The notes below the pieces were generated by a model. It was given only the letters and a program-made list of their open reading frames with translations, was not told the DNA's origin and searched no databases. From the NCBI GenBank assembly GCA_016868815.1, contig VGFQ01000008.1, forward strand, positions 1 through 64,000: a stretch of 64,000 bases of DNA. The letters are read 5' to 3'. How positions within the stretch are numbered: the stretch's first letter is position 1; the number at the start of each line of letters is the position of its first letter. Shown here one piece after another: positions 1 through 64,000 of this stretch. The position numbers and the translations under genes are program-made. This stretch comes from Bacteroidota bacterium (GTDB taxonomy: Bacteria > Bacteroidota > Bacteroidia > Chitinophagales > Chitinophagaceae).

Positions 1-178
1 TCAGTGGGCGGGCGGTGCCACCTTTTGCATCTACGAGGTAGATATCGCCTTTGTATCCGAAGGCGATTGTATTGCCATCGGGCGAGATAGCTGGGTAGCG
101 CAGCCAGAGGGATTGTGCCTGCAGTGAGTTGGGCAGATTGGTTAGGAGAACAAATGTGAAGAATAGTAGTCGTTTCAT
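1..178 (-). CDS. S41/tricorn-type protease, N-terminal end only (partial)
   Basis: The reading frame starts at the ATG ending at 178 and runs off the left edge of the window, so only 59 residues are visible. It opens with a signal peptide (MKRLLFFTFVLLTNLPNSLQ, likely cut after Ala-Gln). The next segment, LWLRYPAISPDGNTIAF, is followed by a YKGDIYLVD stretch, the first blade of a WD40-like (PD40/TolB) propeller. In Bacteroidota this start is typical of tricorn-like S41 peptidases, where the propeller precedes PDZ and protease domains. The periplasmic location follows from the signal peptide; the protease assignment is inference because the catalytic part is outside the window. Confidence 0.7.
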   Translation of the reverse strand, partial: MKRLLFFTFVLLTNLPNSLQAQSLWLRYPAISPDGNTIAFGYKGDIYLVDAKGGTARPL

Positions 179-286
179 ATATGCGCTATTTACAAGGAAG
201 TTACAAAAACCTAGCTGAAGAGCTTAAGCTAAGTTTATATATTTCAAAAAACTCTATTAGTCAATTCTTTTTTCAGATAATACTAG

Positions 287-314
287 CCCTTTGCTGGAGG
301 GAGTTCGAACGAAA
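287..314 (+). repeat. Imperfect direct repeat, left copy
   Basis: CCCTTTGCTGG followed by GGG and, further on, CGAAA recurs at 1283-1310 in the same orientation and with the same spacing. The two copies bracket the recombinase remnant. They could be the core of an attachment site, but they differ at several positions and the right copy also lies in recombinase coding sequence. Confidence 0.3.
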
Positions 315-360
315 TAGCATAGTTTGAGCTAACCTTTTAAGCTGTATACTGTCGGCTTTT

Positions 361-1310
361 ATGGGATACTTACACCATGTGATTACAGAAGAAGGTAAGC
401 AACTAAGGAAAGGGTTTCAGATGATAGCTGAACAAAAGTATCAATTCAAAGATGTGGTGGATTATCTCAGCCACAGAGGGGTGCGCATCACTAAAACCAG
501 TTTTCGTCATGTTTTCTCCAACCCATTCTACGCTGGCTTAGTTACTGGCAAGTTAGTTAGTGGCAAACTCATCAAAGGGCTGCATCCACCGCTGGTGGAT
601 ATCAAAATATTCATGAAGGTTCAAGATATTTTAAATGATAATCCCATTGCAGGTGTTCCCAAAGTTTTCCGCCATGATGAAGTGCCGCTAAAAACATTCG
701 CTCGGGATGAATTGAGCAAGAGGTCCTTTACTGGATATAAGACCAAGGGTATCTGGTACTACAAAACAAAAGATGGTCCAACGCCAGTCAATGTAAATGC
801 TAGATATCTAAATGGCGCTTTTACTGACTTGCTCACGCAATACGAATATAAACCACAGCTAAGAAAAAAGATCGAAGCCGACATGACTGCCAAATTGAAA
901 CAGCGGCTTGCCGGTGTTGCGAGAGATTCAGTATCAGCAAAAAAGAAAATCACTGAGAAAAAGCCTTACTTGAAAAGATCGAATACAAGTTCATTATCGA
1001 CCAGATCAGTGAGGATATCTATCAAAAGCATAGTGAGAAAATACGAACAGAGATCGCTTCACTCTCAAAAGAAACAGACATGAGCCAGATAGAGGGTTCG
1101 AACTTGGAATTGGCGGTTTCCAAATGTTTGACCATCGCTCAAAACCTCAGCCAGGCGTGGGCTTCAGCAGAGTATGAGCAGAAGCAGCGGTTGCAAAAAC
1201 TGGTATTTCCGGAGGGAATCCTGTATAGTAAGCAAAAAGGGGTGGTTCGAACTCCGAGAGTAAATAGTTTATTTGAAGCAATCCCTTTGCTGGCGGGCGA
1301 TTCGTCGAAA
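361..1310 (+). pseudogene. Decayed serine recombinase (C-terminal part, frameshifted)
   Basis: The product resembles the Recombinase and C-terminal zinc-ribbon/coiled-coil parts of large serine recombinases: a segment with MGYLHHVITEEGK, then a stretch around FRHVFSNPFYAGLVTGKLVSG, and a late RTPRVNSLFEAIPLLAG motif typical of Bacteroidota mobile-element integrases. The N-terminal resolvase domain with the catalytic serine is absent; nothing resembling it lies between 179 and 360. The reading frame also breaks in the A-run at 973-976: before it the protein is in one frame, after it the natural continuation (KIEYKFIIDQISEDIYQK) is in the next, one base being missing. Both lesions make it a remnant. 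It abuts tRNA-Leu at 1357-1440, a usual landing site for such elements. A homopolymer sequencing error could explain the frameshift but not the missing N-terminus. Confidence 0.8.
1283..1310 (+). repeat. Imperfect direct repeat, right copy
   Basis: Right-hand partner of the repeat at 287-314: the same CCCTTTGCTGG core, then GGG, then CGAAA. It lies at the very 3' end of the recombinase coding sequence, just before the terminator of the tRNA-Leu gene. Confidence 0.3.
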
Positions 1311-1343
1311 AATAAAAAAGCCGATTCATCAAGGAATCGGCTT
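1309..1343 (-). terminator. Rho-independent terminator of tRNA-Leu(GAG)
   Basis: On the minus strand AAGCCGATTC, a six-base loop and GAATCGGCTT form a perfect 10-bp stem, followed by a T-rich tract (TTTTTTATTTTT). It lies 14 nt beyond the 3' end of the tRNA gene. Confidence 0.85.
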
Positions 1344-1356
1344 CAGTTCAATAAAG

Positions 1357-1440
1357 TGCCCAAGACTGGATTCGAACCAGCACGCCGTTTCCAGCGCTAC
1401 CACCTCAAGGTAGTGCGTCTACCAATTTCGCCACCTGGGC
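1357..1440 (-). tRNA. tRNA-Leu (anticodon GAG)
   Basis: Cloverleaf read on the minus strand: acceptor GCCCAGG pairs with CTTGGGC with one G-U pair, the discriminator is A and no CCA is encoded. The anticodon stem CTACC/GGTAG encloses the loop TTGAGGT, giving GAG. A long variable arm and the GGTTCGAATCC T-arm confirm a class II leucine tRNA. The recombinase remnant next to it suggests it has served as an integration site. Confidence 0.95.
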
Positions 1441-1448
1441 AGGGGGAT

Positions 1449-1456
1449 TAAAATTA
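1449..1456 (-). promoter_or_regulatory. Candidate -7 element for tRNA-Leu(GAG)
   Basis: TAATTTTA on the minus strand matches TAnnTTTG at all but the last position and lies 8 nt before the tRNA 5' end. Confidence 0.4.
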
Positions 1457-1496
1457 TAAAAAAACAGCCAACGAAAGAAATCTCAGCGATGCCGCC

Positions 1497-2690
1497 TCAG
1501 CATCCTTTCAAGGTGATACCAAAGGTGCTACCCCGTCCAGACTCAGAAGCACGCACCGTCAGCCGCCCAGCATGATACTGTTCTATGATGCGCCTCGAAA
1601 GCGTCAAGCCCAGTCCCCAGCCACGCTTTTTGGTGGTGAAGCCGGGTCGGAAGATACGCTCCAGGTCGGCACGCGGGATGCCCTTGCCCGTGTCCGTCAC
1701 CTCCACACAGACATCATCCGCCAAGCGGTATAGCCTCACAGTAACCTCCCCCCTCCCCTCCAGTGCATCCAGGGCATTACGAAGCAGGTTCTCGACAACC
1801 CATTCGAACAACGGCGGAGAAGCCATCACGCGATACGCATCCCCTTCCTCCAACTGGACAGCTATGTTCACCTTCGCCGAAGCCCGCTTCCGTACATAGT
1901 CCACCGCCAGCGGCACCAGTGCACCCAGCGCCGTGGGCTCGAGGCGCGGAGCCGACCCGATGCGACTAAACCGCTCTGAGACGCGCTTCAACCGCTCCAG
2001 ATCCTTGCCCATCTCATCGGCCAGGCCAGCGTCAGCAGGCGACTCACGCAGCATCACCATCCACCCCTCCAGTGCGGACAGGGGCGTGCCAAGCTGATGG
2101 GCCGTCTCTTTTGCCAGCGCCGCCCACAGCCGCTCTTGGTCGGCGCGGTGCCGCGCCGCCAGCGAAATCAACGCCACCACCAGGAAAAGAGCAGCGACTG
2201 CCAGCTGCACGAAGGGGTAGTAACGTACCTGGCGCAACAAGGAGGACTCACCGTAATAGTAGCGGTTGAAGCGCGTCCGCCCCGTGTCGAGGTAGGTGAC
2301 GATCGGCGAATGCTCGGCCGCATACGAAGTCTGCAGCCGTCGCAGGCGGACGGTATCCGCGGAAGAAAAAACAGGCTCTATGTTATGATACCCGGTAATG
2401 CTATCTCGCTCATCGGTCTCGATCACCGGGATGGAGGTCTGGTCGGCGACTAGCAGCGAAGCGAATAAGATGTCCTGCTCGGGCCCTGCACGGGCGATAT
2501 ACTGCTGGGCCTGGGCCCACTCCTCCACCTTCCGACGCTCTTCCGTGGCGATGCGCCCGGCTAGGTAGCGGGAATAGACGATACTGGCAGTGACCACAGC
2601 CACGGCCAGCACTGTCAGGAAGGTTCTCCAATCCCAGGCAAGTCGAAACATCCACGCGATCTCCCGGATTCGAAGATACAAACTCACCAC
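1497..2690 (-). CDS. Membrane sensor histidine kinase (orphan)
   Basis: 397 residues. Two membrane segments (about 24-44 and 159-179) flank a periplasmic sensor region of roughly 110 residues with no recognised fold. The cytoplasmic part has an H-box around KETAHQLGTPLSALEGW with the phosphorylated His at 198, an N-box ENLLRNALDAL (about 300), the G1 box DTGKGIP (333) and the G2 box GWGLGL (357), so the HATPase domain is complete and the kinase should be active. No response regulator lies beside it, so its partner is elsewhere. The first Met starts 7 nt from an ATG of the divergent glycosyltransferase, though that gene probably starts further away; Met14 is an alternative start here. Confidence 0.9.
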   Translation of the reverse strand: MVSLYLRIREIAWMFRLAWDWRTFLTVLAVAVVTASIVYSRYLAGRIATEERRKVEEWAQAQQYIARAGPEQDILFASLLVADQTSIPVIETDERDSITGYHNIEPVFSSADTVRLRRLQTSYAAEHSPIVTYLDTGRTRFNRYYYGESSLLRQVRYYPFVQLAVAALFLVVALISLAARHRADQERLWAALAKETAHQLGTPLSALEGWMVMLRESPADAGLADEMGKDLERLKRVSERFSRIGSAPRLEPTALGALVPLAVDYVRKRASAKVNIAVQLEEGDAYRVMASPPLFEWVVENLLRNALDALEGRGEVTVRLYRLADDVCVEVTDTGKGIPRADLERIFRPGFTTKKRGWGLGLTLSRRIIEQYHAGRLTVRASESGRGSTFGITLKGC

Positions 2691-2718
2691 CGGCGGGATG
2701 GGGTATGCCAGTAAGACC

Positions 2719-2726
2719 TATTTTTG
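2719..2726 (+). promoter_or_regulatory. Bacteroidota -7 element of the glycosyltransferase gene
   Basis: TATTTTTG fits TAnnTTTG exactly and lies 16 nt before the TTG at 2743. The same spacing is seen before tamB, ribBA and the SDR gene, which is the main argument for that TTG as start codon. Confidence 0.5.
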
Positions 2727-2742
2727 GACAAAGTCCGCGCTG

Positions 2743-3777
2743 TTGAACCAGCCCCCCTCCGTCGCCGTCGTCATCCTCAACTACAATGGAAGGGGCTACC
2801 TGGAGCGGTTCCTGCCCTCCGTGCTGCAGTCAACCTATCCCAACCTGGAAGTCATCGTCGCCGACAACCATTCCACAGACGACTCCATTGCCTGGCTACG
2901 CAGTCACTACCCCGACGTCCGCCTCATTGAAAACCCCTCCAACGAAGGCTACGCCCAGGGATATAACCTGGCCATAGCGCAGGTGACCGCCGAGATCAGC
3001 ATCCTGCTGAATTCAGACGTGGCCGTAGCTGCCGGATGGATAGAGCCTGTCGTGGCCATGATGACCTCCCACCCGCAGATCGCCGTCTGCCAGCCTAAGA
3101 TCCTCGACTGGAACCGGCCTGCATACTTTGAGTATGCAGGGGCCGGCGGCGGTTGGATCGACAGCCTGGGATACCCCTTCTCGCGCGGACGCGTATTCGA
3201 TACCTGCGAAGCCGACCACGGACAGTATGACACCCCCACCCCTATCTTCTGGGCCGCTGGCGCCGCATTTTGCATCCGCACTGCCCTGTTCCAGGCACAG
3301 GGCGGCTTCGAGCCCTACTTCTTCGCCCATCAGGAAGAGATAGACCTCTGCTGGCGACTGCAACGGTCCGGATATCAGATCTGGTACTGCCCAGCCTCCG
3401 TCGTGCAACACGTAGGCGGTGGCACTCTCCCGCAAGGCAACCCGCACAAGGCCTTCCTCAACTTCCGCAACAACCTCATTATACTCTGGAAGCACCTGCC
3501 GCTACAGGAACGTTGCTGGAAGCTCCCGCTGCGCTTCGCCCTCGATGCCATCAGCGCCTGGAAGAACCTGCTCGCAGGCAACCCGGGCTATTTTGTAGCC
3601 ATCGCCAAAGCTCATGCAGGGCTCTTCCACTGGTGGATTACCCAACGCCGAAAGGCACGCATGCCGCTACAACGCCAGGGCCCGCTGGACGGCTATTACA
3701 CAGGGTCGATTGTATGGGAATACTTCGTGAAGAGAAGACACACCTTTGCGGAAATTGTCAGCAGTCGGGAAGGATAA
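2743..3777 (+). CDS. Glycosyltransferase family 2
   Basis: About 344 residues from a TTG start at 2743; an in-frame ATG at 2698 would add 15 residues but would place the promoter-like TATTTTTG inside the gene. The GT-A fold begins at once: VAVVILNYNGRGYLERFL (nucleotide binding), then VIVADNHSTDDS, the acidic LLNSDVAV metal-site region and, near residue 200, EEIDLCWRLQRSGY, the ED/WR acceptor-site motif of rhamnosyl/galactofuranosyl-type GT2 enzymes. The C-terminal 90 residues contain amphipathic helices that may lie on the membrane. It probably transfers a sugar to a surface polysaccharide or lipid; the substrate cannot be told. No other glycan genes adjoin it. Confidence 0.88.
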   Translation: MNQPPSVAVVILNYNGRGYLERFLPSVLQSTYPNLEVIVADNHSTDDSIAWLRSHYPDVRLIENPSNEGYAQGYNLAIAQVTAEISILLNSDVAVAAGWIEPVVAMMTSHPQIAVCQPKILDWNRPAYFEYAGAGGGWIDSLGYPFSRGRVFDTCEADHGQYDTPTPIFWAAGAAFCIRTALFQAQGGFEPYFFAHQEEIDLCWRLQRSGYQIWYCPASVVQHVGGGTLPQGNPHKAFLNFRNNLIILWKHLPLQERCWKLPLRFALDAISAWKNLLAGNPGYFVAIAKAHAGLFHWWITQRRKARMPLQRQGPLDGYYTGSIVWEYFVKRRHTFAEIVSSREG

Positions 3778-3792
3778 TTGCAGGACGCGTCC

Positions 3793-3800
3793 TATTTTTG
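3793..3800 (+). promoter_or_regulatory. Bacteroidota -7 element of the 68-residue membrane protein
   Basis: TATTTTTG, a perfect TAnnTTTG, lies 19 nt before the ATG at 3820 and 15 nt after the glycosyltransferase stop codon. Confidence 0.55.
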
Positions 3801-3819
3801 CAGCCAAGATATTGTCACC

Positions 3820-4026
3820 ATGCATGCAGATGATCTCAACAAGCCCGAGCGGACTGACTTAGGAAGAAACTGGGTATCCTCTTCCCGCTTCCTCTTCCAT
3901 GTGCAGCTCTTCGCCCTCGCCGCCTTCATCCTCGGCGGCTGCTACGGGCTATATACCATGCGCTATCCGGGCAAGCCAAAGGTAGAAGTGCCCGAAAGCA
4001 CCCTCTACAACCCGAAATACAAGTAA
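3820..4026 (+). CDS. Small single-pass membrane protein, unknown function
   Basis: 68 residues from the ATG at 3820, chosen because the promoter-like TATTTTTG lies inside any longer version. A polar N-terminal 24 residues is followed by one hydrophobic segment (VQLFALAAFILGGCYGLY, about 28-45) and a short basic/proline-rich tail ending in LYNPKYK. I do not recognise the family. Its own promoter motif and the stop just before the tRNA pair suggest a monocistronic gene. The composition looks like that of a real protein rather than a chance frame. Confidence 0.65.
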   Translation: MHADDLNKPERTDLGRNWVSSSRFLFHVQLFALAAFILGGCYGLYTMRYPGKPKVEVPESTLYNPKYK

Positions 4027-4054
4027 CCCCTCTGTTTCTTTGGGGAGAATGACA

Positions 4055-4062
4055 TACATTTG
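4055..4062 (+). promoter_or_regulatory. Candidate -7 element for tRNA-Gly
   Basis: TACATTTG matches TAnnTTTG and lies 19 nt before the tRNA-Gly 5' end. Confidence 0.5.
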
Positions 4063-4081
4063 ACGCCCTGAAGCAATCTAC

Positions 4082-4154
4082 GCGGAAGTAGCTCAGCTGG
4101 TAGAGCATCACCTTGCCAAGGTGAGGGTCGCGGGTTCGAATCTCGTCTTCCGCT
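4082..4154 (+). tRNA. tRNA-Gly (anticodon GCC)
   Basis: Acceptor GCGGAAG pairs with CTTCCGC, discriminator T. D-arm region AGCTCAGCTGGTAGAGC, anticodon stem TCACC/GGTGA with loop TTGCCAA (GCC) and T-arm GCGGGTTCGAATCTCGT all fold normally. The 3' CCA is not encoded. Confidence 0.97.
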
Positions 4155-4161
4155 CTAATTT

Positions 4162-4196
4162 AACCCATGCGCCATCGCGGTGGGTTTTTCTTTTTC
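4162..4196 (+). terminator. Terminator after tRNA-Gly
   Basis: AACCCA and TGGGTT form the outer stem, CGC/GCG pairs inside, and a T-rich run (TTTTTCTTTTT) follows. Confidence 0.6.
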
Positions 4197-4218
4197 TGCC
4201 ACTACCGGCATCCTTTCT

Positions 4219-4226
4219 TATTTTTG
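4219..4226 (+). promoter_or_regulatory. Candidate -7 element for tRNA-Leu(UAA)
   Basis: TATTTTTG, a perfect TAnnTTTG, lies 30 nt before the tRNA 5' end. It suggests that this tRNA is transcribed separately from tRNA-Gly, from which a terminator divides it. Confidence 0.5.
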
Positions 4227-4256
4227 GCGACCGAACCAGCATCCCATCTGACAACA

Positions 4257-4343
4257 GCCTCGGTGGTGGAATCGGTAGACACGCAGGACTTAAAATCCTG
4301 TTCGCCGAAAAAGCGAGTGCGGGTTCGACCCCCGCCCGAGGCA
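4257..4343 (+). tRNA. tRNA-Leu (anticodon UAA)
   Basis: Acceptor GCCTCGG pairs with CCGAGGC, discriminator A, followed by CC. The anticodon stem CAGGA/TCCTG encloses CTTAAAA (TAA), with a long class II variable arm and T-arm GCGGGTTCGACCCCCGC. Confidence 0.96.
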
Positions 4344-4381
4344 CCCTCTGCCCTGTGTAAATTTCATTTCCTTGCGACAGA

Positions 4382-4419
4382 CCCCAAGGCCTCATGGATC
4401 GCTATCCAACACCTTGGGG
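4382..4419. repeat. Inverted repeat at the 3' end of the symporter gene
   Basis: CCCCAAGG at 4382-4389 and CCTTGGGG at 4412-4419 can pair (8 bp, 22-nt loop). It spans the symporter stop codon; with no T-run beyond it, it could stabilise an mRNA end rather than act as a classical terminator. Confidence 0.3.
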
Positions 4420-6131
4420 GCATGAACGGCCGGTGCCGACTTTCCCATCCATCCCTGCAAGGTCAGTGCGGCCAGCACCACCGTTACCGCCCCAATAACA
4501 TTCAGCCATAGCCAGGCCAACTCCGTCGTCACATACATAGTAATAACGACGGCCTCTCCAAAGATCGCGGCGCGGAAGACGGCACCACCCCCTACATGCT
4601 TGAGGTAGAAGGCCACCAGGAAAATACCAAGGATGACCCCATAGAACCAGGAGCCCAGGATATTCACCGCCTCGATAAGACTGCCCATATCCGTCGCAAG
4701 CTCCGCTACCAACACACAGAAAAGCCCCCAGACCAGCGTGTAGAGCTTCGAGAGGCGCAGCTCCCGGGCATCCCCTGCAGATTGCCGGACAAAGGTCCGG
4801 TGGATATCGACCATCGTGCATGAGGCCAGTGAGTTAAGGGCCGCTGCAATACTACCCCAGGCAGAGAGGAAGATGACGGCAATAAGAAGCCCCACCAGCC
4901 CTGCCGGCAAGTAGTCGAGGACGAAGCGAAGGAAGATGTAGTTGGTGTCATTCGCTGCGGCAACGCCGGCAGCCTTCATATACCCTTTCATGTCGCCCCG
5001 CAGTGCATCCTCCGTCTGCTGCAGCCCGGCGAGGGCATCGAGGGAACTGTCGCGCACAGCCGGCTTTCCCGAATGTACGGCGGTGCCCAGACGCTCCACC
5101 AGTAAACGCTTCTCCTCCTGCAACGCTGCATGCGCTGCCTGCAATTGCTGCACCGAATCCCGATAGGAAGAAGACATCACCTGGTCTACGGCAACGCGAT
5201 TGAAGTGAAGCGGCGACTCATGAAACTGGTAGAAGGCGAAAACCATCGTACCCGTCAGCAGGATAAGGAACTGCATGGGCACTTTCACCAGTCCGTTTAT
5301 GAGCAGGCCCATGCGGCTCTCACGGATGGAACGGGCCGTGAGGTAACGGCCTACCTGGCTGTGGTCGGTACCGAAGTAGGAGAGCGCTAGGAAGAAGCCT
5401 CCGATAGAGCCGCTGAGGAGATTGTAGCGGTCGGTCCAGTCGAAGCCTTCCTCGGAGAAGCCTGTGGTGATCACATTGAAGCGGCCCAGCCGCCCACTGA
5501 TGTGCAGGGCCTCCTGAAATCCGATGCCCTCTGGCAGCATGCTGACGGCATAGGCGCCGGCAAGGAACATCCCGCCGAAGACGACCGCCAGGATCATCTG
5601 CTGCGTGTAGGCGACGGCACGGGCTCCTCCGTTGACCGTATAGATGATCAGCAGTCCGCCCATGACTATGTTCGTAAGATAGATGTCCCAACCCAACAGC
5701 GAAGAGAGGATGATAGAGGGGGCGTAGATGCTGATTCCGGTAGAGAGGGCCCGTGAGACGAGAAAAATCAGGCTCGTCAAGATGCGCGTCTTGCGGTCGA
5801 AGCGGGTCTCCAGGAATTCATATGCGGTGAAGAGCCGCAGGCGGTGGTAGAGGGGGACGAAGGTGATGCAGAGGATGATCATCGCCAGCGGCAGCCCGAA
5901 ATAATACTGCACGAACCGCATGCCGTCGGTAAACGCCTGACCGGGTGCGGAGAGGAAGGTGATGGCGCTGGCCTGTGTGCCCATGATGCTAAGCAAGATG
6001 AGGTACCAGGGCATCTCGCGGTTGCTCAGGAAATACCCTTCGATATCCCTGGAGCGGTGGGAGCGGGCAATGCCGTAGAGAATGATCCCAGCCAGGGTCA
6101 ACATGAGCACGATCCAGTCGGCCGTCCTCAT
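4392..6131 (-). CDS. Sodium:solute symporter (SSS family)
   Basis: 579 residues with about 13-14 membrane helices and the SSS-family opening (MRTADWIVLMLTLAGII, then YFLSNREMPWYLI and the GTQASAITFLSAPGQ sodium-site region). Between helices near residues 320-390 there is an extra cytoplasmic or periplasmic stretch of some 70 residues rich in Gln/Glu/Leu (QLQAAHAALQEEKRLLVERL), probably a coiled coil; ordinary SSS transporters lack it. The ATG overlaps the stop of the 40-residue gene upstream in an ATGA, and the run continues from the M14 and PIG-L genes, so it probably imports a product of those secreted enzymes, perhaps an amino sugar or peptide. The substrate is not shown by sequence. Confidence 0.9.
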   Translation of the reverse strand: MRTADWIVLMLTLAGIILYGIARSHRSRDIEGYFLSNREMPWYLILLSIMGTQASAITFLSAPGQAFTDGMRFVQYYFGLPLAMIILCITFVPLYHRLRLFTAYEFLETRFDRKTRILTSLIFLVSRALSTGISIYAPSIILSSLLGWDIYLTNIVMGGLLIIYTVNGGARAVAYTQQMILAVVFGGMFLAGAYAVSMLPEGIGFQEALHISGRLGRFNVITTGFSEEGFDWTDRYNLLSGSIGGFFLALSYFGTDHSQVGRYLTARSIRESRMGLLINGLVKVPMQFLILLTGTMVFAFYQFHESPLHFNRVAVDQVMSSSYRDSVQQLQAAHAALQEEKRLLVERLGTAVHSGKPAVRDSSLDALAGLQQTEDALRGDMKGYMKAAGVAAANDTNYIFLRFVLDYLPAGLVGLLIAVIFLSAWGSIAAALNSLASCTMVDIHRTFVRQSAGDARELRLSKLYTLVWGLFCVLVAELATDMGSLIEAVNILGSWFYGVILGIFLVAFYLKHVGGGAVFRAAIFGEAVVITMYVTTELAWLWLNVIGAVTVVLAALTLQGWMGKSAPAVHAPKVLDSDP

Positions 6132-6250
6132 GCGTAAGTTTGGGTAAGCAAGGTGTAGAGCACGACCTGCAGCAGCAGAAATCCTAAGACGAGCAGGTAC
6201 CAGTCGCTCCAGGATCGCAGCAGCGGCGGCTTGTCGGTATCCTCAGGCAT
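6128..6250 (-). CDS. 40-residue membrane microprotein, possible symporter partner
   Basis: Starts MPEDTDKPPLLRSWSDWYLL and continues into one hydrophobic helix (about 19-36) with a short polar tail TQTYA. Its TGA overlaps the symporter ATG as ATGA, and its start is 3 nt after the stop of the 52-residue gene, so translation is probably coupled. Small one- or two-helix partners are known for some SSS transporters (for example DUF485 and DUF3311 proteins), which makes an accessory role plausible. It is too short for secure family assignment. Confidence 0.6.
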   Translation of the reverse strand: MPEDTDKPPLLRSWSDWYLLVLGFLLLQVVLYTLLTQTYA

Positions 6251-6253
6251 AGT

Positions 6254-6412
6254 TCAGGTTTTATCGTAGGAGTACAGCATGTAGGCGACGGCAATCGCCA
6301 GCAGTCCTCCGATGGCGATCTTTTTGAATACCAGCCCTACCAGTAGCCCTACGCCAACACCGACCACCAGCCCGAAGCCGGCGCTGCGGCGTGGTCTATT
6401 TTTTTTCTCCAT
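6254..6412 (-). CDS. 52-residue membrane microprotein
   Basis: Begins MEKKNRPRRSAGFG with a basic N-terminus, then a Gly/Val-rich helix (VVGVGVGLLVGLVF) and a second helix (IAIGGLLAIAVAYMLYSY). Its ATG lies inside the last codons of the PIG-L deacetylase gene in another frame (overlap 17 nt) and its TGA is 3 nt from the next start. The tight packing between PIG-L and the symporter supports a real gene. Function unknown; a glycine-zipper-like hairpin in the inner membrane is the likely structure. Confidence 0.55.
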   Translation of the reverse strand: MEKKNRPRRSAGFGLVVGVGVGLLVGLVFKKIAIGGLLAIAVAYMLYSYDKT

Positions 6413-8957
6413 TCCCAGCAACATTCGGGTTAGAGACTAGGTTCGCCATCAGCCGATAGGCGCCGGGTACGCCCGCCGGCAGCTGTCGGAAAAAGACGAG
6501 CCCCGTATAGATGAAACGCCCCTTGCCATAGGGGGCAACGACAAGGCTGCCCATCTGGTCGCTGCCTTCGCCAGGGTCGCGCATGCCTAGCACGGCCGTA
6601 TAGCCCTTGATCGGCATGGCCGCGAAATAAATGCCGCGCTCCTGCACCCAGCCATCGAAGTCGGCTGCCGTAATGCGGTTCGGCCATTGCAGCACAGGGT
6701 GCTCGGGTGCTAGGAAGGTCACAGCAGCCTGCTCATCGGTGGTGCGGTTGCGGGAGATGGAAAAGTCAAAAGGGCCTATGCGGGAGCGGATGGGCCCTGA
6801 GAAGCTGTTAGTGTTGTACTGTACGACGAGGTTGCCGCCACCCCGCACGTATTCCATGAGGACCTCATGCCTTGCGTTCAGCCATTCATGCACGTTGTAA
6901 GCGCGGATGCCTGTGACAACCGCATCGTAACCTTGCAACCGGCGGATATCCATGTCGTCTTCCCCCAGGTAAGTCACTTCAAAGCCCAGCTCCAAGAGGG
7001 CCTCCGGGACTTTGTCGCCGGCCCCCCGGACATATCCAATGCGGCGGCCGGCGGTGGCGACGGGGATGTTCAGCACCGTGAGGCCATCAGGATAGAAGTA
7101 TCGGACGGTGGGGATATGATCGTATTGTATCTGTGCGAGGGCGAGCCCCTTGTCCTTGCCGGTATGGGCTTGCTGGAATGCAATGCCGGCAAACAGCCGA
7201 TCCTTCATGCGGTCTCCCATCGCCTGATTGCTGACGGCAAGGGGGTAGTCGCGTGACTGTCCGCGGTTTAAGCGGAAGGCGGTGTCCGTCACCGATGATG
7301 CATGGCTGCCATAGCGGTATTCAAGGTGCGCCTTCGTGGTAGGGATGCGGGTGTAGGCGGTGGCCGTGAGGGTGAAGTCGCGCACCCGTTTTTCTCCTTT
7401 TCGGAAAAGCATCACGCCGGGAGAGGTGTTCACACTGACGGATGGGACGACGAAGAGCGGCTGGAAGAGCTCCCCTTTCACGGGGTCGGTACTTTTATAT
7501 AGCAATGGCTTCTCGAAGCGGATGGAAGTCCCTTCGACTTCGATGTCGAATCGCACGGTATAGGCAGGTGGCCCTTCTGCCTTTCCGATGAGTGACGGAT
7601 CACTGACCTGGAAGGAGCCTTTGTCCATCTCCTCCACCAGCCAATACGGCTGTGAGAGGGGCTTCTCAGGCGAGACGTGTATCCGCAGCGGGAGAGAGAT
7701 GGGACGGTTGTTGGGCAGGGGGCGGGCGATGGATGTGTTAAGCCCTTCCAGCGAAGCCTTATCCCAACGGGCACGAATACCCGAACGCAGGATGGCGGTG
7801 AGTGTGAGCGACAGGCTGTCGTCGCGTACTGCATAGGGCTCGGCCGTGGCGGCCTCGAGGTGCATGCCGGCGGCAGCCTCTAGGAGTTCAGAGGCTTCTT
7901 TGAGCTTCTGGTCGCGCCAGACGGAAGGAGGCAGCGCCTCTATGGCCTGGTACAGACGGACCAGCCCGGCGACAGAGGCAGAGGGGTCTGTATAGGAGAA
8001 GCCGCGCACCAGGGCCTCCACCTGGGCGGCGATGGCAGCGCCGCCCTCTAGCCGCTGCCAGCCTGTGTTGACGCCGTCAAGCAGGTCGTTGGCAGGGACC
8101 TCTCCGAGGACAGGGATGAAGTATTCTGTCTGACTGCCGCGGGAGGAGGCGGAGCCGAAGCCCTGGCTGCGGTGCTGGCTGCGGCTCTCGGCGGAGATCT
8201 CACCGAGGCTGCGGCCCAGCAGCGGCAGGAAGCCGCCTACATCGAGGCGGAACTGATTTTCGGCCGTGGTGTTGGCACCGCCAAAGTTGAAAGTATTCCA
8301 TAGGAGGCGTTTGGCCTGCCAGGGCTTGACGCCATGCTGGAACTGTTCCGGAAAGCGTTTGGGGTCGGCCGCGGCGAGGAAGGCTTCCCTTGCCAGCACG
8401 CCGGAGGCGGAGTGGTGGCCATGGCCGGCACGGGCATCTTCCGGAAAGCGCGTCACGATGACATCTGGCTGGAAGCGGCGGATTACCCAGACAACATCTG
8501 CCAGGATTTTCTCATGCCCCCAGGTCTGCAGGGCCTCTTCGGTACTCTTGCAAAAGCCGAAGTCGAAGGCCCGTGTGAAAAACTGTTCGGCGCCGTCGAT
8601 GCGGCGGGCGGCGAGGAGTTCCTGCGTGCGGATAATGCCGAGCTCGACGCCCTGCTCGTCGCCGATGAGGTTCTGTCCACCGTCGCCGCGCGTCATGGAG
8701 AGATAGCCAGCACGATACTGCCGGTCGCGGGCGAGGTAGGCGAGCAGCCTTGTGTTCTCATCGTCGGGGTGAGCTGCCACATAGAGCACCGAGCCGAGGA
8801 CATTGAGCTGGCGCAGCCGGTGGGCGATCTCAGAACTTGTCATCGGCCGGGGCGCCTGAGCCAGGGCCGACCCGCAGGCCCAACAGCCCAGCCAGCAGAT
8901 GAACAGCCAGCGGCCCTTGGAGAAGGAGGGGCGAGAATATGTCTTATATCCTAGCAT
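6396..8957 (-). CDS. Secreted PIG-L family deacetylase (large, multidomain)
   Basis: 853 residues. A basic, hydrophobic leader (to about residue 34, ending ALAQ) directs export. The catalytic PIG-L/LmbE domain spans about 45-270, with the zinc motif AHPDDE at 62-67 and HGHH at about 179-182; these provide two His and the catalytic Asp. The remaining 550 residues are a Bacteroidota-type C-terminal extension with a beta-sandwich region (about 400-620) and a final domain resembling a class I glutamine amidotransferase-like fold (about 640-845, GYDAVVTGIRAYN). PIG-L enzymes remove N-acetyl groups from GlcNAc-type sugars; the actual substrate is unknown. It lies 21 nt downstream of the M14 peptidase gene and upstream of the symporter in one operon. 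Confidence 0.9.
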   Translation of the reverse strand: MLGYKTYSRPSFSKGRWLFICWLGCWACGSALAQAPRPMTSSEIAHRLRQLNVLGSVLYVAAHPDDENTRLLAYLARDRQYRAGYLSMTRGDGGQNLIGDEQGVELGIIRTQELLAARRIDGAEQFFTRAFDFGFCKSTEEALQTWGHEKILADVVWVIRRFQPDVIVTRFPEDARAGHGHHSASGVLAREAFLAAADPKRFPEQFQHGVKPWQAKRLLWNTFNFGGANTTAENQFRLDVGGFLPLLGRSLGEISAESRSQHRSQGFGSASSRGSQTEYFIPVLGEVPANDLLDGVNTGWQRLEGGAAIAAQVEALVRGFSYTDPSASVAGLVRLYQAIEALPPSVWRDQKLKEASELLEAAAGMHLEAATAEPYAVRDDSLSLTLTAILRSGIRARWDKASLEGLNTSIARPLPNNRPISLPLRIHVSPEKPLSQPYWLVEEMDKGSFQVSDPSLIGKAEGPPAYTVRFDIEVEGTSIRFEKPLLYKSTDPVKGELFQPLFVVPSVSVNTSPGVMLFRKGEKRVRDFTLTATAYTRIPTTKAHLEYRYGSHASSVTDTAFRLNRGQSRDYPLAVSNQAMGDRMKDRLFAGIAFQQAHTGKDKGLALAQIQYDHIPTVRYFYPDGLTVLNIPVATAGRRIGYVRGAGDKVPEALLELGFEVTYLGEDDMDIRRLQGYDAVVTGIRAYNVHEWLNARHEVLMEYVRGGGNLVVQYNTNSFSGPIRSRIGPFDFSISRNRTTDEQAAVTFLAPEHPVLQWPNRITAADFDGWVQERGIYFAAMPIKGYTAVLGMRDPGEGSDQMGSLVVAPYGKGRFIYTGLVFFRQLPAGVPGAYRLMANLVSNPNVAGNGEKK

Positions 8958-8978
8958 ATTGCAATAGATGAAGGTGGA

Positions 8979-11513
8979 TTATTGCCCGACCAGGAAAAGA
9001 GCGTTGGCAAGCAGCAACTTTCCGTTTTCCCAGAACCCACGGAAGATAGGGTCATCCGCGAGAAATACAATTTGCCCGGCACCCATCGGTAAGGAACCGA
9101 TCAGCAGCCCATCTTTCAGACGCTCCCGCACCTTGATACCGGCAAACCCGCTCACAAGGCCTTCCTTCCCCAGCATACCGACATTCCATCCAGCGTCCCG
9201 GAAGGGCTCGTAGAGGTTGGCGTCTTGCCGAAGGGTGAAATAATGGGGTGGGTAGCCAAAGGCCAGGGGATGTGAGTTGTCCAATGCCAGGCGGTAGATG
9301 GCTCCTGGGATTGCGTTGCGGAGGGCGTCCCGTTCCCGGTCGGCAAAGCGGCGCAGACTGTCGCCTTCCGAGCGGCTACGGGCGGACTCGTCACGCCTGG
9401 ACTTCAGGCCCCAGTCGAGCCCCGAAAGCTGGGCCACGGCATTCTCCAGGGCGATGAGTTTTCCGCCTTTACGGATCCATTCGCGCAAGGGCTCTGCCGA
9501 CGTCTTGTCGGACAGGAGCTTGTAGTTGCCATCGGGGAAGATCAGCACGTCGAACCCTTCCAGCCTGACCGAGGGAAGGTCCTGCACCTGGAGGATGGTG
9601 GCGGGATATCGCAGCTCCTGGTCCAGCCAATGCCATAGTTCTCCAAAGCCATTGGCGACGACCCCTTCACCCGCCAGCAGTGCGATGCGGGGAGCCTTCA
9701 GGGGCCGGACATCGCCGCTGCCCAGGTCATGCCCTTCTTCCACCAGTGCCGTGCGGATGGGGATGATCTCCTGGCCGCCTTCTGCCAGGAGGCCCGCAGC
9801 CTGGGCGATGCGTTCGCCAAGGGCCATGCCGGTGAGGCGGTTGGCTGCGCGTGTGACGAGCAGTGTGCCGCGGTCGAAGGACCGGCCTTCCACGCGGAAA
9901 GCTGCCTGCGCGGAGCGGATGCGGAGGCCAGACTGCAGCAGGCGTGCCAACAGCCTAGCAGTACCCATGTCGCGCCATGGGATGGCATAGGCCGTTGCTG
10001 CCTCCGTGGGAGAGAGTGGTAAGAAGGCACGGGAAGCTTGCGGGTCTGTCAAGCCCGGGAGGGGCTTTTCCCGCACGGCATAGGCATCGACGCCCCAGGC
10101 ATAGGGAAGAGCCCAGGCGGTGATGTCGTAGGTGGCGGAGTCACTCAGCCGGGCCTGTGGCTCCATCAGAACTTTCAGCAAGGTGCCGCGGGGCTGCTGC
10201 ACTGGCACGAGGATGTCGCCGGCGGACATGTCAAACGTTTCTTCCTTCCCGCTGGCGTAACGAAAGCCCTTGCCGTTGGCAGCTGCCTGAGCCATCCCGT
10301 AACGGATGCGGTTGCGCTCGAAGAGGTCTAGCAGCCGTTGCAGGTGTGCGGGAGAACTTCCCTGCTGCCGGATGAGGTAGTAGCGGGTCGCCCCGCTAGC
10401 GGGCTCTGCGAGGGCGCTGGAGAAGAAGGCCTTGTATTCCTGCCGGAGGCGGACGGCCGTGCGCACCGAGGTCTCCAAGGTCGAGAGGCCAGTGGACACA
10501 TGATGGGTGAGGCGTTGCAGCAGGGTGAGGGTGTCGCCGTCGGGCAAGGCCACCGCACGCGCGGCGCGGGAGCCGCCGCCCTGTTCGAAGGTCATACCGA
10601 TGGCGCCGTTATAGATCGGATAGGTGTCACCGTAGGAGGGATAGAGGAGGTCGAAGCGTTCGCGAGTAAAGAAGAGCCAGCCTTCCTTGTCGAAGTAGGA
10701 GGCGTTGTTTTTTCCGATGAGCCGTTGGAATTCCCGCTGCCAAGGGGTGATGACTTCATGATAGGGTTCGGCGGCCGGCGCAAAATAGTAGGGTGAGGTG
10801 GGGCTTTGTTCGTGGAAGTCGACGTGCACCTGCGGCATCCAGTCAAGGTATAGTTTCATGCGCTGCTGCGTCTCGAGTTGTGACTGCCAGGCCCAGTCGC
10901 GGTTCAGGTCAAAATAGTAATGGTTCACGCGTCCGCCAGGCCAGGGCTCCCGGTGCTCCCGGCTCTGCGGGTCGGCGTCGGGCTGCGAGCCAGAGACGCT
11001 GTTGACCCAGTTGACATATCGATCGCGCCCATCGGGGTTGATGCAGGGGTCGATGACGACGATGGCCTTTTGGAGCCATTCGGTGGCGCGGGCGTCGGAG
11101 CCGTCGAGCAGGGAGTAGAGGGTGCGCATGGCCGCCTCGCTGGAGGAGGGCTCATTGCCATGGACGTTGTAGCTGAGCCATACGATGATGGGCCTGTCGG
11201 CAGCAGGCCTGCCGGCTTCGAGGCCCGCCATGCGAAGGTTGTCGTGACGGATCTCTTCCAGCTGGCGGAGGTTGTCGGCCGACGACAGGAAGGCCAGCAG
11301 CAGCGGCCGGCCTTCATTCGTAAGGCCATAAGGTTTAAGCAACACTTGCTGGCTCATGGCGCTGGCCACGTGTCGGAAGTAGTCTACGATCTGGTGGTGG
11401 CGGGTATAGCGGCTGCCGAGGGGATAGCCGAGGAAATCGTCGGGAGAACGCAGCGTAGGCTGGGCGGAAAGTTGCACCAGCGGGAGCAGGCAGGACAAGA
11501 GCAAGGTTCGCAT
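8979..11513 (-). CDS. Secreted M14 zinc carboxypeptidase
   Basis: About 844 residues from the ATG at 11513; an ATG two codons earlier (11519) is also possible. The signal peptide is MRTLLLSCLLPLVQLSA. The M14 domain covers about 30-360: SYNVHGNEPSSSEAA supplies the HxxE zinc ligands, DPCINPDGRDRY the substrate-binding region, HVDFHEQSP the third zinc ligand region, and MTFEQGGG contains the expected catalytic Glu. The C-terminal half carries a glutamine-amidotransferase-like region (VLIFPDGNYKLL, about 680-700), common in Bacteroidota M14 proteins. It should trim peptides in the periplasm or outside the cell. First gene of the run with PIG-L, two microproteins and the symporter. Confidence 0.9.
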   Translation of the reverse strand: MRTLLLSCLLPLVQLSAQPTLRSPDDFLGYPLGSRYTRHHQIVDYFRHVASAMSQQVLLKPYGLTNEGRPLLLAFLSSADNLRQLEEIRHDNLRMAGLEAGRPAADRPIIVWLSYNVHGNEPSSSEAAMRTLYSLLDGSDARATEWLQKAIVVIDPCINPDGRDRYVNWVNSVSGSQPDADPQSREHREPWPGGRVNHYYFDLNRDWAWQSQLETQQRMKLYLDWMPQVHVDFHEQSPTSPYYFAPAAEPYHEVITPWQREFQRLIGKNNASYFDKEGWLFFTRERFDLLYPSYGDTYPIYNGAIGMTFEQGGGSRAARAVALPDGDTLTLLQRLTHHVSTGLSTLETSVRTAVRLRQEYKAFFSSALAEPASGATRYYLIRQQGSSPAHLQRLLDLFERNRIRYGMAQAAANGKGFRYASGKEETFDMSAGDILVPVQQPRGTLLKVLMEPQARLSDSATYDITAWALPYAWGVDAYAVREKPLPGLTDPQASRAFLPLSPTEAATAYAIPWRDMGTARLLARLLQSGLRIRSAQAAFRVEGRSFDRGTLLVTRAANRLTGMALGERIAQAAGLLAEGGQEIIPIRTALVEEGHDLGSGDVRPLKAPRIALLAGEGVVANGFGELWHWLDQELRYPATILQVQDLPSVRLEGFDVLIFPDGNYKLLSDKTSAEPLREWIRKGGKLIALENAVAQLSGLDWGLKSRRDESARSRSEGDSLRRFADRERDALRNAIPGAIYRLALDNSHPLAFGYPPHYFTLRQDANLYEPFRDAGWNVGMLGKEGLVSGFAGIKVRERLKDGLLIGSLPMGAGQIVFLADDPIFRGFWENGKLLLANALFLVGQ

Positions 11514-11545
11514 ACACATCCGTTGCAGTGGAGCGTGAAAGTACT

Positions 11546-11553
11546 CAAAGATG
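11546..11553 (-). promoter_or_regulatory. Candidate -7 element for the M14 peptidase operon
   Basis: CATCTTTG on the minus strand differs from TAnnTTTG at one base and lies 32 nt before the ATG at 11513 (26 nt before the one at 11519). Confidence 0.3.
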
Positions 11554-11592
11554 GCAAGATGTGATGGGCATCGGCCCTTTCACTGTTTGAAC

Positions 11593-11600
11593 TATTTTTA
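11593..11600 (+). promoter_or_regulatory. Candidate -7 element for the gamma-glutamyltransferase gene
   Basis: TATTTTTA, one base from TAnnTTTG, lies only 4 nt before the ATG at 11605, so the transcript would be leaderless or nearly so. Confidence 0.35.
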
Positions 11601-11604
11601 CCCT

Positions 11605-13332
11605 ATGAGCACCCTCCGCACGACCCTTGCCGCCTGGCTTTCCCTAGCATGCCTCTTCCTTTGCCAGCCTTCCCGCACGCATGCCCAGGTGGATGCGTTC
11701 CGTTATAGCATCCAAAAGCACGCCACCGGCAGCCAGGGCGCCGTCGCCTCAGCCCATCCGCTCGCCAGCCGGGTGGGACTGGAAGTGCTGAAGAGTGGCG
11801 GCAATGCCGTCGATGCGGCCATTGCCGTCCAGCTGGCCCTGGCCGTCGTCTACCCCGGGGCCGGCAACCTCGGTGGCGGAGGCTTCCTGGTGGCACAGAT
11901 GTCCGATGGCAGAAGCCTTGCCATCGACTACCGCGAGAAGGCGCCGGGCCGCGCGCACCGCGACATGTACCTCGACAGCGCCGGCAATGCCAACACCTCA
12001 CTCAGCCAGCACGCACACCTCGCGGGAGGCGTGCCCGGCACCGTGGCAGGACTCTTCGCCTCGCACCGGCATGCGCGGCTGCCCTTCAAGGAACTCATAG
12101 CACCCGCCATAGCCCTGGCAGAACTGGGCTTCGCCGTCACCGCCGCCGAGGCATCCTCCCTCAACGGACACCGCAGCTCCTTTCTGAAGTATAGCACCCG
12201 CCCCACCGCACTCGTGAAGCCATCCCCCTGGCAGGCGGGCGACACCCTCCGGCAGCCGGAGCTGGCAGCGACGCTGCGCCGCATCCGCGACCAGGGCGCC
12301 AAAGGGTTCTATGAGGGAGAGACGGCCCGCCTCATCGTAGAAGAGATGCAGCGGGGCAATGGACTCATCACCTACGAAGACCTCAAAGCCTATGAGGCAA
12401 GCGTACGCAAGGCCGTAGCATTCGCTTACAGAGGCTATGGCATCGTCAGCATGCCGCTGCCCAGCAGCGGCGGACTCATCCTCCAGCAATGCCTGGGGAT
12501 GCTCGAGAAATACGACCTCCGGAGCATGGGCTTCCACACGCCCGCATCGGTGCAACTCATCACAGAGACGGAACGAAGGGCTTATGCCGACAGGGCGGAA
12601 TTCCTCGGCGACACCGACTTCGTCAAAGTACCTGTCAAGACACTCGTCAGCGCCGACTACCTCGCCACCCGTATGAAAGACTACCAACCGAACAAGGCAG
12701 GCAGCAGCCAGCGGACGAAGCCGGGGAACATACGGCCCGAGAGTGAAGAGACCACCCATCTCTCCGTGGCCGACCGCTGGGGCAACGTCGTTGCCGTCAC
12801 TACTACCCTCAACGGCGGCTATGGATCGCACACCGTCATCGGCGGGGCCGGCTTCTTGCTTAACAACGAAATGGACGACTTCAGCGTCAAACCCGGCGTG
12901 CCCAACATGTACGGCGCCCTCGGCACCGAGGCCAACGCCATCGCCCCCGGCAAGCGCATGCTCAGCTCAATGACGCCTACCATCGTACTCAAAGAAGGAA
13001 AGCCATTCTTAGTCGTCGGCACACCCGGTGGCACGACCATCCCTACCTCCGTGCTGCAGACCATCGTCAACATCCTCGACTTCGACCTCGGCACGAAGGA
13101 TGCCGTCGACAAACCCAAGTTTCATCACCAATGGCAGCCCGACGTCGTAGCCGTAGAGGCCACCTTCCCAGAGGCCGTCACGAAAGAACTGCAGGCCATG
13201 GGGTATACCATCACAAAGCGCGGACAGATCGGGCGGACGGAGGTCATCCGCATCGAACGCGACAAACAGCGAACACTCAAGCTAGAAGCCGTGGCCGACG
13301 CACGGGGCGACGACCATGCGGAAGCCTATTGA
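11605..13332 (+). CDS. ggt: Gamma-glutamyltransferase (glutathione hydrolase)
   Basis: 575 residues starting at the ATG at 11605; an earlier in-frame ATG at 11551 lacks a signal sequence and overlaps the promoter. The signal peptide is MSTLRTTLAAWLSLACLFL. The large-subunit part has ASAHPLASRVGLEVLKSGGNAVDAA and NLGGGGFLV. Autocleavage should occur before the Thr of ETTHLSVAD (codon near 12754), which becomes the nucleophile of the small subunit; MPLPSSGG and SSMTPTIV are the other conserved motifs. The enzyme transfers or hydrolyses gamma-glutamyl groups of glutathione in the periplasm. Divergent from the M14 peptidase gene; both act on peptides. Confidence 0.95.
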   Translation: MSTLRTTLAAWLSLACLFLCQPSRTHAQVDAFRYSIQKHATGSQGAVASAHPLASRVGLEVLKSGGNAVDAAIAVQLALAVVYPGAGNLGGGGFLVAQMSDGRSLAIDYREKAPGRAHRDMYLDSAGNANTSLSQHAHLAGGVPGTVAGLFASHRHARLPFKELIAPAIALAELGFAVTAAEASSLNGHRSSFLKYSTRPTALVKPSPWQAGDTLRQPELAATLRRIRDQGAKGFYEGETARLIVEEMQRGNGLITYEDLKAYEASVRKAVAFAYRGYGIVSMPLPSSGGLILQQCLGMLEKYDLRSMGFHTPASVQLITETERRAYADRAEFLGDTDFVKVPVKTLVSADYLATRMKDYQPNKAGSSQRTKPGNIRPESEETTHLSVADRWGNVVAVTTTLNGGYGSHTVIGGAGFLLNNEMDDFSVKPGVPNMYGALGTEANAIAPGKRMLSSMTPTIVLKEGKPFLVVGTPGGTTIPTSVLQTIVNILDFDLGTKDAVDKPKFHHQWQPDVVAVEATFPEAVTKELQAMGYTITKRGQIGRTEVIRIERDKQRTLKLEAVADARGDDHAEAY

Positions 13333-13428
13333 ATGTCCCCCTAGGAAAAGAAGTCACAATGATAACGCCCAGGATCACCCTCCACATAGTATCCAGTCCT
13401 TTCACAAAAGGGATAGGCTTTCGTGCCG

Positions 13429-13436
13429 TACCTTTG
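13429..13436 (+). promoter_or_regulatory. Bacteroidota -7 element of tamB
   Basis: TACCTTTG, a perfect TAnnTTTG, lies 16 nt before the TTG start codon at 13453. Confidence 0.55.
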
Positions 13437-13452
13437 AAAGGAACCACTTGTT

Positions 13453-16400
13453 TTGCGCATACTGCTGAAAATATCAGCCTGGGTCATGGCCTCTATCCTG
13501 CTGCTCTTCGCAGCAGCCAACCTCGCAATCCGCACGGAATATGTGCAGAACCGGATCGTGAAAAAATCAGCCCTTCAGCTCACAGCCAGGCTGGGCACCG
13601 AAGTGAGGGTCGACAGGGTCAGCATCTCCCTCTTCAACCGTTTGTCGCTGCAAGGGCTGCTGGTACGAGACCTCCGAAAGGATACGCTGCTGTATATCGG
13701 TGACTGCAGCATTCGGCTGACCGACTGGTTCTTTCTGCACGACGAGACAGACATCCACTACCTCGGCTTACATGATGTGACGGTGCGAACCTACCGGCAA
13801 GACTCCGTCTGGAACTACCAGTTCCTGGCCGATGCATTCTCCTCCCCTAAGAAGAAAAAAGACACTGCCAGCCCCCGGCGGCCTTTGTTGCTGCAGCGCC
13901 TGGAGGTCAACCGCCTTCAGTTTACAGAAATCGACGGCTGGGCCGGCCGGAATACACATATCTCCGTTCGGCACCTCGACATGGATGCCGATAAGATCGA
14001 CTTCAACGATCGGAAAATATTCATCCACGAACTCGACCTCAAAGAGCCTCTCTACGCACTGGAAGATTACCCCGGACGCCGCCCCCCCAAGCCCCGTCCG
14101 GAAGAGAAGCAGGCAGCCCGGAAAGTCCAGGCACCACTACAGTGGAATCCCGACGGATGGGATATCCTGGCACATACCGTGTGCATCTCGAACGGCCGTT
14201 TCCGAGACGACCTGCGCATCGAGAAAAACCCAGCCCTCGAACGCGGAGTCCTCCCCTACTTCGACAACCGGCACCTCGACTTCTCAGATATTCACGCCGA
14301 GATCACCAACCTTGGATGGCTCAAAGACACGATCTCGGGCCACCTTCAGCTCAGCACCAACGAACGCAGCGGCCTAGAGATCGTCTATTGCGAGGCCGAC
14401 CTCAAACTGGATCCCACCGCCATGGCCTTCGACCAGCTCGAGATCCGCACTCCGCACTCATCCCTCAAAGAACGATTCGTCATGCGGTATGACGACTTCC
14501 TGAAGGATATGTCTGACTTCGAACGGAGCGTGCAGCTCGAAGGATCGTTCCAGAACAGCACCATTCGCCTGTCAGACCTGGCCTGCTTTGCGCCAGCCCT
14601 CAAAGGATGGGACCGCGATATCCGCCTCGCCGGACGTGTCACCGGCACCGTCGAAGACCTCACCGCTTCCGGGTTCAAGGCCAGCTACGGGCTCGACACC
14701 GAACTGGAAGGAGACCTGCACTTCCGGGGCCTTCCTGACCTGGACCGGACACGTATGCGCTTCCTGGGAAAACGACTGCATACGACGTACCGAGATGCCG
14801 TCTATTTTGTGCCAGCCCTGTCTGAAATACAATCCCCCAAGCTGTCCGCACTGCAAGCCCTGGACCTCGAAGGCAGTTATGACGGGACCTTTTCCGATTT
14901 CCACGTGGCGGGCCGTGCCAGCACCGCCCTTGGTGCTGCCCGCCTCGACATGACCATCCGCCTGCACCCATCCCAACCCGTCGAGTACGGCGGCCGCCTC
15001 GAGACCGACGCCTTCCAGCTAGGAAGGTTTCTAGCCATCGATGACATGGGGGAGCTGCAAGCCTCCGTGCAACTGCAGGGCCGCGGGTTGGACGCTCAGG
15101 CCCTCGCCAGCGTAGCCATCCGGGATGCCAGCCTGCAATATCGGAACTACGCATATCGCAACCTGTCGGCCACCGCGTCGTTGGCTGCGGGCAGGCTGAC
15201 ACTGAATGGAGAAATCGGCGACCGCAACCTCCAGGCCCTGTTCCGCGGAGGGATGGACCTCGACCGAGAAGACCCTGCCTACGACCTGGAGGCCGACGTC
15301 CGAGAGCTCAACGTCAACGGCACCGGACTCTCCCAGCGCAGCATGAGCCTCACCGGCGGCTTTGGCTTGCACCTTAAAGGGAAAGACATCGATACACTTC
15401 GCGGAGAGGCAGCCCTGCACAGCCTCTTCATCCGCACGCCCGACAAATCGTACAACTTTGAAGACCTGAGGTGGAAAGCAGAGATCGACAGCCGCGGCCG
15501 CCATATCTACGGCGGCAACCGCGACCTACAGATCCGCATGGACGGAGCCTTCCTCCTCAGCGACCTGCCGGGCGCCTTCACCAGCTTCCTCAGCCGCTAC
15601 TACCCCAACTATTTTGAAGCTCCCGCCACCGGCGCCCCAAGCCAGGAAATCCACTATTCACTGCAGCTAGGCGAAGTAGATCGCTACCTGCCGCTGCTCG
15701 GGCTGCAGCTCGGCGGGCTCGACCACAGCCAGCTGGAAGGGGAGATCGTACCAGCCCGGGACCTCTTCTCCCTCCGAGCCGCCATACCCGCCCTGCAGCT
15801 GGGAGACGTGCGCCTGCAATCCCTCGACATCCGCGCACGCGGTGATGCCGACAGCCTGCAGCTGTCGGCCCAAAGCCAACTGATCACAATCAATGACAGC
15901 CTCGAAATCCCCGGCACCGAACTCGATATCCGCGCAGGCGCCAACGTCTCCCGCCTCAGCCTCCGTACCACCGCCGGCCCCGGCATGAGCTCCGCCAGCC
16001 TCTCCGTCGCGGTCCAACACCTGCCCGATGGTGTCAAAGTGCTCTTCAACCCCTCCGCCATCGTCCTCAACGACAAGACCTGGCGGATCGACCGCAACGG
16101 AGAGCTCACCATCTCCCGCTCCTATATCGGCGCCAACGACATCCGCCTGGTCAACGGCCAGCAGGTCATCCAGGTATCCTCGCTGGCGCCCACGCTCGGC
16201 AAAACCAACGACATCCTCGTGACGCTGCAGAAAGTAAACCTGGGAGATCTGCTGCCATACGTCCTCAGCGAACCCCAGGTCGAAGGACTCACCAGCGGAG
16301 ACCTCACCATCGAAGACCCCTACGGAAAACTCAACATCTACCTCAACGCCCAAACGGAACAGACACGCTTTGAAGGCGACTCCATCGGCATCATCTCCCT

Positions 16401-18198
16401 CAACGGCAACTGGAACCAGTCGATGCGCAAGGCCACCTTCTTCCTGAACTCTGCCAATGCTGGGTATGCCTTCGACGTACGAGGACAGGTGGTGCTGCCA
16501 GACACCGGACAGGGCACCATCGACACCGACATCGACATCGGCAGCATCGGCCTGGGCGTGCTGAGTACCTACCTGGACATCGTATTCTCCGACATCAAAG
16601 GATCGGGCTCCGGCACACTGCGCGTCGCAGGCCCGCTGACTGAACCCGACCTCACCGGGAAGATCCGGCTGAAAGAGGCAGAGGTACTGGTCGACTACAC
16701 CAAATGCCGCTACCGCCTCGCAGATGCCACCCTCCAGTTCAAGCCCGACCTGATCGACCTAGGCGAGATCCGCATCCGCGATGCCGACGGCAACGAAGGC
16801 ATCGTCAAAGGACAGCTGAAGCACCACTTCTTCCGCGACCTGCAATTCGACTTTTCCGCCAACGCGCGAAAGATCCGACTGCTGAATACCGAGAAAAAAG
16901 ACAACGAACTCTTCTACGGCAACGCCACCGGCCGCGTCAACTTCCGCTTCTCCGGACCAGAAGACGACATGCGCCTGCAAATGCAAGGGGAAGTGACCGA
17001 CAGTTCGCGGATCGTGGTACTCACCACGGCAACCGACAAAGAGAAGGCAGAAGTCGACTACATCGTCTGGAAAGAATATGGTCGGGAAATGGACCTGGGC
17101 ACCCGCAGCACACCCTCCGGTAATCTCGGCATCGACCTGGACTTGAAGGCCAACCCGCTGCTACGCGTCGAAGTTGTACTCGATGAACTCAGCGGAGACA
17201 TCATCTCCGCCGTCGGCACCGGCAACCTCAAGATCCATACCGGCACCAATGAGGCCACGACGCTGAATGGTCGCTACAACATAGAAAGTGGCAGCTATAG
17301 CTTCAACTTTCAAGACATCTTCAAAAAGCCTTTCACCCTCGAACGCGGCTCGGGGAGCTATATCAGCTGGACCGGCGATCCCTACGATGCCGAGATCAAT
17401 ATCAATGCGAGTTATTTCGCAGAGAAAGTTCGCATGAGCACACTCTTCTCTGACCCAAATGCCTCCACCATCTCCGGCGTCAGCCAGGATGTCCTGCGGG
17501 AGAGCAGCGACGTGAACGTCCTCTGCCGGCTCACCGGCACCCTGAGCAAGCCCAACCCCGCCTTCCAGATCGCGCTGCCCACCAACAGCGTCGTGCGCAA
17601 CAACCCCACCGTCGACACGAAGATCAAAGCCATCAACCGCGACCCGCTGGAAGTGAGCAAACAGGCCACCTACCTCATCGTCTTCAAGAGCTTCGCCCCG
17701 CAGGCCGCCGTCGTAGCCAGCAGCATGAATCAGGGACTCTTCAACAGCACCATCTCCGGCGTCATCAGCGGGATCCTCACCAGCAGTGTGCAGAACATCT
17801 TCTACCGACTCTTCGGCTCGGACGTAGACGTCAACTTCAACTACCAGCGCATGAATACAGGCCTCGGCGGAACGGGTGCCGGCGCATCTGCCAATGCATT
17901 CCGGGAAAATGTGAGCCTGCAGTTCATCAAGTCGATGATGAACGATAAGCTGGTGATCACATTTGGGAGCGACTTCAACTTCGCCACCAACTCGCGGCTC
18001 GTGGGCAACAACCAGAGCTTCCTCTTCCTGCCTGACGTAAATGTAGAATACCGCATCACACCCGACGGACGCTTCCGCACCTCCTTCTTCTTCCGCAGCA
18101 GCTTCGACGCGCTCTCCTCCAGCGGCAAACGCGACCGGACAGGCGGCAACCTGTCTTTCCGCACAGAATTCGATAAGCTCTTCGAAAAACTCAGGTAA
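13453..18198 (+). CDS. tamB: TamB/AsmA-like translocation and assembly protein
   Basis: 1581 residues. The start is TTG at 13453: it is preceded by a TAnnTTTG motif at the usual distance, gives a basic start (RILLKISAW) and a single membrane anchor (to about residue 25), while the first ATG (Met12) would cut into that anchor. After it follow AsmA-like modules and a long series of beta-groove repeats (TGTLSKPNPAFQIALPTNSV and similar), ending in a DUF490/TamB domain from about 1180. Such proteins bridge inner and outer membranes and carry phospholipids or assist outer-membrane protein insertion. No tamA/bamA gene is next to it. Convergent with ribBA. Confidence 0.9.
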   Translation: MRILLKISAWVMASILLLFAAANLAIRTEYVQNRIVKKSALQLTARLGTEVRVDRVSISLFNRLSLQGLLVRDLRKDTLLYIGDCSIRLTDWFFLHDETDIHYLGLHDVTVRTYRQDSVWNYQFLADAFSSPKKKKDTASPRRPLLLQRLEVNRLQFTEIDGWAGRNTHISVRHLDMDADKIDFNDRKIFIHELDLKEPLYALEDYPGRRPPKPRPEEKQAARKVQAPLQWNPDGWDILAHTVCISNGRFRDDLRIEKNPALERGVLPYFDNRHLDFSDIHAEITNLGWLKDTISGHLQLSTNERSGLEIVYCEADLKLDPTAMAFDQLEIRTPHSSLKERFVMRYDDFLKDMSDFERSVQLEGSFQNSTIRLSDLACFAPALKGWDRDIRLAGRVTGTVEDLTASGFKASYGLDTELEGDLHFRGLPDLDRTRMRFLGKRLHTTYRDAVYFVPALSEIQSPKLSALQALDLEGSYDGTFSDFHVAGRASTALGAARLDMTIRLHPSQPVEYGGRLETDAFQLGRFLAIDDMGELQASVQLQGRGLDAQALASVAIRDASLQYRNYAYRNLSATASLAAGRLTLNGEIGDRNLQALFRGGMDLDREDPAYDLEADVRELNVNGTGLSQRSMSLTGGFGLHLKGKDIDTLRGEAALHSLFIRTPDKSYNFEDLRWKAEIDSRGRHIYGGNRDLQIRMDGAFLLSDLPGAFTSFLSRYYPNYFEAPATGAPSQEIHYSLQLGEVDRYLPLLGLQLGGLDHSQLEGEIVPARDLFSLRAAIPALQLGDVRLQSLDIRARGDADSLQLSAQSQLITINDSLEIPGTELDIRAGANVSRLSLRTTAGPGMSSASLSVAVQHLPDGVKVLFNPSAIVLNDKTWRIDRNGELTISRSYIGANDIRLVNGQQVIQVSSLAPTLGKTNDILVTLQKVNLGDLLPYVLSEPQVEGLTSGDLTIEDPYGKLNIYLNAQTEQTRFEGDSIGIISLNGNWNQSMRKATFFLNSANAGYAFDVRGQVVLPDTGQGTIDTDIDIGSIGLGVLSTYLDIVFSDIKGSGSGTLRVAGPLTEPDLTGKIRLKEAEVLVDYTKCRYRLADATLQFKPDLIDLGEIRIRDADGNEGIVKGQLKHHFFRDLQFDFSANARKIRLLNTEKKDNELFYGNATGRVNFRFSGPEDDMRLQMQGEVTDSSRIVVLTTATDKEKAEVDYIVWKEYGREMDLGTRSTPSGNLGIDLDLKANPLLRVEVVLDELSGDIISAVGTGNLKIHTGTNEATTLNGRYNIESGSYSFNFQDIFKKPFTLERGSGSYISWTGDPYDAEININASYFAEKVRMSTLFSDPNASTISGVSQDVLRESSDVNVLCRLTGTLSKPNPAFQIALPTNSVVRNNPTVDTKIKAINRDPLEVSKQATYLIVFKSFAPQAAVVASSMNQGLFNSTISGVISGILTSSVQNIFYRLFGSDVDVNFNYQRMNTGLGGTGAGASANAFRENVSLQFIKSMMNDKLVITFGSDFNFATNSRLVGNNQSFLFLPDVNVEYRITPDGRFRTSFFFRSSFDALSSSGKRDRTGGNLSFRTEFDKLFEKLR

Positions 18199-18246
18199 GA
18201 GGGCCCTGTAAGCATGCACCGCTGTAAGACTAATCTTGCAGGTCAG

Positions 18247-19446
18247 CTAGATGTCATGCCCCATTTTGTCGCGCTTGGTCTCCAAGTATCGGATATTATA
18301 CGGATTGGGGGGCGTCTGTATGGGTAGGCACTCGACAATCTCTAGTCCGTACCCGCTAAGGCCTGCCCGCTTGCTGGGGTTGTTGCTGATGAGGCGGATT
18401 TTCGATACCCCTAGGTAGCGGAGGATCTGCGCCCCCAGGCCATAGTCGCGGCGGTCCATGGGAAACCCAAGGTGCAGGTTGGCTTCGACGGTGTCCATGC
18501 CCTGCTCCTGCAGACGGTAAGCCTTTAGCTTGTTGATGAGGCCGATGCCGCGGCCTTCCTGGTTCATGTACACCACGATGCCCTTGCCTTCCTTTTCGAC
18601 AAGGGAAAGAGCTGCATGGAGCTGCTCGCCACAATCGCAACGCATAGATCCCATGATGTCGCCGGTAAAACAAGAGGAATGCACCCGGACTAGCACCGGC
18701 TCATCCTTCTCCCACGAACCTTTCACCAGCGCCATATGCTCTTGCGCATTGGGGTTGTTACGTTCTCGGAAGAGCATGAGTTGGAAATGCCCATAGCGGG
18801 TGGGCATGTCGACTGTCACGACTTCTTCAATCAGCGTATCGGTCTGCAGGCGGTACTCGATGAGATCTTTGATGCTGACGATGCGCATGTCGAAGCGGCG
18901 CGCAAGGACTTCGAGTTGCGGGAGGCGGGCCATGCTGCCATCTTCGTTCATGATCTCTACGAGTACACCAGCCGGCTCGAGGCCTGCAAGGCGCGGCAGG
19001 TCGGTCGCCGCCTCCGTATGGCCGGAGCGGCGCAGGAGGCCACCGCGTTTCGAACGCAGGGGAAAGATGTGGCCGGGACGGCCGAGGTCGGAGGGTTTGG
19101 TGGCAGGGTTGATGAGTGCCTGCACCGTCTTGGCTCGGTCGTTTGCGGAGATGCCAGAGGTACAGCCCTGCCCCAGCAGGTCGACGGAGACGGTGAAGGC
19201 CGTCTCATGCAGGGCAGTGTTGTTGTTGACCATCAGCTCCAGACCTAGCTCATCGCAGCGGTCTTCCGGCAGGGCGGCGCAGATGAGCCCCCGGCCGTAT
19301 TTGCTCATGAAATTGATGACTTCGGGCGTGACATGTCGGGCTGCGATGATGAAGTCGCCCTCATTCTCACGATCTTCGTCGTCGACTACGATGACCATCC
19401 GGCCGTTGCGGATGTCTTCTATGGCCAGTGAGATGCTGTCGGGCAT
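18247..19446 (-). CDS. ribBA: RibBA: DHBP synthase / GTP cyclohydrolase II
   Basis: 399 residues. The N-terminal domain (about 1-200) is 3,4-dihydroxy-2-butanone 4-phosphate synthase, with the acidic loop [11 protein letters not shown] and [12 protein letters not shown]. The C-terminal domain (about 205-399) is GTP cyclohydrolase [23 protein letters not shown] supplies the three zinc cysteines and [19 protein letters not shown] the catalytic region. The two halves make both precursors of riboflavin. All motifs are intact, so both activities are expected. Monocistronic, with its own TACCTTTG promoter element 16 nt upstream; no FMN riboswitch is visible in the short gap to the promoter. Confidence 0.97.
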
Positions 19447-19462
19447 GTATCAAAGATTTCTG

Positions 19463-19470
19463 CAAAGGTA
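19463..19470 (-). promoter_or_regulatory. Bacteroidota -7 element of ribBA
   Basis: TACCTTTG on the minus strand, a perfect TAnnTTTG, lies 16 nt before the ribBA ATG. Confidence 0.6.
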
Positions 19471-19567
19471 GCCTTACCTGTCAAGAATGCTTGGGGGTAG
19501 AAGCCAACAGACCGCCCTAGATCCGAGCGGCCTGCTGGCGTAATGAGGATGAAACGGTTGCCAGAGC

Positions 19568-22500
19568 TTAGAAAGAGTAGCGGACCGTAAACTGGCCCCT
19601 CCAGCGGGTGGAGAGGTAGTTGGAGCCGCGGATGTCGAGGATGTCGGCAGCCGGCGTGTTATTCATATTGCGATAGGTAAAGCGGGGAATAAGTGTTTGG
19701 GTAGCTGTGTTGACGCGATACCCTTCCATGCTGATGAGAGAGTATGAATCAAAGCCAGGCGTCACATAGACACGACCCCATTCCCGGTTCAGGAAGTTGG
19801 TGAAGTTGAACATGTCGAAGATGACAGAGACTTTATGGCTGTTGTTGCCACGGCCGAAGTTCAGGTCCTGCTGGATGCGCATATCGACGATATGGCTGAA
19901 AGGCAGGAGTGCACCGTTGCGCTCAACAAACTGTCCGCGGCGGCGGTTCAGGTACTTGTCGGCTGTGATGTATTCGTCAAATTTTGCCCACTGTTGAGCT
20001 ACTGTGACTGTATTGGTACCAGAGGTGTAGTTTTCAGCGAAGCGTTCCCAATCGGCCAGGTCGCGGGGAACATAGATGAGGTCTGTCGTCTCAGCGTTTG
20101 CACCATTCTGATCATAAATCATACTGCGACTGTACACATATGAGTAGGGCGTACCCGACTGGCCATTGTAGAACAGGGTGAGGGTGGTGCCGAAGAACTT
20201 TCCAAAGTAGGTGACCTTCTTGGACACATAGGTGTTGATGCGATGTAGCTGGGCAAAGTCGGAGCGGCTGCGCTGGATGTTGTTGCGGCCGTTGACGGCT
20301 TCTACGAACCTCCACTGGGAGTTGTTCTGGGAGCTGGTACCATCGAAGAGGGTGTAGGAGTCCCCCCAGCCATAGGTGGCGTTGAAGTTCCAGCCATCTT
20401 GGGTAGACTTGTCGACCGAGAAGGTCCAGTTATAGGAGAAGCCTTTCTTACCGGTGCCGTTGGCTACCACGAAGATGCCAGTGGCATAGGGGTTCTGTAT
20501 ACCGGGAGTATTTGGGTTGAAGTCGAGGCGGGAATAGCTGCCGACGGTCGCTCCCGTAATGGGCAGGTAGACATCCTGGCCGAGGGCGTTCTTTGACTTG
20601 GGGGTGGAGAAAGTATTCAGGTAGACGACTTCATTGAGGTGGTACTGATAGAGGAAGTCACTCGACACTTTCCATCCCTTGCCGAAGGCGCGGTCGAAGC
20701 CAAAGGATGTCTTAAGCACCTTAGGAAGCTTCAGATCTTTCGCCATTAGGTCAATCTGTCCGGAGGGTGTAGCCACAGTCACGCCAAGGTCGGAGGGCTG
20801 ATACTGGTTGAAGGGGTCTTGGCGGAACATGATGTTGGGATTATTGACGTTGATGCCGCCGATGTTGACGCCTGTATTGTTGAAGGCGCCGCCGGGCCAT
20901 ACCAGCGGGAGGCGCCCGGTGAACACGCCAGCACCACCGCGGATTTTAAATCCTTTCTCCGGTTCATAGATGAATCCGACACGGGGGGCGATGTGCACCT
21001 GCGCATCAGGTTTCTGACCTGAGCGGGCACCCTTCATATCCCAAGAATTGCTGAGGACAGGAAGTGCTGTGGTGTTGAAATAATCATCAACGTTGGGGGT
21101 AGTGAGAAAATTGAAGTAATCGACCCGTACGCCATAGTTAACTTCCAACTTATCGTTCACTTGCCATTGGTCACCCGCAAAGACGGCGGCACGCATGGTG
21201 TTGAATTCTGCTGCAGCGATGCTGCCATCACCCGTCACCTTGTCTCGCAGCGAGAAGGAGCGGGTGTAGTTGAAGGGGCGGAGGTCCTGCAACCAATGGT
21301 TGACGAAGTTGTAAGTATAGGTGCCGTAGTTGTCGCGGACGAAGAGATTATATGTTTGACTGTATTCCGCGTCAATGCCGGCTTTCAACTGGTGGTCGCC
21401 GAGGTTATAACGGAACTCATCGAAGATTGAGATGTTGTTCTGCTTCAGCTGGTTGCCAGTGGAAAAATTTTCCGTGCCGAAGACATAGCTGGTGCCGTTG
21501 ATGGAATTGAGGACTACGCGAGGAAAGTCTTTGCCTAGCGGATCACGGTCGTCAACCACATTGGTGAAAGACAGCAAGAGCTTGTTGGAGATCTTGTTGG
21601 TGAAGCGGCTCGACAGCTCTCCGGAGGCAGAATGAGTTGTACTTGGGAATAAGTATCCACCATTGAAAAAGCGGATCTGCGTAGTGGTACCGGCAGAGGT
21701 CAGTGAGCGCTCTGAGTTGGTGTAGCGATACGACAGATTGACACGGTGTTTTTGATTAACATTCCATGTCAGCTTAGCCGCCACCTTGTTGCTGTTTAGC
21801 AGGTCTGGCACGTCGGTATAGCTGCCGGGGTCATATCCGAGCTGTTTGAGCTTGGCGACAATCTGCCGGACGGAATCTTCCATTGCTGCCTGGCCCGGAG
21901 GGTTGCGGAAGGCGGAGGCGGTGAAGGGCTGCGGGCGCTCGTCGCGCTGCACTTCGGCACTGACGAAATAAAAAAGTTTATTCTTAATGATGGGACCTCC
22001 GAGGGTCACCCCGATGGTGTTGGCCTGGAAGTCTGGTAGACGGATGGCAGCGGCCTTGGTCCCGATGGGTGTCTCGCCGGCAAATCCTTGGTTGCGATTG
22101 ATGAAGTAGGCCGAACCCTTTAGCGTATTGGTGCCGCTCTTGGTAATGGCATTGACGGTGCCACCAGTGAAATTCCCCAGAGAAACGTCATAAGGGGAGA
22201 CGCCTACCTGGAAGGATTCGATGGCGTCAATACTGATAGGTGATGAGCCGGTCTGTCCGCCGTTGGTGCCAGTCTCCGACAAGCCGAAGACGTCGTTGTT
22301 GACGGCGCCGTCGAACATGATCTGGTTGTAACGGTTGTTCTGGCCTGCGATGGAGATGCCGCCGCCAAAGGTTGTCTTGGCCTGCGGTGTGAGGCGGATG
22401 AAATCGGTGAGGTTACGACCTACAGTGGGAAGGTTGGCCATCCGCTCGGTGGTGATGTTGCTGCCCACGCCACCGTTGACGAACTGCTTCAGCCGGGCCC

Positions 22501-22867
22501 CGGTGACCACCACTTCTTTGAGTTGCTGAGCTGTGCTGATCATCGTGAATTCCTCCCGAGCCGTCTCGCCCAAATCAAGATAGATATCGGTCCTAGTGAT
22601 GGTCTGATATCCGAGGTAGGTAACAACAACAGAGTATGGCCCTCCAGGCTGCAGGGTGGACACGATGAACCGACCGTTGGCAGCGGTGGAGGCGGAGACC
22701 GTCGTGCCAGTCGGCTGGTGCGTAATCTTTACTGTGGCACCAGAGAGGATCTCGCCAGCAGAAGATTTCACTTGACCACTAAGGGTACTGGTGGTCACCT
22801 GAGCTTGGGGGGTAAGGACCGTGAGCATGGCAACGAAAAGAATGGTACAGAACCGTATGAATCTCAT
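19568..22867 (-). CDS. TonB-dependent receptor with carboxypeptidase-regulatory domain (Oar-like)
   Basis: About 1099 residues from the ATG at 22867; an earlier ATG at 22894 would put the perfect promoter motif TATTTTTG inside the gene. Signal peptide MRFIRFCTILFVAMLTVL. Residues about 25-110 form a carboxypeptidase-regulatory-like domain (SGQVKSSAGEILSGATVKI), then a plug domain (VVVTGARLKQF, VGRNLTDFIRLTPQAKTTFGG) and a large beta-barrel, ending in an aromatic residue (RGQFTVRYSF) as expected for outer-membrane insertion. It resembles Oar-type receptors, whose ligand may be peptides or proteins. No SusD partner is next to it. Confidence 0.9.
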   Translation of the reverse strand: MRFIRFCTILFVAMLTVLTPQAQVTTSTLSGQVKSSAGEILSGATVKITHQPTGTTVSASTAANGRFIVSTLQPGGPYSVVVTYLGYQTITRTDIYLDLGETAREEFTMISTAQQLKEVVVTGARLKQFVNGGVGSNITTERMANLPTVGRNLTDFIRLTPQAKTTFGGGISIAGQNNRYNQIMFDGAVNNDVFGLSETGTNGGQTGSSPISIDAIESFQVGVSPYDVSLGNFTGGTVNAITKSGTNTLKGSAYFINRNQGFAGETPIGTKAAAIRLPDFQANTIGVTLGGPIIKNKLFYFVSAEVQRDERPQPFTASAFRNPPGQAAMEDSVRQIVAKLKQLGYDPGSYTDVPDLLNSNKVAAKLTWNVNQKHRVNLSYRYTNSERSLTSAGTTTQIRFFNGGYLFPSTTHSASGELSSRFTNKISNKLLLSFTNVVDDRDPLGKDFPRVVLNSINGTSYVFGTENFSTGNQLKQNNISIFDEFRYNLGDHQLKAGIDAEYSQTYNLFVRDNYGTYTYNFVNHWLQDLRPFNYTRSFSLRDKVTGDGSIAAAEFNTMRAAVFAGDQWQVNDKLEVNYGVRVDYFNFLTTPNVDDYFNTTALPVLSNSWDMKGARSGQKPDAQVHIAPRVGFIYEPEKGFKIRGGAGVFTGRLPLVWPGGAFNNTGVNIGGINVNNPNIMFRQDPFNQYQPSDLGVTVATPSGQIDLMAKDLKLPKVLKTSFGFDRAFGKGWKVSSDFLYQYHLNEVVYLNTFSTPKSKNALGQDVYLPITGATVGSYSRLDFNPNTPGIQNPYATGIFVVANGTGKKGFSYNWTFSVDKSTQDGWNFNATYGWGDSYTLFDGTSSQNNSQWRFVEAVNGRNNIQRSRSDFAQLHRINTYVSKKVTYFGKFFGTTLTLFYNGQSGTPYSYVYSRSMIYDQNGANAETTDLIYVPRDLADWERFAENYTSGTNTVTVAQQWAKFDEYITADKYLNRRRGQFVERNGALLPFSHIVDMRIQQDLNFGRGNNSHKVSVIFDMFNFTNFLNREWGRVYVTPGFDSYSLISMEGYRVNTATQTLIPRFTYRNMNNTPAADILDIRGSNYLSTRWRGQFTVRYSF

Positions 22868-22882
22868 ACAATCAGATTTTTG

Positions 22883-22890
22883 CAAAAATA
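22883..22890 (-). promoter_or_regulatory. Bacteroidota -7 element of the Oar-like receptor gene
   Basis: TATTTTTG on the minus strand lies 15 nt before the ATG at 22867. Its position decides against the upstream ATG at 22894. Confidence 0.6.
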
Positions 22891-23134
22891 TCATCTAAGA
22901 TTATTAATACCATCTAAAAGTATTAACAATCGATTAAGAAAAACCATTCGATCGGGGGTAAGATGACTGAAAAAGTTAAATTCAGGACCGTTTTTTGAAT
23001 GGTTTCTAAAAAATCAGCGCCAGGTCGTCGCTTCGTAAAATTTTTGTGCCACGACACCCGAGGAAATTAGGTATATGTGCAGTGCCCGTGGATACCACCC
23101 GAAAGTGCTGCGCCGAGCCTGTGTTGAACATTCG

Positions 23135-24217
23135 CTATCGGAGGAGTTGGCGGAGGCGTTGTTGCAGTTCGGGGCCGCGAAGATTTTTGGCGATGATTTT
23201 CCCCTCGGGGTCGATGAGCAAGTTCTGGGGTATGCTGGAGATGCGGTAGGCCTGGGCGACTTCATTGCTCCAGAACTTAAGGTCGCTCACCTGTGTCCAG
23301 TCGAGTTTATCGTCATGGATGGCTTTCAGCCAGGGATCGCGGGCCCGGTCGAGGGAAACCCCTAAGACTGTGAAGTTCTTGGATTTGAATGCCTCGAAGG
23401 CCTGCACCACGTTGGGATTTTCCTGTCGGCAGGGACCACACCAGCTGGCCCAGAAGTCGACCAGCACATATTTACCTCTAAAGGAGGATAGGCTGACGGG
23501 CTTACCGCTGGGGTCGTTCTGGGTGAAGTCGGGTGCCTGGGAGCCGATGCTGCCGACCTTGGCATCTGCGATGTTTTTTTCCAGCATCTTTCCGTAGAGA
23601 CTTCCTTTGGCGGCTTCGGAGAGCATGCCGTACCTGCGTTCGATCACATCCGGGTCCTGAGAGAGCTGCGAGACGACGAGGATGGCGAAGGGGGCCACCA
23701 CAGAGGCGGCGTGCTTTTGGATGAACTGGTCAGCCTTCTCCTGTGCCTCTGTCAGCGTGGCATCGTATTGGCGTCGGAGGGAGCCGTTTGCATCGGCGCC
23801 CGACTGCAGCTGTTGGGAGAGCTGGCCCAATCGGCCGTAGAGGGGGCTGAAGACCCGGTTGAATTCAGTAAACGCCTCATGGGCGGCAGACCCTTTGAGG
23901 ATGCCGGCCGCCAGGCTGTCCTTCTGCGCGGTCAGCGTCATGGAGGCTGGCTCCAGATATACGAAGAGTTTCTGGTCAGTGCCCGGGTAAGAAATATAAT
24001 ATAAGTTAGAGGCGGGCAATGCCCCTTTGAGGAGGAAGCCGCCGCGCTGGCTCTTGGCCGTAGCCACGGGCGTGGGGATGTTGGGATCCTGTTCTCTGAG
24101 CTCCAGTACGGTGTTATCGGGCAGCCCCCGCACCATCCCTTTGATCTGGAAATCCTGGGAGGCCTGCCCGAAGGCCAGTCCGGGCAAGGCCAGCAATAGT
24201 ACAAGGAAATGACTCAT
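23135..24217 (-). CDS. TlpA-like thiol-disulfide reductase with DUF4369 domain
   Basis: 360 residues. Signal peptide [18 protein letters not shown]. Residues about 22-115 are a DUF4369-type beta domain (IKGMVRGLPDNTVLELRE), a helical linker follows, and the thioredoxin-like domain occupies about 220-360, with the active site WASWCGPCRQENP (Cys260 and Cys263) and the cis-Pro region SSIPQNLLID. It should reduce or exchange disulfides in the periplasm. The ATG overlaps the hisIE stop as ATGA, so it is transcribed and translated with the his genes although it has no known role in histidine synthesis. Confidence 0.9.
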   Translation of the reverse strand: MSHFLVLLLALPGLAFGQASQDFQIKGMVRGLPDNTVLELREQDPNIPTPVATAKSQRGGFLLKGALPASNLYYISYPGTDQKLFVYLEPASMTLTAQKDSLAAGILKGSAAHEAFTEFNRVFSPLYGRLGQLSQQLQSGADANGSLRRQYDATLTEAQEKADQFIQKHAASVVAPFAILVVSQLSQDPDVIERRYGMLSEAAKGSLYGKMLEKNIADAKVGSIGSQAPDFTQNDPSGKPVSLSSFRGKYVLVDFWASWCGPCRQENPNVVQAFEAFKSKNFTVLGVSLDRARDPWLKAIHDDKLDWTQVSDLKFWSNEVAQAYRISSIPQNLLIDPEGKIIAKNLRGPELQQRLRQLLR

Positions 24218-24855
24218 GGTCTATGTCTTTTTTCGAGCACCGCTTTCACGTCCTGCAAGGTAAACCCTTTGGCCTGAAGCAACACCAAATAGTGAAAGAG
24301 CAGGTCTGCCGACTCCTCCAGGAACTGCTCCGGTGCGCTGCGCATTGCTTCGATGACGGTCTCTACCGCCTCCTCCCCTACTTTCTGCGCCATCTTGGCG
24401 ATGCCGGAAATAAACAGCTGATGTACATAGGATTGGGCATCGCCGCCCTGCCGGCGCTGGGCGATGATCTCTTCGAGGGTTTCGAGGAAGTCGGCGCTCT
24501 GGTTACGTTCTGCCCAGCAGGTGTCGGTGCCGGTATGGCATACGGGGCCCAATGGATGGGCTTTGACCAGCAGCGTGTCATAGTCGCAGTCGACCGCCAT
24601 GGCCCTCAGTTCGAGGAAATGCCCACTCTCTTCTCCCTTGGTCCATAGTCGGTTCCGGCTGCGGCTCCAGAAGGTCACCCGTCCGGTGGACAGCGTACGG
24701 TCTACTGCCTCGCGATTCATGTATCCGAGCATGAGGACGCGCAACGTATGCACATCCTGCACGACGGCAGGCACGACACTGTCAGGGTGTTTGGAAAAAT
24801 CAATAGAGCGTGGGTCCATGGCAGATGGGTTGAAGGTGTCTGGAGGGTAGGTCAC
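24214..24855 (-). CDS. hisIE: HisIE: phosphoribosyl-AMP cyclohydrolase / phosphoribosyl-ATP pyrophosphatase
   Basis: 213 residues. The HisI half (about 20-120) has [18 protein letters not shown] and the metal-binding cysteines in VDCDYDTLL and CHTGTDTC. The HisE half (about 120-213) has [14 protein letters not shown] with the expected acidic residues. It performs steps 2 and 3 of histidine synthesis. Its ATG overlaps the hisF stop and its stop overlaps the tlpA start, so three genes are translationally chained. Confidence 0.96.
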
Positions 24856-25607
24856 CGTCTGACGGGAAGTCCGTGCTGTTGCAGGTGATCTTTTAGGTCG
24901 GGGATGGCGATCTCCCGGAAATGGAAGATGCTGGCAGCCAGGGCGGCATCGGCGCCGGCTTGCAGCACCTCAATGAAATGTGCGGGCTGGCCGCCGCCGC
25001 CCGAGGCGATGACGGGCACCGGCAGCATCTGTGCGAGCCGGCCAGTCAGGTCTAAGGCGAAGCCCTGCTTAGCGCCGTCGTGGTCCATTGAAGTCAGCAG
25101 CACTTCTCCGGCGCCGGCCTCGACGGCCTGGCAGGCCCAGTCTGCACAGCGGGTGTCGGTCGCCGTCCGCCCTCCGTTGAGATGTACATACCATTCGCCA
25201 TCGGCCCCTCGCTTGGCATCGATGGCCACAACGACGCATTGACTGCCGAACTCGCCGGCCAGCTCCTGGATGAGCGCTGGGCGCCGAAAGGCTGCCGTAT
25301 TCACAGAAATCTTGTCGGCCCCAAGCTCCAGGAGGTCGCGGACGTCTTCGACAGCGGCGATGCCGCCTCCGACGGTGAAGGGGATGTTGAGTTGACGGGC
25401 GATGCGGTCGACGAGCACGCCCAGCGTCCGTCGCTTTTCGTTGGTGGCGGTGATGTCGAGGAAGACGAGCTCGTCGGCTCCCTCTTCGGCATATCGAGCG
25501 CCCAGCTCCACCGGGTCTCCGGCGTCGCGCAGGTTTACAAAATGGGTGCCTTTGACGGTGCGTCCGTCTTTGATGTCGAGGCAGGGTATGATGCGCTTGG
25601 TCAGCAT
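24852..25607 (-). CDS. hisF: HisF: imidazole glycerol phosphate synthase, cyclase subunit
   Basis: 251 residues, a TIM barrel. [18 protein letters not shown] carries the first catalytic Asp and [10 protein letters not shown] the second; [14 protein letters not shown] and [13 protein letters not shown] bind the phosphates. With HisH it converts PRFAR and ammonia into IGP and AICAR. Starts within the last bases of hisA (overlap 7 nt). Confidence 0.98.
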
Positions 25608-26338
25608 GGTGTGGTTGGAGGGGTAGCGAAAGGGGCCAGCGCCTGCAGGGAGATTCTCCCTTCGTAGAGGGCCTTCCCGACGATGGCGGCGCTGCAGCCG
25701 ATGTCTTGCAGGGCAAGGAGGTCATCATAGCAGGAGACGCCCCCCGAGGCAATCAGTCGAAGCGTCGGGTATGCGGTCCGGATCCTGCGATAGAGGGCTA
25801 GCGAGGGCCCTTCGAGGCGTCCGTCGCAGCCGACATCGGTACAGAAGATTTCTTCCAGGCCTTTGGACGTCCATTGTCCGATGAAGTCGAGGATGTCAAC
25901 AGCCGTCTGCTCGAGCCAGCCGGCGATGGCGATGCGGCCCACTCGGACGTCAGCACCCAGCAGGAAGCGTTCCGAGCCGTGCAGGCCTATCCATTCCTCC
26001 AGCCGGTCGGGGCTGCGAAGGGCGATGCTGCCGACGGTCGCTTGGGCAGCCCCTGCCTCAAAGACGCGCTGCAGGTCTTCATCTGTGCGGATCCCCCCAC
26101 CATAGTCGATGGCCAGCCCGGTGGCAGCTGCGATGCGCTCCAGGACATGGAGGTTGACAGGCTTCCCCTGGCGGGCACCGTCGAGGTCGACAAGGTGGAG
26201 CCGTCGAAGCCCTGCCGCGGCAAAGCCCTTGGCTACTTGCAGCGGATCCTCGGCATAGGTCGTCTGACGCAAGAAGTCGCCTTCCGTGAGCCGGACGCAT
26301 TTCCCTCCGATGAGATCGATGGCGGGTATCACCTGCAT
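25601..26338 (-). CDS. hisA: HisA: phosphoribosylformimino-AICAR-phosphate isomerase
   Basis: 245 residues, a TIM barrel related to His[16 protein letters not shown] holds the catalytic Asp, [16 protein letters not shown] the second, and [12 protein letters not shown] the phosphate site. It isomerises ProFAR to PRFAR. It sits between hisH (5-nt gap) and hisF (overlap). Confidence 0.98.
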
Positions 26339-26343
26339 GGCAT

Positions 26344-26940
26344 TTAAAGTTCAAGAAAGTTTCGAAGAATCTGCTCGCCAGCGAAGGCACTCTTCTCCGG
26401 ATGAAACTGCACTCCGTAGAAATTACCGCGCGACAGGGCTGCACTGAAGGGGTGGATATGGTCTGTCACTGCGCAAGTATCGAACCCGAGGGTGGCAAAA
26501 TAACTGTGCACGAAGTACATATAAGGGGCTTCGCCAAGGCCATGAAAAAGCGGGCCTTGCAAGCCTGTGATGGCATTCCATCCCATCTGGGGCACTTTGA
26601 AAGGTTTCCCGCCGGGGTCGAAGCGCTGTACGTCTTCCTCGAAGAGACCGAGGCAGGCTGTATCATTCTCTTCGGAGAAGCGGCACATGAGCTGCATGCC
26701 GAGGCAGATACCGAGGAAAGGCTGCTGCAGCGAACGGATGACCGCGTCGAGCCCCCTGTCGCGCAGGTAGCGCATAGCGGAGGAGGCTTCCCCGACGCCT
26801 GGGAAGATCACCTTGTCTGCGGAGCGGAGGCGGTCAGGCTCGTCGGTGACGAGGGCGGTGGCGCCGATGCGTTCGAGTGCCAGCCGGACGGAGCGAATGT
26901 TGCCTGCATTGTAGCGGATGACGGCGATCTCTTGTCCCAT
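26344..26940 (-). CDS. hisH: HisH: imidazole glycerol phosphate synthase, glutaminase subunit
   Basis: 198 residues, class I glutamine amidotransferase. GICLGMQLM contains the nucleophilic Cys, and VQFHPEKSAF the His and Glu of the triad. It supplies ammonia to HisF. It is the first his gene after trpA, with only 10 nt between them and no terminator, which joins the trp and his halves into one unit. Confidence 0.97.
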   Translation of the reverse strand: MGQEIAVIRYNAGNIRSVRLALERIGATALVTDEPDRLRSADKVIFPGVGEASSAMRYLRDRGLDAVIRSLQQPFLGICLGMQLMCRFSEENDTACLGLFEEDVQRFDPGGKPFKVPQMGWNAITGLQGPLFHGLGEAPYMYFVHSYFATLGFDTCAVTDHIHPFSAALSRGNFYGVQFHPEKSAFAGEQILRNFLEL

Positions 26941-26950
26941 GATGACAGGT

Positions 26951-27721
26951 CTAGGTGAGGATGCTTTCCAGGAAGCGGCGCGTGGCTGACGCTATGTCAG
27001 GACCGGCCTCGAGGGATTTGATATAGGCGCTGCCGATGATGGCGCCGTCGGCCTGCTGGCAGGCCGACACGAAGCCTGACCGGTCTTTGATTCCGAACCC
27101 TACTAGGACGGGGTTCCGGAGTCGATAGCTGCGCAGCCGTTCCAGGTATGCTGCTACCGGCTGCATGTCTTTTTCTCCTCCGGTGGTGGAGGAAGAGGAG
27201 ACGGCGTAGAGGAAGCCACTGCTGAGCTGGTCGAGCTGCCGGATGCGTGCTTCCGTGGTCTCCGGCGTCACCAGGAAGCTGAAGTCAAGCCCTTGGCCGC
27301 GGATGACTGGACCATAGTGATGCTCGAACTCGTATTCAGGCAGGTCGGGCAAGATGAGTCCGTCGACGCCTGCTTGGGCTGCCGCCGCGCAGAAGCGCTC
27401 GAAGCCGAACTGCAGCACGGGGTTGAGGTAGCCCATGAGGATGACGGGCAGGCGGATGGCGGGCCGGAGATGTTGCAACTGTTCGAACATTAGCGGGATG
27501 GACATGCCGTTGTGCAGGGCGACGGCATTGCTCTGTTGGATGACGGGCCCGTCTGCCAGGGGGTCGCTGTAGGGAATTCCAAGCTCAATGATGTCTGCCC
27601 CATGCGCCTGTAGGGATTGCATGACGCTGAGGGTGTCATCGCGGCCTGGGAAGCCGGCCGTGCAATAGACATTCAGCACCTGCGAAGGCTTCCGCGCGAA
27701 GAGAGTCTGCAGTCGGCTCAT
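26951..27721 (-). CDS. trpA: Tryptophan synthase alpha chain
   Basis: 256 residues from the ATG at 27721, whose A-T-G-A overlaps the trpB stop; a longer frame reaching into trpB is not credible. The start MSRLQTLFARK and YCTAGFPGRDDT are typical. DIIELGIPYSDPLADGPVIQ carries both catalytic acids (Glu and Asp), and GLILPDLP and VGFGIKD the phosphate-binding loops. It cleaves indole-3-glycerol phosphate to indole for TrpB. Confidence 0.97.
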   Translation of the reverse strand: MSRLQTLFARKPSQVLNVYCTAGFPGRDDTLSVMQSLQAHGADIIELGIPYSDPLADGPVIQQSNAVALHNGMSIPLMFEQLQHLRPAIRLPVILMGYLNPVLQFGFERFCAAAAQAGVDGLILPDLPEYEFEHHYGPVIRGQGLDFSFLVTPETTEARIRQLDQLSSGFLYAVSSSSTTGGEKDMQPVAAYLERLRSYRLRNPVLVGFGIKDRSGFVSACQQADGAIIGSAYIKSLEAGPDIASATRRFLESILT

Positions 27722-28938
27722 GGCAGGGAAGGGTTTGGGGTGAGCATGTCGTTGTCCATGGCCTGCATGTAGGCTGCCAGGTCTTTGTCGCCGCGGCCGC
27801 TGAGGCATACAACGACTGTATCCGCTGTCGTCAGGCCTAGGCGGGGCAAGACGGCAAAAGCATGGGCTGTCTCCAGGGCGGGGATAATGCCTTCGAGGCG
27901 GGCGAGGGAGAAGGCAGCCGCGAGCGCTTCTTCATCGGTTGCACTGACGAAGGTGCCGCGCCCGCTCTCGAAGAGGTGTGCGTGCATAGGGCCGATGCCG
28001 GGGTAGTCAAGCCCTGCCGAGATGCTATGAGGTTCTACCACCTGTCCGTCGTCGGTCTGCATGAGCAGGCTCATGCTGCCATGCAGGATGCCTGGCCGGC
28101 CCAGCTGCGTCGTGGCGGCCGTCTGACCGCTGGCGACGCCCAGGCCAGCGGCTTCTACGGCGACGATCGCTACGGAAGGCTCTTCTAAAAAATGGTAGTA
28201 GGCGCCGGCTGCATTGCTGCCGCCACCCACGCAGGCAACGACATGTGTCGGCAGCTCCTGCCCGGTGGCTGCCAGCAGCTGATGGCGCGTCTCCAGGCTG
28301 ATGATGCTCTGGAAGCGGGCGACCATGTCGGGATAGGGATGCGGGCCGACCACGCTGCCGATGATATAATGCGTATCCTCGGGGTGGTTGATCCAGTCGC
28401 GGATGGCTTCGTTGGTGGCGTCTTTGAGGGTGCGGCTGCCGCTGGTGGCAGGTACGACGCGGGCGCCGAGCATCCGCATGCGGGCGACGTTGGGTGCCTG
28501 GCGGGCAATGTCCTTCTCACCCATGTAGACGATGCACTCGAGCCCTTTGAGGGCGCATACGGTGGCGGTCGCGACGCCATGCTGGCCGGCGCCCGTCTCA
28601 GCGATGATGCGCCGCCGGCCGAGCCGCTCTGCCAGCAGCACCTGCCCGATGGTATTGTTGATCTTATGGGCGCCGGTATGGCAGAGGTCCTCCCGCTTGA
28701 GCCATATCTGGGAGCCGACCTGCTCGCTGAGGCGGCGGGCATAGAAGAGTGGCGTGGGCCTTCCGACATAGTCTCGTAATAGACTGTCAAATTCCGCGCA
28801 GAAGGCTGTCTCCTGTGTGATCTCCAGATAGCGTCCCTGCAGCTCTGCCACATTGCGGTGCAGCATCTCTGGGATGAAGGCGCCGCCAAAACGGCCAAAA
28901 TAGCCGCGGCTGTCGGGTTGTTGAAAGGATGGTGTCAT
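27718..28938 (-). CDS. trpB: Tryptophan synthase beta chain
   Basis: 406 residues. PLP lysine in HTGAHKINNTIGQVLLA, Glu in AETGAGQHGVA and the phosphate-binding loop in VGGGSNAAGAY. It joins indole and serine to tryptophan. All catalytic positions look normal for the TrpB1 type. It follows trpF after 33 nt and overlaps trpA by 4 nt. Confidence 0.98.
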   Translation of the reverse strand: MTPSFQQPDSRGYFGRFGGAFIPEMLHRNVAELQGRYLEITQETAFCAEFDSLLRDYVGRPTPLFYARRLSEQVGSQIWLKREDLCHTGAHKINNTIGQVLLAERLGRRRIIAETGAGQHGVATATVCALKGLECIVYMGEKDIARQAPNVARMRMLGARVVPATSGSRTLKDATNEAIRDWINHPEDTHYIIGSVVGPHPYPDMVARFQSIISLETRHQLLAATGQELPTHVVACVGGGSNAAGAYYHFLEEPSVAIVAVEAAGLGVASGQTAATTQLGRPGILHGSMSLLMQTDDGQVVEPHSISAGLDYPGIGPMHAHLFESGRGTFVSATDEEALAAAFSLARLEGIIPALETAHAFAVLPRLGLTTADTVVVCLSGRGDKDLAAYMQAMDNDMLTPNPSLP

Positions 28939-28971
28939 ATATGCTGATGTCTTTTTATTCCCTTATGTCTG

Positions 28972-29631
28972 CTACAGGCCCTCATCCGCGCTGCCTGTGT
29001 CGGCAAGTCTGTCCCGAAAGGCCTGCAGGGCTGCCATATCTTTCACGCCGGGCGACCGTTCAAAGCGGCTGTTCACATCGATGGCGAAGAGCTCTGTCTT
29101 GCCGACCGCAAAGGCCTTGATAGCGCCGTCATCGTCGGGTCCGATACCTCCGCTTAGGAACCAAGGCTTGCCGAAAGCGTTCCCTTCCAACAGCTTCCAG
29201 TCGAAGCACGTGCCATTGCCGCCGTAACTGACTCCGACGGAGTCGAAGAGGAACATGTCGACCACCTCGCGGAAGGGATGCGTCTTCCATGCCAGGTGAT
29301 CGTCGGCCGCCACGCGAAAGGCTTTGATGGTCGTGACGTGGTTGCTGACTTTTTCGCAATAGCGGGGCGACTCATCGCCGTGCAGCTGTACCAACGGCAG
29401 TCGCCATGCGTCAACAGCCCGCAGCAGTTCCTCGAGGGGGGCATTGACAAAAACGCCTACTCGGTTGATCTGCAGCCGCTCTCTTCGCAAGGCGACGGCG
29501 TCGAGGTCTGACCGCCCCACATAGCGGGGGGAACGTGGGTAGAAGATCAGCCCGGCGAACTCGACACCCATCGCATCGAGCTGGCGGATCTGCTCCAGCC
29601 CTGTCATCCCACAGACCTTCATCCGTATCAT
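28972..29631 (-). CDS. trpF: Phosphoribosylanthranilate isomerase
   Basis: 219 residues, a small TIM barrel. MKVCGMTGLEQI carries the catalytic Cys; LFDSVGVSYGGNGTCFDW the catalytic Asp; PWFLSGGIGPDD and IDVNSRFERSPGVKD the phosphate-binding loops. Overlaps the trpC stop by 4 nt. Confidence 0.96.
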   Translation of the reverse strand: MIRMKVCGMTGLEQIRQLDAMGVEFAGLIFYPRSPRYVGRSDLDAVALRRERLQINRVGVFVNAPLEELLRAVDAWRLPLVQLHGDESPRYCEKVSNHVTTIKAFRVAADDHLAWKTHPFREVVDMFLFDSVGVSYGGNGTCFDWKLLEGNAFGKPWFLSGGIGPDDDGAIKAFAVGKTELFAIDVNSRFERSPGVKDMAALQAFRDRLADTGSADEGL

Positions 29632-30467
29632 ACCCCATGCATTGCTATGCCTGTCCTAAATGACCGAAAGGCCTCTACCGGGTCTTCCGTCTTCATAAAG
29701 CGCTCTCCCACCAGAAAGCCATGGAAGCCATGTTGCCGGAACCTGGCAATCTGCTCCGGACGGTCGATGCCACTTTCCGCGACGAGCAGCCGGCCTGCGG
29801 GAAGTTGTGCAGCCATGCGCAGGCTGCGCTCGACGTCTACTGCGAAGGTCCGCAGGTCGCGGTTGTTGATGCCGATGAGGTCGGCTTCCGGGCATACGTG
29901 GCCGAGTTCTTCCTCTGCATGCAGTTCGAGCAGTACTTCCAGGCCCAGCGTGTGTGCGAAGGCCACCAGCCGCCGTACCTCTGCCGGTGTGAGGCAGGCG
30001 GCGATGAGCAGGATCAGGTCGGCCCCCAGTGCCCTTGCCTCTAGGATTTGATATTCATCTACGACGAAGTCCTTCCGCAACAAAGGAATGGCTGCGAGGC
30101 CGCGCACGGCCAGCAGGTCTTCGGCCATCCCTCCGAAGAAGACTTCATCGGTCAGTACCGAGATAGCGGCAGCGCCTTCCCGCTCATAGCCCGCCGTCAC
30201 GGCACAGACATCGCAACGGTCGTTGAGGGTGCCCTTGGAGGGGGAGCGGCGTTTGAATTCAGCGATGATGCCGCTGCCATTGCCTGCCCGCAGCGCTGCT
30301 GCCAGCGAGAGGGTCTGGCGTTGGAAGCCCGGCATGGCTTCCAGGGCGGCAGGTGGCAGCAGGGTCTTGCGCATGGGCAGTGCCGACCGTTTATGCGCCA
30401 CGATCCGGTCGAGGATGTCGGCGGCAGGCACCATGGCGGCCCCGGGGCTGGGGGGGGATGTGTTCAT
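29628..30467 (-). CDS. trpC: Indole-3-glycerol-phosphate synthase
   Basis: 279 residues from the ATG at 30467, which overlaps the trpD stop as ATGA; a 35-residue longer version would lie inside trpD. IIAEFKRRSPSKGTL, LLRKDFVVDEYQI and IGINNRDLRTFAVD contain the catalytic Lys/Glu and substrate residues. It closes the indole ring from CdRP. Unlike enterobacterial enzymes it is not fused to TrpF. Confidence 0.96.
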   Translation of the reverse strand: MNTSPPSPGAAMVPAADILDRIVAHKRSALPMRKTLLPPAALEAMPGFQRQTLSLAAALRAGNGSGIIAEFKRRSPSKGTLNDRCDVCAVTAGYEREGAAAISVLTDEVFFGGMAEDLLAVRGLAAIPLLRKDFVVDEYQILEARALGADLILLIAACLTPAEVRRLVAFAHTLGLEVLLELHAEEELGHVCPEADLIGINNRDLRTFAVDVERSLRMAAQLPAGRLLVAESGIDRPEQIARFRQHGFHGFLVGERFMKTEDPVEAFRSFRTGIAMHGV

Positions 30468-31468
30468 TGGATGGATATGAGTGTCTCCAAGCAGCGGAGT
30501 GCCTGCCCGCTGTCGAGGCTTTCGACGGCCGCGGCATAGGCCTCCGGATAACCGGCATAGCGGCCGGTGCACTGCAAGGCCATGGCGGCGTTGGCGAGGA
30601 CGACCGCATTCTGCGACCAGCTGCCGCGGCCCTCGAGGATGGAACGAAAGAGGCTGGTGGCACTGTCAGCGGATCCCCCACAGGAAAGGTCTTCCGCAAA
30701 CACGCGCCGCTTCCCTAGGTATTCGGGGGAGAGCACCTGCTCCCCTTCGCGTCGGATGACCTTGGTATCGTTGGTGAGGGATATCTCATCATACCCGTCG
30801 AGCCCGTGGATGATGGCGAAGGGCTTACCGTCGCGCTGCAGCAGGTAGTTGTAGATGCGTGCCATCTCAAGGCTGAAGACACCCACCAGAGAATAGTCGG
30901 GCCGCGCCGGGTTGACGAGCGGCCCCAGCATGTTGAAGAAGGTGCGGATGCCCAGGTTGCGGCGGATGGGCCCGACATTTTTCAAGGCAGGGTGAAACAG
31001 GGGTGCGTGCAGGAAGCAGATGCCGGCCGTTTCCACCTCTTGCCGAAGCGCGGCTGCCTCATTCTTAAAACGATATCCCAGTCGCTCCATGACATTGGAA
31101 GCGCCGCTGACGGAGCTTGCGCCGTAGTTGCCGTGCTTGGCGACCCGCTGTCCGGTGCCGGCTACAATAAAGCAGGCCAGGGTGGATATGTTGAACGTAT
31201 CCTTGCCATCTCCGCCGGTGCCGACGATGTCGACCAGGTTGGAGGTGCCGAGGTCAGTAGGCACACAGAGGGCCAGCAAGGCCTCCCGGAAGCCCTCCAG
31301 CTCCTGGATGTTGATGCTCCGCATGAGGTAGACAGTCATGAAGGCCGCCACCTCGTGCTCGTTGCAGTGCCCCTCTCCGATCGCTGTTAGGGCGTCGCGG
31401 GCTTCCTCCCGGCTGAGGGTGCCATGCCCCAGCAGCGTCGACAGGTATATTTTCATTTTCATAGACAT
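30464..31468 (-). CDS. trpD: Anthranilate phosphoribosyltransferase
   Basis: 334 residues if it starts at the ATG at 31468; ATGs at 31462 and 31456 are nearly equivalent (MSMKMKIY). IVGTGGDGKDTFNIST is the PRPP-binding glycine motif and KHGNYGASSVSGASNVME the anthranilate/PRPP loop. It starts 4 nt after trpG. Transfers phosphoribose to anthranilate. Confidence 0.95.
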   Translation of the reverse strand: MSMKMKIYLSTLLGHGTLSREEARDALTAIGEGHCNEHEVAAFMTVYLMRSINIQELEGFREALLALCVPTDLGTSNLVDIVGTGGDGKDTFNISTLACFIVAGTGQRVAKHGNYGASSVSGASNVMERLGYRFKNEAAALRQEVETAGICFLHAPLFHPALKNVGPIRRNLGIRTFFNMLGPLVNPARPDYSLVGVFSLEMARIYNYLLQRDGKPFAIIHGLDGYDEISLTNDTKVIRREGEQVLSPEYLGKRRVFAEDLSCGGSADSATSLFRSILEGRGSWSQNAVVLANAAMALQCTGRYAGYPEAYAAAVESLDSGQALRCLETLISIQ

Positions 31469-31472
31469 TCTT

Positions 31473-32072
31473 CTAGGCAGGTATTGGTTGCAGCCAGTTG
31501 CGGAGCATTCGTTCCCCATCGGGTGTGAGGATGCTCTCCGGGTGGAACTGTACGCCCTGGATGTTGAACGAGGTGTGCCGTAGGCCCATCACCTGGCCCA
31601 CCGCATCACGTGCCGTTATCTCCAGGCAGTCGGGCAGCCCCTGTTCTTCCACCACCCAGCTATGGTATCGCCCGACGGAGAGGATCTCTGGAAGACCCAA
31701 ATACCAGTCGTTGCCATAGACCCCATCAGGCATGCCGGGCGTGCGGATGACTTCCGTGGCTACTCCGTGATAGACCTTCGAGAGGTTGGAGAGCCGGGCA
31801 CCGAAGGCTTGGCCGATGGCCTGATGGCCGAGGCATACGCCCAGGATGGGGCGATGGGCAGCATACGCCTCGATCAACGGGAGCAGCAGGCCAGCCTCTT
31901 CGGGGATGCCCGGCCCGGGGGATAGGATGATGCCGTCGTAGGCGGCAATGTCTTCTAGGCGGATCTCGTCGTTGCGACGGACAGCCACCGTCTGCCCGAG
32001 GATGCGCTCGACGAGGTGCACCAGGTTGTAGGTGAAGGAGTCGTAATTGTCAAAAACAAGGATCCGTTCCAC
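31473..32072 (-). CDS. trpG: Anthranilate synthase component II (glutaminase)
   Basis: 199 residues, class I amidotransferase: DNYDSFTYNLVH at the start, nucleophile in GVCLGHQAIGQ and the His-Glu pair in VQFHPESILT. Supplies ammonia to TrpE, from which it is separated by 30 nt. Confidence 0.96.
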   Translation of the reverse strand: MERILVFDNYDSFTYNLVHLVERILGQTVAVRRNDEIRLEDIAAYDGIILSPGPGIPEEAGLLLPLIEAYAAHRPILGVCLGHQAIGQAFGARLSNLSKVYHGVATEVIRTPGMPDGVYGNDWYLGLPEILSVGRYHSWVVEEQGLPDCLEITARDAVGQVMGLRHTSFNIQGVQFHPESILTPDGERMLRNWLQPIPA

Positions 32073-32102
32073 AGTCAGTCATGGGTTGAAAAGCTTTTGA
32101 CC

Positions 32103-33512
32103 TCATCCGATCTCTTGGCCCACCGCGATCGCTTTCCGTAGGGCGCCGAGCTTGTGGTGCACTTCCTGCAGTTCGCTGGCAGGCTGGCTGGAGGCGACGA
32201 TCCCGGCACCTGCCCTATAACAGAGGGTGTTGCCCTGGCTCAGCAGGCTTCGGATGAGGATGGCATGGTTGCAGTTGCCGTCGAGGCCTATGGAACCGAT
32301 GGCACCACCGTACCAGGCCCTTTCCGTCGGCTCGCAGGCATCGATGATTTCCATGGCCCTGACCTTGGGGGCGCCGCTGAGGGTACCGGCCGGGAAGGTC
32401 TTGGCCATCAGGTCGAAGGGATTGCAGCCCTCGGGGACTCGCCCCGTGACCTCACTGACTAGATGGATGACATGCGAGTAATAGTGCACCTGCCGATATT
32501 TGGAGACCGTAACTTCTTGGCAAACCCGGCTAAGGTCATTGCGCGCTAGGTCTACCAGCATGACATGCTCTGCATTCTCCTTGGGGTCTTCAATGAGCCG
32601 GTCGGCATCACGCCGGTCGGTCTCATCATCTCCCGTCCGGCGGAAAGTACCTGCGATGGGGTGGACGGTGGCTTTCCCGTCGCGTACAATCAACTGGCTT
32701 TCAGGAGAAGAGCCCATGATCCGATAGTCGCCATAGTCGAAATAAAACAGATATGGTGAGGGGTTGATGCTGCGAAGCGCCCGATACACGTTGAACTCAT
32801 CGCCGGTAAAGCGCTGCCGGAAGCCACGGCTCAATACCACCTGGAAGACATCACCCCGATGGCAGTGGGCAATTCCTTTCTCCACGATCTGCAAATAGGT
32901 GGCATCGTCCATATCGGACGACTCCACCCCTTGCAGGGCAAAGGGATACTGCGGCAGGTCCCGACTCCGGATGAGCGACTGCAGCAAGCTGGACTCAGCC
33001 GGCAGCCCCTGGAAATGATTCTCACATAAGAAGAGCTCATCGCGGAAATGGTTGATGGCTATGACGTACTGATAGAGGCGGTAGCGGATGAGGGGCAAGC
33101 TGGCAGGACTCGACGACGACAAACGTTTTGGCTCGGAAAAGCGGACTGCATCATAGCTGGTATATCCATAAAAAGCCTGTGCGAAGGCCGCCTCGCGTTC
33201 CTGCCCTTCGGCCGAAAACCGCTGCAGGAAGGACCATAGAATCTCTGGGACTTTACGCCCGTCTTCGATCCGGAGGGTCTCCGGCTTTTCTCCAGGCATC
33301 TTCAGCTCCACCGTGTCGTAGGTGCGCACTTCGATGCCTGCCACGGCATGGACGCAGATAAACGACCAGCTGTTCTCGGCTACATGGCTGTCAGATCCTT
33401 CTAAAAGAATCGTATCCCGGAAGCGGTCCCGCAGGCGGAGGTATATACCTACGGGCGTGTGTACATCTGCCAGCATTCGCTGAACCGTCGTTCGCATGGC
33501 CATCGTCTTCAT
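32103..33512 (-). CDS. trpE: Anthranilate synthase component I
   Basis: About 469 residues. The ATG at 33512 is chosen; one at 33521 is also possible, but an earlier in-frame one at 33557 lies inside the terminator hairpin and is rejected. The N-terminal LLEGSD motif is the tryptophan feedback-binding site, so allosteric inhibition is expected. The chorismate-binding domain has LVDLARNDLSRVC, GTLSGAPKVRAMEIID and GSIGLDGNCNHAI. First structural gene of the operon, expression controlled by the attenuator just upstream. Confidence 0.96.
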   Translation of the reverse strand: MKTMAMRTTVQRMLADVHTPVGIYLRLRDRFRDTILLEGSDSHVAENSWSFICVHAVAGIEVRTYDTVELKMPGEKPETLRIEDGRKVPEILWSFLQRFSAEGQEREAAFAQAFYGYTSYDAVRFSEPKRLSSSSPASLPLIRYRLYQYVIAINHFRDELFLCENHFQGLPAESSLLQSLIRSRDLPQYPFALQGVESSDMDDATYLQIVEKGIAHCHRGDVFQVVLSRGFRQRFTGDEFNVYRALRSINPSPYLFYFDYGDYRIMGSSPESQLIVRDGKATVHPIAGTFRRTGDDETDRRDADRLIEDPKENAEHVMLVDLARNDLSRVCQEVTVSKYRQVHYYSHVIHLVSEVTGRVPEGCNPFDLMAKTFPAGTLSGAPKVRAMEIIDACEPTERAWYGGAIGSIGLDGNCNHAILIRSLLSQGNTLCYRAGAGIVASSQPASELQEVHHKLGALRKAIAVGQEIG

Positions 33513-33528
33513 CGCATGCATTTCATGT

Positions 33529-33568
33529 AAATAAAAAGGAAGAGGCCCCGTCGTCAACAGGGCCTCTT
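33529..33568 (-). terminator. trp attenuator terminator hairpin
   Basis: On the minus strand AAGAGGCCC and GGGCCTCTT form a perfect 9-bp stem around an 11-nt loop (33540-33568), followed by CCTTTTTATTT. It stands between the leader peptide and trpE. GGGGGCTC on the minus strand (33593-33600) can pair with GAGGCCCT of the 5' arm (one mismatch, one G-U), giving a competing antiterminator. Confidence 0.85.
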
Positions 33569-33601
33569 CGTATCAAGTATGATATGACAGGTCGAGCCCC
33601 C

Positions 33602-33646
33602 TTAGGAGTTCGAATGCCACCAACCGTTGATTTTTAATGCGGTCAT
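33602..33646 (-). CDS. trpL: trp operon leader peptide
   Basis: A 14-codon frame, MTALKINGWWHSNS, with two adjacent Trp codons at 9 and 10 (about 33617-33622). It ends 34 nt before the terminator hairpin. Adjacent Trp codons before a terminator and trpE are the mark of ribosome-mediated attenuation: when charged tRNA-Trp is scarce the ribosome stalls there and the antiterminator can form. Too short for homology; recognised by composition and position. Confidence 0.85.
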   Translation of the reverse strand: MTALKINGWWHSNS

Positions 33647-33789
33647 GATGCGAATATCTGTTGTTCTGCCAAAACAAAAAAATTTTCACCGACAGTCCTT
33701 CCCGGTGAAGGGTGCCACACATGTTTTTTTCGGATATTCATCGGCCGCGGCGGGAGGCCCACCCCGGAGACTGTCATAACCCAATCCAG

Positions 33790-34884
33790 ATGACCATCGA
33801 CACATCCCGTCGCCTGCTGAGCCTGGATGCCCTGCGCGGCGCCATCCTATTCCTGCTGGCGCTAGAGGCAGCAGGCCTCTACGAAGGATTGGAGCCTCTG
33901 GCCCATGGCTCAATGGCCGCCGGCTTGGTGCAGCAGTTCTTCCATCATCCCTGGAACGGCCTCCGTTTTTGGGACCTCATACAGCCTGGCTTTATGTTCA
34001 TCGCCGGCACAGCCATGGCCTTTTCTTTGCATCGGCAAAAAGAGCATGGCTACAGCCGGGCACAGACCGGTGTCAAGACCCTCACCCGCTCGGGATGGCT
34101 TTTCTTCTGGGGGGTACTCAATTATGCAGTGCGTAAGACAGGCCTCTCCTTCGAGCTCTGGAACGTGCTCACACAGCTGGCTGTCACGACCCTACTCACC
34201 TGGGTGGTCATAGAATGGCGCTTTGCCGCACAGGCGGCCGCCTGCATAGGGCTGCTGCTGCTCACCGAAGGACTGTACAGATTCACCAGCATCCCAGGCT
34301 TCGACCAGCCCTTCACCGACCAACAAAACTTCGGCAACTATGTCGACCTGCTGCTGATGGGCAAGATCAACCGCGGGGGCTGGGTAGCCATCAACTGCAT
34401 CCCCACGGCCGTCCACACCATCGCAGGGGCGATGGCCGGGCAGTTCATGCTGCGCAAGCCTTCTAGCATCCGCCCCCTAGTGCTATGGGGCGTTGGCACG
34501 CTGATCGCTGGTTTTTGGCTCGACATCGCAGGTATCACACCTATCATCAAACGAATCGCGACCAGCTCTTTCACACTCGCCTCGCTGGGGTGGTGTCTGC
34601 TGGCCCTGACGGCCGCCTGGGAATGGATCGACCGGAGAATGCACCGCCGAGGCCTAACCCTCCTCACCGTCATCGGCATGAACTCCATCTTCTTATATTT
34701 ATTCTTCGAAATCATCGGAGGCGCCTGGTTCAACGGGTATGTCGGGGCCGTCAGTAACGGACTCATGACGATGGCCTCGATGCCCGTTGCTGTGCAACTC
34801 ATCCTCACACCGATCTTCATCTTCGCACTCGAGTGGGGCATGTGCTTATTCCTCTACCGGAAGCGCATCTTTTTTCGTCTCTGA
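33790..34884 (+). CDS. DUF5009/HGSNAT-like membrane acyltransferase
   Basis: About 364 residues from the ATG at 33790 (MTIDTSRRLLSLDALRG); an earlier in-frame ATG at 33712 adds a non-hydrophobic, Arg/His-rich segment and is less likely. The LSLDALRG start and about 10 membrane helices, with QPGFMFIAGTAMAFSL, are typical of the heparan-alpha-glucosaminide N-acetyltransferase/DUF5009 family, which moves acetyl groups across the membrane onto amino sugars. The conserved His of the family cannot be placed with certainty by eye. Divergent from the trp operon leader; no partner genes nearby. Confidence 0.8.
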   Translation: MTIDTSRRLLSLDALRGAILFLLALEAAGLYEGLEPLAHGSMAAGLVQQFFHHPWNGLRFWDLIQPGFMFIAGTAMAFSLHRQKEHGYSRAQTGVKTLTRSGWLFFWGVLNYAVRKTGLSFELWNVLTQLAVTTLLTWVVIEWRFAAQAAACIGLLLLTEGLYRFTSIPGFDQPFTDQQNFGNYVDLLLMGKINRGGWVAINCIPTAVHTIAGAMAGQFMLRKPSSIRPLVLWGVGTLIAGFWLDIAGITPIIKRIATSSFTLASLGWCLLALTAAWEWIDRRMHRRGLTLLTVIGMNSIFLYLFFEIIGGAWFNGYVGAVSNGLMTMASMPVAVQLILTPIFIFALEWGMCLFLYRKRIFFRL

Positions 34885-35043
34885 GGCCCACTGCACCGAC
34901 GCAAAGGTTCGTCCCCCCGTCCTTCCGACAGACAAATCAAACGCGAACAGGCTGTGCGATCACTGCCGCCTGAAACAGACTAGCGGCGATGGCCATGGTT
35001 GACATTCGGTTCGCTCGTAACATATAAATGGAGCAAAAAAAGC

Positions 35044-35925
35044 TCATCCTAGATACCGATGTGCAGGCATGCCACGGAAGCCTGTTTCGCGTACGACGAA
35101 GAGAGCACCTGCCAGCGGCTGCGAAGCAAGCTGCACCTCCGTCAGCCCCTTCCGCGCCGAAGTCACATAGAGGTCTGTGAAGCCCGGGCCGCCAAAGGTG
35201 CAGGAGGTGACGTTGGAGACGGGCATGCGGATGGCATCGAGCTTCACCCCCCTTGAGGGATCCCAGCGCGTGAGCTGCCAGCCACCCCAGTGGGCGATCC
35301 AGAGCATGCCCTCCACGTCGATGGTCATGCCATCCGGATAGCCATCTTCTCGGGGGATGCGGATGGCGATGTCGCGCGTGCCGATGGACCCCGTCGCGGC
35401 ATCGTAGTCGAAACGTGCTACACACATCGTCGGTGTGTCGATATAGTACATATGCCGATGGTCGAGACTCCAGGCGAGTCCGTTGGAGATGGTCACTGCC
35501 GTGGCCATGCGATGTGCATTGCGGTCGGGACCCATCATATACAGGCTGCCGGTGGGCTTGTCTTCGGTGAGGGGCATGGTCCCTGCCCAGAAGCGACCGG
35601 CGGGGTCACACTTGCCGTCATTAAAGCGGTTGCCGGGGAGGTGAACTTCCGGGTCGTCGATGCGGACTATCTGTCCTGTGAGGCGGTCGAGAAATGAAAA
35701 GCCACCTTTGAGACCTGCCACTAGACGTCCATCGAGACATAGGGCTACGACGCCCACGGGCTCACCGATGCGATGGGTAGTATGCCGACCGGTGGCAGGG
35801 TCGAGCTCATGTACATACCCATCGAGGATGTCGACCCACAAAAGGGTCAACGTCTGATCGTCCCAGACAGGGCCTTCTCCAAGAAAGCTGAGGGTCTCTC
35901 CGATCTGTTCGATATGATAGGACAT
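35044..35925 (-). CDS. SMP-30/gluconolactonase family hydrolase
   Basis: 293 residues, a six-bladed propeller. FLGEGPVWDD holds the metal-binding Glu, NRFNDGKCDPAGRFWAGTM the Asn/Asp ligands and SNGLAWSLDHRHMYYIDT the catalytic region. The family opens sugar lactones (gluconolactone or related). Its ATG is 2 nt after the stop of the SDR gene, so the pair probably forms a short sugar-oxidation route: dehydrogenase makes the lactone, this enzyme opens it. Confidence 0.92.
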   Translation of the reverse strand: MSYHIEQIGETLSFLGEGPVWDDQTLTLLWVDILDGYVHELDPATGRHTTHRIGEPVGVVALCLDGRLVAGLKGGFSFLDRLTGQIVRIDDPEVHLPGNRFNDGKCDPAGRFWAGTMPLTEDKPTGSLYMMGPDRNAHRMATAVTISNGLAWSLDHRHMYYIDTPTMCVARFDYDAATGSIGTRDIAIRIPREDGYPDGMTIDVEGMLWIAHWGGWQLTRWDPSRGVKLDAIRMPVSNVTSCTFGGPGFTDLYVTSARKGLTEVQLASQPLAGALFVVRETGFRGMPAHRYLG

Positions 35926-35927
35926 AT

Positions 35928-36686
35928 TCAGTAGGGATTTGTGCTGACGGAGGTCCAGCCTCCGTCGATGATCAGTGACTGACCTGTGATATGCCTTGCC
36001 TGGTCGGAGACGAGAAAGACGGCGGCATGGGCAATATCCTGGACGGTGGCAGGGCGTCCCATCGGTGTGATGCGCGACCAGACGGTGGCATAGCCTTCAT
36101 CTTGCTGCGTACGCTCTGTGAGCGTCGCCCCGGGGGCAATGCAGTTGACATTAATGCCGAAGGTGGAGAGTTCTACAACAAGGTTTTTCGCGAGCATCTC
36201 TACAGCCGCCTTGGTCATGGCATAGGCGGCCAGCCCGCGGTGTGCCTGGTGACCGACGACAGAGCCAGTAAACAGCAGCGATCCACCCCTACCCTGCTGG
36301 CGCATACGGTTGGAGGCCTGCTGGGCGAGCAGGAAGGTGCCGCCGATGTTCACCTCAAGCACCCGGTGCAGGTCTTGGGGCAGGTAGGTCTCAAAATCAC
36401 CGAAGAGAGTAATACCGGCATTGGCCATGGCAATGTCAAGCTGGCCAAATTCCGCGACGGCGCGCGAGATCATCTGGTCTATGATCGCGGGGTCAGCAGC
36501 ATCCCCGACGACGGCACAACAACGACCCTGCGCATGGGGTAAGGCCTGTAGGGCGGAAGCACAGAGCTGCGCGTCCAAGTCATTCAGAACAACTGCAGCC
36601 CCTTGTTGCAAGAGTTGGCGTACGACCTCAAGCCCAATACCCTGCCCAGCACCCGTCACGATTGCAACTTTACCCTCAACGGTCAT
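35928..36686 (-). CDS. Short-chain dehydrogenase/reductase
   Basis: 252 residues from the ATG at 36686; the TATTTTGG promoter motif 16 nt upstream lies inside a longer in-frame version, which is rejected. TGAGQGIG is the NAD(P)-binding loop, followed by DLDAQ (acidic, NAD preference), NAG, the catalytic Ser in FTGSVVGH and YAMTK (Tyr-x3-Lys). Typical classical SDR, probably a sugar or sugar-alcohol dehydrogenase in view of the adjoining lactonase. Confidence 0.93.
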   Translation of the reverse strand: MTVEGKVAIVTGAGQGIGLEVVRQLLQQGAAVVLNDLDAQLCASALQALPHAQGRCCAVVGDAADPAIIDQMISRAVAEFGQLDIAMANAGITLFGDFETYLPQDLHRVLEVNIGGTFLLAQQASNRMRQQGRGGSLLFTGSVVGHQAHRGLAAYAMTKAAVEMLAKNLVVELSTFGINVNCIAPGATLTERTQQDEGYATVWSRITPMGRPATVQDIAHAAVFLVSDQARHITGQSLIIDGGWTSVSTNPY

Positions 36687-36702
36687 CTCTAGACATTTCC
36701 GT

Positions 36703-36710
36703 CCAAAATA
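36703..36710 (-). promoter_or_regulatory. Candidate -7 element of the SDR-lactonase operon
   Basis: TATTTTGG on the minus strand, one base from TAnnTTTG, lies 16 nt before the SDR ATG. Confidence 0.4.
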
Positions 36711-36786
36711 CAGAAATCCCGGGAAGTAACGATTACTCAGAAGCTCATATGGCCAGGAGAAAAAATAGGCGACCAGTAGCTGCAAG

Positions 36787-37320
36787 GGTGTTCTATCGTC
36801 CGAGAGGAACGTCTAAGTAAACAGTCAAATTTGAATACGCATGTCACATTTCTTACATACGAATGCAGTAAGATGCATGATGCATATGGCCTAATGGCAG
36901 GAAAAGACAGTAAACCAGATCATCTGGTATACCATTTGGTTCTCAAAAATTAAAACGTATAATTTATTTTCTTGATCCCTTTACATCGGCCATGCAACAA
37001 GATTGTTTTAACAATTTGAGTCGTTTTAAAATTTATTATATAGATATATAGGATATGATTGTAGTAAAATTCAACTTTCACATGAGTTGATTAATTTACA
37101 TCCTATACACGTAGCAAAACTCACATTCGTGAAATCTATTCTAATGATGCATTCGAACTTTTTGGTGATGAAAATTTTCAAAATATTGAAGGCTTTTATG
37201 GATCCTTTAGCGGCTACTGGGCAGAGAACATTATACACATTAACAGGCGGAATTTTTACTATAGCATCTTATTTGGCAGGGATAAATTTTCACAGAAAAG
37301 GGCTTCCTGTCTTCAAAATT
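36787..37320. other. AT-rich intergenic segment at the left edge of the metal island
   Basis: Base composition changes abruptly here from GC-rich to AT-rich. No complete gene is visible. It holds a 15-base palindrome at 36914-36928, a half-palindrome TGCAACAAGATTGTTT at 36993-37008 that shares its first eight bases with the operator of the nickel/cobalt operon, and a start-less coding-like frame (37095-37322). No cobalamin riboswitch consensus box was recognised. Confidence 0.5.
36914..36928. promoter_or_regulatory. 15-base palindrome upstream of the cob genes
   Basis: ACCAGAT-C-ATCTGGT is a perfect 7-1-7 inverted repeat, followed at once by a smaller one (ACCA-TT-TGGT). It may be an operator; no promoter could be placed relative to it. 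Confidence 0.3.
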
Positions 37321-37322
37321 AA
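37095..37322 (+). pseudogene. Start-less coding-like fragment before cobT
   Basis: The frame ending in TAA at 37320-37322 is open back to a stop at 37092 but has no ATG, GTG or TTG. Its translation (for example FELFGDENFQNIEGFYGSF, then SGYWAENIIHINRRN) has protein-like composition, rich in Asp, Glu, Tyr and Phe. It looks like the end of a gene that lost its 5' part. I do not recognise the family. An overlapping frame with an ATG (37087-37341) is hydrophobic and less convincing. Confidence 0.25.
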
Positions 37323-37331
37323 GGAGGTGAT
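37321..37331 (+). promoter_or_regulatory. Strong Shine-Dalgarno sequence of cobT
   Basis: AAGGAGGTGAT is fully complementary to the usual 3' end of 16S rRNA, 2 nt from the ATG at 37334 (GGAGG core 6 nt away). Genes elsewhere in the window show nothing like it. Confidence 0.7.
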
Positions 37332-37333
37332 AT

Positions 37334-38338
37334 ATGCTTAGAAATAATTTACAATCTATCATTGATTTGAAAACAAAACCTCCAGGGTCTTTAGGTTTAC
37401 TGGAAAAAATTGCATTACAAATCGGATTAATTCAAAAAACAAACAAGCCTAAACTGAAAAAACCAACAATAATTGTTTTTGCAGGAGATCACGGTATCGC
37501 TAAAGAGGGTGTCAGTAATTACCCTCAAGAAGTAACTTATCAAATGGTATTAAATTTCCTAAATGGCGGGGCAGCAATAAATATTTTTTCTAAAGAAAAT
37601 AGAATAAATCTGAAAATAGTAGATGCGGGTGTCAATTTTGACTTCAAAAAAAATAATAAATTAATTATTTCGAAAATAGGTAATGGAACAAATAATTTTC
37701 TCAATGAAAAAGCAATGACGAAGGTTCAGTACGAACTCTGCATGAAAAAAGGAGGTGATATTGTTGAGAAAATTTATAATAGTGGATGCAATGTTATTGG
37801 CTTTGGAGAAATGGGTATTGGGAATACATCCAGCGCTACAATGATAATGAGTAACCTATGCAACATTCCCATTGAAAAGTGTACAGGTCGCGGGACAGGG
37901 CTTAATAAGATAAAACTTAAAAGAAAAATTGAAATACTCAAAAAAGCTCAAGCTTTCCACGGAAAGAAAAATGATCCAGCCCTTATACTAAGAATCTATG
38001 GTGGATTTGAAATTGCGCAAATGTGTGGTGCAATGCTATCTGCATATGAAAAAAATATGCTTATTCTTATTGACGGTTTTATTGCCAGTAGTGCATTTTT
38101 AGTAGCTTATAAAATAAAATCAGGAATTATTGGTAATGCATTATTTTGTCATCAAAGTGATGAGAATGGGCATAAAACGTTATTAAAATTTTTGAAAGCT
38201 GAACCAATATTAAAGCTCAATATGCGACTAGGAGAAGGTACCGGTTGCGCACTTGCCTACCCAATAATCAAAAATGCTGTGGCTTTTTTGAATGACATGG
38301 CAAGCTTTGAGAGTGCGAGAGTTAGTAACAAAAAATAA
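37334..38338 (+). CDS. cobT: CobT: nicotinate-nucleotide-dimethylbenzimidazole phosphoribosyltransferase
   Basis: 334 residues. KTKPPGSLGLLEKIALQIG at the start, IIVFAGDHGIAKEGVS, NGGAAINIF, GFGEMGIGNTSSATM and a late LGEGTGCALA with the catalytic Glu near residue 300 are the conserved CobT motifs. It activates the lower-ligand base of cobalamin as the alpha-ribazole phosphate. AT-rich codon use unlike the flanking regions; unusually strong ribosome-binding site. It heads the cobT/membrane protein/cobS/cobC run, the nucleotide-loop assembly branch; cobU is not in the window. Confidence 0.95.
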   Translation: MLRNNLQSIIDLKTKPPGSLGLLEKIALQIGLIQKTNKPKLKKPTIIVFAGDHGIAKEGVSNYPQEVTYQMVLNFLNGGAAINIFSKENRINLKIVDAGVNFDFKKNNKLIISKIGNGTNNFLNEKAMTKVQYELCMKKGGDIVEKIYNSGCNVIGFGEMGIGNTSSATMIMSNLCNIPIEKCTGRGTGLNKIKLKRKIEILKKAQAFHGKKNDPALILRIYGGFEIAQMCGAMLSAYEKNMLILIDGFIASSAFLVAYKIKSGIIGNALFCHQSDENGHKTLLKFLKAEPILKLNMRLGEGTGCALAYPIIKNAVAFLNDMASFESARVSNKK

Positions 38339-38373
38339 ACGGAAAAGAGGATGTGTAAAAAAATATATAAAAA

Positions 38374-38589
38374 ATGAATTGGGATTTAATTGGGTATATC
38401 GGAACTGGATTTGTATTAGGTTCATTTTTAGTTAATGACATCACACGATTAAGGATTATTAATACAATTGGAGCAGTAATGTGGCTGATATATGGTATTG
38501 CTTTATCATTAAAGCCACAGATTCTTGTAAACGTGTCTATTATTTTAATTCATTTTTATTGGTTCTATAATAATATGAGAAAATCTTGA
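38374..38589 (+). CDS. Small membrane protein between cobT and cobS
   Basis: 71 residues, MNWDLIGYIGTGFVLGSFLV followed by two further hydrophobic segments (about 27-46 and 50-66). It resembles small three-helix bacterial proteins sometimes grouped with YgjV/CBU_0592, but I am not sure. It sits 35 nt after cobT and 35 nt before cobS in the same direction, so it belongs to the transcript. A role in membrane-bound B12 assembly or in cobalamin-precursor uptake is conceivable but unproven. Confidence 0.7.
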   Translation: MNWDLIGYIGTGFVLGSFLVNDITRLRIINTIGAVMWLIYGIALSLKPQILVNVSIILIHFYWFYNNMRKS

Positions 38590-38624
38590 TATTATATTCT
38601 ATTAATAACATTAATTCGGTTTAA

Positions 38625-39413
38625 TTGAGAGAAGAACTAAAAATATTTTTTACTGCAGTAATGTTCTACACAAGGATACCTTGTCCGAAGAATATTGATC
38701 ATTCACCAGATTATATAAATAAGGCAACAAGATATTTTCCATTAATTGGGTGGATAGTTGGCATAATATCCTTTCTTGTATTTTGGATATGTTCATTGGT
38801 ATTTGATACCAACTTAGCGGCAATATTATCCATATTAGCAGGTATACTTGTTACGGGTGCTTTCCATGAGGATGGCTTAGCGGACGTAGTTGACGGCTTT
38901 GGTGGAGGCTGGACAAAGGCTAAAATACTTGATATAATGAAAGACAGCCGTGTAGGCGCCTTTGGGGTAATTGCATTAATTTTTATGATATTAATAAAAT
39001 ATATTTCATTAAATAAAATTTTTTCATCTATAGATGATGACGATCATCTCTTTGCTTCATTAATTTTTATTTCATATCATTCCTTAGCAAGAATAACCGC
39101 TATAAATATAGTTTTTACCTCAAATTATGTTAGAGATGATGAAAATAGTAAAGCAAAACCTGTAGCAAAAGATTATAATGTGAAAGAGATATTTTTGGCA
39201 TTTATTTTTGGATTAACTCCATTATTTATTTTATGTGTATATAAGTGGTACTTCATTTTTGTTACCATACCACTATTATTTTTGAATTTTTACTCTAAAT
39301 ATTATTTTGAAAAATGGATTGATGGATATACAGGCGACTGCCTGGGGGCTGTAGAGCAATTTGGTGAGTGTATTTGCCTCTTGACATATGTTGCGATATG
39401 GAGGTATATATAA
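38625..39413 (+). CDS. cobS: CobS: adenosylcobinamide-GDP ribazoletransferase
   Basis: 262 residues from a TTG start at 38625 (REELKIFFTAVMFYTRIPCP follows); no suitable ATG exists before the conserved region. FHEDGLADVVDGFGGG is the metal-binding signature, with KDSRVGAFGV and DGYTGDCLGAVEQ near the end. Several membrane helices. It joins activated cobinamide and alpha-ribazole (phosphate) into cobalamin. The stop lies inside the start of the phosphatase gene (16-nt overlap). Confidence 0.93.
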   Translation: MREELKIFFTAVMFYTRIPCPKNIDHSPDYINKATRYFPLIGWIVGIISFLVFWICSLVFDTNLAAILSILAGILVTGAFHEDGLADVVDGFGGGWTKAKILDIMKDSRVGAFGVIALIFMILIKYISLNKIFSSIDDDDHLFASLIFISYHSLARITAINIVFTSNYVRDDENSKAKPVAKDYNVKEIFLAFIFGLTPLFILCVYKWYFIFVTIPLLFLNFYSKYYFEKWIDGYTGDCLGAVEQFGECICLLTYVAIWRYI

Positions 39414-39961
39414 TTCGCCACACAAAAGTGGCAGTTGATAAGGACATATGTTATGGACATTTCGATGTTCCATTAGCAACCACCTTTTCAAACGAGGTAA
39501 TACAATTAGCTAATGCACTACCAAAAGAATTTGATGCTGTGTATAGTAGCCCATCGCATAGATGTAAAAAATTAGCATCAGCTCTTGAATTACAAAACGT
39601 CATTTTTGATAGCTCAATAAAGGAAATGAATTTTGGAAATTGGGAGAATAAAAAATGGAAAGACCTTGATCAAACTGAACTAAATCATTGGATGGCTGAT
39701 TTTATAAATGTAAAAGCTCCTAATGGAGAGAACTTGATCGAACTTTTTGAGCGTGTAGAAATATTTTTTGATAATCTGAGACTAAGGCAGCATAAAAAAG
39801 TATTAATAATTACTCACGCGGGCGTGATTAGATGTATATGGTCATATTTATTAAAAATACCATTAGAAAATATTTTTAAAATCCCAGTGGGATATAATGA
39901 ATTATTTATCTGTGAACTATCGAAAAATTCATCAATAGATATGATTAAAAGAATCAAATAG
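39398..39961 (+). CDS. cobC: Histidine phosphatase, CobC-like (alpha-ribazole phosphatase)
   Basis: 187 residues from the ATG at 39398 (MEVYIIRHTKVAVDKDICYG); an earlier in-frame ATG at 39368 lies deeper in cobS. RHT is the catalytic His motif, VYSSPSHRCKKLA the phosphate pocket, MNFGNWENKKW the acid region and ITHAGVIRC the second His. Overlap with cobS supports the cobalamin role: removing the phosphate from alpha-ribazole 5'-phosphate or the final adenosylcobalamin phosphate. Confidence 0.88.
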   Translation: MEVYIIRHTKVAVDKDICYGHFDVPLATTFSNEVIQLANALPKEFDAVYSSPSHRCKKLASALELQNVIFDSSIKEMNFGNWENKKWKDLDQTELNHWMADFINVKAPNGENLIELFERVEIFFDNLRLRQHKKVLIITHAGVIRCIWSYLLKIPLENIFKIPVGYNELFICELSKNSSIDMIKRIK

Positions 39962-40378
39962 AAAATATTTAATAATATAATTCAAAAACTATTTATAGTT
40001 ACTCTATTGTAGGACTTTTCTAATAAAATTACAGTCATTATAGAATATCATAAACCCTTCTACAATTATAATTAGATAAAAATATATGACACACGCTTAA
40101 TATGGATAATTGAATTCATTGAGATAGACAAATACATGAAATAAGGTAATATTAGAAAAAATCCAACATCATAGAATCCTACATATGTACATGAGCAAAG
40201 AATTTCATGAATTTGGAATCTCCCTTTACGCGTCATTTAACAAGAATAATTACTGGGTATGGATATAAAAGAGCATATTATGGGTTAGAATATCAAGCGC
40301 CTACATTATGCACGTATATCTCATAACGTAATGTGGCTTTTTTACTGAGGATCAAAATCAGTGCGTTCAGATGCTCAA
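39962..40378. other. AT-rich intergenic stretch between convergent genes
   Basis: Lies between the cobC-like gene and the bestrophin gene, which face each other. I see no gene, strong hairpin with a T-run, or recognisable RNA element in it. Confidence 0.5.
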
Positions 40379-41275
40379 CTATGGCAATAATATTTCGTGT
40401 GTATGCATTAAAATATTTGATTGAATCAAATCAGTCGAAATATCATTTGCATCATTCCCGAAAGGGTCTTCGATTTCTTCTGCAATAAGCTCTAAACTCG
40501 CTAGTACATAGAAAACAAAAATAACAATAGGTATTATCCAATATCCCAATTGGAATACAAAACCGATTGGCAGTGTCATTATATATATAAATATAAACTT
40601 CTTGATGAAAACATTATAGGAATATGGTATAGGCGTATTTTTGATTCTTTCACATGCCCCACAGATTTCAGATAAACTTTGTAATTCTGCGTTTAAAAAA
40701 AGTAGATTATTTGAAGTCAAAATTCCTTTGGCCTCTAAAATACATACACGCTCATAAATAGCAGATGCAATTTGATTAGGGATGTGTTTCAAAGGGTTTA
40801 GACATCGTAATTCGGGATTTCGAGCAAGTGAATCAAATAACTCACTCTGGGATGATAATCCTCTCAAATGGTTATGTAAAGAAAGTGCAAAAGCAGGGAT
40901 CAATTCCCGAAATATACGTCTATCCTCTGCGCACTCAGCTGGAATCAAATGATTCAGCTTCATTGCAAGATTACGTGTATTGTTCACCAGACTACCCCAG
41001 AGTTTTCTTCCTTCCCACCATCGCTCATATGCAGTATTGGTCCTGAAAACTAATAGCATAGAAATTGCGAACCCTAACAGTGTATGAAGTATTGTTAAAT
41101 TACGAATACTATTTTTTTCTGAAAGCCTAAAATAACTAATTTCTAACCATGCAACTCCGCCTGAGTATAGTCCAATGATAATCATCATCGGAAATAAATT
41201 TCGAAATGTATCTGATTTATGGAAACGAAATAATGTATAAAACCACTCCTTTGGATTGTAGTAGATCATAATCAA
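40379..41275 (-). CDS. Bestrophin-like membrane channel
   Basis: 298 residues. The start MIYYNPKEWFYTLFRFHKSDTF, then LLGFAISMLLVFRTNTAYERWWEGRKLWGSLVNNTRNL, is the classic bestrophin/RFP-TM region, with four hydrophobic segments and the late DPFGNDANDIS motif. Bacterial bestrophins form pentameric ion channels, some of them cation-selective. It stands alone in the AT-rich island, 458 nt from the second CobW gene, so its link to metal or B12 metabolism is only positional. Confidence 0.92.
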   Translation of the reverse strand: MIMIYYNPKEWFYTLFRFHKSDTFRNLFPMMIIIGLYSGGVAWLEISYFRLSEKNSIRNLTILHTLLGFAISMLLVFRTNTAYERWWEGRKLWGSLVNNTRNLAMKLNHLIPAECAEDRRIFRELIPAFALSLHNHLRGLSSQSELFDSLARNPELRCLNPLKHIPNQIASAIYERVCILEAKGILTSNNLLFLNAELQSLSEICGACERIKNTPIPYSYNVFIKKFIFIYIMTLPIGFVFQLGYWIIPIVIFVFYVLASLELIAEEIEDPFGNDANDISTDLIQSNILMHTHEILLP

Positions 41276-41732
41276 ATTTTGAATATAAAATACTGGACCT
41301 GATTGTCTGAATTAGTACAATCAATATTACGTTGTTATATGTTTACTATATCATCATTTTTGATGACAGTTTATAAGGTTCCATTTATCAGTATGAGAAA
41401 ATTTTTAATCAAAAATTAATCGATCAATTAGATAATACATACACACAAATACTAATTGTTACATGCACAATTTATGTTTATGCATTTTTGCAAATACAAC
41501 AACTAAACATTCTCTCAATAAAGGAATATTTTTTACTAGTTTAACCTTTATCTTCCTTAGAATATCGGAAACTTATATCCTCCAAATGATCACCAAATAA
41601 TAATTACTTTCGGACCAAGTTAGTGTATACAATTAATAGGTATTCAAGTTGTTGATATATTGTGAAGTTTAAGTATACCTACCGCTTTATATCATTAGTG
41701 TGTTTATAAAGGAAACTAATGATGAATGAATT
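41276..41732. other. AT-rich intergenic region upstream of the bestrophin gene
   Basis: 457 nt between the bestrophin start and the end of the second CobW gene, both on the minus strand. No gene seen. It should hold the bestrophin promoter, but no clear TAnnTTTG element in the right orientation was found, nor an operator-like palindrome. Confidence 0.45.
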
Positions 41733-42710
41733 TTAGTGATAAGCATTTGACAGGCATCTTTCAAGTAGTCCTTGGATAAGGTCTCTTTGAAGCTCTTTAC
41801 CAATAAATACAAGTTTTGTAATCGGCTTTTCAAAACTATCCCATTTTCTTCCTTTCTGAAAAACGTGGGTATCAGCTACTGATTGAATTATCATACGCTC
41901 GGAAAAATCGTTAACATGAATAAAGCCTTTAATACGAAAAAGGTTTTTCCCATAAATATCTGAAATAGTTTCTAGCATCCCTTTGAGGGCAAAAAAATTG
42001 AATGATATATCAAAGTCAAAACACATTGATTTTATTCTATGCTGCACTTTATTTTCGCCATTATCAAGGATCTTCATATCAATAATCTTCTTTTCTACAT
42101 TACTAGGTATAAACGCTTTTAAATTTAATATATCTGCATCGGCTACAAATCCATGAGATGAAATATAAATTGATGCTAGGGGATTTATTTGTTTCATCAT
42201 TTCGAAAACATTATGAGTTTTCTCTTGGCTGACAGAATCAGTTTTGGTAAGTAGTATGACATCAGCGTATCCTATTTGTTTTGCTGCTTCCTTGGTATTT
42301 AATAAAAATTGATCAATATGGATTACATCTACTGTGCATATAACTGCATCAATGTAGTAATCAATAAAGAAATCTTCATTGAATAATGTAAAAATTATTT
42401 GTGAAGGATCTGATACACCAGTAGATTCAATAATTAAATGATTAAAATTTTCTTTTACATCGACCATTTTCTGTAGCGTTTCTAATAATTCACTACTTTT
42501 CGAACAGCAGATACATCCACTGCTAATGGTATTCAATACTGAAACTCTATTATCAATTAAATACGAATCAAATGCATAATTTGCAAATTCATTTTCAATG
42601 ACTGCAAATTTTTTTTCCTGTCTATTTAAGAGCAAGTGGTTTAGAAGAGTTGTTTTCCCACTGCCAAGAAATCCTGTTAGAATCGATACAGGAATTTGAT
42701 TTGTACTCAT
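41733..42710 (-). CDS. CobW/COG0523 GTPase, short form
   Basis: 325 residues from the ATG at 42710; a frame reaching to 42752 would overlap the methyltransferase. Walker A GFLGSGKT (13-20), the metal-binding CxCC in SSGCICCSKS (Cys66, 68, 69), Walker B-type LIIESTGVSDP and TKTD as the guanine motif. C-terminal CobW_C domain with RIKGFIHVND. COG0523 proteins load Zn, Co or other metals on client proteins at the cost of GTP. It is the last gene of the seven-gene operon and lacks the His-rich insert of its paralogue. Confidence 0.93.
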   Translation of the reverse strand: MSTNQIPVSILTGFLGSGKTTLLNHLLLNRQEKKFAVIENEFANYAFDSYLIDNRVSVLNTISSGCICCSKSSELLETLQKMVDVKENFNHLIIESTGVSDPSQIIFTLFNEDFFIDYYIDAVICTVDVIHIDQFLLNTKEAAKQIGYADVILLTKTDSVSQEKTHNVFEMMKQINPLASIYISSHGFVADADILNLKAFIPSNVEKKIIDMKILDNGENKVQHRIKSMCFDFDISFNFFALKGMLETISDIYGKNLFRIKGFIHVNDFSERMIIQSVADTHVFQKGRKWDSFEKPITKLVFIGKELQRDLIQGLLERCLSNAYH

Positions 42711-42729
42711 AGAAGCCCTACAGAAAATT

Positions 42730-43479
42730 TCAGCATTTTTCAGCAATAACAATCATACGTTGTGATGTATTAGAACAATATGGATCGAGATGATAATTAC
42801 CAAAAACTTCTACTAATTGTAAGTTCATATCACTGAACCAACACTTTATTTGTTCAAGTTCAATAAGCATTACCCGTTCTGTAAACATAAAATCTTTCCC
42901 CTTATCTTTAAATTTAATAAATTTATAAACGAAATTGTCTTGTATATTTTTCTTTATATGAAAAGTGATATCATTCGTTTTTTTTATTTCCTGCTTTACT
43001 AAATGCTGCTTAAGATAATTTGGATTAAAGTAATCTAAAATGAATTTACCATGTAGCGTAAGGGCATTGGATATATTTGTTATGACCTTGATATTATCTT
43101 TAATATCTTCAAAATAACCGAAACTTGTAAACAGATTCAAAATTATTTGATAAGAATTATCACCAAAGGGTTCTCGCATATCATGGATATAAAATGAAGC
43201 ATTATTCGTCGCATTTTTTTTTGCATATATTATACTAGGTGCAGAGAGGTCTATCCCCGTAACAGAAAGTCCGATGCTTGCTAGATAATTTACATGACGA
43301 CCTCGACCACAGGCTAGGTCGAGTATCTGTTGCTTACTATATAATTTTAAATAGCTATTCAAATTATCTAAAAATAATTTTGCATCTCGTCTACCTCGTG
43401 CATTATATAATATGTGATAATACTCGCTCTCGAACCATTCTTCGTACCATGCAGGAGAAATTTTTTGTTGAATACTCAT
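42730..43479 (-). CDS. Class I SAM-dependent methyltransferase
   Basis: 249 residues. QILDLACGRGRHVNYLASIG (SAM motif I), VTGIDLSAPSI (motif II) and DMREPFGDNSYQIILNLFTSFGYF (post-motif region) mark a Rossmann methyltransferase of the UbiE/Methyltransf_25 type. The substrate is unknown. Located 10 nt after the WD40 gene and 19 nt before the CobW gene, between two proteins of metal delivery; it could modify a metal ligand or a client protein, but this is only inference from position. Confidence 0.9.
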   Translation of the reverse strand: MSIQQKISPAWYEEWFESEYYHILYNARGRRDAKLFLDNLNSYLKLYSKQQILDLACGRGRHVNYLASIGLSVTGIDLSAPSIIYAKKNATNNASFYIHDMREPFGDNSYQIILNLFTSFGYFEDIKDNIKVITNISNALTLHGKFILDYFNPNYLKQHLVKQEIKKTNDITFHIKKNIQDNFVYKFIKFKDKGKDFMFTERVMLIELEQIKCWFSDMNLQLVEVFGNYHLDPYCSNTSQRMIVIAEKC

Positions 43480-43489
43480 TGCATTAATA

Positions 43490-44545
43490 TTAACTAGCTC
43501 TTAAACCCTGTTTATGGTTTATAGGGCACTTTAGTAGAACAATAGTTCCTACGGATGTGCCCACTAATACATAACGATCATTAGGACTCCACATAAGAGT
43601 AGTTATCTCGTGGTCTACATTAACAACAAAATCGGTCACGCTGTCCTCTAGCGGGCAAAAAAAGAGAATTAGGCCCCCTTCATCTCCACTTACAAGAACG
43701 TCGTCATTATATTGAAAGGAGATCGCTTTTACAGTACGATTGTGACCCTCCATCATTCTGGGGGCACGATTGTGAGGACCATCGCCGCTGAAATCCCAGA
43801 CTATTACCTCCTTGCCACTGTTGGTCGCAAGAAGAAACCCATTAAAATGCCATGATAAAAATTTAACTTTAGAGGGAAAACCATGCATGTATAAGTCTGA
43901 ACCAGGCTCATATGGCAAAGGCCAAATGTGCACCTGATAATCCTGTGTACCGCAACAAACATAGTGTTTATCAGGGCTTATAGTCAATGATACCACTGCA
44001 TTTTTAAGGGCGAGAAATTGTAATTTTTCTTTGTTGCGAACGCTATATAAGTGGACACCCCCGAAAGAACCTATACATAGCGTAGTACTGTCATTGTGCC
44101 ATGATAAGGCACTAATAGTATTTGAAGAAAATCTAAGCGTATCGTATACTTCACCCGTTACATTAAGAATAATTACCATTTTATCAAATGCAAAAGCTAC
44201 ATATTTACCATTGGGGCTGAAAACAATATGCTCTATCCATTTGCCTTGTTCTTCAAACTTGTATATAGTGTCACCAAATTCGATATTTGTCATCAAAAAA
44301 ATACCATCTTCCCCACCTGTTGCTAAAATGCCATATTGCTGCGAAATATCACTAGCAATGATAGCTCCAGTATGCAGTTTTCTTGAGAATATACGATGAG
44401 CATCTTCCCTTGCATATGCCCACACAGTACCGCTACTCGTGGTAGCAATAATTACTTCGTCACCATTTGTGAAAAAAACTTGCCGAATATAATCATCGAG
44501 TTCTCTACGCCAAATTATTTGCTGTTGCTCATCAGGAAATAACAT
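43490..44545 (-). CDS. WD40-repeat protein of the CobW operon
   Basis: 351 residues, no signal peptide, so cytoplasmic. Seven or so WD40-type blades are visible: GTVWAYARED, ILATGGEDGIFLM, IEHIVFSPNGKYVAF, ISALSWHNDSTTLCIGS, YVCCGTQDYQVHIWPL, FLLATNSGKEVIVWDF, VKAISFQYNDDVLVSGDEGG, and TTLMWSPNDRYVLVGTSVG near the end. It should form a propeller that binds other proteins. Its place between a CobW GTPase and a methyltransferase suggests a scaffold or specificity factor for metal delivery. Not related to TolB-like periplasmic proteins. Confidence 0.88.
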   Translation of the reverse strand: MLFPDEQQQIIWRRELDDYIRQVFFTNGDEVIIATTSSGTVWAYAREDAHRIFSRKLHTGAIIASDISQQYGILATGGEDGIFLMTNIEFGDTIYKFEEQGKWIEHIVFSPNGKYVAFAFDKMVIILNVTGEVYDTLRFSSNTISALSWHNDSTTLCIGSFGGVHLYSVRNKEKLQFLALKNAVVSLTISPDKHYVCCGTQDYQVHIWPLPYEPGSDLYMHGFPSKVKFLSWHFNGFLLATNSGKEVIVWDFSGDGPHNRAPRMMEGHNRTVKAISFQYNDDVLVSGDEGGLILFFCPLEDSVTDFVVNVDHEITTLMWSPNDRYVLVGTSVGTIVLLKCPINHKQGLRAS

Positions 44546-44609
44546 AAGACAATCAGATATTATAGAAAATGTATCATTATATATGTAGTTAATAAAAGGT
44601 ATTTCTCAT

Positions 44610-45968
44610 TTAATTAACTAAACAAGCTTCAAATCCCTCTGTAATTTCCAGTCTATTAAGATTGCGACCAATAAATACTAATTGGTTTCTTCGCTTTTCA
44701 GAAGAACGCCAATGCCTATCCTCAGAAGCATCAAGAAGCATATGCACAGCTTGGAATACCAAGCGTGTATCACTACCATTGATATTCAAAATACCTTTAC
44801 TCCGAAAAATATCCATCCCTTTTGTTTGTAGCATAAAATTGATCCATACTTTAAATTTTTTAAGATCAACTTCCTTCTCATTTTCAATACCAACACTACT
44901 AACCTCGTCATCATGTGAATGAGAGTGTGCATATGTATAATTTTCAATAGATGATATATTCATACCATTGTACTGTATACACATATCAAATTCCTCTGGT
45001 CCGTGCTGCGTAAAAACAGCATAATATCCCTCATCATGGGGTTGAAAAGTAAATTGATTGATACTTTTCTCAACATTAAATTGATGTAATTCTTTATGTG
45101 TTGTGAAAAATGTCATCGGCTCATGTACTTGAGCGTAATCACTAAATACAAGAATTGCCCTTTTTTTTGCAGCCTCAAATGATTCATATGAAGAAGATGG
45201 AAGTTTTATAAATGCAATAGTGATACTAGGGTCAGGGCCACTTCCAAAAGTAATAGTGTGTTGTTCTTTAGTGAAACTATAGATACCACCATATTCAAAG
45301 GGTAGTTCTTCTTGAAGAAAGACTGGATTTAATTCAACTTTTTTATCTAAATCAAAAGCATTTATGTCAAGTACATATTTCAAATCAAGATTTGCATCTT
45401 TAACACGGTGAATTGATGCTAAGGAATTCATACTCCGTAACCGTTTTTCCAGATTATTGAGCGTCAAGGTTGGTACTAAATCAATCTTATTTAGAACAAT
45501 TACATCTGCAAAAGCAATTTGACGTTTACACTCATCGCTGTCATCAATATGTTGTAATACATGTTTTGCATCTACTAGTGTTATAATAGCATCTATCTTA
45601 TATTTTGATTGCATTTCATCATCAACAAAAAAAGTTTGTGCTACTGGCCCAGGATCTGCAAGACCTGTTGTTTCTATCATTATCATATCAAGCCTATCTT
45701 TTCGTTTCATCAGATTTCCTAATATGCGTATTAAATCTCCACGAACAGTACAACATATACAGCCATTATTCATTTCGAAAATTTCTTCGTCGGCATCAAT
45801 CACTAATTCATTATCTACACCTACTTCTCCGAATTCATTTTCAATGACCGCTATTTTTTTCCCATGCTGCTCAGTCAGAATTCGATTTAGTAGTGTAGTT
45901 TTTCCACTTCCTAAAAACCCAGTAAGTATTGTAACTGGAATACGCTCATCGAGAAAAGTATCCATCAT
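44610..45968 (-). CDS. CobW/COG0523 GTPase, long His-containing form
   Basis: 452 residues. Walker A GFLGSGKT (17-24), metal site CICC in NNGCICCTVRGD (Cys70, 72, 73), Walker B IMIETTGLADPGP, guanine motif LNKIDLV. The C-terminal CobW_C domain (from about 270) has an insert with HSHSHDDE near residue 345, a usual metal-binding tail of zinc or cobalt chaperones, and ends FIGRNLNRLEITEGFEACLV. Longer and different from the second CobW in the operon, so the two may serve different clients or metals. Starts 5 nt downstream of the 85-residue gene. Confidence 0.94.
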   Translation of the reverse strand: MMDTFLDERIPVTILTGFLGSGKTTLLNRILTEQHGKKIAVIENEFGEVGVDNELVIDADEEIFEMNNGCICCTVRGDLIRILGNLMKRKDRLDMIMIETTGLADPGPVAQTFFVDDEMQSKYKIDAIITLVDAKHVLQHIDDSDECKRQIAFADVIVLNKIDLVPTLTLNNLEKRLRSMNSLASIHRVKDANLDLKYVLDINAFDLDKKVELNPVFLQEELPFEYGGIYSFTKEQHTITFGSGPDPSITIAFIKLPSSSYESFEAAKKRAILVFSDYAQVHEPMTFFTTHKELHQFNVEKSINQFTFQPHDEGYYAVFTQHGPEEFDMCIQYNGMNISSIENYTYAHSHSHDDEVSSVGIENEKEVDLKKFKVWINFMLQTKGMDIFRSKGILNINGSDTRLVFQAVHMLLDASEDRHWRSSEKRRNQLVFIGRNLNRLEITEGFEACLVN

Positions 45969-45973
45969 TTTTT

Positions 45974-46231
45974 TTATTTTTTTAGATTATCAATATCGGA
46001 TTTACGTACGTAGAGTAAGGGTTTACGAATGCTAAATTTTTGTATGTTCCCTTGCTCTAAAAGGGCAATAACAGTCTCTTTATCAGGGCAATTCGGCTCA
46101 AAGCAATTAATTTCTGTTACCATAATAACCGTCTCAGCGCTTAAGTTAAATTTTTTTGTAACCCACTCCTTAATAAGGATATTGGAGTTTTTTCTAAGCT
46201 CAAGTTCATTGATATCCTTATTGCCAAGCAA
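45974..46231 (-). CDS. 85-residue Cys-containing protein of the CobW operon, unknown
   Basis: No signal peptide or membrane segment. The core INCFEPNCPDKETVIALLE has two cysteines (43 and 48) followed by Pro and an ETV turn, then KFSIRKPLLYVRKSDI; this pattern suggests a small beta-alpha fold that could bind a metal through CxxxxC. I have seen similar short proteins beside metal-chaperone genes but cannot name the family. Between the [2Fe-2S] gene (36-nt gap) and the CobW gene (5-nt gap). Intact and co-directional. Confidence 0.75.
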   Translation of the reverse strand: MLGNKDINELELRKNSNILIKEWVTKKFNLSAETVIMVTEINCFEPNCPDKETVIALLEQGNIQKFSIRKPLLYVRKSDIDNLKK

Positions 46232-46267
46232 GAGATAAGTATTTTTTATCAGTCAGACCCATGGTAT

Positions 46268-46600
46268 CTAAGTCGTTTTAATAAATGCATCACCAAATGA
46301 ATATAAATCTAGAGACTCATTATCCTTTTTTTCAATGATGCATTTCTTTATAAAATGTTTTGCATTTTCTGGAGTTATATTTTTGTACCATTTGCCAGTT
46401 GGCATAACAATTACAATTGGTCCATCATCACACCTCCCGTTGCAATAGGTCTTAGTCGTGTGCACAATTTTGTCTAATCCCTCGTCAGCTAAATACTCGC
46501 GAATACGGCGAGTGCTATCTTCTGCGCCTTTACGGCAACACGAGCCACCATTGCAGAGGAATAGGTGTGTCTCTATTTCAGTTAAATCTTTTATTGCCAC
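46268..46600 (-). CDS. Thioredoxin-like [2Fe-2S] ferredoxin
   Basis: 110 residues. LFLCNGGSCCRKGAED (Cys16, 21, 22) and TKTYCNGRCDDGP (Cys53 and 57) are the cluster ligands of the thioredoxin-like [2Fe-2S] fold seen in NuoE-type proteins and in short ferredoxins near cobalamin and CobW genes. The rest, IVIVMPTGKWYKNITPENAKHFI, is the end of the fold. Cytoplasmic. It overlaps the permease gene by 23 nt. It may supply electrons for a cobalt-reduction step or serve as a metal-binding protein. Confidence 0.9.
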   Translation of the reverse strand: MAIKDLTEIETHLFLCNGGSCCRKGAEDSTRRIREYLADEGLDKIVHTTKTYCNGRCDDGPIVIVMPTGKWYKNITPENAKHFIKKCIIEKKDNESLDLYSFGDAFIKTT

Positions 46601-47381
46601 CTTGTACTTTTAATTTTGATAAATACATAAATATTCGAATATATATGAAAGCTACTAGCAATACCAACATAATACCAGCTGTGGAACTTGCAGTAGTTGA
46701 TAAAGATATTTTAGTATAAAAAGTTGATAGAATATTATAAACTGCCACAGTAAATGAGGAAATAACAATTATCCAACCCATAATTCGTCGGTACCGTAAC
46801 ACAACTTTGTCTGATAGTCCTAGAATGGAAATTCGATATAATAATACCCCATCAACGGTATCGGATATCACCATCCCAAAAGTAAAAATCAGCCCAAAAA
46901 AAAGTGAAGACCACACCGCATTCGAGCTTAAAGCTCCATAGCTTAATGCAGTCAGATGGGTGGCAGTATCAAATACTAGGGCAAATAATACTCCGACGAA
47001 AAATACGGATAACGCATTTATATTTTCAGGTATTTTTAAAAACCGGGAGCGCCAACCTACAGGCTGATATTTTTCATTTTTTAGTAAAGATGAAAGATTC
47101 AAAAACCCAATGACAAATAATAGTAAAGTGGGCATCCATACTAACCAGGTAGGCGCATGTTGGCTGAGGTCCAAAGAAGAGAAGCCTAAATTTATTACTA
47201 ATGACATTGAAGTAACTGTAAAACCGTGGCCTAAGGCAAAAAAAGTACCGGTCCAATAAGCTATTCGACTTTTCTTTTCAGTTAGTCGCATGCTTAAATT
47301 ATCAATAATAGTTATATGATCAGGATCAAGACCGTGCCGAAGCCCCAGTAAAAAAATCAGAATAACAACATTAAAATCCAT
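46578..47381 (-). CDS. NiCoT-type nickel/cobalt permease
   Basis: 267 residues, about seven membrane helices. The start holds LRHGLDPDHITIIDN, the HX4DH signature of the NiCoT/HoxN/NixA family (His16, Asp21, His22), and FALGHGFTV and LVFDTATHLTALSY are the second and third family motifs. It imports Ni2+ or Co2+ at high affinity; cobalt is more likely here in view of the nearby B12 genes and CobW proteins. First gene of the operon, with a promoter and a 7-1-7 operator directly upstream. One member of this set might instead move zinc. Confidence 0.9.
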   Translation of the reverse strand: MDFNVVILIFLLGLRHGLDPDHITIIDNLSMRLTEKKSRIAYWTGTFFALGHGFTVTSMSLVINLGFSSLDLSQHAPTWLVWMPTLLLFVIGFLNLSSLLKNEKYQPVGWRSRFLKIPENINALSVFFVGVLFALVFDTATHLTALSYGALSSNAVWSSLFFGLIFTFGMVISDTVDGVLLYRISILGLSDKVVLRYRRIMGWIIVISSFTVAVYNILSTFYTKISLSTTASSTAGIMLVLLVAFIYIRIFMYLSKLKVQGGNKRFN

Positions 47382-47409
47382 GTGTAAATCAATTTTGAAT
47401 GAATAGCAT

Positions 47410-47417
47410 CAAATGTA
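47410..47417 (-). promoter_or_regulatory. -7 element of the NiCoT-CobW operon
   Basis: TACATTTG on the minus strand, a perfect TAnnTTTG, lies 28 nt before the permease ATG and 9 nt downstream of the palindromic operator. Confidence 0.6.
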
Positions 47418-47420
47418 GTC

Positions 47421-47428
47421 TATTTTTG
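47421..47428 (+). promoter_or_regulatory. Possible divergent -7 element
   Basis: TATTTTTG on the plus strand matches TAnnTTTG and overlaps the operator by two bases. If active it would transcribe away from the permease, into the structured region at 47443-47494. Confidence 0.35.
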
Positions 47429-47441
47429 CAACAATGTTGCA
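47427..47441. promoter_or_regulatory. Fur/Zur-like 7-1-7 operator
   Basis: TGCAACA-A-TGTTGCA is a perfect inverted repeat with a single central base. It covers the spacer/-33 region of the permease operon promoter, so a bound protein would repress. Fur-family regulators (Fur, Zur, Nur) bind 7-1-7 sites; which metal is sensed cannot be told. Confidence 0.6.
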
Positions 47442-47442
47442 T

Positions 47443-47494
47443 CTATAATTATCCCTTTTGCTAGCCGGGAGTAACCCCTCTTTGCTAATTATAG
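47443..47494. repeat. Inverted repeat with 34-nt loop next to the operator
   Basis: CTATAATTA at 47443-47451 and TAATTATAG at 47486-47494 pair perfectly over 9 bp. The loop contains TCCC and GGGA which can also pair. On the plus strand it would be an RNA hairpin just after the possible divergent promoter. Confidence 0.35.
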
Positions 47495-47499
47495 CCTTC

Positions 47500-47873
47500 T
47501 TGAGGGTACAATAAACATACATTCCCTATCCAAATTATTTTGTATAGTGAGCTTGGCAAAAGAGGCATTGGCTAGCGTACGTACCTCCGCCTGCCAGACG
47601 ATCTCACGTGCATCCTATCCATCAGCATAGATGACTAGAAAGAGTCAGATACAACTGCAGGAATATTCAAATATGAACTTTATGAGAAGATTGGCTGATG
47701 GGCAAGCTGCCGACAATAGCGAGCATCAAAAGAAATGATGGGATGCCGCCAGTTGACTCGTCAGAAAATGAAGCCAGGATCTGCGCCCCCCTGCATAAGA
47801 AAATATTGGTATTGCAGTAGATGGCTTATCGACTCTGCAAAACCCTGACCGGGAAGATGCATCTTGTCCCTGG
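47500..47873. other. Right edge of the AT-rich island, no clear gene
   Basis: Composition returns to the GC-richer background from about 47560. A 35-codon plus-strand frame (47631-47738, starting MTRKSQIQLQEYS) is the only notable ORF; it has no ribosome site or recognisable motif and is not called as a gene. No integrase, tRNA or insertion sequence marks the boundary. Confidence 0.4.
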
Positions 47874-48800
47874 CTACCAAGCTTCTGCCTTACCTGTTCG
47901 TTTAAAGAGCTGGAAGACGCGCGAGAGATTGAAGCCGAAGCGCAGGTCGGCGTTAGTCCATTTACCAGTCGTCTCTGTGACAAAAGCGCGCTCGTTCATG
48001 CCGACGGCATTGGAGATGTGAAGCTGGAAGACGTGACCGCCAGTCTCGACGTCCATGCCGAGGGAGAGCGGGTGGGTATTCTGCCCTTCAAGGATGCCAT
48101 TGAAAAGATGGTGGTAGTCCCAGGTAAGGGCGATTCGCTTGGAGACCTTAAAGCGGCCACCGACGCCCAGGGCTACTACGTCATTGGATTGTGCCGCCAG
48201 CGGCACCAGGTTGGTATGTACGAGTGTTGGTGCCAGCTGCAGCGTGAAGGCTTCGCTAAACTTACGGCCTACGATGGCTTGGTAATAGTAGCCCAGCCGA
48301 GAGGAGAAATTATTTTTGAGGGTGGGGTTGGCCCGTGGAACCGTATTGATCGTCATCCCCGCCACGAGTGCGACGGTGACGGGCGAGCCGCCGCCGGTAG
48401 ACTGCTGGATGGGAGCGTACTTCACAAAGCCGTCCAGTTCTTTTCGGAACGTGCTCCGTCCGACACCGAGCATCAAATTCCGGGTGATGCCGAAGTCGAA
48501 GCCCATCCGCATGCTAGCCACGTCGAGACCGAAGAAGTTGCTATAGCCCTGGTTGATTAGGCCAAAGCGGTGGAGGATGCGAAAGTCCATCAACCCTGGG
48601 GAGAGAAATTCCATGGAATGGCCGTTGATGACACGGGAAGATTTGAAGGCCGACTTCACAAACTCCTTCTTCGGCTGCCCATCCTTGTCGACGAGTGATA
48701 AGAGATCTTCCGTCTGCTGGGAAAAAGTCGGTGTGGCGATGGCCAGGAGGCCTAAGAGAATGACGTGTACTATATGCATTTGGTATAGATTTAAAGTCAT
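47874..48800 (-). CDS. DUF5777 family outer-membrane beta-barrel protein
   Basis: 308 residues. An N-terminal leader (MTLNLYQMHIVHVILLGLLAIATPTFS) precedes a barrel-like sequence with alternating hydrophobic strands (MEFLSPGLMDFRILHRFGLI, FFGLDVASMRMGFDFGITRNLMLGVGR). This pattern belongs to DUF5777 of Bacteroidota. The ATG at 48800 overlaps the YceI stop as ATGA; a Met at 48779 gives a neater signal peptide. Co-transcribed with YceI and an OB-fold protein; the set is common in the phylum but of unknown function. Confidence 0.82.
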   Translation of the reverse strand: MTLNLYQMHIVHVILLGLLAIATPTFSQQTEDLLSLVDKDGQPKKEFVKSAFKSSRVINGHSMEFLSPGLMDFRILHRFGLINQGYSNFFGLDVASMRMGFDFGITRNLMLGVGRSTFRKELDGFVKYAPIQQSTGGGSPVTVALVAGMTINTVPRANPTLKNNFSSRLGYYYQAIVGRKFSEAFTLQLAPTLVHTNLVPLAAQSNDVVALGVGGRFKVSKRIALTWDYHHLFNGILEGQNTHPLSLGMDVETGGHVFQLHISNAVGMNERAFVTETTGKWTNADLRFGFNLSRVFQLFKRTGKAEAW

Positions 48801-49360
48801 TGCTTGAGTGGCTCCAGGGAACAGTCGACCGAAACTTTGGATGTAGTGGAAATCTTGTCAGCCACCAGACGAGGGACGCCGATGGCATAGTCGGCCAATA
48901 CGACGGGGAAACTGGACCTAGCGATGAGTCTACCACCGCCCACGACCAGCTGCCCTTCGGATGCAACTTCCTTCGTCACACCATGGATCGTCATGCTTCC
49001 TTTGACACGCACGGGATATGTACCGTCTTTTCCGTAGTTCACGGTTGTATTGTCGAGGATGGTACCCCGAAATTCCGCCTTAGGAAATTTATCACTCTCC
49101 ATATAGTTCTCGTTGAAGTGTTCTTCCATCAGGGCTACCTTGAACTGGAAGCCCTTGATGAGCGCGGAAAACTGCAGGGCGCCGGTCTTCTTATCCACAA
49201 CACAGACGACGGAGGAATGATTGCCGACGATCTCTTTGGGAGAATTTGCGGCTGTCGCGTCGAAGCGAATACGACCGGACTTAGTGAACCAGCGGTCCTG
49301 GGTATGCCCGAAGATTGGTAGGAGTAGAAGAATGCCGAAGAAGATATGGAATATACGCAT
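48797..49360 (-). CDS. YceI family periplasmic lipid-binding protein
   Basis: 187 residues. Signal peptide MRIFHIFFGILLLLPIFGHTQ. The lipocalin-like YceI fold is shown by SGRIRFDATAANSPKEIVG, FPKAEFRGTIL, VRVKGSMTIHGVTKEV and a late DYAIGVPRLVADKIS. YceI proteins bind polyisoprenoids or similar amphiphiles. Follows the OB-fold gene after 9 nt. Confidence 0.93.
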   Translation of the reverse strand: MRIFHIFFGILLLLPIFGHTQDRWFTKSGRIRFDATAANSPKEIVGNHSSVVCVVDKKTGALQFSALIKGFQFKVALMEEHFNENYMESDKFPKAEFRGTILDNTTVNYGKDGTYPVRVKGSMTIHGVTKEVASEGQLVVGGGRLIARSSFPVVLADYAIGVPRLVADKISTTSKVSVDCSLEPLKQ

Positions 49361-49369
49361 GGCCAGTGG

Positions 49370-49837
49370 TTATGGTTTTGGATTTTCTGTTGACAGGATG
49401 ATGCTTCGATCAAAAAGGATGTCGGCCCCCAGCCCCATATCATCAGACTGAAGTCCAATACATACGCCTTTCATGCGAATTGATAATCCGGGCTTTAGTT
49501 GAGCGAAATCAGAGTGAAAGTTGCTGTCCAGAGAGAAACGGATGGATATGGGGGAAGCGTTATCCTGCATCACAATGACAGGGTGAGCGTTGTCGAATAG
49601 TTCAGCCGCTTTAAAAAGCCCTCCTACTTCGAGGGCATGACCGGTATATTTACCGGAAGCTGACTTTTCATCTGCGTAAAAGGCGGCAATAAGCTGGCTA
49701 GCCGTCGTCTTAAACTCCGCCTGCAGAGCCGAGCCCGAGGGCTTGGTGCGATAAAACACTCGATAGGCATAGCCTCCGGCAGCGACTGCCAAGACGACGA
49801 AAGCCATCATAGTGTATAAGATGAGCGGTTTTTTCAT
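49370..49837 (-). CDS. OB-fold (tRNA_anti-like) exported protein
   Basis: 155 residues. MKKPLILYTMMAFVVLAVAAGGYAY is a signal anchor. The rest, KTTASQLIAAFYADEKSASGKYTGHALEVGGLF and LKPGLSIRMKGVCIGLQSDDMGLGADILFDRSIIL, is the tRNA_anti-like OB fold common in Bacteroidota periplasmic proteins. First gene of the OB-fold/YceI/DUF5777 operon. Function unknown. Confidence 0.85.
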   Translation of the reverse strand: MKKPLILYTMMAFVVLAVAAGGYAYRVFYRTKPSGSALQAEFKTTASQLIAAFYADEKSASGKYTGHALEVGGLFKAAELFDNAHPVIVMQDNASPISIRFSLDSNFHSDFAQLKPGLSIRMKGVCIGLQSDDMGLGADILFDRSIILSTENPKP

Positions 49838-49901
49838 AAAGGATAGAATCAGTTGTTTGGTACTCCGATGGTCCCACTGCTGATATCCAAGAAAGAAGTG
49901 C

Positions 49902-49937
49902 TAATAAAAATGGAGGGCTCACCCTCCATTTTTATTA
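49902..49937. terminator. Strong bidirectional terminator
   Basis: TAATAAAAATGGAGGG and its exact complement flank the loop CTCA: a 16-bp perfect stem with A-runs on one side and T-runs on the other. It lies 18 nt beyond the susD stop on the minus strand and ends that operon; it also insulates the OB-fold operon. Confidence 0.9.
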
Positions 49938-49955
49938 ACTATCTGATTGCTTATG

Positions 49956-51344
49956 TCAGTATCCTACGTTCTGCACCAGCTGCTTGTTCACGTCCATCTC
50001 GCGTTGCGGTATGGGCATGATGAGCTTCGGCGAGTTCCAGGAAAAGTTACCCAGTGTCGTCTGCAGGCGTTTGACCTCAGGGAGGCTATGTCCTTCAAAA
50101 GCCAGCTCGAGATAACGCTCACGGGTGATGGCGGCGAGGTTGAGTTGGCTGACGGTGAGGGCTGTCAGTCCCGCGCGGGTGCGGATGGCGTTCACATCAG
50201 CCAGCGGAGTAGCACCGAGGGTGGTGGAGTTGCGGAAATTGCACTCGGCACGCGTGAGGATCATTTCTGCCAGTCGTATGACGGGCACGTCGCCGTAGCG
50301 GTCGAGGTGCTTCCCGGTGTAGTTGCTTCCACCGCTGAGGAAGAAATACCGACGCTTGTCATTGGCACTATAGAGAGCGATGTGGGCGGGACGGATCTTA
50401 CAGTCGCTGCGGCCCGCAGTACCGGGTATGCCGACATTACGGCCGAAGTAGGTGTTTAAAGCGTTGGTCCCGTCTTGGGTAGTGACCTTGATTCCAAAAA
50501 GGTACTCGGTAGGCATGGATCCACCGTTGTCGATGAAGGTGAACCAGAGGCGTTTGAAGTCGGTGTTCAGTGTCCGTCCACTGCCTCCGATCACACGGTT
50601 GGCAGCGGCACCGGCGGCCGTGTAGTTCTTATTCATGAGCTGCACACGGGCCAGCATGGCGGCAGCGGCCCATTTGGTGGCATAGAAGCCATTAGAGGAG
50701 GGCAGCTGTGTCTCTGCCTTGGTGAGGTCGGCGATGACTTGGTCATACACGGCTTTGACGGAGGCGCGGGGCCGATAGTCGGCATCGGTGATGCCACGGG
50801 TCGGCGTGAGCACCAGGGGCACGCCGGGATTGGCATTGGCATCTCCGTCGCCCACAAACTTGGCGTAGAGCCGCACCAGCTCGAAATGCATGGCGGCGCG
50901 GAGGAAGAGGGCCTCTCCTTCCACGGATGCTTTCTTGGCTGGGGAGGAGGTAACCTTGTCGATGGCACTAAGCACGTTATTGGCGCGGTTGATACAGTTA
51001 TAAGCTACGGCCCAGGTGCTGGTGGCGAAGCTGTTATTCGATACCATTATACCATTCCACGCATCGACCAGCCCTGCGAAGGTACCGGTGAATTGGATAT
51101 TGGTGGAGTTACCGATGAGTTCGTTGAGCACCATGATTTCACCTCCATAGCCGGCAGCACTTTGCAGTCCGTCGTAGGCACCGATTAGGGTAACCATGAC
51201 GTCTTCTTCGGTGTTGAGAGCGGCGGACTCTGAGATGCTCTGATAGGGCCCGATATCGAGACGCTTGGTACAGCCAGCCGTAAGAACACCCGCCAGGCAG
51301 ATCGCCGCGAGGATTTTGCCGATGTGCGTATGATTTCGTTTCAT
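49956..51344 (-). CDS. SusD/RagB family outer-membrane lipoprotein
   Basis: 462 residues. Lipoprotein signal with GVLTAGCTKRLD (Cys about 25). DIGPYQSISESAALNTEEDVM is the SusD start, with TPR-like helices (SSPAKKASVEGEALFLRAAMHFELVRLYAKF) and a late LTRAECNFRNST, LTRERYLELAFEGHSLPEVKRL segment. It binds glycan or peptide ligands at the surface and delivers them to its SusC partner, which lies 19 nt upstream. The substrate class is not shown; no glycosidase or protease adjoins. Confidence 0.95.
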   Translation of the reverse strand: MKRNHTHIGKILAAICLAGVLTAGCTKRLDIGPYQSISESAALNTEEDVMVTLIGAYDGLQSAAGYGGEIMVLNELIGNSTNIQFTGTFAGLVDAWNGIMVSNNSFATSTWAVAYNCINRANNVLSAIDKVTSSPAKKASVEGEALFLRAAMHFELVRLYAKFVGDGDANANPGVPLVLTPTRGITDADYRPRASVKAVYDQVIADLTKAETQLPSSNGFYATKWAAAAMLARVQLMNKNYTAAGAAANRVIGGSGRTLNTDFKRLWFTFIDNGGSMPTEYLFGIKVTTQDGTNALNTYFGRNVGIPGTAGRSDCKIRPAHIALYSANDKRRYFFLSGGSNYTGKHLDRYGDVPVIRLAEMILTRAECNFRNSTTLGATPLADVNAIRTRAGLTALTVSQLNLAAITRERYLELAFEGHSLPEVKRLQTTLGNFSWNSPKLIMPIPQREMDVNKQLVQNVGY

Positions 51345-51363
51345 ATTCTTCTATTGAATGGGA

Positions 51364-54300
51364 TTAGAGGTTGATGTTGATGCCGACCAGAAAGGTCCTG
51401 GGCTGAGGCGGTGTATAGAAGTCATTGCCCTTGGCGATATTGGAGTCAAAACTATCGGCATTGACCTCAGGGTCCCAGTAGGGGTATTTGGTAAAGGTCA
51501 AGAGGTTCTGGCCTGACACGTAGATACGGGCCTTTTCCATGCGCAGCTTGCGGAGGACATCACCAGTAAAGGTATATCCGAAAGTGACGTTGCGCAGGCG
51601 CATGTAGGCGCCGTCAACGATATAGCGGCTGCTTTCCTGGGATCCGTTGACACGGAAGAGACGCACTTGGGGTATGTCAGTCACGTCTCCTGGCTTCCTC
51701 CAGCGGCGGAGCTGGTCGGCTGTATTGTTATCTTCATAGAGCATGCTCGCGGAGGAGTAGCGGCCCATTCCAAAGATGTTATTCTGGTTGCCTGCTACGC
51801 CATTGAAGAAAATGGAGAGGTCAAAGCCCTTATAGGAGAAGTTGTTGGTAAAGCCATAAATCAGGTCCGGGTTGGGGTCGCCAACTACGATGCGATCTGC
51901 TTCAGCATACACCGAGGTGGTGGTACGGTCGCGGGTGCCGTCCGCCAACTTTTTATTTTTATAGAAGAGGGCGTTGCCATTGGCGGGATCTACGCCGGCG
52001 AATTCAGGTGCATAGAAGACCCCTACATTGTAGCCTTGTTCGACACGGTTCATATTCCTGACACCGCCTTCTATAATCTGGCCTTGAATGTCGATCACCT
52101 TGCCACGGTTTATGGCGAGATTGACATTGGTGGACCATTTCAGTTTGCCTACTAAGTTCTGGGTGTTGAGGACGAGCTCCCAACCTTTATTCTCCAATTT
52201 TCCGACATTACGCACCTGGCTGTTGAAGCCAGTAGATGCTGGGATATTCACGGAGAGCAGCAGGCCTGTGGTCTGCTTTTCGTAGTAGTCGATCTCCCCG
52301 GTGATGCGGTTGTTTAGGATGCCGAAGTCAAGTCCGGCGTCCAGCTGGGTGGTGGTCTCCCAGCTCAGATCGGGGTTGGAGAGTTGCGAGGGACGTTGAC
52401 CTGCATTGCCGGCATAGCCCGCATCCCCTGTGAACAGTCCCAGCTGTGGGAAGTTGCCGATCTCCGCATTTCCCACGATGCCGTAGGAAGTACGAAGCTT
52501 CAGGAAGCTGACCACCGGTAAGATGCTCATGAACTTTTCGTTGGTAATGATCCACCCGGCAGAGGCGGCAGGGAAGATACCCTGGCGGGAGTTCTTACCG
52601 AAGCGGGAGGACTCATCCATGCGTCCGCTCAAGGCCAGGATGTAGTTGTCCATCAAGGTGTAATTGGCCCGGGCGAAATAGGAGAGGAATCTAAAGTCTG
52701 ACTGCGAAGAGCTACCACCTGATTTGGTGGCGGCACTAGCGATCTTGGTATAGGAGTTAGAGGGGAAGTCTAGACCTTCGGTGAAGTTATATTTAGACGA
52801 GGACTCTTGATATTGCATACCCGCGGTCACTGTCAGATTGTGAATCTTGCGGTTCAGCTTGTAGGTAAAATAAGAGTTGGAGTTGAAGTTAGTGATGAAG
52901 GCTGCCCGATTGGCACCGACACCTTTCACGGCACGGGTTTGATTACGTACAGTTTCTGAGCGGAAATAGTTCTCTTCATTCTGGCTGAGGTAGTCGAGGC
53001 CAAACTCCGTCTTGAATGTTAGCCCTGGTAGGATTTTTACCTGAGCAAAGGCATTGCCGAAGGTGCGATAGACGTCCTGGATAAAACGGCCATACTTCAC
53101 AGTCAGCAATGGATTATAGTACAAGGGGATATTGACGTCGCCGGGAGGAGTCCCTGCGTCGAGACCCGTAGAGGGATCCAGGAAAGGCGTCATAGGCATG
53201 AGGGCGATGGCCTGGAGCGGGTTGGAGAATGCGTTGTCATCGGGGAGGCGGCGATTCCAGGTGCGGGCAAGACTTAGCGACACGCCCAGGTCGAGCCATT
53301 CATTGACAGTCTGATCGAGGTTCAGTCGAGCCGTGGAACGCGAGAGCTTATTGCCAACGATGGTGCCTGTCTGGTCGAGGTGCTGAAAAGAGGTAAAGAA
53401 CTTGGTACGGTCGGTGCCGCCTCGGATTTGCAGGTCGGCCTGCTGATAGGGGGCGCGTTGAAAGACGACATCCTGCCAATCGTAGGTTTTTTTTGGATCC
53501 TTGAGCCACTCGCCATAACTATAGTAATCCATCACATCGTTCTTGACGTATGACGTCCAGCTGTTGGGATCGTTGAGGGGGGTTCCGGCTAGATTATCGC
53601 GGTAGGCAGCACCTTCCAGAATCAGTTCGGCATACTGCTCGGAGTTGAGCATCTCCAGGCGCTTGGTCGCTTCGGCATAGCCAGTCTGTACGTTGAAGGT
53701 GACACTCGTCTTCCCAGCCTTTCCCCTTTTGGTGGTGATCAGCACGACGCCGTTGGCAGCACGAGCTCCATAGATGGCGCCGGCGGATGCGTCTTTAAGG
53801 ACTTCGATAGACTCGATGTCGTTTGGGTTGAGGTCGGCCAGCGGGTTCATGTCGCCACCGTAGGAGCTCTGGTCGTCGGTGGTGATTGGAGTGCCATCCA
53901 GCACGTAGAGAGGCTGGCTATTGGCACTGATGGAGGAGGTACCTCGGACACGGACGGTCACGGCCTGGCCGAGTTTGCCCGACTGGGCGTTGACGAACAC
54001 CCCGGCAGCTTTCCCTTGGAGGGCCTGATCGACGCTGGCCAGCGGCAAATATTCGATGTCCTTAGCCTTCACCCGGGCAATATTGCCCGTGAGTTCGCGG
54101 CGGATCTGCGAGCCACCGAAGCCTGTGACTACGACTTCTGAGAGCGCTTTGGCGTCTGTAACCACTGATATATTCAGCGCGGCGCCTGTGACCGTGGCCT
54201 CCCGCTGCTCATATCCGACGGCGGAAATGACCAGCACAGAACCGGGTGCAGCGGTGATGGTGAACATGCCACTTGCATCGGTGACAACAGAATTGTTGGT

Positions 54301-54441
54301 TTTTTTAATCTGTAGCGTTGCAGACGATACGGGAGCGCCCGACTCATCTGTAACTTTACCTTTCACGGTGATGCTCTGTGCAGATACCACAGCGGGTATC
54401 GCCAGCAGCATCCAAAAGGCATGTAGGAAGAACCTTCTCAT
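51364..54441 (-). CDS. SusC/RagA family TonB-linked outer-membrane protein
   Basis: 1025 residues. Signal peptide MRRFFLHAFWMLLAIPAVVSA, a carboxypeptidase-regulatory domain (KGKVTDESGAPVSSATLQI), then the SusC plug with VVVTGFGGSQIRRELTGNI, LQGKAAGVFVNAQSGK, GTSSISANSQPLYVLDG and SIEVLKDASAGAIYGARAANG, and a 22-stranded barrel to the C-terminal RTFLVGININL. It is the energised pore of the SusCD pair. The 438-nt region upstream should hold its regulation. Confidence 0.96.
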   Translation of the reverse strand: MRRFFLHAFWMLLAIPAVVSAQSITVKGKVTDESGAPVSSATLQIKKTNNSVVTDASGMFTITAAPGSVLVISAVGYEQREATVTGAALNISVVTDAKALSEVVVTGFGGSQIRRELTGNIARVKAKDIEYLPLASVDQALQGKAAGVFVNAQSGKLGQAVTVRVRGTSSISANSQPLYVLDGTPITTDDQSSYGGDMNPLADLNPNDIESIEVLKDASAGAIYGARAANGVVLITTKRGKAGKTSVTFNVQTGYAEATKRLEMLNSEQYAELILEGAAYRDNLAGTPLNDPNSWTSYVKNDVMDYYSYGEWLKDPKKTYDWQDVVFQRAPYQQADLQIRGGTDRTKFFTSFQHLDQTGTIVGNKLSRSTARLNLDQTVNEWLDLGVSLSLARTWNRRLPDDNAFSNPLQAIALMPMTPFLDPSTGLDAGTPPGDVNIPLYYNPLLTVKYGRFIQDVYRTFGNAFAQVKILPGLTFKTEFGLDYLSQNEENYFRSETVRNQTRAVKGVGANRAAFITNFNSNSYFTYKLNRKIHNLTVTAGMQYQESSSKYNFTEGLDFPSNSYTKIASAATKSGGSSSQSDFRFLSYFARANYTLMDNYILALSGRMDESSRFGKNSRQGIFPAASAGWIITNEKFMSILPVVSFLKLRTSYGIVGNAEIGNFPQLGLFTGDAGYAGNAGQRPSQLSNPDLSWETTTQLDAGLDFGILNNRITGEIDYYEKQTTGLLLSVNIPASTGFNSQVRNVGKLENKGWELVLNTQNLVGKLKWSTNVNLAINRGKVIDIQGQIIEGGVRNMNRVEQGYNVGVFYAPEFAGVDPANGNALFYKNKKLADGTRDRTTTSVYAEADRIVVGDPNPDLIYGFTNNFSYKGFDLSIFFNGVAGNQNNIFGMGRYSSASMLYEDNNTADQLRRWRKPGDVTDIPQVRLFRVNGSQESSRYIVDGAYMRLRNVTFGYTFTGDVLRKLRMEKARIYVSGQNLLTFTKYPYWDPEVNADSFDSNIAKGNDFYTPPQPRTFLVGININL

Positions 54442-54879
54442 GTGCGTATGGTTTGATGGTTGATGTGAAATATATATGTTGAATTATAACATTGAAAGAT
54501 GGAAGATCTTGGGGCGGTTCGAGAGGACTATATCTTTTGTAGTTTCTTAAATCGACGCTATATATACATGTGTTTGAGTACGGCAGATAACTTTTGAACT
54601 ATTCAATGATCGACCTGACAGATCAAGATCGGAATGTAAAATTAAAAAAAAATAGCGTGTAGTTTGATCTTGCACATATATAAATTATTTATATATAAAG
54701 AAGATCGACTCCTGCACTCCCAAAAGTTATCCCAGCGCTTGTATCGCTTTGCATAGGGCTCCCAACTCCTTTAGGCCGTTGGTGATATCCGTTACAATAT
54801 CCTAAGAAATATCTTAGGAAAGCATGAACATCCCGACCATCCTATCCAACATTGGTCCATATGAACTAATATTGTATCT
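54442..54879. other. Divergent intergenic region between susC and the cold-shock gene
   Basis: No gene seen. Contains an inverted repeat CCTAAGA-AATA-TCTTAGG at 54801-54818 and, close to the cold-shock ATG, TAATATTG (54867-54874), one base from TAnnTTTG. No clear promoter for susC was found. Confidence 0.45.
54801..54818. repeat. 18-base inverted repeat
   Basis: CCTAAGA and TCTTAGG pair perfectly around AATA, 62 nt before the cold-shock gene. Possible operator. Confidence 0.3.
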
Positions 54880-55320
54880 ATGGCAGACTCATGGAACAAA
54901 AAAGAGCGAGAGAAAAAGAAGCAGCAGGCAAAAAAAGAGAAAGAGGAGCGTAAAAAAGAGCGTCGCCAGCAATCGGAAGATGGCGGAGGCAATGCTATGA
55001 TGGCCTATCTGGATGCCGACGGCAACCTGACGTCAACCCCTCCTGACCCCAATCAGCGTCGGGAAGTATCCCTCGAAGAGATTGAAATCAGCGTACCCCG
55101 GCAGACCCATGAACCGGCAGAGCCAGGCACCCGAGAAGGCATCCTGACTTTTTTCAATGAATCCCGAGGCTTCGGCTTCATCCGGGATATTAAGACACGC
55201 GAGAGCATTTTTGTACACGTAAATGACATCCTGGAGCCGCTGACGGAAAACGGAAAAGTAAACTTCAAACTGGGAGACAGTCCCAAAGGACCTGTGGCCT
55301 TGCAGGTGAAGAATGCCTAA
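54880..55320 (+). CDS. Cold-shock domain protein with Lys/Glu-rich N-terminus
   Basis: 146 residues. The first 33 residues are almost all Lys, Glu, Arg and Gln (KKEREKKKQQAKKEKEERKK), probably a charged single helix. A linker follows, then the cold-shock domain (about 84-146): GILTFFNESRGFGFIRD (RNP1) and ESIFVHVNDI (RNP2). It should bind single-stranded RNA and DNA. Such extended cold-shock proteins are common in Bacteroidota. Convergent with the DoxX-like gene (16-nt gap). Confidence 0.93.
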   Translation: MADSWNKKEREKKKQQAKKEKEERKKERRQQSEDGGGNAMMAYLDADGNLTSTPPDPNQRREVSLEEIEISVPRQTHEPAEPGTREGILTFFNESRGFGFIRDIKTRESIFVHVNDILEPLTENGKVNFKLGDSPKGPVALQVKNA

Positions 55321-55336
55321 GCAATCTAAGGGCCTA

Positions 55337-55888
55337 CTACAGTTTTCGATTGGTAGCCGGCGAGACAGTACCGGAAGCGTCTTTGGGCTGGATGGGATCT
55401 TGGTACATCCTACCCCAAATCACAAAGCCAGCCAACAACAAGACAAGCAGATTGTAGGGAATAGCAGCATATTCACCATTGATGAGATGAAAGAGGATGG
55501 CTATGCACATGAAAGAAGCCAAGGTCCAACCTGCATAGATTCCCAGCTCTGGACGATATCGAAGCAATGCCGGGACGATCATTAATGCAGAGACGACCAG
55601 TTCCATCAAACCAATCCCTGCTACCAGCCAACCCGGGGCTAAGCTGACCCAGGGCATAGTCAGCCCCAGCGTCTCCACCGGCATCAACAACTTCAGCAAA
55701 CCTTGCATTAAAAAGATAGCAGACAACACAGCCTGGACACCCCAGATCCCCAGGGAAAGCCGACGATTCCTATGTCTCCGGGCACGAGAAGACTCCCGGG
55801 ATGATTGATGCGGTGCACGGGAAGATGACTGTGCAGAATTTGAAACAGGGTGTGTTGGCATAGACTCTACAACCGTTCCGATGTTCAC
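55337..55888 (-). CDS. DoxX-like membrane protein
   Basis: 183 residues. The first 45 are Ser/Arg-rich and polar; the first Met of the frame (55888) or the one at 55864 could be the start. Four hydrophobic segments follow (SAIFLMQGLLKLLM, WLVAGIGLMELVVSALMIV, GWTLASFMCIAILFHLI, PYNLLVLLLAGFVIWG), as in the DoxX/DUF4267 type of four-helix proteins. The polar N-terminus is longer than usual. Function unknown; DoxX proteins have been linked to redox or stress tolerance. Confidence 0.75.
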   Translation of the reverse strand: MNIGTVVESMPTHPVSNSAQSSSRAPHQSSRESSRARRHRNRRLSLGIWGVQAVLSAIFLMQGLLKLLMPVETLGLTMPWVSLAPGWLVAGIGLMELVVSALMIVPALLRYRPELGIYAGWTLASFMCIAILFHLINGEYAAIPYNLLVLLLAGFVIWGRMYQDPIQPKDASGTVSPATNRKL

Positions 55889-56158
55889 TTGTTGAAATTA
55901 GAAGATTATCTGATTTTTCCCAAACCGATACACCCCATACGCATCCCAGGATCCAAAAAAACTCAAGAATACGCCTGCCCTGCCCTGACTGCTGGCGTAT
56001 GACTTAACCGAACCAGGGACATGAGAAGTCCTATATGATTCAAAGAGGCTCGAACTACCCTAATCTAACATGGCCGGAGAGGATCTTAAAAAAAAATGCT
56101 AAACAACAGGTATAATGTCGATCTTAGATAACAATTTCATTCCAAAAAATCATTGTTA

Positions 56159-59059
56159 ATGAAACGCACATGCATTCTGTTGCTCTCCGTTCTTTTCACA
56201 CTGGGGGCCTTTGCGCAGCAGCCAACGCGCAGCGGAACCGTCTCCGACGAGAACGGTAAACCCTTGGCAGGCGCGACAGTTAGTATCAGAGGCACCAAGA
56301 CCTCCGCTGTCACTGGACAAGACGGCAAGTTCAACATCAGCGTAGAGAACGGCGCCGTGCTGCTGGTCAGCTTCACCGGCTATGAGGCAGGGACGCTGCG
56401 CGTGTCCTCCGATGGAGTCCTCGCCATCCGGCTTTCCCCTGTCGCCGCAGAGATCGCTGAGGTGGTCGTCACCGGCACCCGCGGCCTTCCCCGGAGCAAA
56501 CTGGAGTCGACTGCACCGGTCGATGTATTTGATGTCAAGTCGCTCGTCACCCAGCTGCCACAGACGAACATCACAGACATCCTCAACAACATCGCCCCCT
56601 CATTCAACTCCACCACGCAGACAGTAGCAGATGGCACAGACCACATCGACCCCGCCACCGTCAGAGGCCTCGGCCCAGATCAGACCCTCGTATTGGTGAA
56701 TGGTAAGCGCCGCTATACCTCTGCCCTGGTCAATGTGAACGGCACCATGGGCAGGGGATCTGTCGGCACCGACCTCAACGCAATCGCCGCCGGCGGCATC
56801 GACCGCATCGAACTGCTGCGCGACGGGGCAGCAGCCCAGTACGGCTCAGACGCCATCGCAGGCGTCATCAACGTACAGCTGAACCGCGATGTCAATAAAG
56901 GTCGCGCCACCGTCAGCCGCGGCGCCAACATCACTACCTTCCAAGCCTACACCCACAACAACCCAGGGATCTTCACCCAAGGCAAAGACCCCGAATACAT
57001 CGATCAGGACGTGACCGACGGACAGAAGGTGACAGCCACCCTCAACTATGGATGGCAGCTCGGTAAACGCCAGGGCAGCTTCATCAACGTCACCATGAAC
57101 TACGACCAGCGCGAACCAACCATCCGCTCCGGTCAGCGGACAGGAGACATCGACAACCGCACCGCTGGCGATGCCGCCAGCAACGCCCTGCTCGGCCAGC
57201 TCGGCGTGACACGCGACTTCTTCCAGATGCGCGTCGGTCAATCCCGCACCCGCAACACCCAAGGCGTCATCAACGGCGCCCTAAAACTGAAGAACGACGG
57301 TGAATTTTATTTCTTCAGCATCCTCGGACAGCGCAATGGCAACTCCACCGGCTTTTACCGCATGCCCTTCCAGGCGACCAACATCCCCGCCATCTATCCC
57401 AGAGGCTTCCTGCCACAGATCAGCTCCACCATCTCCGACATCTCCGTCGGTACTGGCTTCAAAGGCAAGATGGGCGACTGGAACTATGACCTCAGCAATG
57501 TCTACGGACAGAACGCCTTTAGCTTCTTCATCGAGAACACCCTCAACGTGTCGGGATTTTATAACAACAGCCTAAAGCAGACGGAGTTCGACGCCGGCAC
57601 CCTAAGCTTTCGGCAGAATACCACCAACTTCGACCTCACCAAGAAGCTGACCGGCAGCGCCCTGAGCAACATCGCCATCGGAGCAGAATATCGCTTTGAA
57701 AACTACCAGCAGAACCCGGGAGAAACGGCCTCCTGGGCAAACTTCATGCGCCGCACCGCCGGACAGGTAGACATCATCAACGGTACCCCCACTACCGTGC
57801 GACTGGCAGACAATTCCACCGGCATCCCCGCTGGGGGCTCACAGGTCTTCCCCGGCTTCCGCCCCGACAACTCGATGGACCAGGACCGCTCCTCTGCTGC
57901 CCTCTATGCCGACCTTGAGATCGAGCCCTCTAAGCGATTCCTGATAGACATGGCCGCGCGCTATGAGCATTACTCCGACTTCGGCGGTAACCTCAGCGGA
58001 AAGATCGCAGCCCGCTATAAAGTCACCGACAACTTCTCCTTCCGAGGCTCCACCAGCACCGGCTTCCGGGCCCCGGCTCTGCAGCAGCGCTATCTCACAA
58101 AGACCTCCACCGTCTTCCAGGGCGGGGTAGCCTTCGACGATGCCACGCTGCCAAACGACAGCAAGGCAGCCCAGCTGCTGGGCATCCCTAGCCTACGCCC
58201 GGAGATCTCCCGCAGCGTGAGCCTGGGCATGACCCTCAAGAAGGGCCACTTCAGCCTGACGGTCGATGGATTCTCCACCTTTGTGAAAGACCGCATCATC
58301 CTCACCGACGCCTTCCAGGGCCTCAACGGCGGCAACCCCCAACAACAGGAGATCTTCAACATCCTCCTGCTGAACAACGCCGCTCGCGGTGTATTTATGG
58401 CCAATGCCACCGACCTCCTCACCCGCGGCGTGGACGCCATCGCCAACTACAACATCAAGCTCGGCGGCCGCCAGACGCTTCGCCTAGAATTGGCCGGCAC
58501 CTTTACCGAGCGTAAGATCATGGGCGCTACCAAGGTATCCGAAAAGCTAAAAGGCCGCGAGTCGACCTACATGAGCCCAATCAACAAAGCCACCCTGGTT
58601 GATGGCAACCCCAAGGTCAAGGGATATGTCAGTGCCTCCTACCGCGCCGGCAAGTTCAATGCCTACGTCCGCAGCACCTACTTCGGCAAAGTCACCCACA
58701 TCGAAGGCGGCGGTGCCACCAGCTGGTTCTATATCCAGGAGCTCGATGCGCGCACCACCACCGACCTCACGCTGGGCTACCGCATCACCAAGGCCCTGCA
58801 GTTCTCCCTCGGCGCCAACAACCTCTTCGACATCTACCCCGAACTCCTGATGGCCAGCAAAGGCTTCTACAAGCGCCTCGACGTGACCATCGGCAGCCCC
58901 ACCTACGACCAGTTCGTGGAGACCGCGTCCGCCAGCGCCCGCGGCATCGTCAACAACAACGCAGTCACCTCCAACAACCAGTTCAACTACTCCCGCCGCG
59001 TCACGCAGATCGGCATGAACGGCCGCTACGTATACGGACGCATCACGCTCGACTTCTGA
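56159..59059 (+). CDS. TonB-dependent receptor
   Basis: 966 residues from the ATG at 56159 (an in-frame TTG lies 6 nt earlier). Signal peptide MKRTCILLLSVLFTLGAFAQ. Carboxypeptidase-regulatory domain (RSGTVSDENGKPLAGATVSI), plug with VVVTGTRGLPRSK, LPQTNITDILNNIAPSF, VRGLGPDQTLVLVNGKRRY and IDRIELLRDGAAAQYGSDAIAG, then a barrel ending in YVYGRITLDF. It differs from the SusC type and is not paired with a SusD; plugs of this kind are common in receptors for siderophores, cobalamin or other cofactors. Its own terminator follows at 59088. Confidence 0.94.
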   Translation: MKRTCILLLSVLFTLGAFAQQPTRSGTVSDENGKPLAGATVSIRGTKTSAVTGQDGKFNISVENGAVLLVSFTGYEAGTLRVSSDGVLAIRLSPVAAEIAEVVVTGTRGLPRSKLESTAPVDVFDVKSLVTQLPQTNITDILNNIAPSFNSTTQTVADGTDHIDPATVRGLGPDQTLVLVNGKRRYTSALVNVNGTMGRGSVGTDLNAIAAGGIDRIELLRDGAAAQYGSDAIAGVINVQLNRDVNKGRATVSRGANITTFQAYTHNNPGIFTQGKDPEYIDQDVTDGQKVTATLNYGWQLGKRQGSFINVTMNYDQREPTIRSGQRTGDIDNRTAGDAASNALLGQLGVTRDFFQMRVGQSRTRNTQGVINGALKLKNDGEFYFFSILGQRNGNSTGFYRMPFQATNIPAIYPRGFLPQISSTISDISVGTGFKGKMGDWNYDLSNVYGQNAFSFFIENTLNVSGFYNNSLKQTEFDAGTLSFRQNTTNFDLTKKLTGSALSNIAIGAEYRFENYQQNPGETASWANFMRRTAGQVDIINGTPTTVRLADNSTGIPAGGSQVFPGFRPDNSMDQDRSSAALYADLEIEPSKRFLIDMAARYEHYSDFGGNLSGKIAARYKVTDNFSFRGSTSTGFRAPALQQRYLTKTSTVFQGGVAFDDATLPNDSKAAQLLGIPSLRPEISRSVSLGMTLKKGHFSLTVDGFSTFVKDRIILTDAFQGLNGGNPQQQEIFNILLLNNAARGVFMANATDLLTRGVDAIANYNIKLGGRQTLRLELAGTFTERKIMGATKVSEKLKGRESTYMSPINKATLVDGNPKVKGYVSASYRAGKFNAYVRSTYFGKVTHIEGGGATSWFYIQELDARTTTDLTLGYRITKALQFSLGANNLFDIYPELLMASKGFYKRLDVTIGSPTYDQFVETASASARGIVNNNAVTSNNQFNYSRRVTQIGMNGRYVYGRITLDF

Positions 59060-59087
59060 TCGTCGACCCGACCCCGCTATGCTCGTG

Positions 59088-59119
59088 GCCGCAGCGCATA
59101 TGCGCTGCGGCTTCTTCTT
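59088..59119 (+). terminator. Terminator of the TonB-dependent receptor gene
   Basis: GCCGCAGCGC and GCGCTGCGGC form a 10-bp stem around ATAT (the whole 24 bases are a perfect palindrome), followed by TTCTTCTT. Confidence 0.8.
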
Positions 59120-59584
59120 ATGGATGGGTCAACCTCTGTTTGCCATGCTGGCAAAGGCCTCGGTGTTGGGTTGGCAACGGCGGGGTCGGTCGTATAGGAG
59201 ATGTTGATGCCTTGGGTGAAGTATTCCTTAGCAGGATGGATGCCAGCTTCTCCGACTCATGGTGGCGGGGCTCATGCCCGAGGAAGAGGATCTCTAGGCG
59301 CCGCGGAGCCGGACTGATGGGCTGCAGGGAGACGAGCGGCGTGAGGCATAGGACAAATAAAGGTTCCGGACGGTCTTCCGGGATAGAAATGAACGCATGA
59401 GTCGAAGGGTTTAACAGGATGTCAATCTACGGAAAGCAAAGGACTTGGATCCGCCAAAGGCGAACACGAATACCCGGGGTGGATGACGAATTGCATAAAT
59501 TTTTATTATGATCATTCTTAGTAGTATAAATATAATGTATGCATCCCTTGGGCAAAGTTTTGCTCCAGTGAAAAAAAACAACCA
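59120..59584. other. Non-coding stretch before the gene remnant
   Basis: No convincing gene. Plus-strand frames here (such as 59140-59400) have an Arg/Gly/Trp-rich, shadow-like composition. Confidence 0.4.
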
Positions 59585-59812
59585 TCCCATGGCAAGATCC
59601 GCTTCCATGAACGCCGGATAGAACTTTCTACCGATGAGGAGGACATCCGCCACCACGTAGCATGCATCCGTGACCTCCAGGAGGAACTGAAGGATGCCCG
59701 ACGGGAGATCCTCTATGCCGGCGGAACCGTTTCCATGGGTGGATCCGTACAGGTCGAGGGCTGGACACGTACCACTCGCCAAAATACTTACGCAGAGGCC
59801 ATTATCGCCTAA
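59585..59812 (+). pseudogene. 3' remnant of an unidentified gene
   Basis: The frame ending in TAA at 59810-59812 has a protein-like translation: KIRFHERRIELSTDEEDIRHH, then CIRDLQEELKDARREILYAGG and GGSVQVEGWTRTTRQN. It has no start codon before a stop at 59522, and the first credible residues appear near 59585. It seems to be the C-terminus of a deleted gene. Helical, charged; family unknown. The opposite-strand frame is a shadow of it. Confidence 0.35.
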
Positions 59813-59895
59813 GGTATCCTATGCATTCTCCCCCCTATGAACCTGCATGAATTGTCTATATCTTGGCGGCAGACCCAGAAAAAATACGACAATCC

Positions 59896-60849
59896 ATGAA
59901 GTTACAGACAAGGGAAAAATGCCCGGTATGCTACCATACAGGACAAAAGGAAATTTATAGGAAAAGCTATGGAAGCCCCGAGCTGCAAGGTTATCTAACT
60001 GCATTCTATGGCATTCAGGGATACCCGGAACCCCAGCAATTAGGAGAAGAAGATTTCGTTCTTCTGGAGTGCTGCGATTGTGGATTGGTATACCAAGCGA
60101 ATGTACCCGATACCCAATCCCTTGAGGAACTTTATACGAAATGGATATCATATGATAAGGTACAGGAGGTCCACCTGAAGAATAGAAACCCTGGCAAACA
60201 AGATGGAAACTATGTAATGCTACGCTCCATCATGGCCCACCTTCAAAAGAGTAATATCAGAATCTTCGATTTCGGATTTGGTTACGCCGAGCTACTAAAA
60301 ATGGCAGTACTGTTGAACTTCGAAGCCTTTGGTTCAGAACTGAACCCCCAACAAGTTGAACTTGCTAGAAAATGGGGCATTCATGTCGTGGATAACAACC
60401 TTGAATACCAGGGAGAACCAATGAATGTGATCTTCTGTGAACAGACCCTAGAACACGTGGTAGAGCCGAGAAAAGTGATGGAAAAATTAAGGAGGCTTTC
60501 AAAACGAGGAACATTGCTTCATGTGAGTGTCCCCAACTGTGGCCATGTGTATGAAGTCATTCGAGATTGCGACTGGACACGCACGAAAGAAGAAAAAAAT
60601 TCAGTCAACTGCTTTGCCCCCCTAGAACATATCAATAGCTTTAGCCACAGACAATTTGTAAGACTTATGCAAGACTTTGGCTTTAATCCAATCCACCTAA
60701 AGCACCAGGTGAAATTAAAGTGGATTAAGACAGACAGTAAAAATCAATGGAAAAGCTTTATACGGGAGAATATCAATTTTCTGAGGTCAAAAATCATTAA
60801 ACGGAGATCTTCGAAATCTACATCCGGATTTTTCATCTACGAAGGTTGA
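59896..60849 (+). CDS. Zinc-ribbon class I SAM methyltransferase
   Basis: 317 residues from the ATG at 59896 (a TTG at 59863 would add 11 residues). An N-terminal zinc ribbon, CPVC near the start and CCDCGLVYQ about 45 residues later, is followed by a Methyltransf_23-type domain: FDFGFGYAELLKMAVLLNFEAFGSELN (SAM site), VIFCEQTLEHVVEPRKVMEK and LHVSVPNCGHV. This architecture is common among methyltransferases that act on sugars or nucleotide-linked sugars. It stands alone, after a gene remnant, with an AT-richer composition than the receptor gene before it. Confidence 0.9.
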   Translation: MKLQTREKCPVCYHTGQKEIYRKSYGSPELQGYLTAFYGIQGYPEPQQLGEEDFVLLECCDCGLVYQANVPDTQSLEELYTKWISYDKVQEVHLKNRNPGKQDGNYVMLRSIMAHLQKSNIRIFDFGFGYAELLKMAVLLNFEAFGSELNPQQVELARKWGIHVVDNNLEYQGEPMNVIFCEQTLEHVVEPRKVMEKLRRLSKRGTLLHVSVPNCGHVYEVIRDCDWTRTKEEKNSVNCFAPLEHINSFSHRQFVRLMQDFGFNPIHLKHQVKLKWIKTDSKNQWKSFIRENINFLRSKIIKRRSSKSTSGFFIYEG

Positions 60850-61164
60850 TACTCATACTTGAGCGTCAGACTCTATCTCTGCCTCGATGAATGGAGAGGT
60901 AAAGTTGGGTGTCTTAGTCACACATAAAGTGTTGTGCCTTCATGAAATGCCAGCACAATAAGCCTGTACACATCACGACCAAGATCATGAAAGGCACCAT
61001 ATTTAGACACCTCCTTCTAGATAATTCAGACCAAAGGCGATGAAATCAATGATAAAATAAAAATCAATTCAACACATCGATTTGCTGGCAATCTACCTGA
61101 AATAGCGTTACCATTTTATCTTTTAGTTGTATAAGATGTGATACCTAAACTTGCAGTAGTACCA
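60850..61164. other. Intergenic region, no gene seen
   Basis: 315 nt between convergent genes; I see neither an ORF with protein-like composition nor a clear terminator in it. Confidence 0.4.
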
Positions 61165-62817
61165 TTATTTGAGAATGGCAATTTCTGTGAATCGAAGGGC
61201 ATATAGATCGGCATCGCGGAGGGTGAATCGAAGGCGCAGGGGTTTTCCGACAAGATCAGAGAGGTCAGCCCCTTGCTTCCAGACGACGGTCCGACCGATG
61301 CTATCACCGAAAAGCGGTTGACAGTCGCCCAGCGTGTACCCAGCCACTGGCTTATCCTCCATATCGCGCAGCTCGACCCTGATCTCTCCGGCAGCCGAAG
61401 TAGCGAAGTTGAGTTCGAGGTGGCGTCCGGAGAAGATGAGAGGGCGGGTGATGAGCTCTCCGCCAGCGTAGGGGGCGTGGATGGAAACAAACCCGTCGAG
61501 GCGCAGCGTATAGCGTCGGAGTTCACTGCTATTGCCGGTCCAATAGCTTTCGCTGGCATAGAGGGAGAGTTCGTCGGGGGCTCCGGGGGTGTCTGATTTC
61601 GTCTCTACCACATGCCAGGCGATGTACTGGTGACCATAATGCCAGGTGCCGGGCCTTTCCATCCCGGGGCGGAGGAAGGCCTCATTCCAGCGTTTGAACT
61701 GCACGCCGTCGCGGCTCGCCATCAGCAACCCTTCGGTTAGGGCCGTGCCGTAGCGGTTCGAGGTCGAGGAGCGTTGCCGACGGTGCTCTGCTTCGGGGAG
61801 TGCCTCCATCGAAGCGTTCCATCCCCGCTCCACATAGCGTGCCGGAAATCCTATTAGGAGATGCGGTGCGCGGGTATAGGGTTTTACCTGATTTGTATAG
61901 AGGTGCTCGGCCGGTGAATCGATGTACTTTAAATCGGCTTGCTCTGTCCAAAGCAGGAAGTCGTCAGAACGCGCGGTGCGGATGGCGCGGAAGCCGGCGG
62001 GCTTCCAGTTGCCGGGCTCGGTAGAGCCTGCCGTGAAGATGCGCCAGTAGGCACGGTACTCACGCCGGAGGGGATCCCAGAAAGCAAGATTTTGTGAGTC
62101 GAAGGCGCCGTCGGTGATAACGGGCTTGTTGGCCATGGGCGTCCAATGAATGCCGTCAGGCGATTGCAGGGCGATGAGCCCCTTGGCCGTTGCGGCACGT
62201 ACGAAAGCCTTGTAGCGGGCTTCGGCCGGGGCGGCGGGGTTCTCGTCGAGGAAGACCGCCGGGTGGCCGGCGTCGATGTCGAGCCCACCGAGGCGGCCGC
62301 TGGCGATTACGATGTTGTTGGCGGTAGAGCCTCGGAACGGGTGGAGTCCCAGTTCCGGCTTATGCCAGCGTTTGCCATCGTCGCTCTCAGCATAGCAACA
62401 GTAGAGCGGATGGGCATCTGTGCGCACCCTGCCGTCGACCATGCCCAGGTGCCAGGCCTTGTAGTACATGCGGTAGCGTCCATCATCCTGGAAGACGCTG
62501 TGGTAGCCGCTTCCACTACCCTCCCAGGGGGCGTCGTGTACGAGTGCGACCTCTTGCGGTCGAGGGGCATGTAAACGTGTGGATGCGCCTCCGGTCAGTC
62601 GCTCGATCAGCCAGTCGTCGACGAAGAGTTCCCGCCTCGTGCCGATGTCTACCGGCGGGTGGGCGGCGACCCCGGCCGATGACAGATCCGTCCACCTGGC
62701 GGCCCCCAGTATGGGTAGCCCTACCGCACCGGCCAGTGCACGCTGAAGAAAAGATCGGCGTCCCCCTTTTTTCGAGTGACCGGGGTAGCTATCCTGTAGT
62801 TTTCCTTTCAAAGACAT
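61165..62817 (-). CDS. Tat-exported glycosidase-like five-bladed propeller protein
   Basis: 550 residues. KKGGRRSFLQRALAGAVGLPIL (about 17-38) is a twin-arginine signal. The main domain (60-430) has the five-bladed propeller motifs of the GH43/GH32/GH117-like superfamily: RRELFVDDWLIERLTG, SVFQDDGRYRMYYKAW, YCCYAESDDGKRWHKPELG, PDGIHWTP, FDSQNLAFWDPLRREYRAYW. A C-terminal beta-sandwich (about 440-550, ELNFATSAAGEIRVELRD) follows. The catalytic acids cannot be fixed by eye. It is 70 nt downstream of a GH32 gene and probably acts on the same saccharide. Confidence 0.82.
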   Translation of the reverse strand: MSLKGKLQDSYPGHSKKGGRRSFLQRALAGAVGLPILGAARWTDLSSAGVAAHPPVDIGTRRELFVDDWLIERLTGGASTRLHAPRPQEVALVHDAPWEGSGSGYHSVFQDDGRYRMYYKAWHLGMVDGRVRTDAHPLYCCYAESDDGKRWHKPELGLHPFRGSTANNIVIASGRLGGLDIDAGHPAVFLDENPAAPAEARYKAFVRAATAKGLIALQSPDGIHWTPMANKPVITDGAFDSQNLAFWDPLRREYRAYWRIFTAGSTEPGNWKPAGFRAIRTARSDDFLLWTEQADLKYIDSPAEHLYTNQVKPYTRAPHLLIGFPARYVERGWNASMEALPEAEHRRQRSSTSNRYGTALTEGLLMASRDGVQFKRWNEAFLRPGMERPGTWHYGHQYIAWHVVETKSDTPGAPDELSLYASESYWTGNSSELRRYTLRLDGFVSIHAPYAGGELITRPLIFSGRHLELNFATSAAGEIRVELRDMEDKPVAGYTLGDCQPLFGDSIGRTVVWKQGADLSDLVGKPLRLRFTLRDADLYALRFTEIAILK

Positions 62818-62887
62818 GATGCGTATTTATATTCATCTATGGGTAATTGAAGGGGATATAAGACCGGAGATCCGCTCCTATACAAGC

Positions 62888-64000
62888 TCAATACGTACCG
62901 TCCCAGATGCCTTTCAGCTCGTACACATCCAGCCGGTGGACCTTGAGGTCGCCCCGCAGCTCCAGGCCGGCATTCGACTTCGGCGCCTTCAAGGCCTCTG
63001 CCACGAAGAGCCGTCCACCATCGACATAGCCCTCCACCGACGTCCGGTCGAGGATCATCTCGATGCGGAATCGGAAGCCGTCGGGTGTCTCCGACGTGTA
63101 GGGAAACCCGTTGAACCTAGTGTAATTGCCGTCGAAGTACAGGATCGGGTTGCCCTGGTAGAACAATTCGAGCCCCAGGCCTCGGTCGATCTCGAGGTCC
63201 ATGACGGCATGAACGAGGTCGGTCTTGACGTCTTTGAGTCGCTCATTGACGACTGACAGGCTGAGTCCGCCCAGGGCATGGTGACGGGCATGCAGCCGCT
63301 CGATCTCGGGGATAGGGTTGCAGAAGAGGCGGACGCCCTCGGTGGTGGTCCGCAGGCTCATCACGGTCGGAAAGAGCATCAGCTGGGTGAAGGGCATGCC
63401 CGGCGCGTCGATGCGTCCCCATCCGACCTGGATGCGGCGGCCATCGGGGGAGTGGTTGAAGGTCTGTGCGGCGTACATCGCACCCGTGTGATAAGGGTAC
63501 TTGCCCTTCTCGGGGGTGAAGACGGCGCCGTCGAAGCGACCGATCATATACGTGCCGGAGGCGGCATACATCACCCATTTTCGGTTCGTGGGGTTGCCAT
63601 CGACGGGCAGTTCGAAGAATTCTGGGCATTCGTAAAAGCCCTTGACGCGGCTCCTGTATTCCCACTGCTTCAGGTCGGCGGAGTTGTAGATGGCGATGTA
63701 GTTCTCGTTGTAGAGAACCATCACCCATGTTCGAGTGGGCTCATGCCAGAAGACCTTGGGGTCGCGGTCGGGTCCGAGTACTGGGTTGCCCTTGTACTTG
63801 GTGAAGGTCCTGCCGTTGTCGAGACTGTAGGCGACGTTCTGCGTCATGCGCTTGCCGGCGGCGGTGTACATGGCCACCAGGGCGTCCTTGCCCCATCCGG
63901 CGGTGTTGCGGCTGTCGACGACGGCCGAGCCGGAGAACATGGTGCCGAGGGTGTCGGGGGATAGGGCTTCGGGCAGTTCCTCCCAATGAAGCAGGTCGCG
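62888..64000 (-). CDS. Glycoside hydrolase family 32 (fructan/sucrose hydrolase), 5' end missing
   Basis: At least 370 residues; the coding frame passes the right edge, so the signal peptide and the first catalytic Asp (WMNDPNG) are outside. RDLLHWEELPEAL, MFSGSAVVDSRNTAGWG, RDPKVFWHEPTRTWVMVLY (transition-state Asp in RDP) and FYECPEFFELPVDG (acid/base Glu in EC) are GH32 motifs. A C-terminal beta-sandwich starts about 62950-63300. Likely releases fructose from levan, inulin or sucrose in the periplasm or outside. The Met inside the window at 63940 is not the start. Confidence 0.93.
   Translation of the reverse strand, partial: RDLLHWEELPEALSPDTLGTMFSGSAVVDSRNTAGWGKDALVAMYTAAGKRMTQNVAYSLDNGRTFTKYKGNPVLGPDRDPKVFWHEPTRTWVMVLYNENYIAIYNSADLKQWEYRSRVKGFYECPEFFELPVDGNPTNRKWVMYAASGTYMIGRFDGAVFTPEKGKYPYHTGAMYAAQTFNHSPDGRRIQVGWGRIDAPGMPFTQLMLFPTVMSLRTTTEGVRLFCNPIPEIERLHARHHALGGLSLSVVNERLKDVKTDLVHAVMDLEIDRGLGLELFYQGNPILYFDGNYTRFNGFPYTSETPDGFRFRIEMILDRTSVEGYVDGGRLFVAEALKAPKSNAGLELRGDLKVHRLDVYELKGIWDGTY

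Follow-up and report, generated by a model that had tools for sequence, protein, structure and literature searches.

Human ZNG1 is a zinc-delivering GTPase of the COG0523 family. According to Haas et al. 2009 (PMC2770081), genes of COG0523 subfamily 5, to which the human homologues belong, are found in clusters that also contain WD40 genes, znuABC and Zur sites. The pairing of CobW-like and WD40 genes and its link with zinc have thus been in print since 2009, contrary to the preliminary description of the locus studied here, where the WD40 protein had no known role. A 2018 review on Zur (PMC6103462) calls the contribution of COG0523 GTPases unclear, and one of its tables lists thrS2 and COG0523 as members of the Zur regulon of Anabaena. 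For nickel-cobalt permeases, Table 2 of PMC7689651 gives the signatures (R/K)HAXDADH(I/L) in TM2, FXXGHS(T/S)(V/I)V in TM3, LGX(D/E)T(A/S)(T/S)E in TM5 and GMXXXD(T/S)XD in TM6. In our judgement, the choice and loading of clients by COG0523 GTPases are still largely open.

Here, we analysed a window of 64,000 nucleotides (the whole stretch, positions 1 to 64,000 of contig VGFQ01000008.1 of a Bacteroidota bacterium). ORF calling placed all seven ORFs of the locus on the minus strand, from 47381 to 41733 (Table 1). We estimate at about 75% the probability that they form a zinc-starvation operon which was acquired horizontally and is controlled by Zur, a Fur-family repressor, most likely gained from another bacterium along with its zinc switch. 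The coordinates and six Pfam assignments agree with the seven closely spaced genes (from an overlap to 64 nt) described previously. The 85-aa ORF is the one exception to the support by Pfam models, and its homologues in several phyla indicate that it is a real gene. Scans for sigma-70 promoters (37 found vs. 32.9 in shuffles) and terminators (2 vs. 3.0) gave no excess, and the limits of the operon therefore rest on gene spacing. The unit probably takes in the proposed palindromic operator, which lies outside the interval 41733..47381 initially given. For the short GTPase, an alternative TTG start at 42752 would create a 23-nt overlap with the methyltransferase gene.

Table 1. Features of the locus and of its surroundings (window coordinates)
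Feature	Position	Strand	Remarks
AT-rich island	36900..47700		24-44% GC in 250-base steps
cobT, cobS, cobC (B12 lower-ligand genes)	37334..39961	+	NCBIfam; same island, opposite strand to operon
Short COG0523 GTPase	41733..42710	-	ATG at 42710; 19-nt gap after methyltransferase
SAM-dependent methyltransferase	42730..43479	-	10-nt gap after WD40
WD40 propeller	43490..44545	-	64-nt gap after long CobW
Long COG0523 (CobW-like) GTPase	44610..45968	-	5-nt gap after 85-aa ORF
85-aa protein	45974..46231	-	TTG start; 36-nt gap after Fd
Thioredoxin-like [2Fe-2S] protein (Fd)	46268..46600	-	GTG start; PF01257; 23-nt overlap with NicO
NicO/NiCoT-type permease	46578..47381	-	Gene 1; PF03824
Perfect 7-1-7 palindrome (15 bp), TGCAACATTGTTGCA	47427..47441		Proposed Zur operator; 46-60 nt before first start codon

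The palindrome, which we read as a putative Zur operator, is the only match in the window at up to two mismatches (in shuffles, the mean is 0.18 and 15 out of 100 have at least one match). An identical palindrome lies 19 nt before the start codon of the ZIP gene opening a ZIP-Fd-CobW-85aa-WD40 operon (L017), whose WD40 protein is the best-scoring relative of ours, and in a NicO-CobW-WD40 locus of a deltaproteobacterial MAG (L054), a copy with one mismatch precedes the likely GTG start of NicO by 29 nt. Among the 80 WD40 loci, only these two display the site at zero or one mismatch; at two mismatches, the motif occurs in five more places in loci L008-L096. Around the COG0523-WD40 pair of another Bacteroidota genome (G137), no site was found nearby within two mismatches, and no relative of Fd, the 85-aa protein or NicO in the surrounding 12 kb. 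In the genome studied here, an exact site is also located 29 nt before thrS, followed by a third COG0523 gene, in a second AT-rich island on another contig, which makes an assembly chimera less likely. Since this genome (92% complete) yielded a single ThrRS, thrS is not established as a zinc-sparing paralogue.

We then considered the distribution of the operator in the lineage. A search of 247 Bacteroidota genomes retrieved 14 exact sites, spread over 11 genomes, against a single control site. Their neighbours include three Fur-family genes, a ZIP gene, COG0523 genes, MerC and DUF1826; no zinc-type gene was recognised alongside five of the 14. Within the genus, 39 out of 41 genomes possess sites at up to one mismatch (120 sites vs. 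1 control). Twenty-nine genus loci were inspected: eight are at MerC, four beside a TonB-type receptor and one before a lipoprotein gene, and the MerC loci include SCO1 and Fur in six cases, the two others being incomplete. As in a Zur regulon, the operator is common to other zinc-starvation genes of the lineage, with no zinc-type gene recognised beside the site at 16 of the 29 genus loci. A candidate Zur motif is thereby gained for a Bacteroidota genus; our reading of PMC9976891 yielded no Zur motif. The one Fur-family gene found in the host shows the same MerC/SCO1-Fur arrangement as in sister genomes, and its product is the orthologue of the Fur proteins at the genus MerC loci (173-200 bits). 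Between MerC and SCO1-Fur, the host has a degenerate version of the site (TGTAATAAGGTTGCA, 3 mismatches), and matches at three mismatches mean little since this genome contains 72 of them vs. 24 in the control. Since each of the two exact sites in this genome falls within an AT-rich island, it is from the sister genomes that we infer reading of the site by the resident regulator. The operator sequence recurs before other zinc-type genes and, in sister genomes, before the Fur-family gene.

Both GTPases present the motifs GFLGSGKTT and GCICC, which we take to be the P-loop and the GCxCC metal motif of COG0523 G3E GTPases, respectively. Matches to PF02492 and PF07683 (CobW_C) are above the Pfam cut-offs for the long form (E 5.7e-62 and 6e-24) and the short form (E 5.7e-46 and 1.6e-15). 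Both remain under the cut-off of the ZigA zinc chaperone equivalog NF038288 (182.6 bits for the long form and 130.7 for the short form vs. 600). The long form does carry an insert with a short HSHSHDD stretch; rather than being 'His-rich', this insert consists for the most part of a domain some 125 residues long (approximately 222-348, alignment A2), which ends in HSHSHDD. The short form lies on a long branch (support of its placement in the tree only 0.487) and has no close relative among loci L008-L096. The methyltransferase (PF13847, Methyltransf_31; E 8.1e-14) has no relative at E 1e-3 in the same loci. Each of these two genes looks like a local addition to the operon, and the full set of seven genes is thus, among the loci compared, particular to this one.

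By contrast, the first five genes are found again elsewhere, in combinations that vary between genomes, so that the co-occurrence expected of all seven genes held for five. Of 29 long-CobW loci, 14 have a member of the 85-aa family nearby, 8 an Fd gene, 6 a NicO gene, 4 an RcnR-like gene and 2 CbiM/CbiQ. Ni/Co-type transporters near some of the CobW-WD40 relatives speak against zinc. The WD40 ORF matches PF00400 (E 7.6e-22); at 70 out of 80 WD40 loci, a gene matching COG0523 lies no more than 1.5 kb away on the same strand. In a search of plasmids, 33 records matched the WD40 protein; a gene for a GTP-binding protein lies beside WD40 in five of the six inspected, and none was seen there in plasmid locus L015. 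Fd matches PF01257 (2Fe-2S_thioredx; E 3.8e-07, 30.5 bits, cut-off 24.8), and its four Cys ligands are present as C16-x4-C21 and C53-x3-C57, presumably the ligand pattern (C-x4-C, C-x3-C) of a thioredoxin-like [2Fe-2S] ferredoxin. Its homologue in L017 (147 bits) has an in-frame MAIK at the equivalent position.

The 85-aa protein represents a small conserved family without a name in Pfam and NCBIfam: none of 12 members matches either database at E 0.01. Its motif is C-x-E-x2-C-P-x2-E-T, with C43, C48, P49, E52, T53 and A56 invariant in alignment A3. No convincing relative emerged when the PDB was searched with a profile of the family (best E 0.01). DUF6085 was rejected as the identity of this ORF (E 0.05, under its cut-off). 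On alphaproteobacterial plasmids, the family adjoins COG0523 genes, accompanied by aztA/aztC, by zinc ABC genes or by Fur genes. From the operator, the thrS-COG0523 operon, the genus-wide Fur-adjacent sites and the majority of the annotated 85-aa neighbours, zinc is the best-supported metal, and not nickel or cobalt. From the preliminary description, metal trafficking is thus retained, by an operon whose first five genes recur, whereas a reading of the metal as nickel or cobalt finds no support.

Among the counterpoints to zinc, besides the sites with no recognised zinc-type gene and the scarcity of sites at WD40 loci, are that the permease family is one of Ni/Co transporters and that cobT, cobS and cobC share the AT-rich block. 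The permease is a member of Pfam NicO (E 2.5e-17, 63.6 bits, cut-off 27.7); with NCBIfam TIGR00802 (HoxN/HupN/NixA), it scores 65.9 bits, under the cut-off of 333.05 for this subfamily. Three of the four published signatures are altered (RHGLDPDHI, FALGHGFTV, LVFDTATH) and one is intact (GMVISDTVD). Cobalt might stand in for zinc: Zur would derepress a Ni/Co permease, tolerant enzymes would take Co2+ in place of Zn2+, and sorting of the two metals would fall to the two COG0523 forms. We consider this unlikely. A NiCoT-type gene immediately preceded by a Zur-type operator (in this operon and, with one mismatch, in L054), the renewed presence of NicO among zinc-type genes in the vicinity of L018 and L045, and two unlike COG0523 forms in one operon would all fit, but TM2 reads HGLDPDH instead of the HAXDADH listed for nickel-cobalt permeases (PMC7689651) and the L017 operon opens with a ZIP gene.

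The island has about 33% GC (0.31-0.39 in 2-kb bins, vs. 0.48-0.63 outside), and its flanks 54-62% on the left and 44-59% in the first 2.2 kb on the right. For an empty-site comparison, matches to left- and right-flank proteins were found about 3.8 kb apart on one contig of sister genome G607, but the right-flank match has no more than 44% identity and the two matches differ from our locus in relative orientation. The cob genes exceed their NCBIfam cut-offs (cobT_DBIPRT 426.3 bits, PRK00235.1-3 284.7, ribazole_cobC 171.5). Likewise unlikely is that the locus supplies cobalt for vitamin B12, the NiCoT permease importing Co2+, CobW serving corrin synthesis, and cobT, cobS and cobC finishing the cofactor. 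The NicO family of the permease, the common AT-rich block and CbiM/CbiQ near two of the 29 related loci would be consistent with this; however, a bestrophin gene separates the cob genes from the operon, which is more than 1.7 kb away and has the opposite orientation. Moreover, no cobalamin riboswitch reaches the gathering score in the window, both GTPases score below the cobalamin CobW equivalog TIGR02475 (long 193.4 and short 141.6 bits vs. 332.1), and the operator is common to thrS, ZIP and Fur-family genes. An iron or oxidative-stress operon under an iron Fur or PerR is very improbable: the single Fur-family gene found (its product could be an iron Fur, a further counterpoint to zinc), the [2Fe-2S] protein and the TonB-type receptors at four genus sites, which could serve iron, are set against sites before thrS + COG0523, ZIP and DUF1826 and no iron-uptake gene recognised at the sites inspected.

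Under the zinc-starvation reading, Zn-Zur would bind the palindrome and block transcription when zinc is sufficient, and the operon genes would be made once zinc is exhausted. The permease, with its altered Ni/Co motif, would then import scarce Zn2+, and the COG0523 GTPases, judging from their family, would pass it in a GTP-dependent manner to priority apo-enzymes. Repeated adjacency suggests that the WD40 propeller is a partner of the GTPase, possibly a docking platform for the client or the GTPase, and that the 85-aa Cys protein is another, acting as a metal relay or adaptor. The [2Fe-2S] protein would probably provide a redox or sensing input. More tentatively, and with low confidence, we propose that the 85-aa, WD40 and [2Fe-2S] proteins may be dedicated subunits of a COG0523 zinc-delivery machine, a cassette mobile across phyla, with the 85-aa protein a new metal-relay or client-adaptor family and HxxDPDH NiCoT permeases Zur-controlled importers of zinc (or of cobalt for zinc). 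The labels 'CobW' and 'NiCoT' can conceal zinc systems, and a conserved small protein recurring beside GTPases across phyla, with a defined operator, offers handles on COG0523 clients.

Several known systems resemble this locus in part. YjiA-type GTPases are the best match for both GTPases: NF008578 is the top NCBIfam match (255.5 bits for the long form, 218.9 for the short form), and 1nij, 4ixm and 4ixn are the only PDB relatives at E 0.001; however, both scores are under the cut-off of 361 and the long form carries its insert. With the NiCoT permeases HoxN/NixA, the permease has in common Pfam NicO, the HxxDxDH core and GMxxxDTxD in TM6, and differs from them by its TIGR00802 score and its altered signatures. 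The Anabaena Zur regulon, in the table of PMC6103462, associates a threonyl-tRNA synthetase with COG0523, like the second island described here; a difference is the single ThrRS of this genome. In the aztABC(D) zinc uptake loci of rhizobia, a member of the 85-aa family comes directly after a COG0523 gene, but the importer is of the ABC type instead of NiCoT and no WD40 gene is listed in the three stretches inspected. Unlike human ZNG1, the GTPases here have WD40, Fd and the 85-aa protein as bacterial partners. As described for COG0523 subfamily 5 (PMC2770081), a GTPase gene adjoins WD40 in the neighbourhood of zinc uptake genes and Zur sites, a likeness of gene context; here, the long GTPase with its insert is joined by Fd, the 85-aa protein, a NiCoT-type permease, a methyltransferase and a second, short GTPase.

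Most probably, the operon is a zinc-starvation variant, gained by horizontal transfer, of a known pairing. The preliminary description saw no known role for the WD40 protein in metal trafficking; this no longer holds, as Haas et al. 2009 (PMC2770081), in the portion of that paper used here, describes WD40 genes, together with znuABC and Zur sites, as associated with COG0523 subfamily 5. The seven genes are indeed closely spaced on one strand (see table), within an island whose GC content is 31-39% vs. 48-63% outside (2-kb bins across the window). In 250-base steps, its left edge is sharp (from 54% to 30% GC inside 500 bases) and its right edge softer (34, 44, 51 and 59%). Pfam names six of the seven genes; for the 85-residue ORF, neither Pfam nor NCBIfam gives a match at E 0.01. 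An insert of the long CobW protein (residues about 222-348; window 44610-45968) is without Pfam domain and common to the aligned long forms.

Coordinates of the operon, the putative operator and the two AT-rich islands
Feature	Position	Strand	Description
Seven-gene operon	47381 to 41733	minus	spacing from 23-nt overlap up to 64-nt gap
Putative operator TGCAACATTGTTGCA	47427-47441		sole window match within 2 mismatches
AT-rich island	window 36900-47700, about 10.8 kb		holds operon, cobT, cobS, cobC, bestrophin
Second AT-rich island (L178)	G000:C5:103915-107278		thrS and COG0523 gene with exact palindrome

A search of 296 Bacteroidota genomes found the WD40 protein in just 3, the host's among them. 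In a scan of genome contigs, 70 of the best 80 of 169 relatives have a same-strand COG0523 match no more than 1.5 kb away. Classed by score, these matches are long (29), short (36, among them the truncated gene of L025) or partial/other (5); among the 10 remaining loci, one (L048) has a COG0523 gene on the opposite strand. Within 8 kb of the long forms, we found the 85-residue family (14 loci), the [2Fe-2S] protein (8), ZnuA (8), NicO (6), Fur, ZnuB, FecCD and RcnR-like genes (4 each), ZIP (3) and CbiM/CbiQ (2), counts that are not independent, since of the 14 occurrences of the 85-residue family 7 are in Poribacteria MAGs, L024 and L051 belong to a single genome, and the 85-residue gene of L049 sits 7 kb off. 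The short-form loci show none of the first, second and fourth of these; their neighbours are ZnuA (9), creatininase (9), ZnuB (8), CDF (7), Fur (2) and FecCD (1). The best WD40 relative, in a Microscillaceae genome (L017), presents the order ZIP-[2Fe-2S] protein-CobW-85-residue protein-WD40. No relative of the methyltransferase was found in loci L008-L096, and the short CobW forms a long branch in the tree, without close kin. Therefore, of the seven genes described as one system, five recur elsewhere, in varied sets. A family of large proteins, ABC-type permease-like by eye, also recurs near CobW-WD40 pairs (L017, L030, L031, L034, L039, L040, L055).

The 85-residue family, with invariant C43, C48, P49, E52, T53 and A56 in 12 aligned members, is rare, with 2 carriers among 345 Bacteroidota genomes, host's included, and 6 among 199 in a phylum sample around genome G368, itself one of the six; in the other five, COG0523 adjoins the gene in three and not in two. 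Among 50 genomes picked for having this WD40 gene, 20 carry the family, in 24 places. At 16 of these places a COG0523 match lies on the same strand, at most 1.3 kb away. In two Planctomycetota loci (L115, L116) the COG0523 gene that precedes it is of another class (PVTVLSGFLGAGKTT type), and in Cytophagales MAGs (L117, L118, L121, L122) there is no COG0523 within the 1.5 kb covered. In addition, 16 plasmid records match the family; among the 8 examined, all but a Calothrix plasmid (L142) have an adjoining COG0523 gene. By annotation, which the L145 record lacks, the plasmid neighbours are aztABC in Sinorhizobium and Shinella, aztA plus aztC in Phyllobacterium, a Fur gene in Agrobacterium and also in Mesorhizobium, there together with HupE and a zinc ABC importer, and hisI-Fur-ABC-GTPase-WD40 in Gemmobacter.

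We then considered the palindrome before NicO, proposed as a Zur site. By chance 0.18 matches are expected in the window, and 15 of 100 shuffles gave at least one. Among 146 loci, the exact operator occurs only in the window itself (L098) and in L017, 19 nt upstream of the ZIP start codon; L054 (NicO-CobW-WD40) has a one-mismatch copy 29 nt upstream of the likely NicO start, and the other loci of L008-L096 have none with 0 or 1 mismatch. Across 247 Bacteroidota genomes, 11 contain 14 exact sites, vs. 1 for a control pattern. Two are in the host genome, at the operon (L158) and at thrS plus COG0523 (L147). Others adjoin Fur-family genes (L150, L153, L154), ZIP (L154), COG0523 (L157), DUF1826 (L151) and MerC (L153, L159); L149 and L150 have a lipoprotein gene, accompanied at L149 by a TonB-type gene, named by eye; no zinc gene was recognised at L148, L152, L155, L156 and L160.

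Within the host's genus, 39 of 41 genomes have sites within one mismatch (120 in total, control 1). We inspected 29 loci, those returned by the search rather than a random draw: 8 lie at MerC (L179, L189, L193, L196, L197, L200, L205, L207), 4 adjoin a TonB-type receptor, 1 precedes a lipoprotein gene with relatives at L149 and L150, and 16 are inside a gene or of unclear context. Six MerC loci show SCO1 and a Fur-family gene, the other two sequences ending early; the palindrome lies between MerC and SCO1-Fur, and the Fur-family proteins score 173-200 bits to the host's. The only Fur-family gene found in the host is likewise SCO1-Fur divergent from MerC (L161), with a degenerate site in the interval (3 mismatches, a level giving 72 sites genome-wide vs. 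24 for the control). In sister genomes a site precedes the unit of the regulator itself, the pattern expected under autoregulation, and on this ground we infer that the host regulator is a Zur. MerC proteins may also belong to zinc control (L161 and the eight genus loci). At L180, L181, L182 and L186, the palindrome is upstream of the TonB-type receptor (by eye), a candidate outer-membrane metal receptor, with a thiolase-like gene adjoining.

In the second island (GC 36% and 33% vs. 57-58% in its neighbours), the palindrome is 29 nt upstream of thrS, whose 598-residue frame is followed by a COG0523 gene of 401 residues. This ThrRS is the only one found in the host assembly, a 2.85-Mb draft that comprises 33 contigs and is 92% complete. 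That two AT-rich zinc-type operons share one operator fits a transfer of zinc-starvation modules with their control.

With zinc present, Zn-Zur would repress the operon, and zinc loss would derepress it; the permease would import Zn2+, and the COG0523 GTPases, assisted by the WD40 and 85-residue proteins, would load client proteins. Of this mechanism, only the anatomy and the common operator were observed. In the main texts of the open-access papers searched, we found no published description of the 85-residue family or of the link with the [2Fe-2S] protein, and this Bacteroidota operator motif was absent among the matches listed. This unnamed family is worth testing.

Several features have published counterparts, as far as the sections of the sources used here go. 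ThrRS is among the enzymes with Zur-regulated paralogues (Haas et al. 2009, PMC2770081), and a Zur review gives thrS2 with COG0523 for Anabaena and warns that the name cobW is often wrongly given to zinc COG0523 genes (PMC6103462). The permease shares HxxDxDH with NiCoT permeases but has RHGLDPDH in place of the Ni/Co signature (R/K)HAXDADH (PMC7689651, in the section used) and scores below the NiCoT subfamily cut-off.
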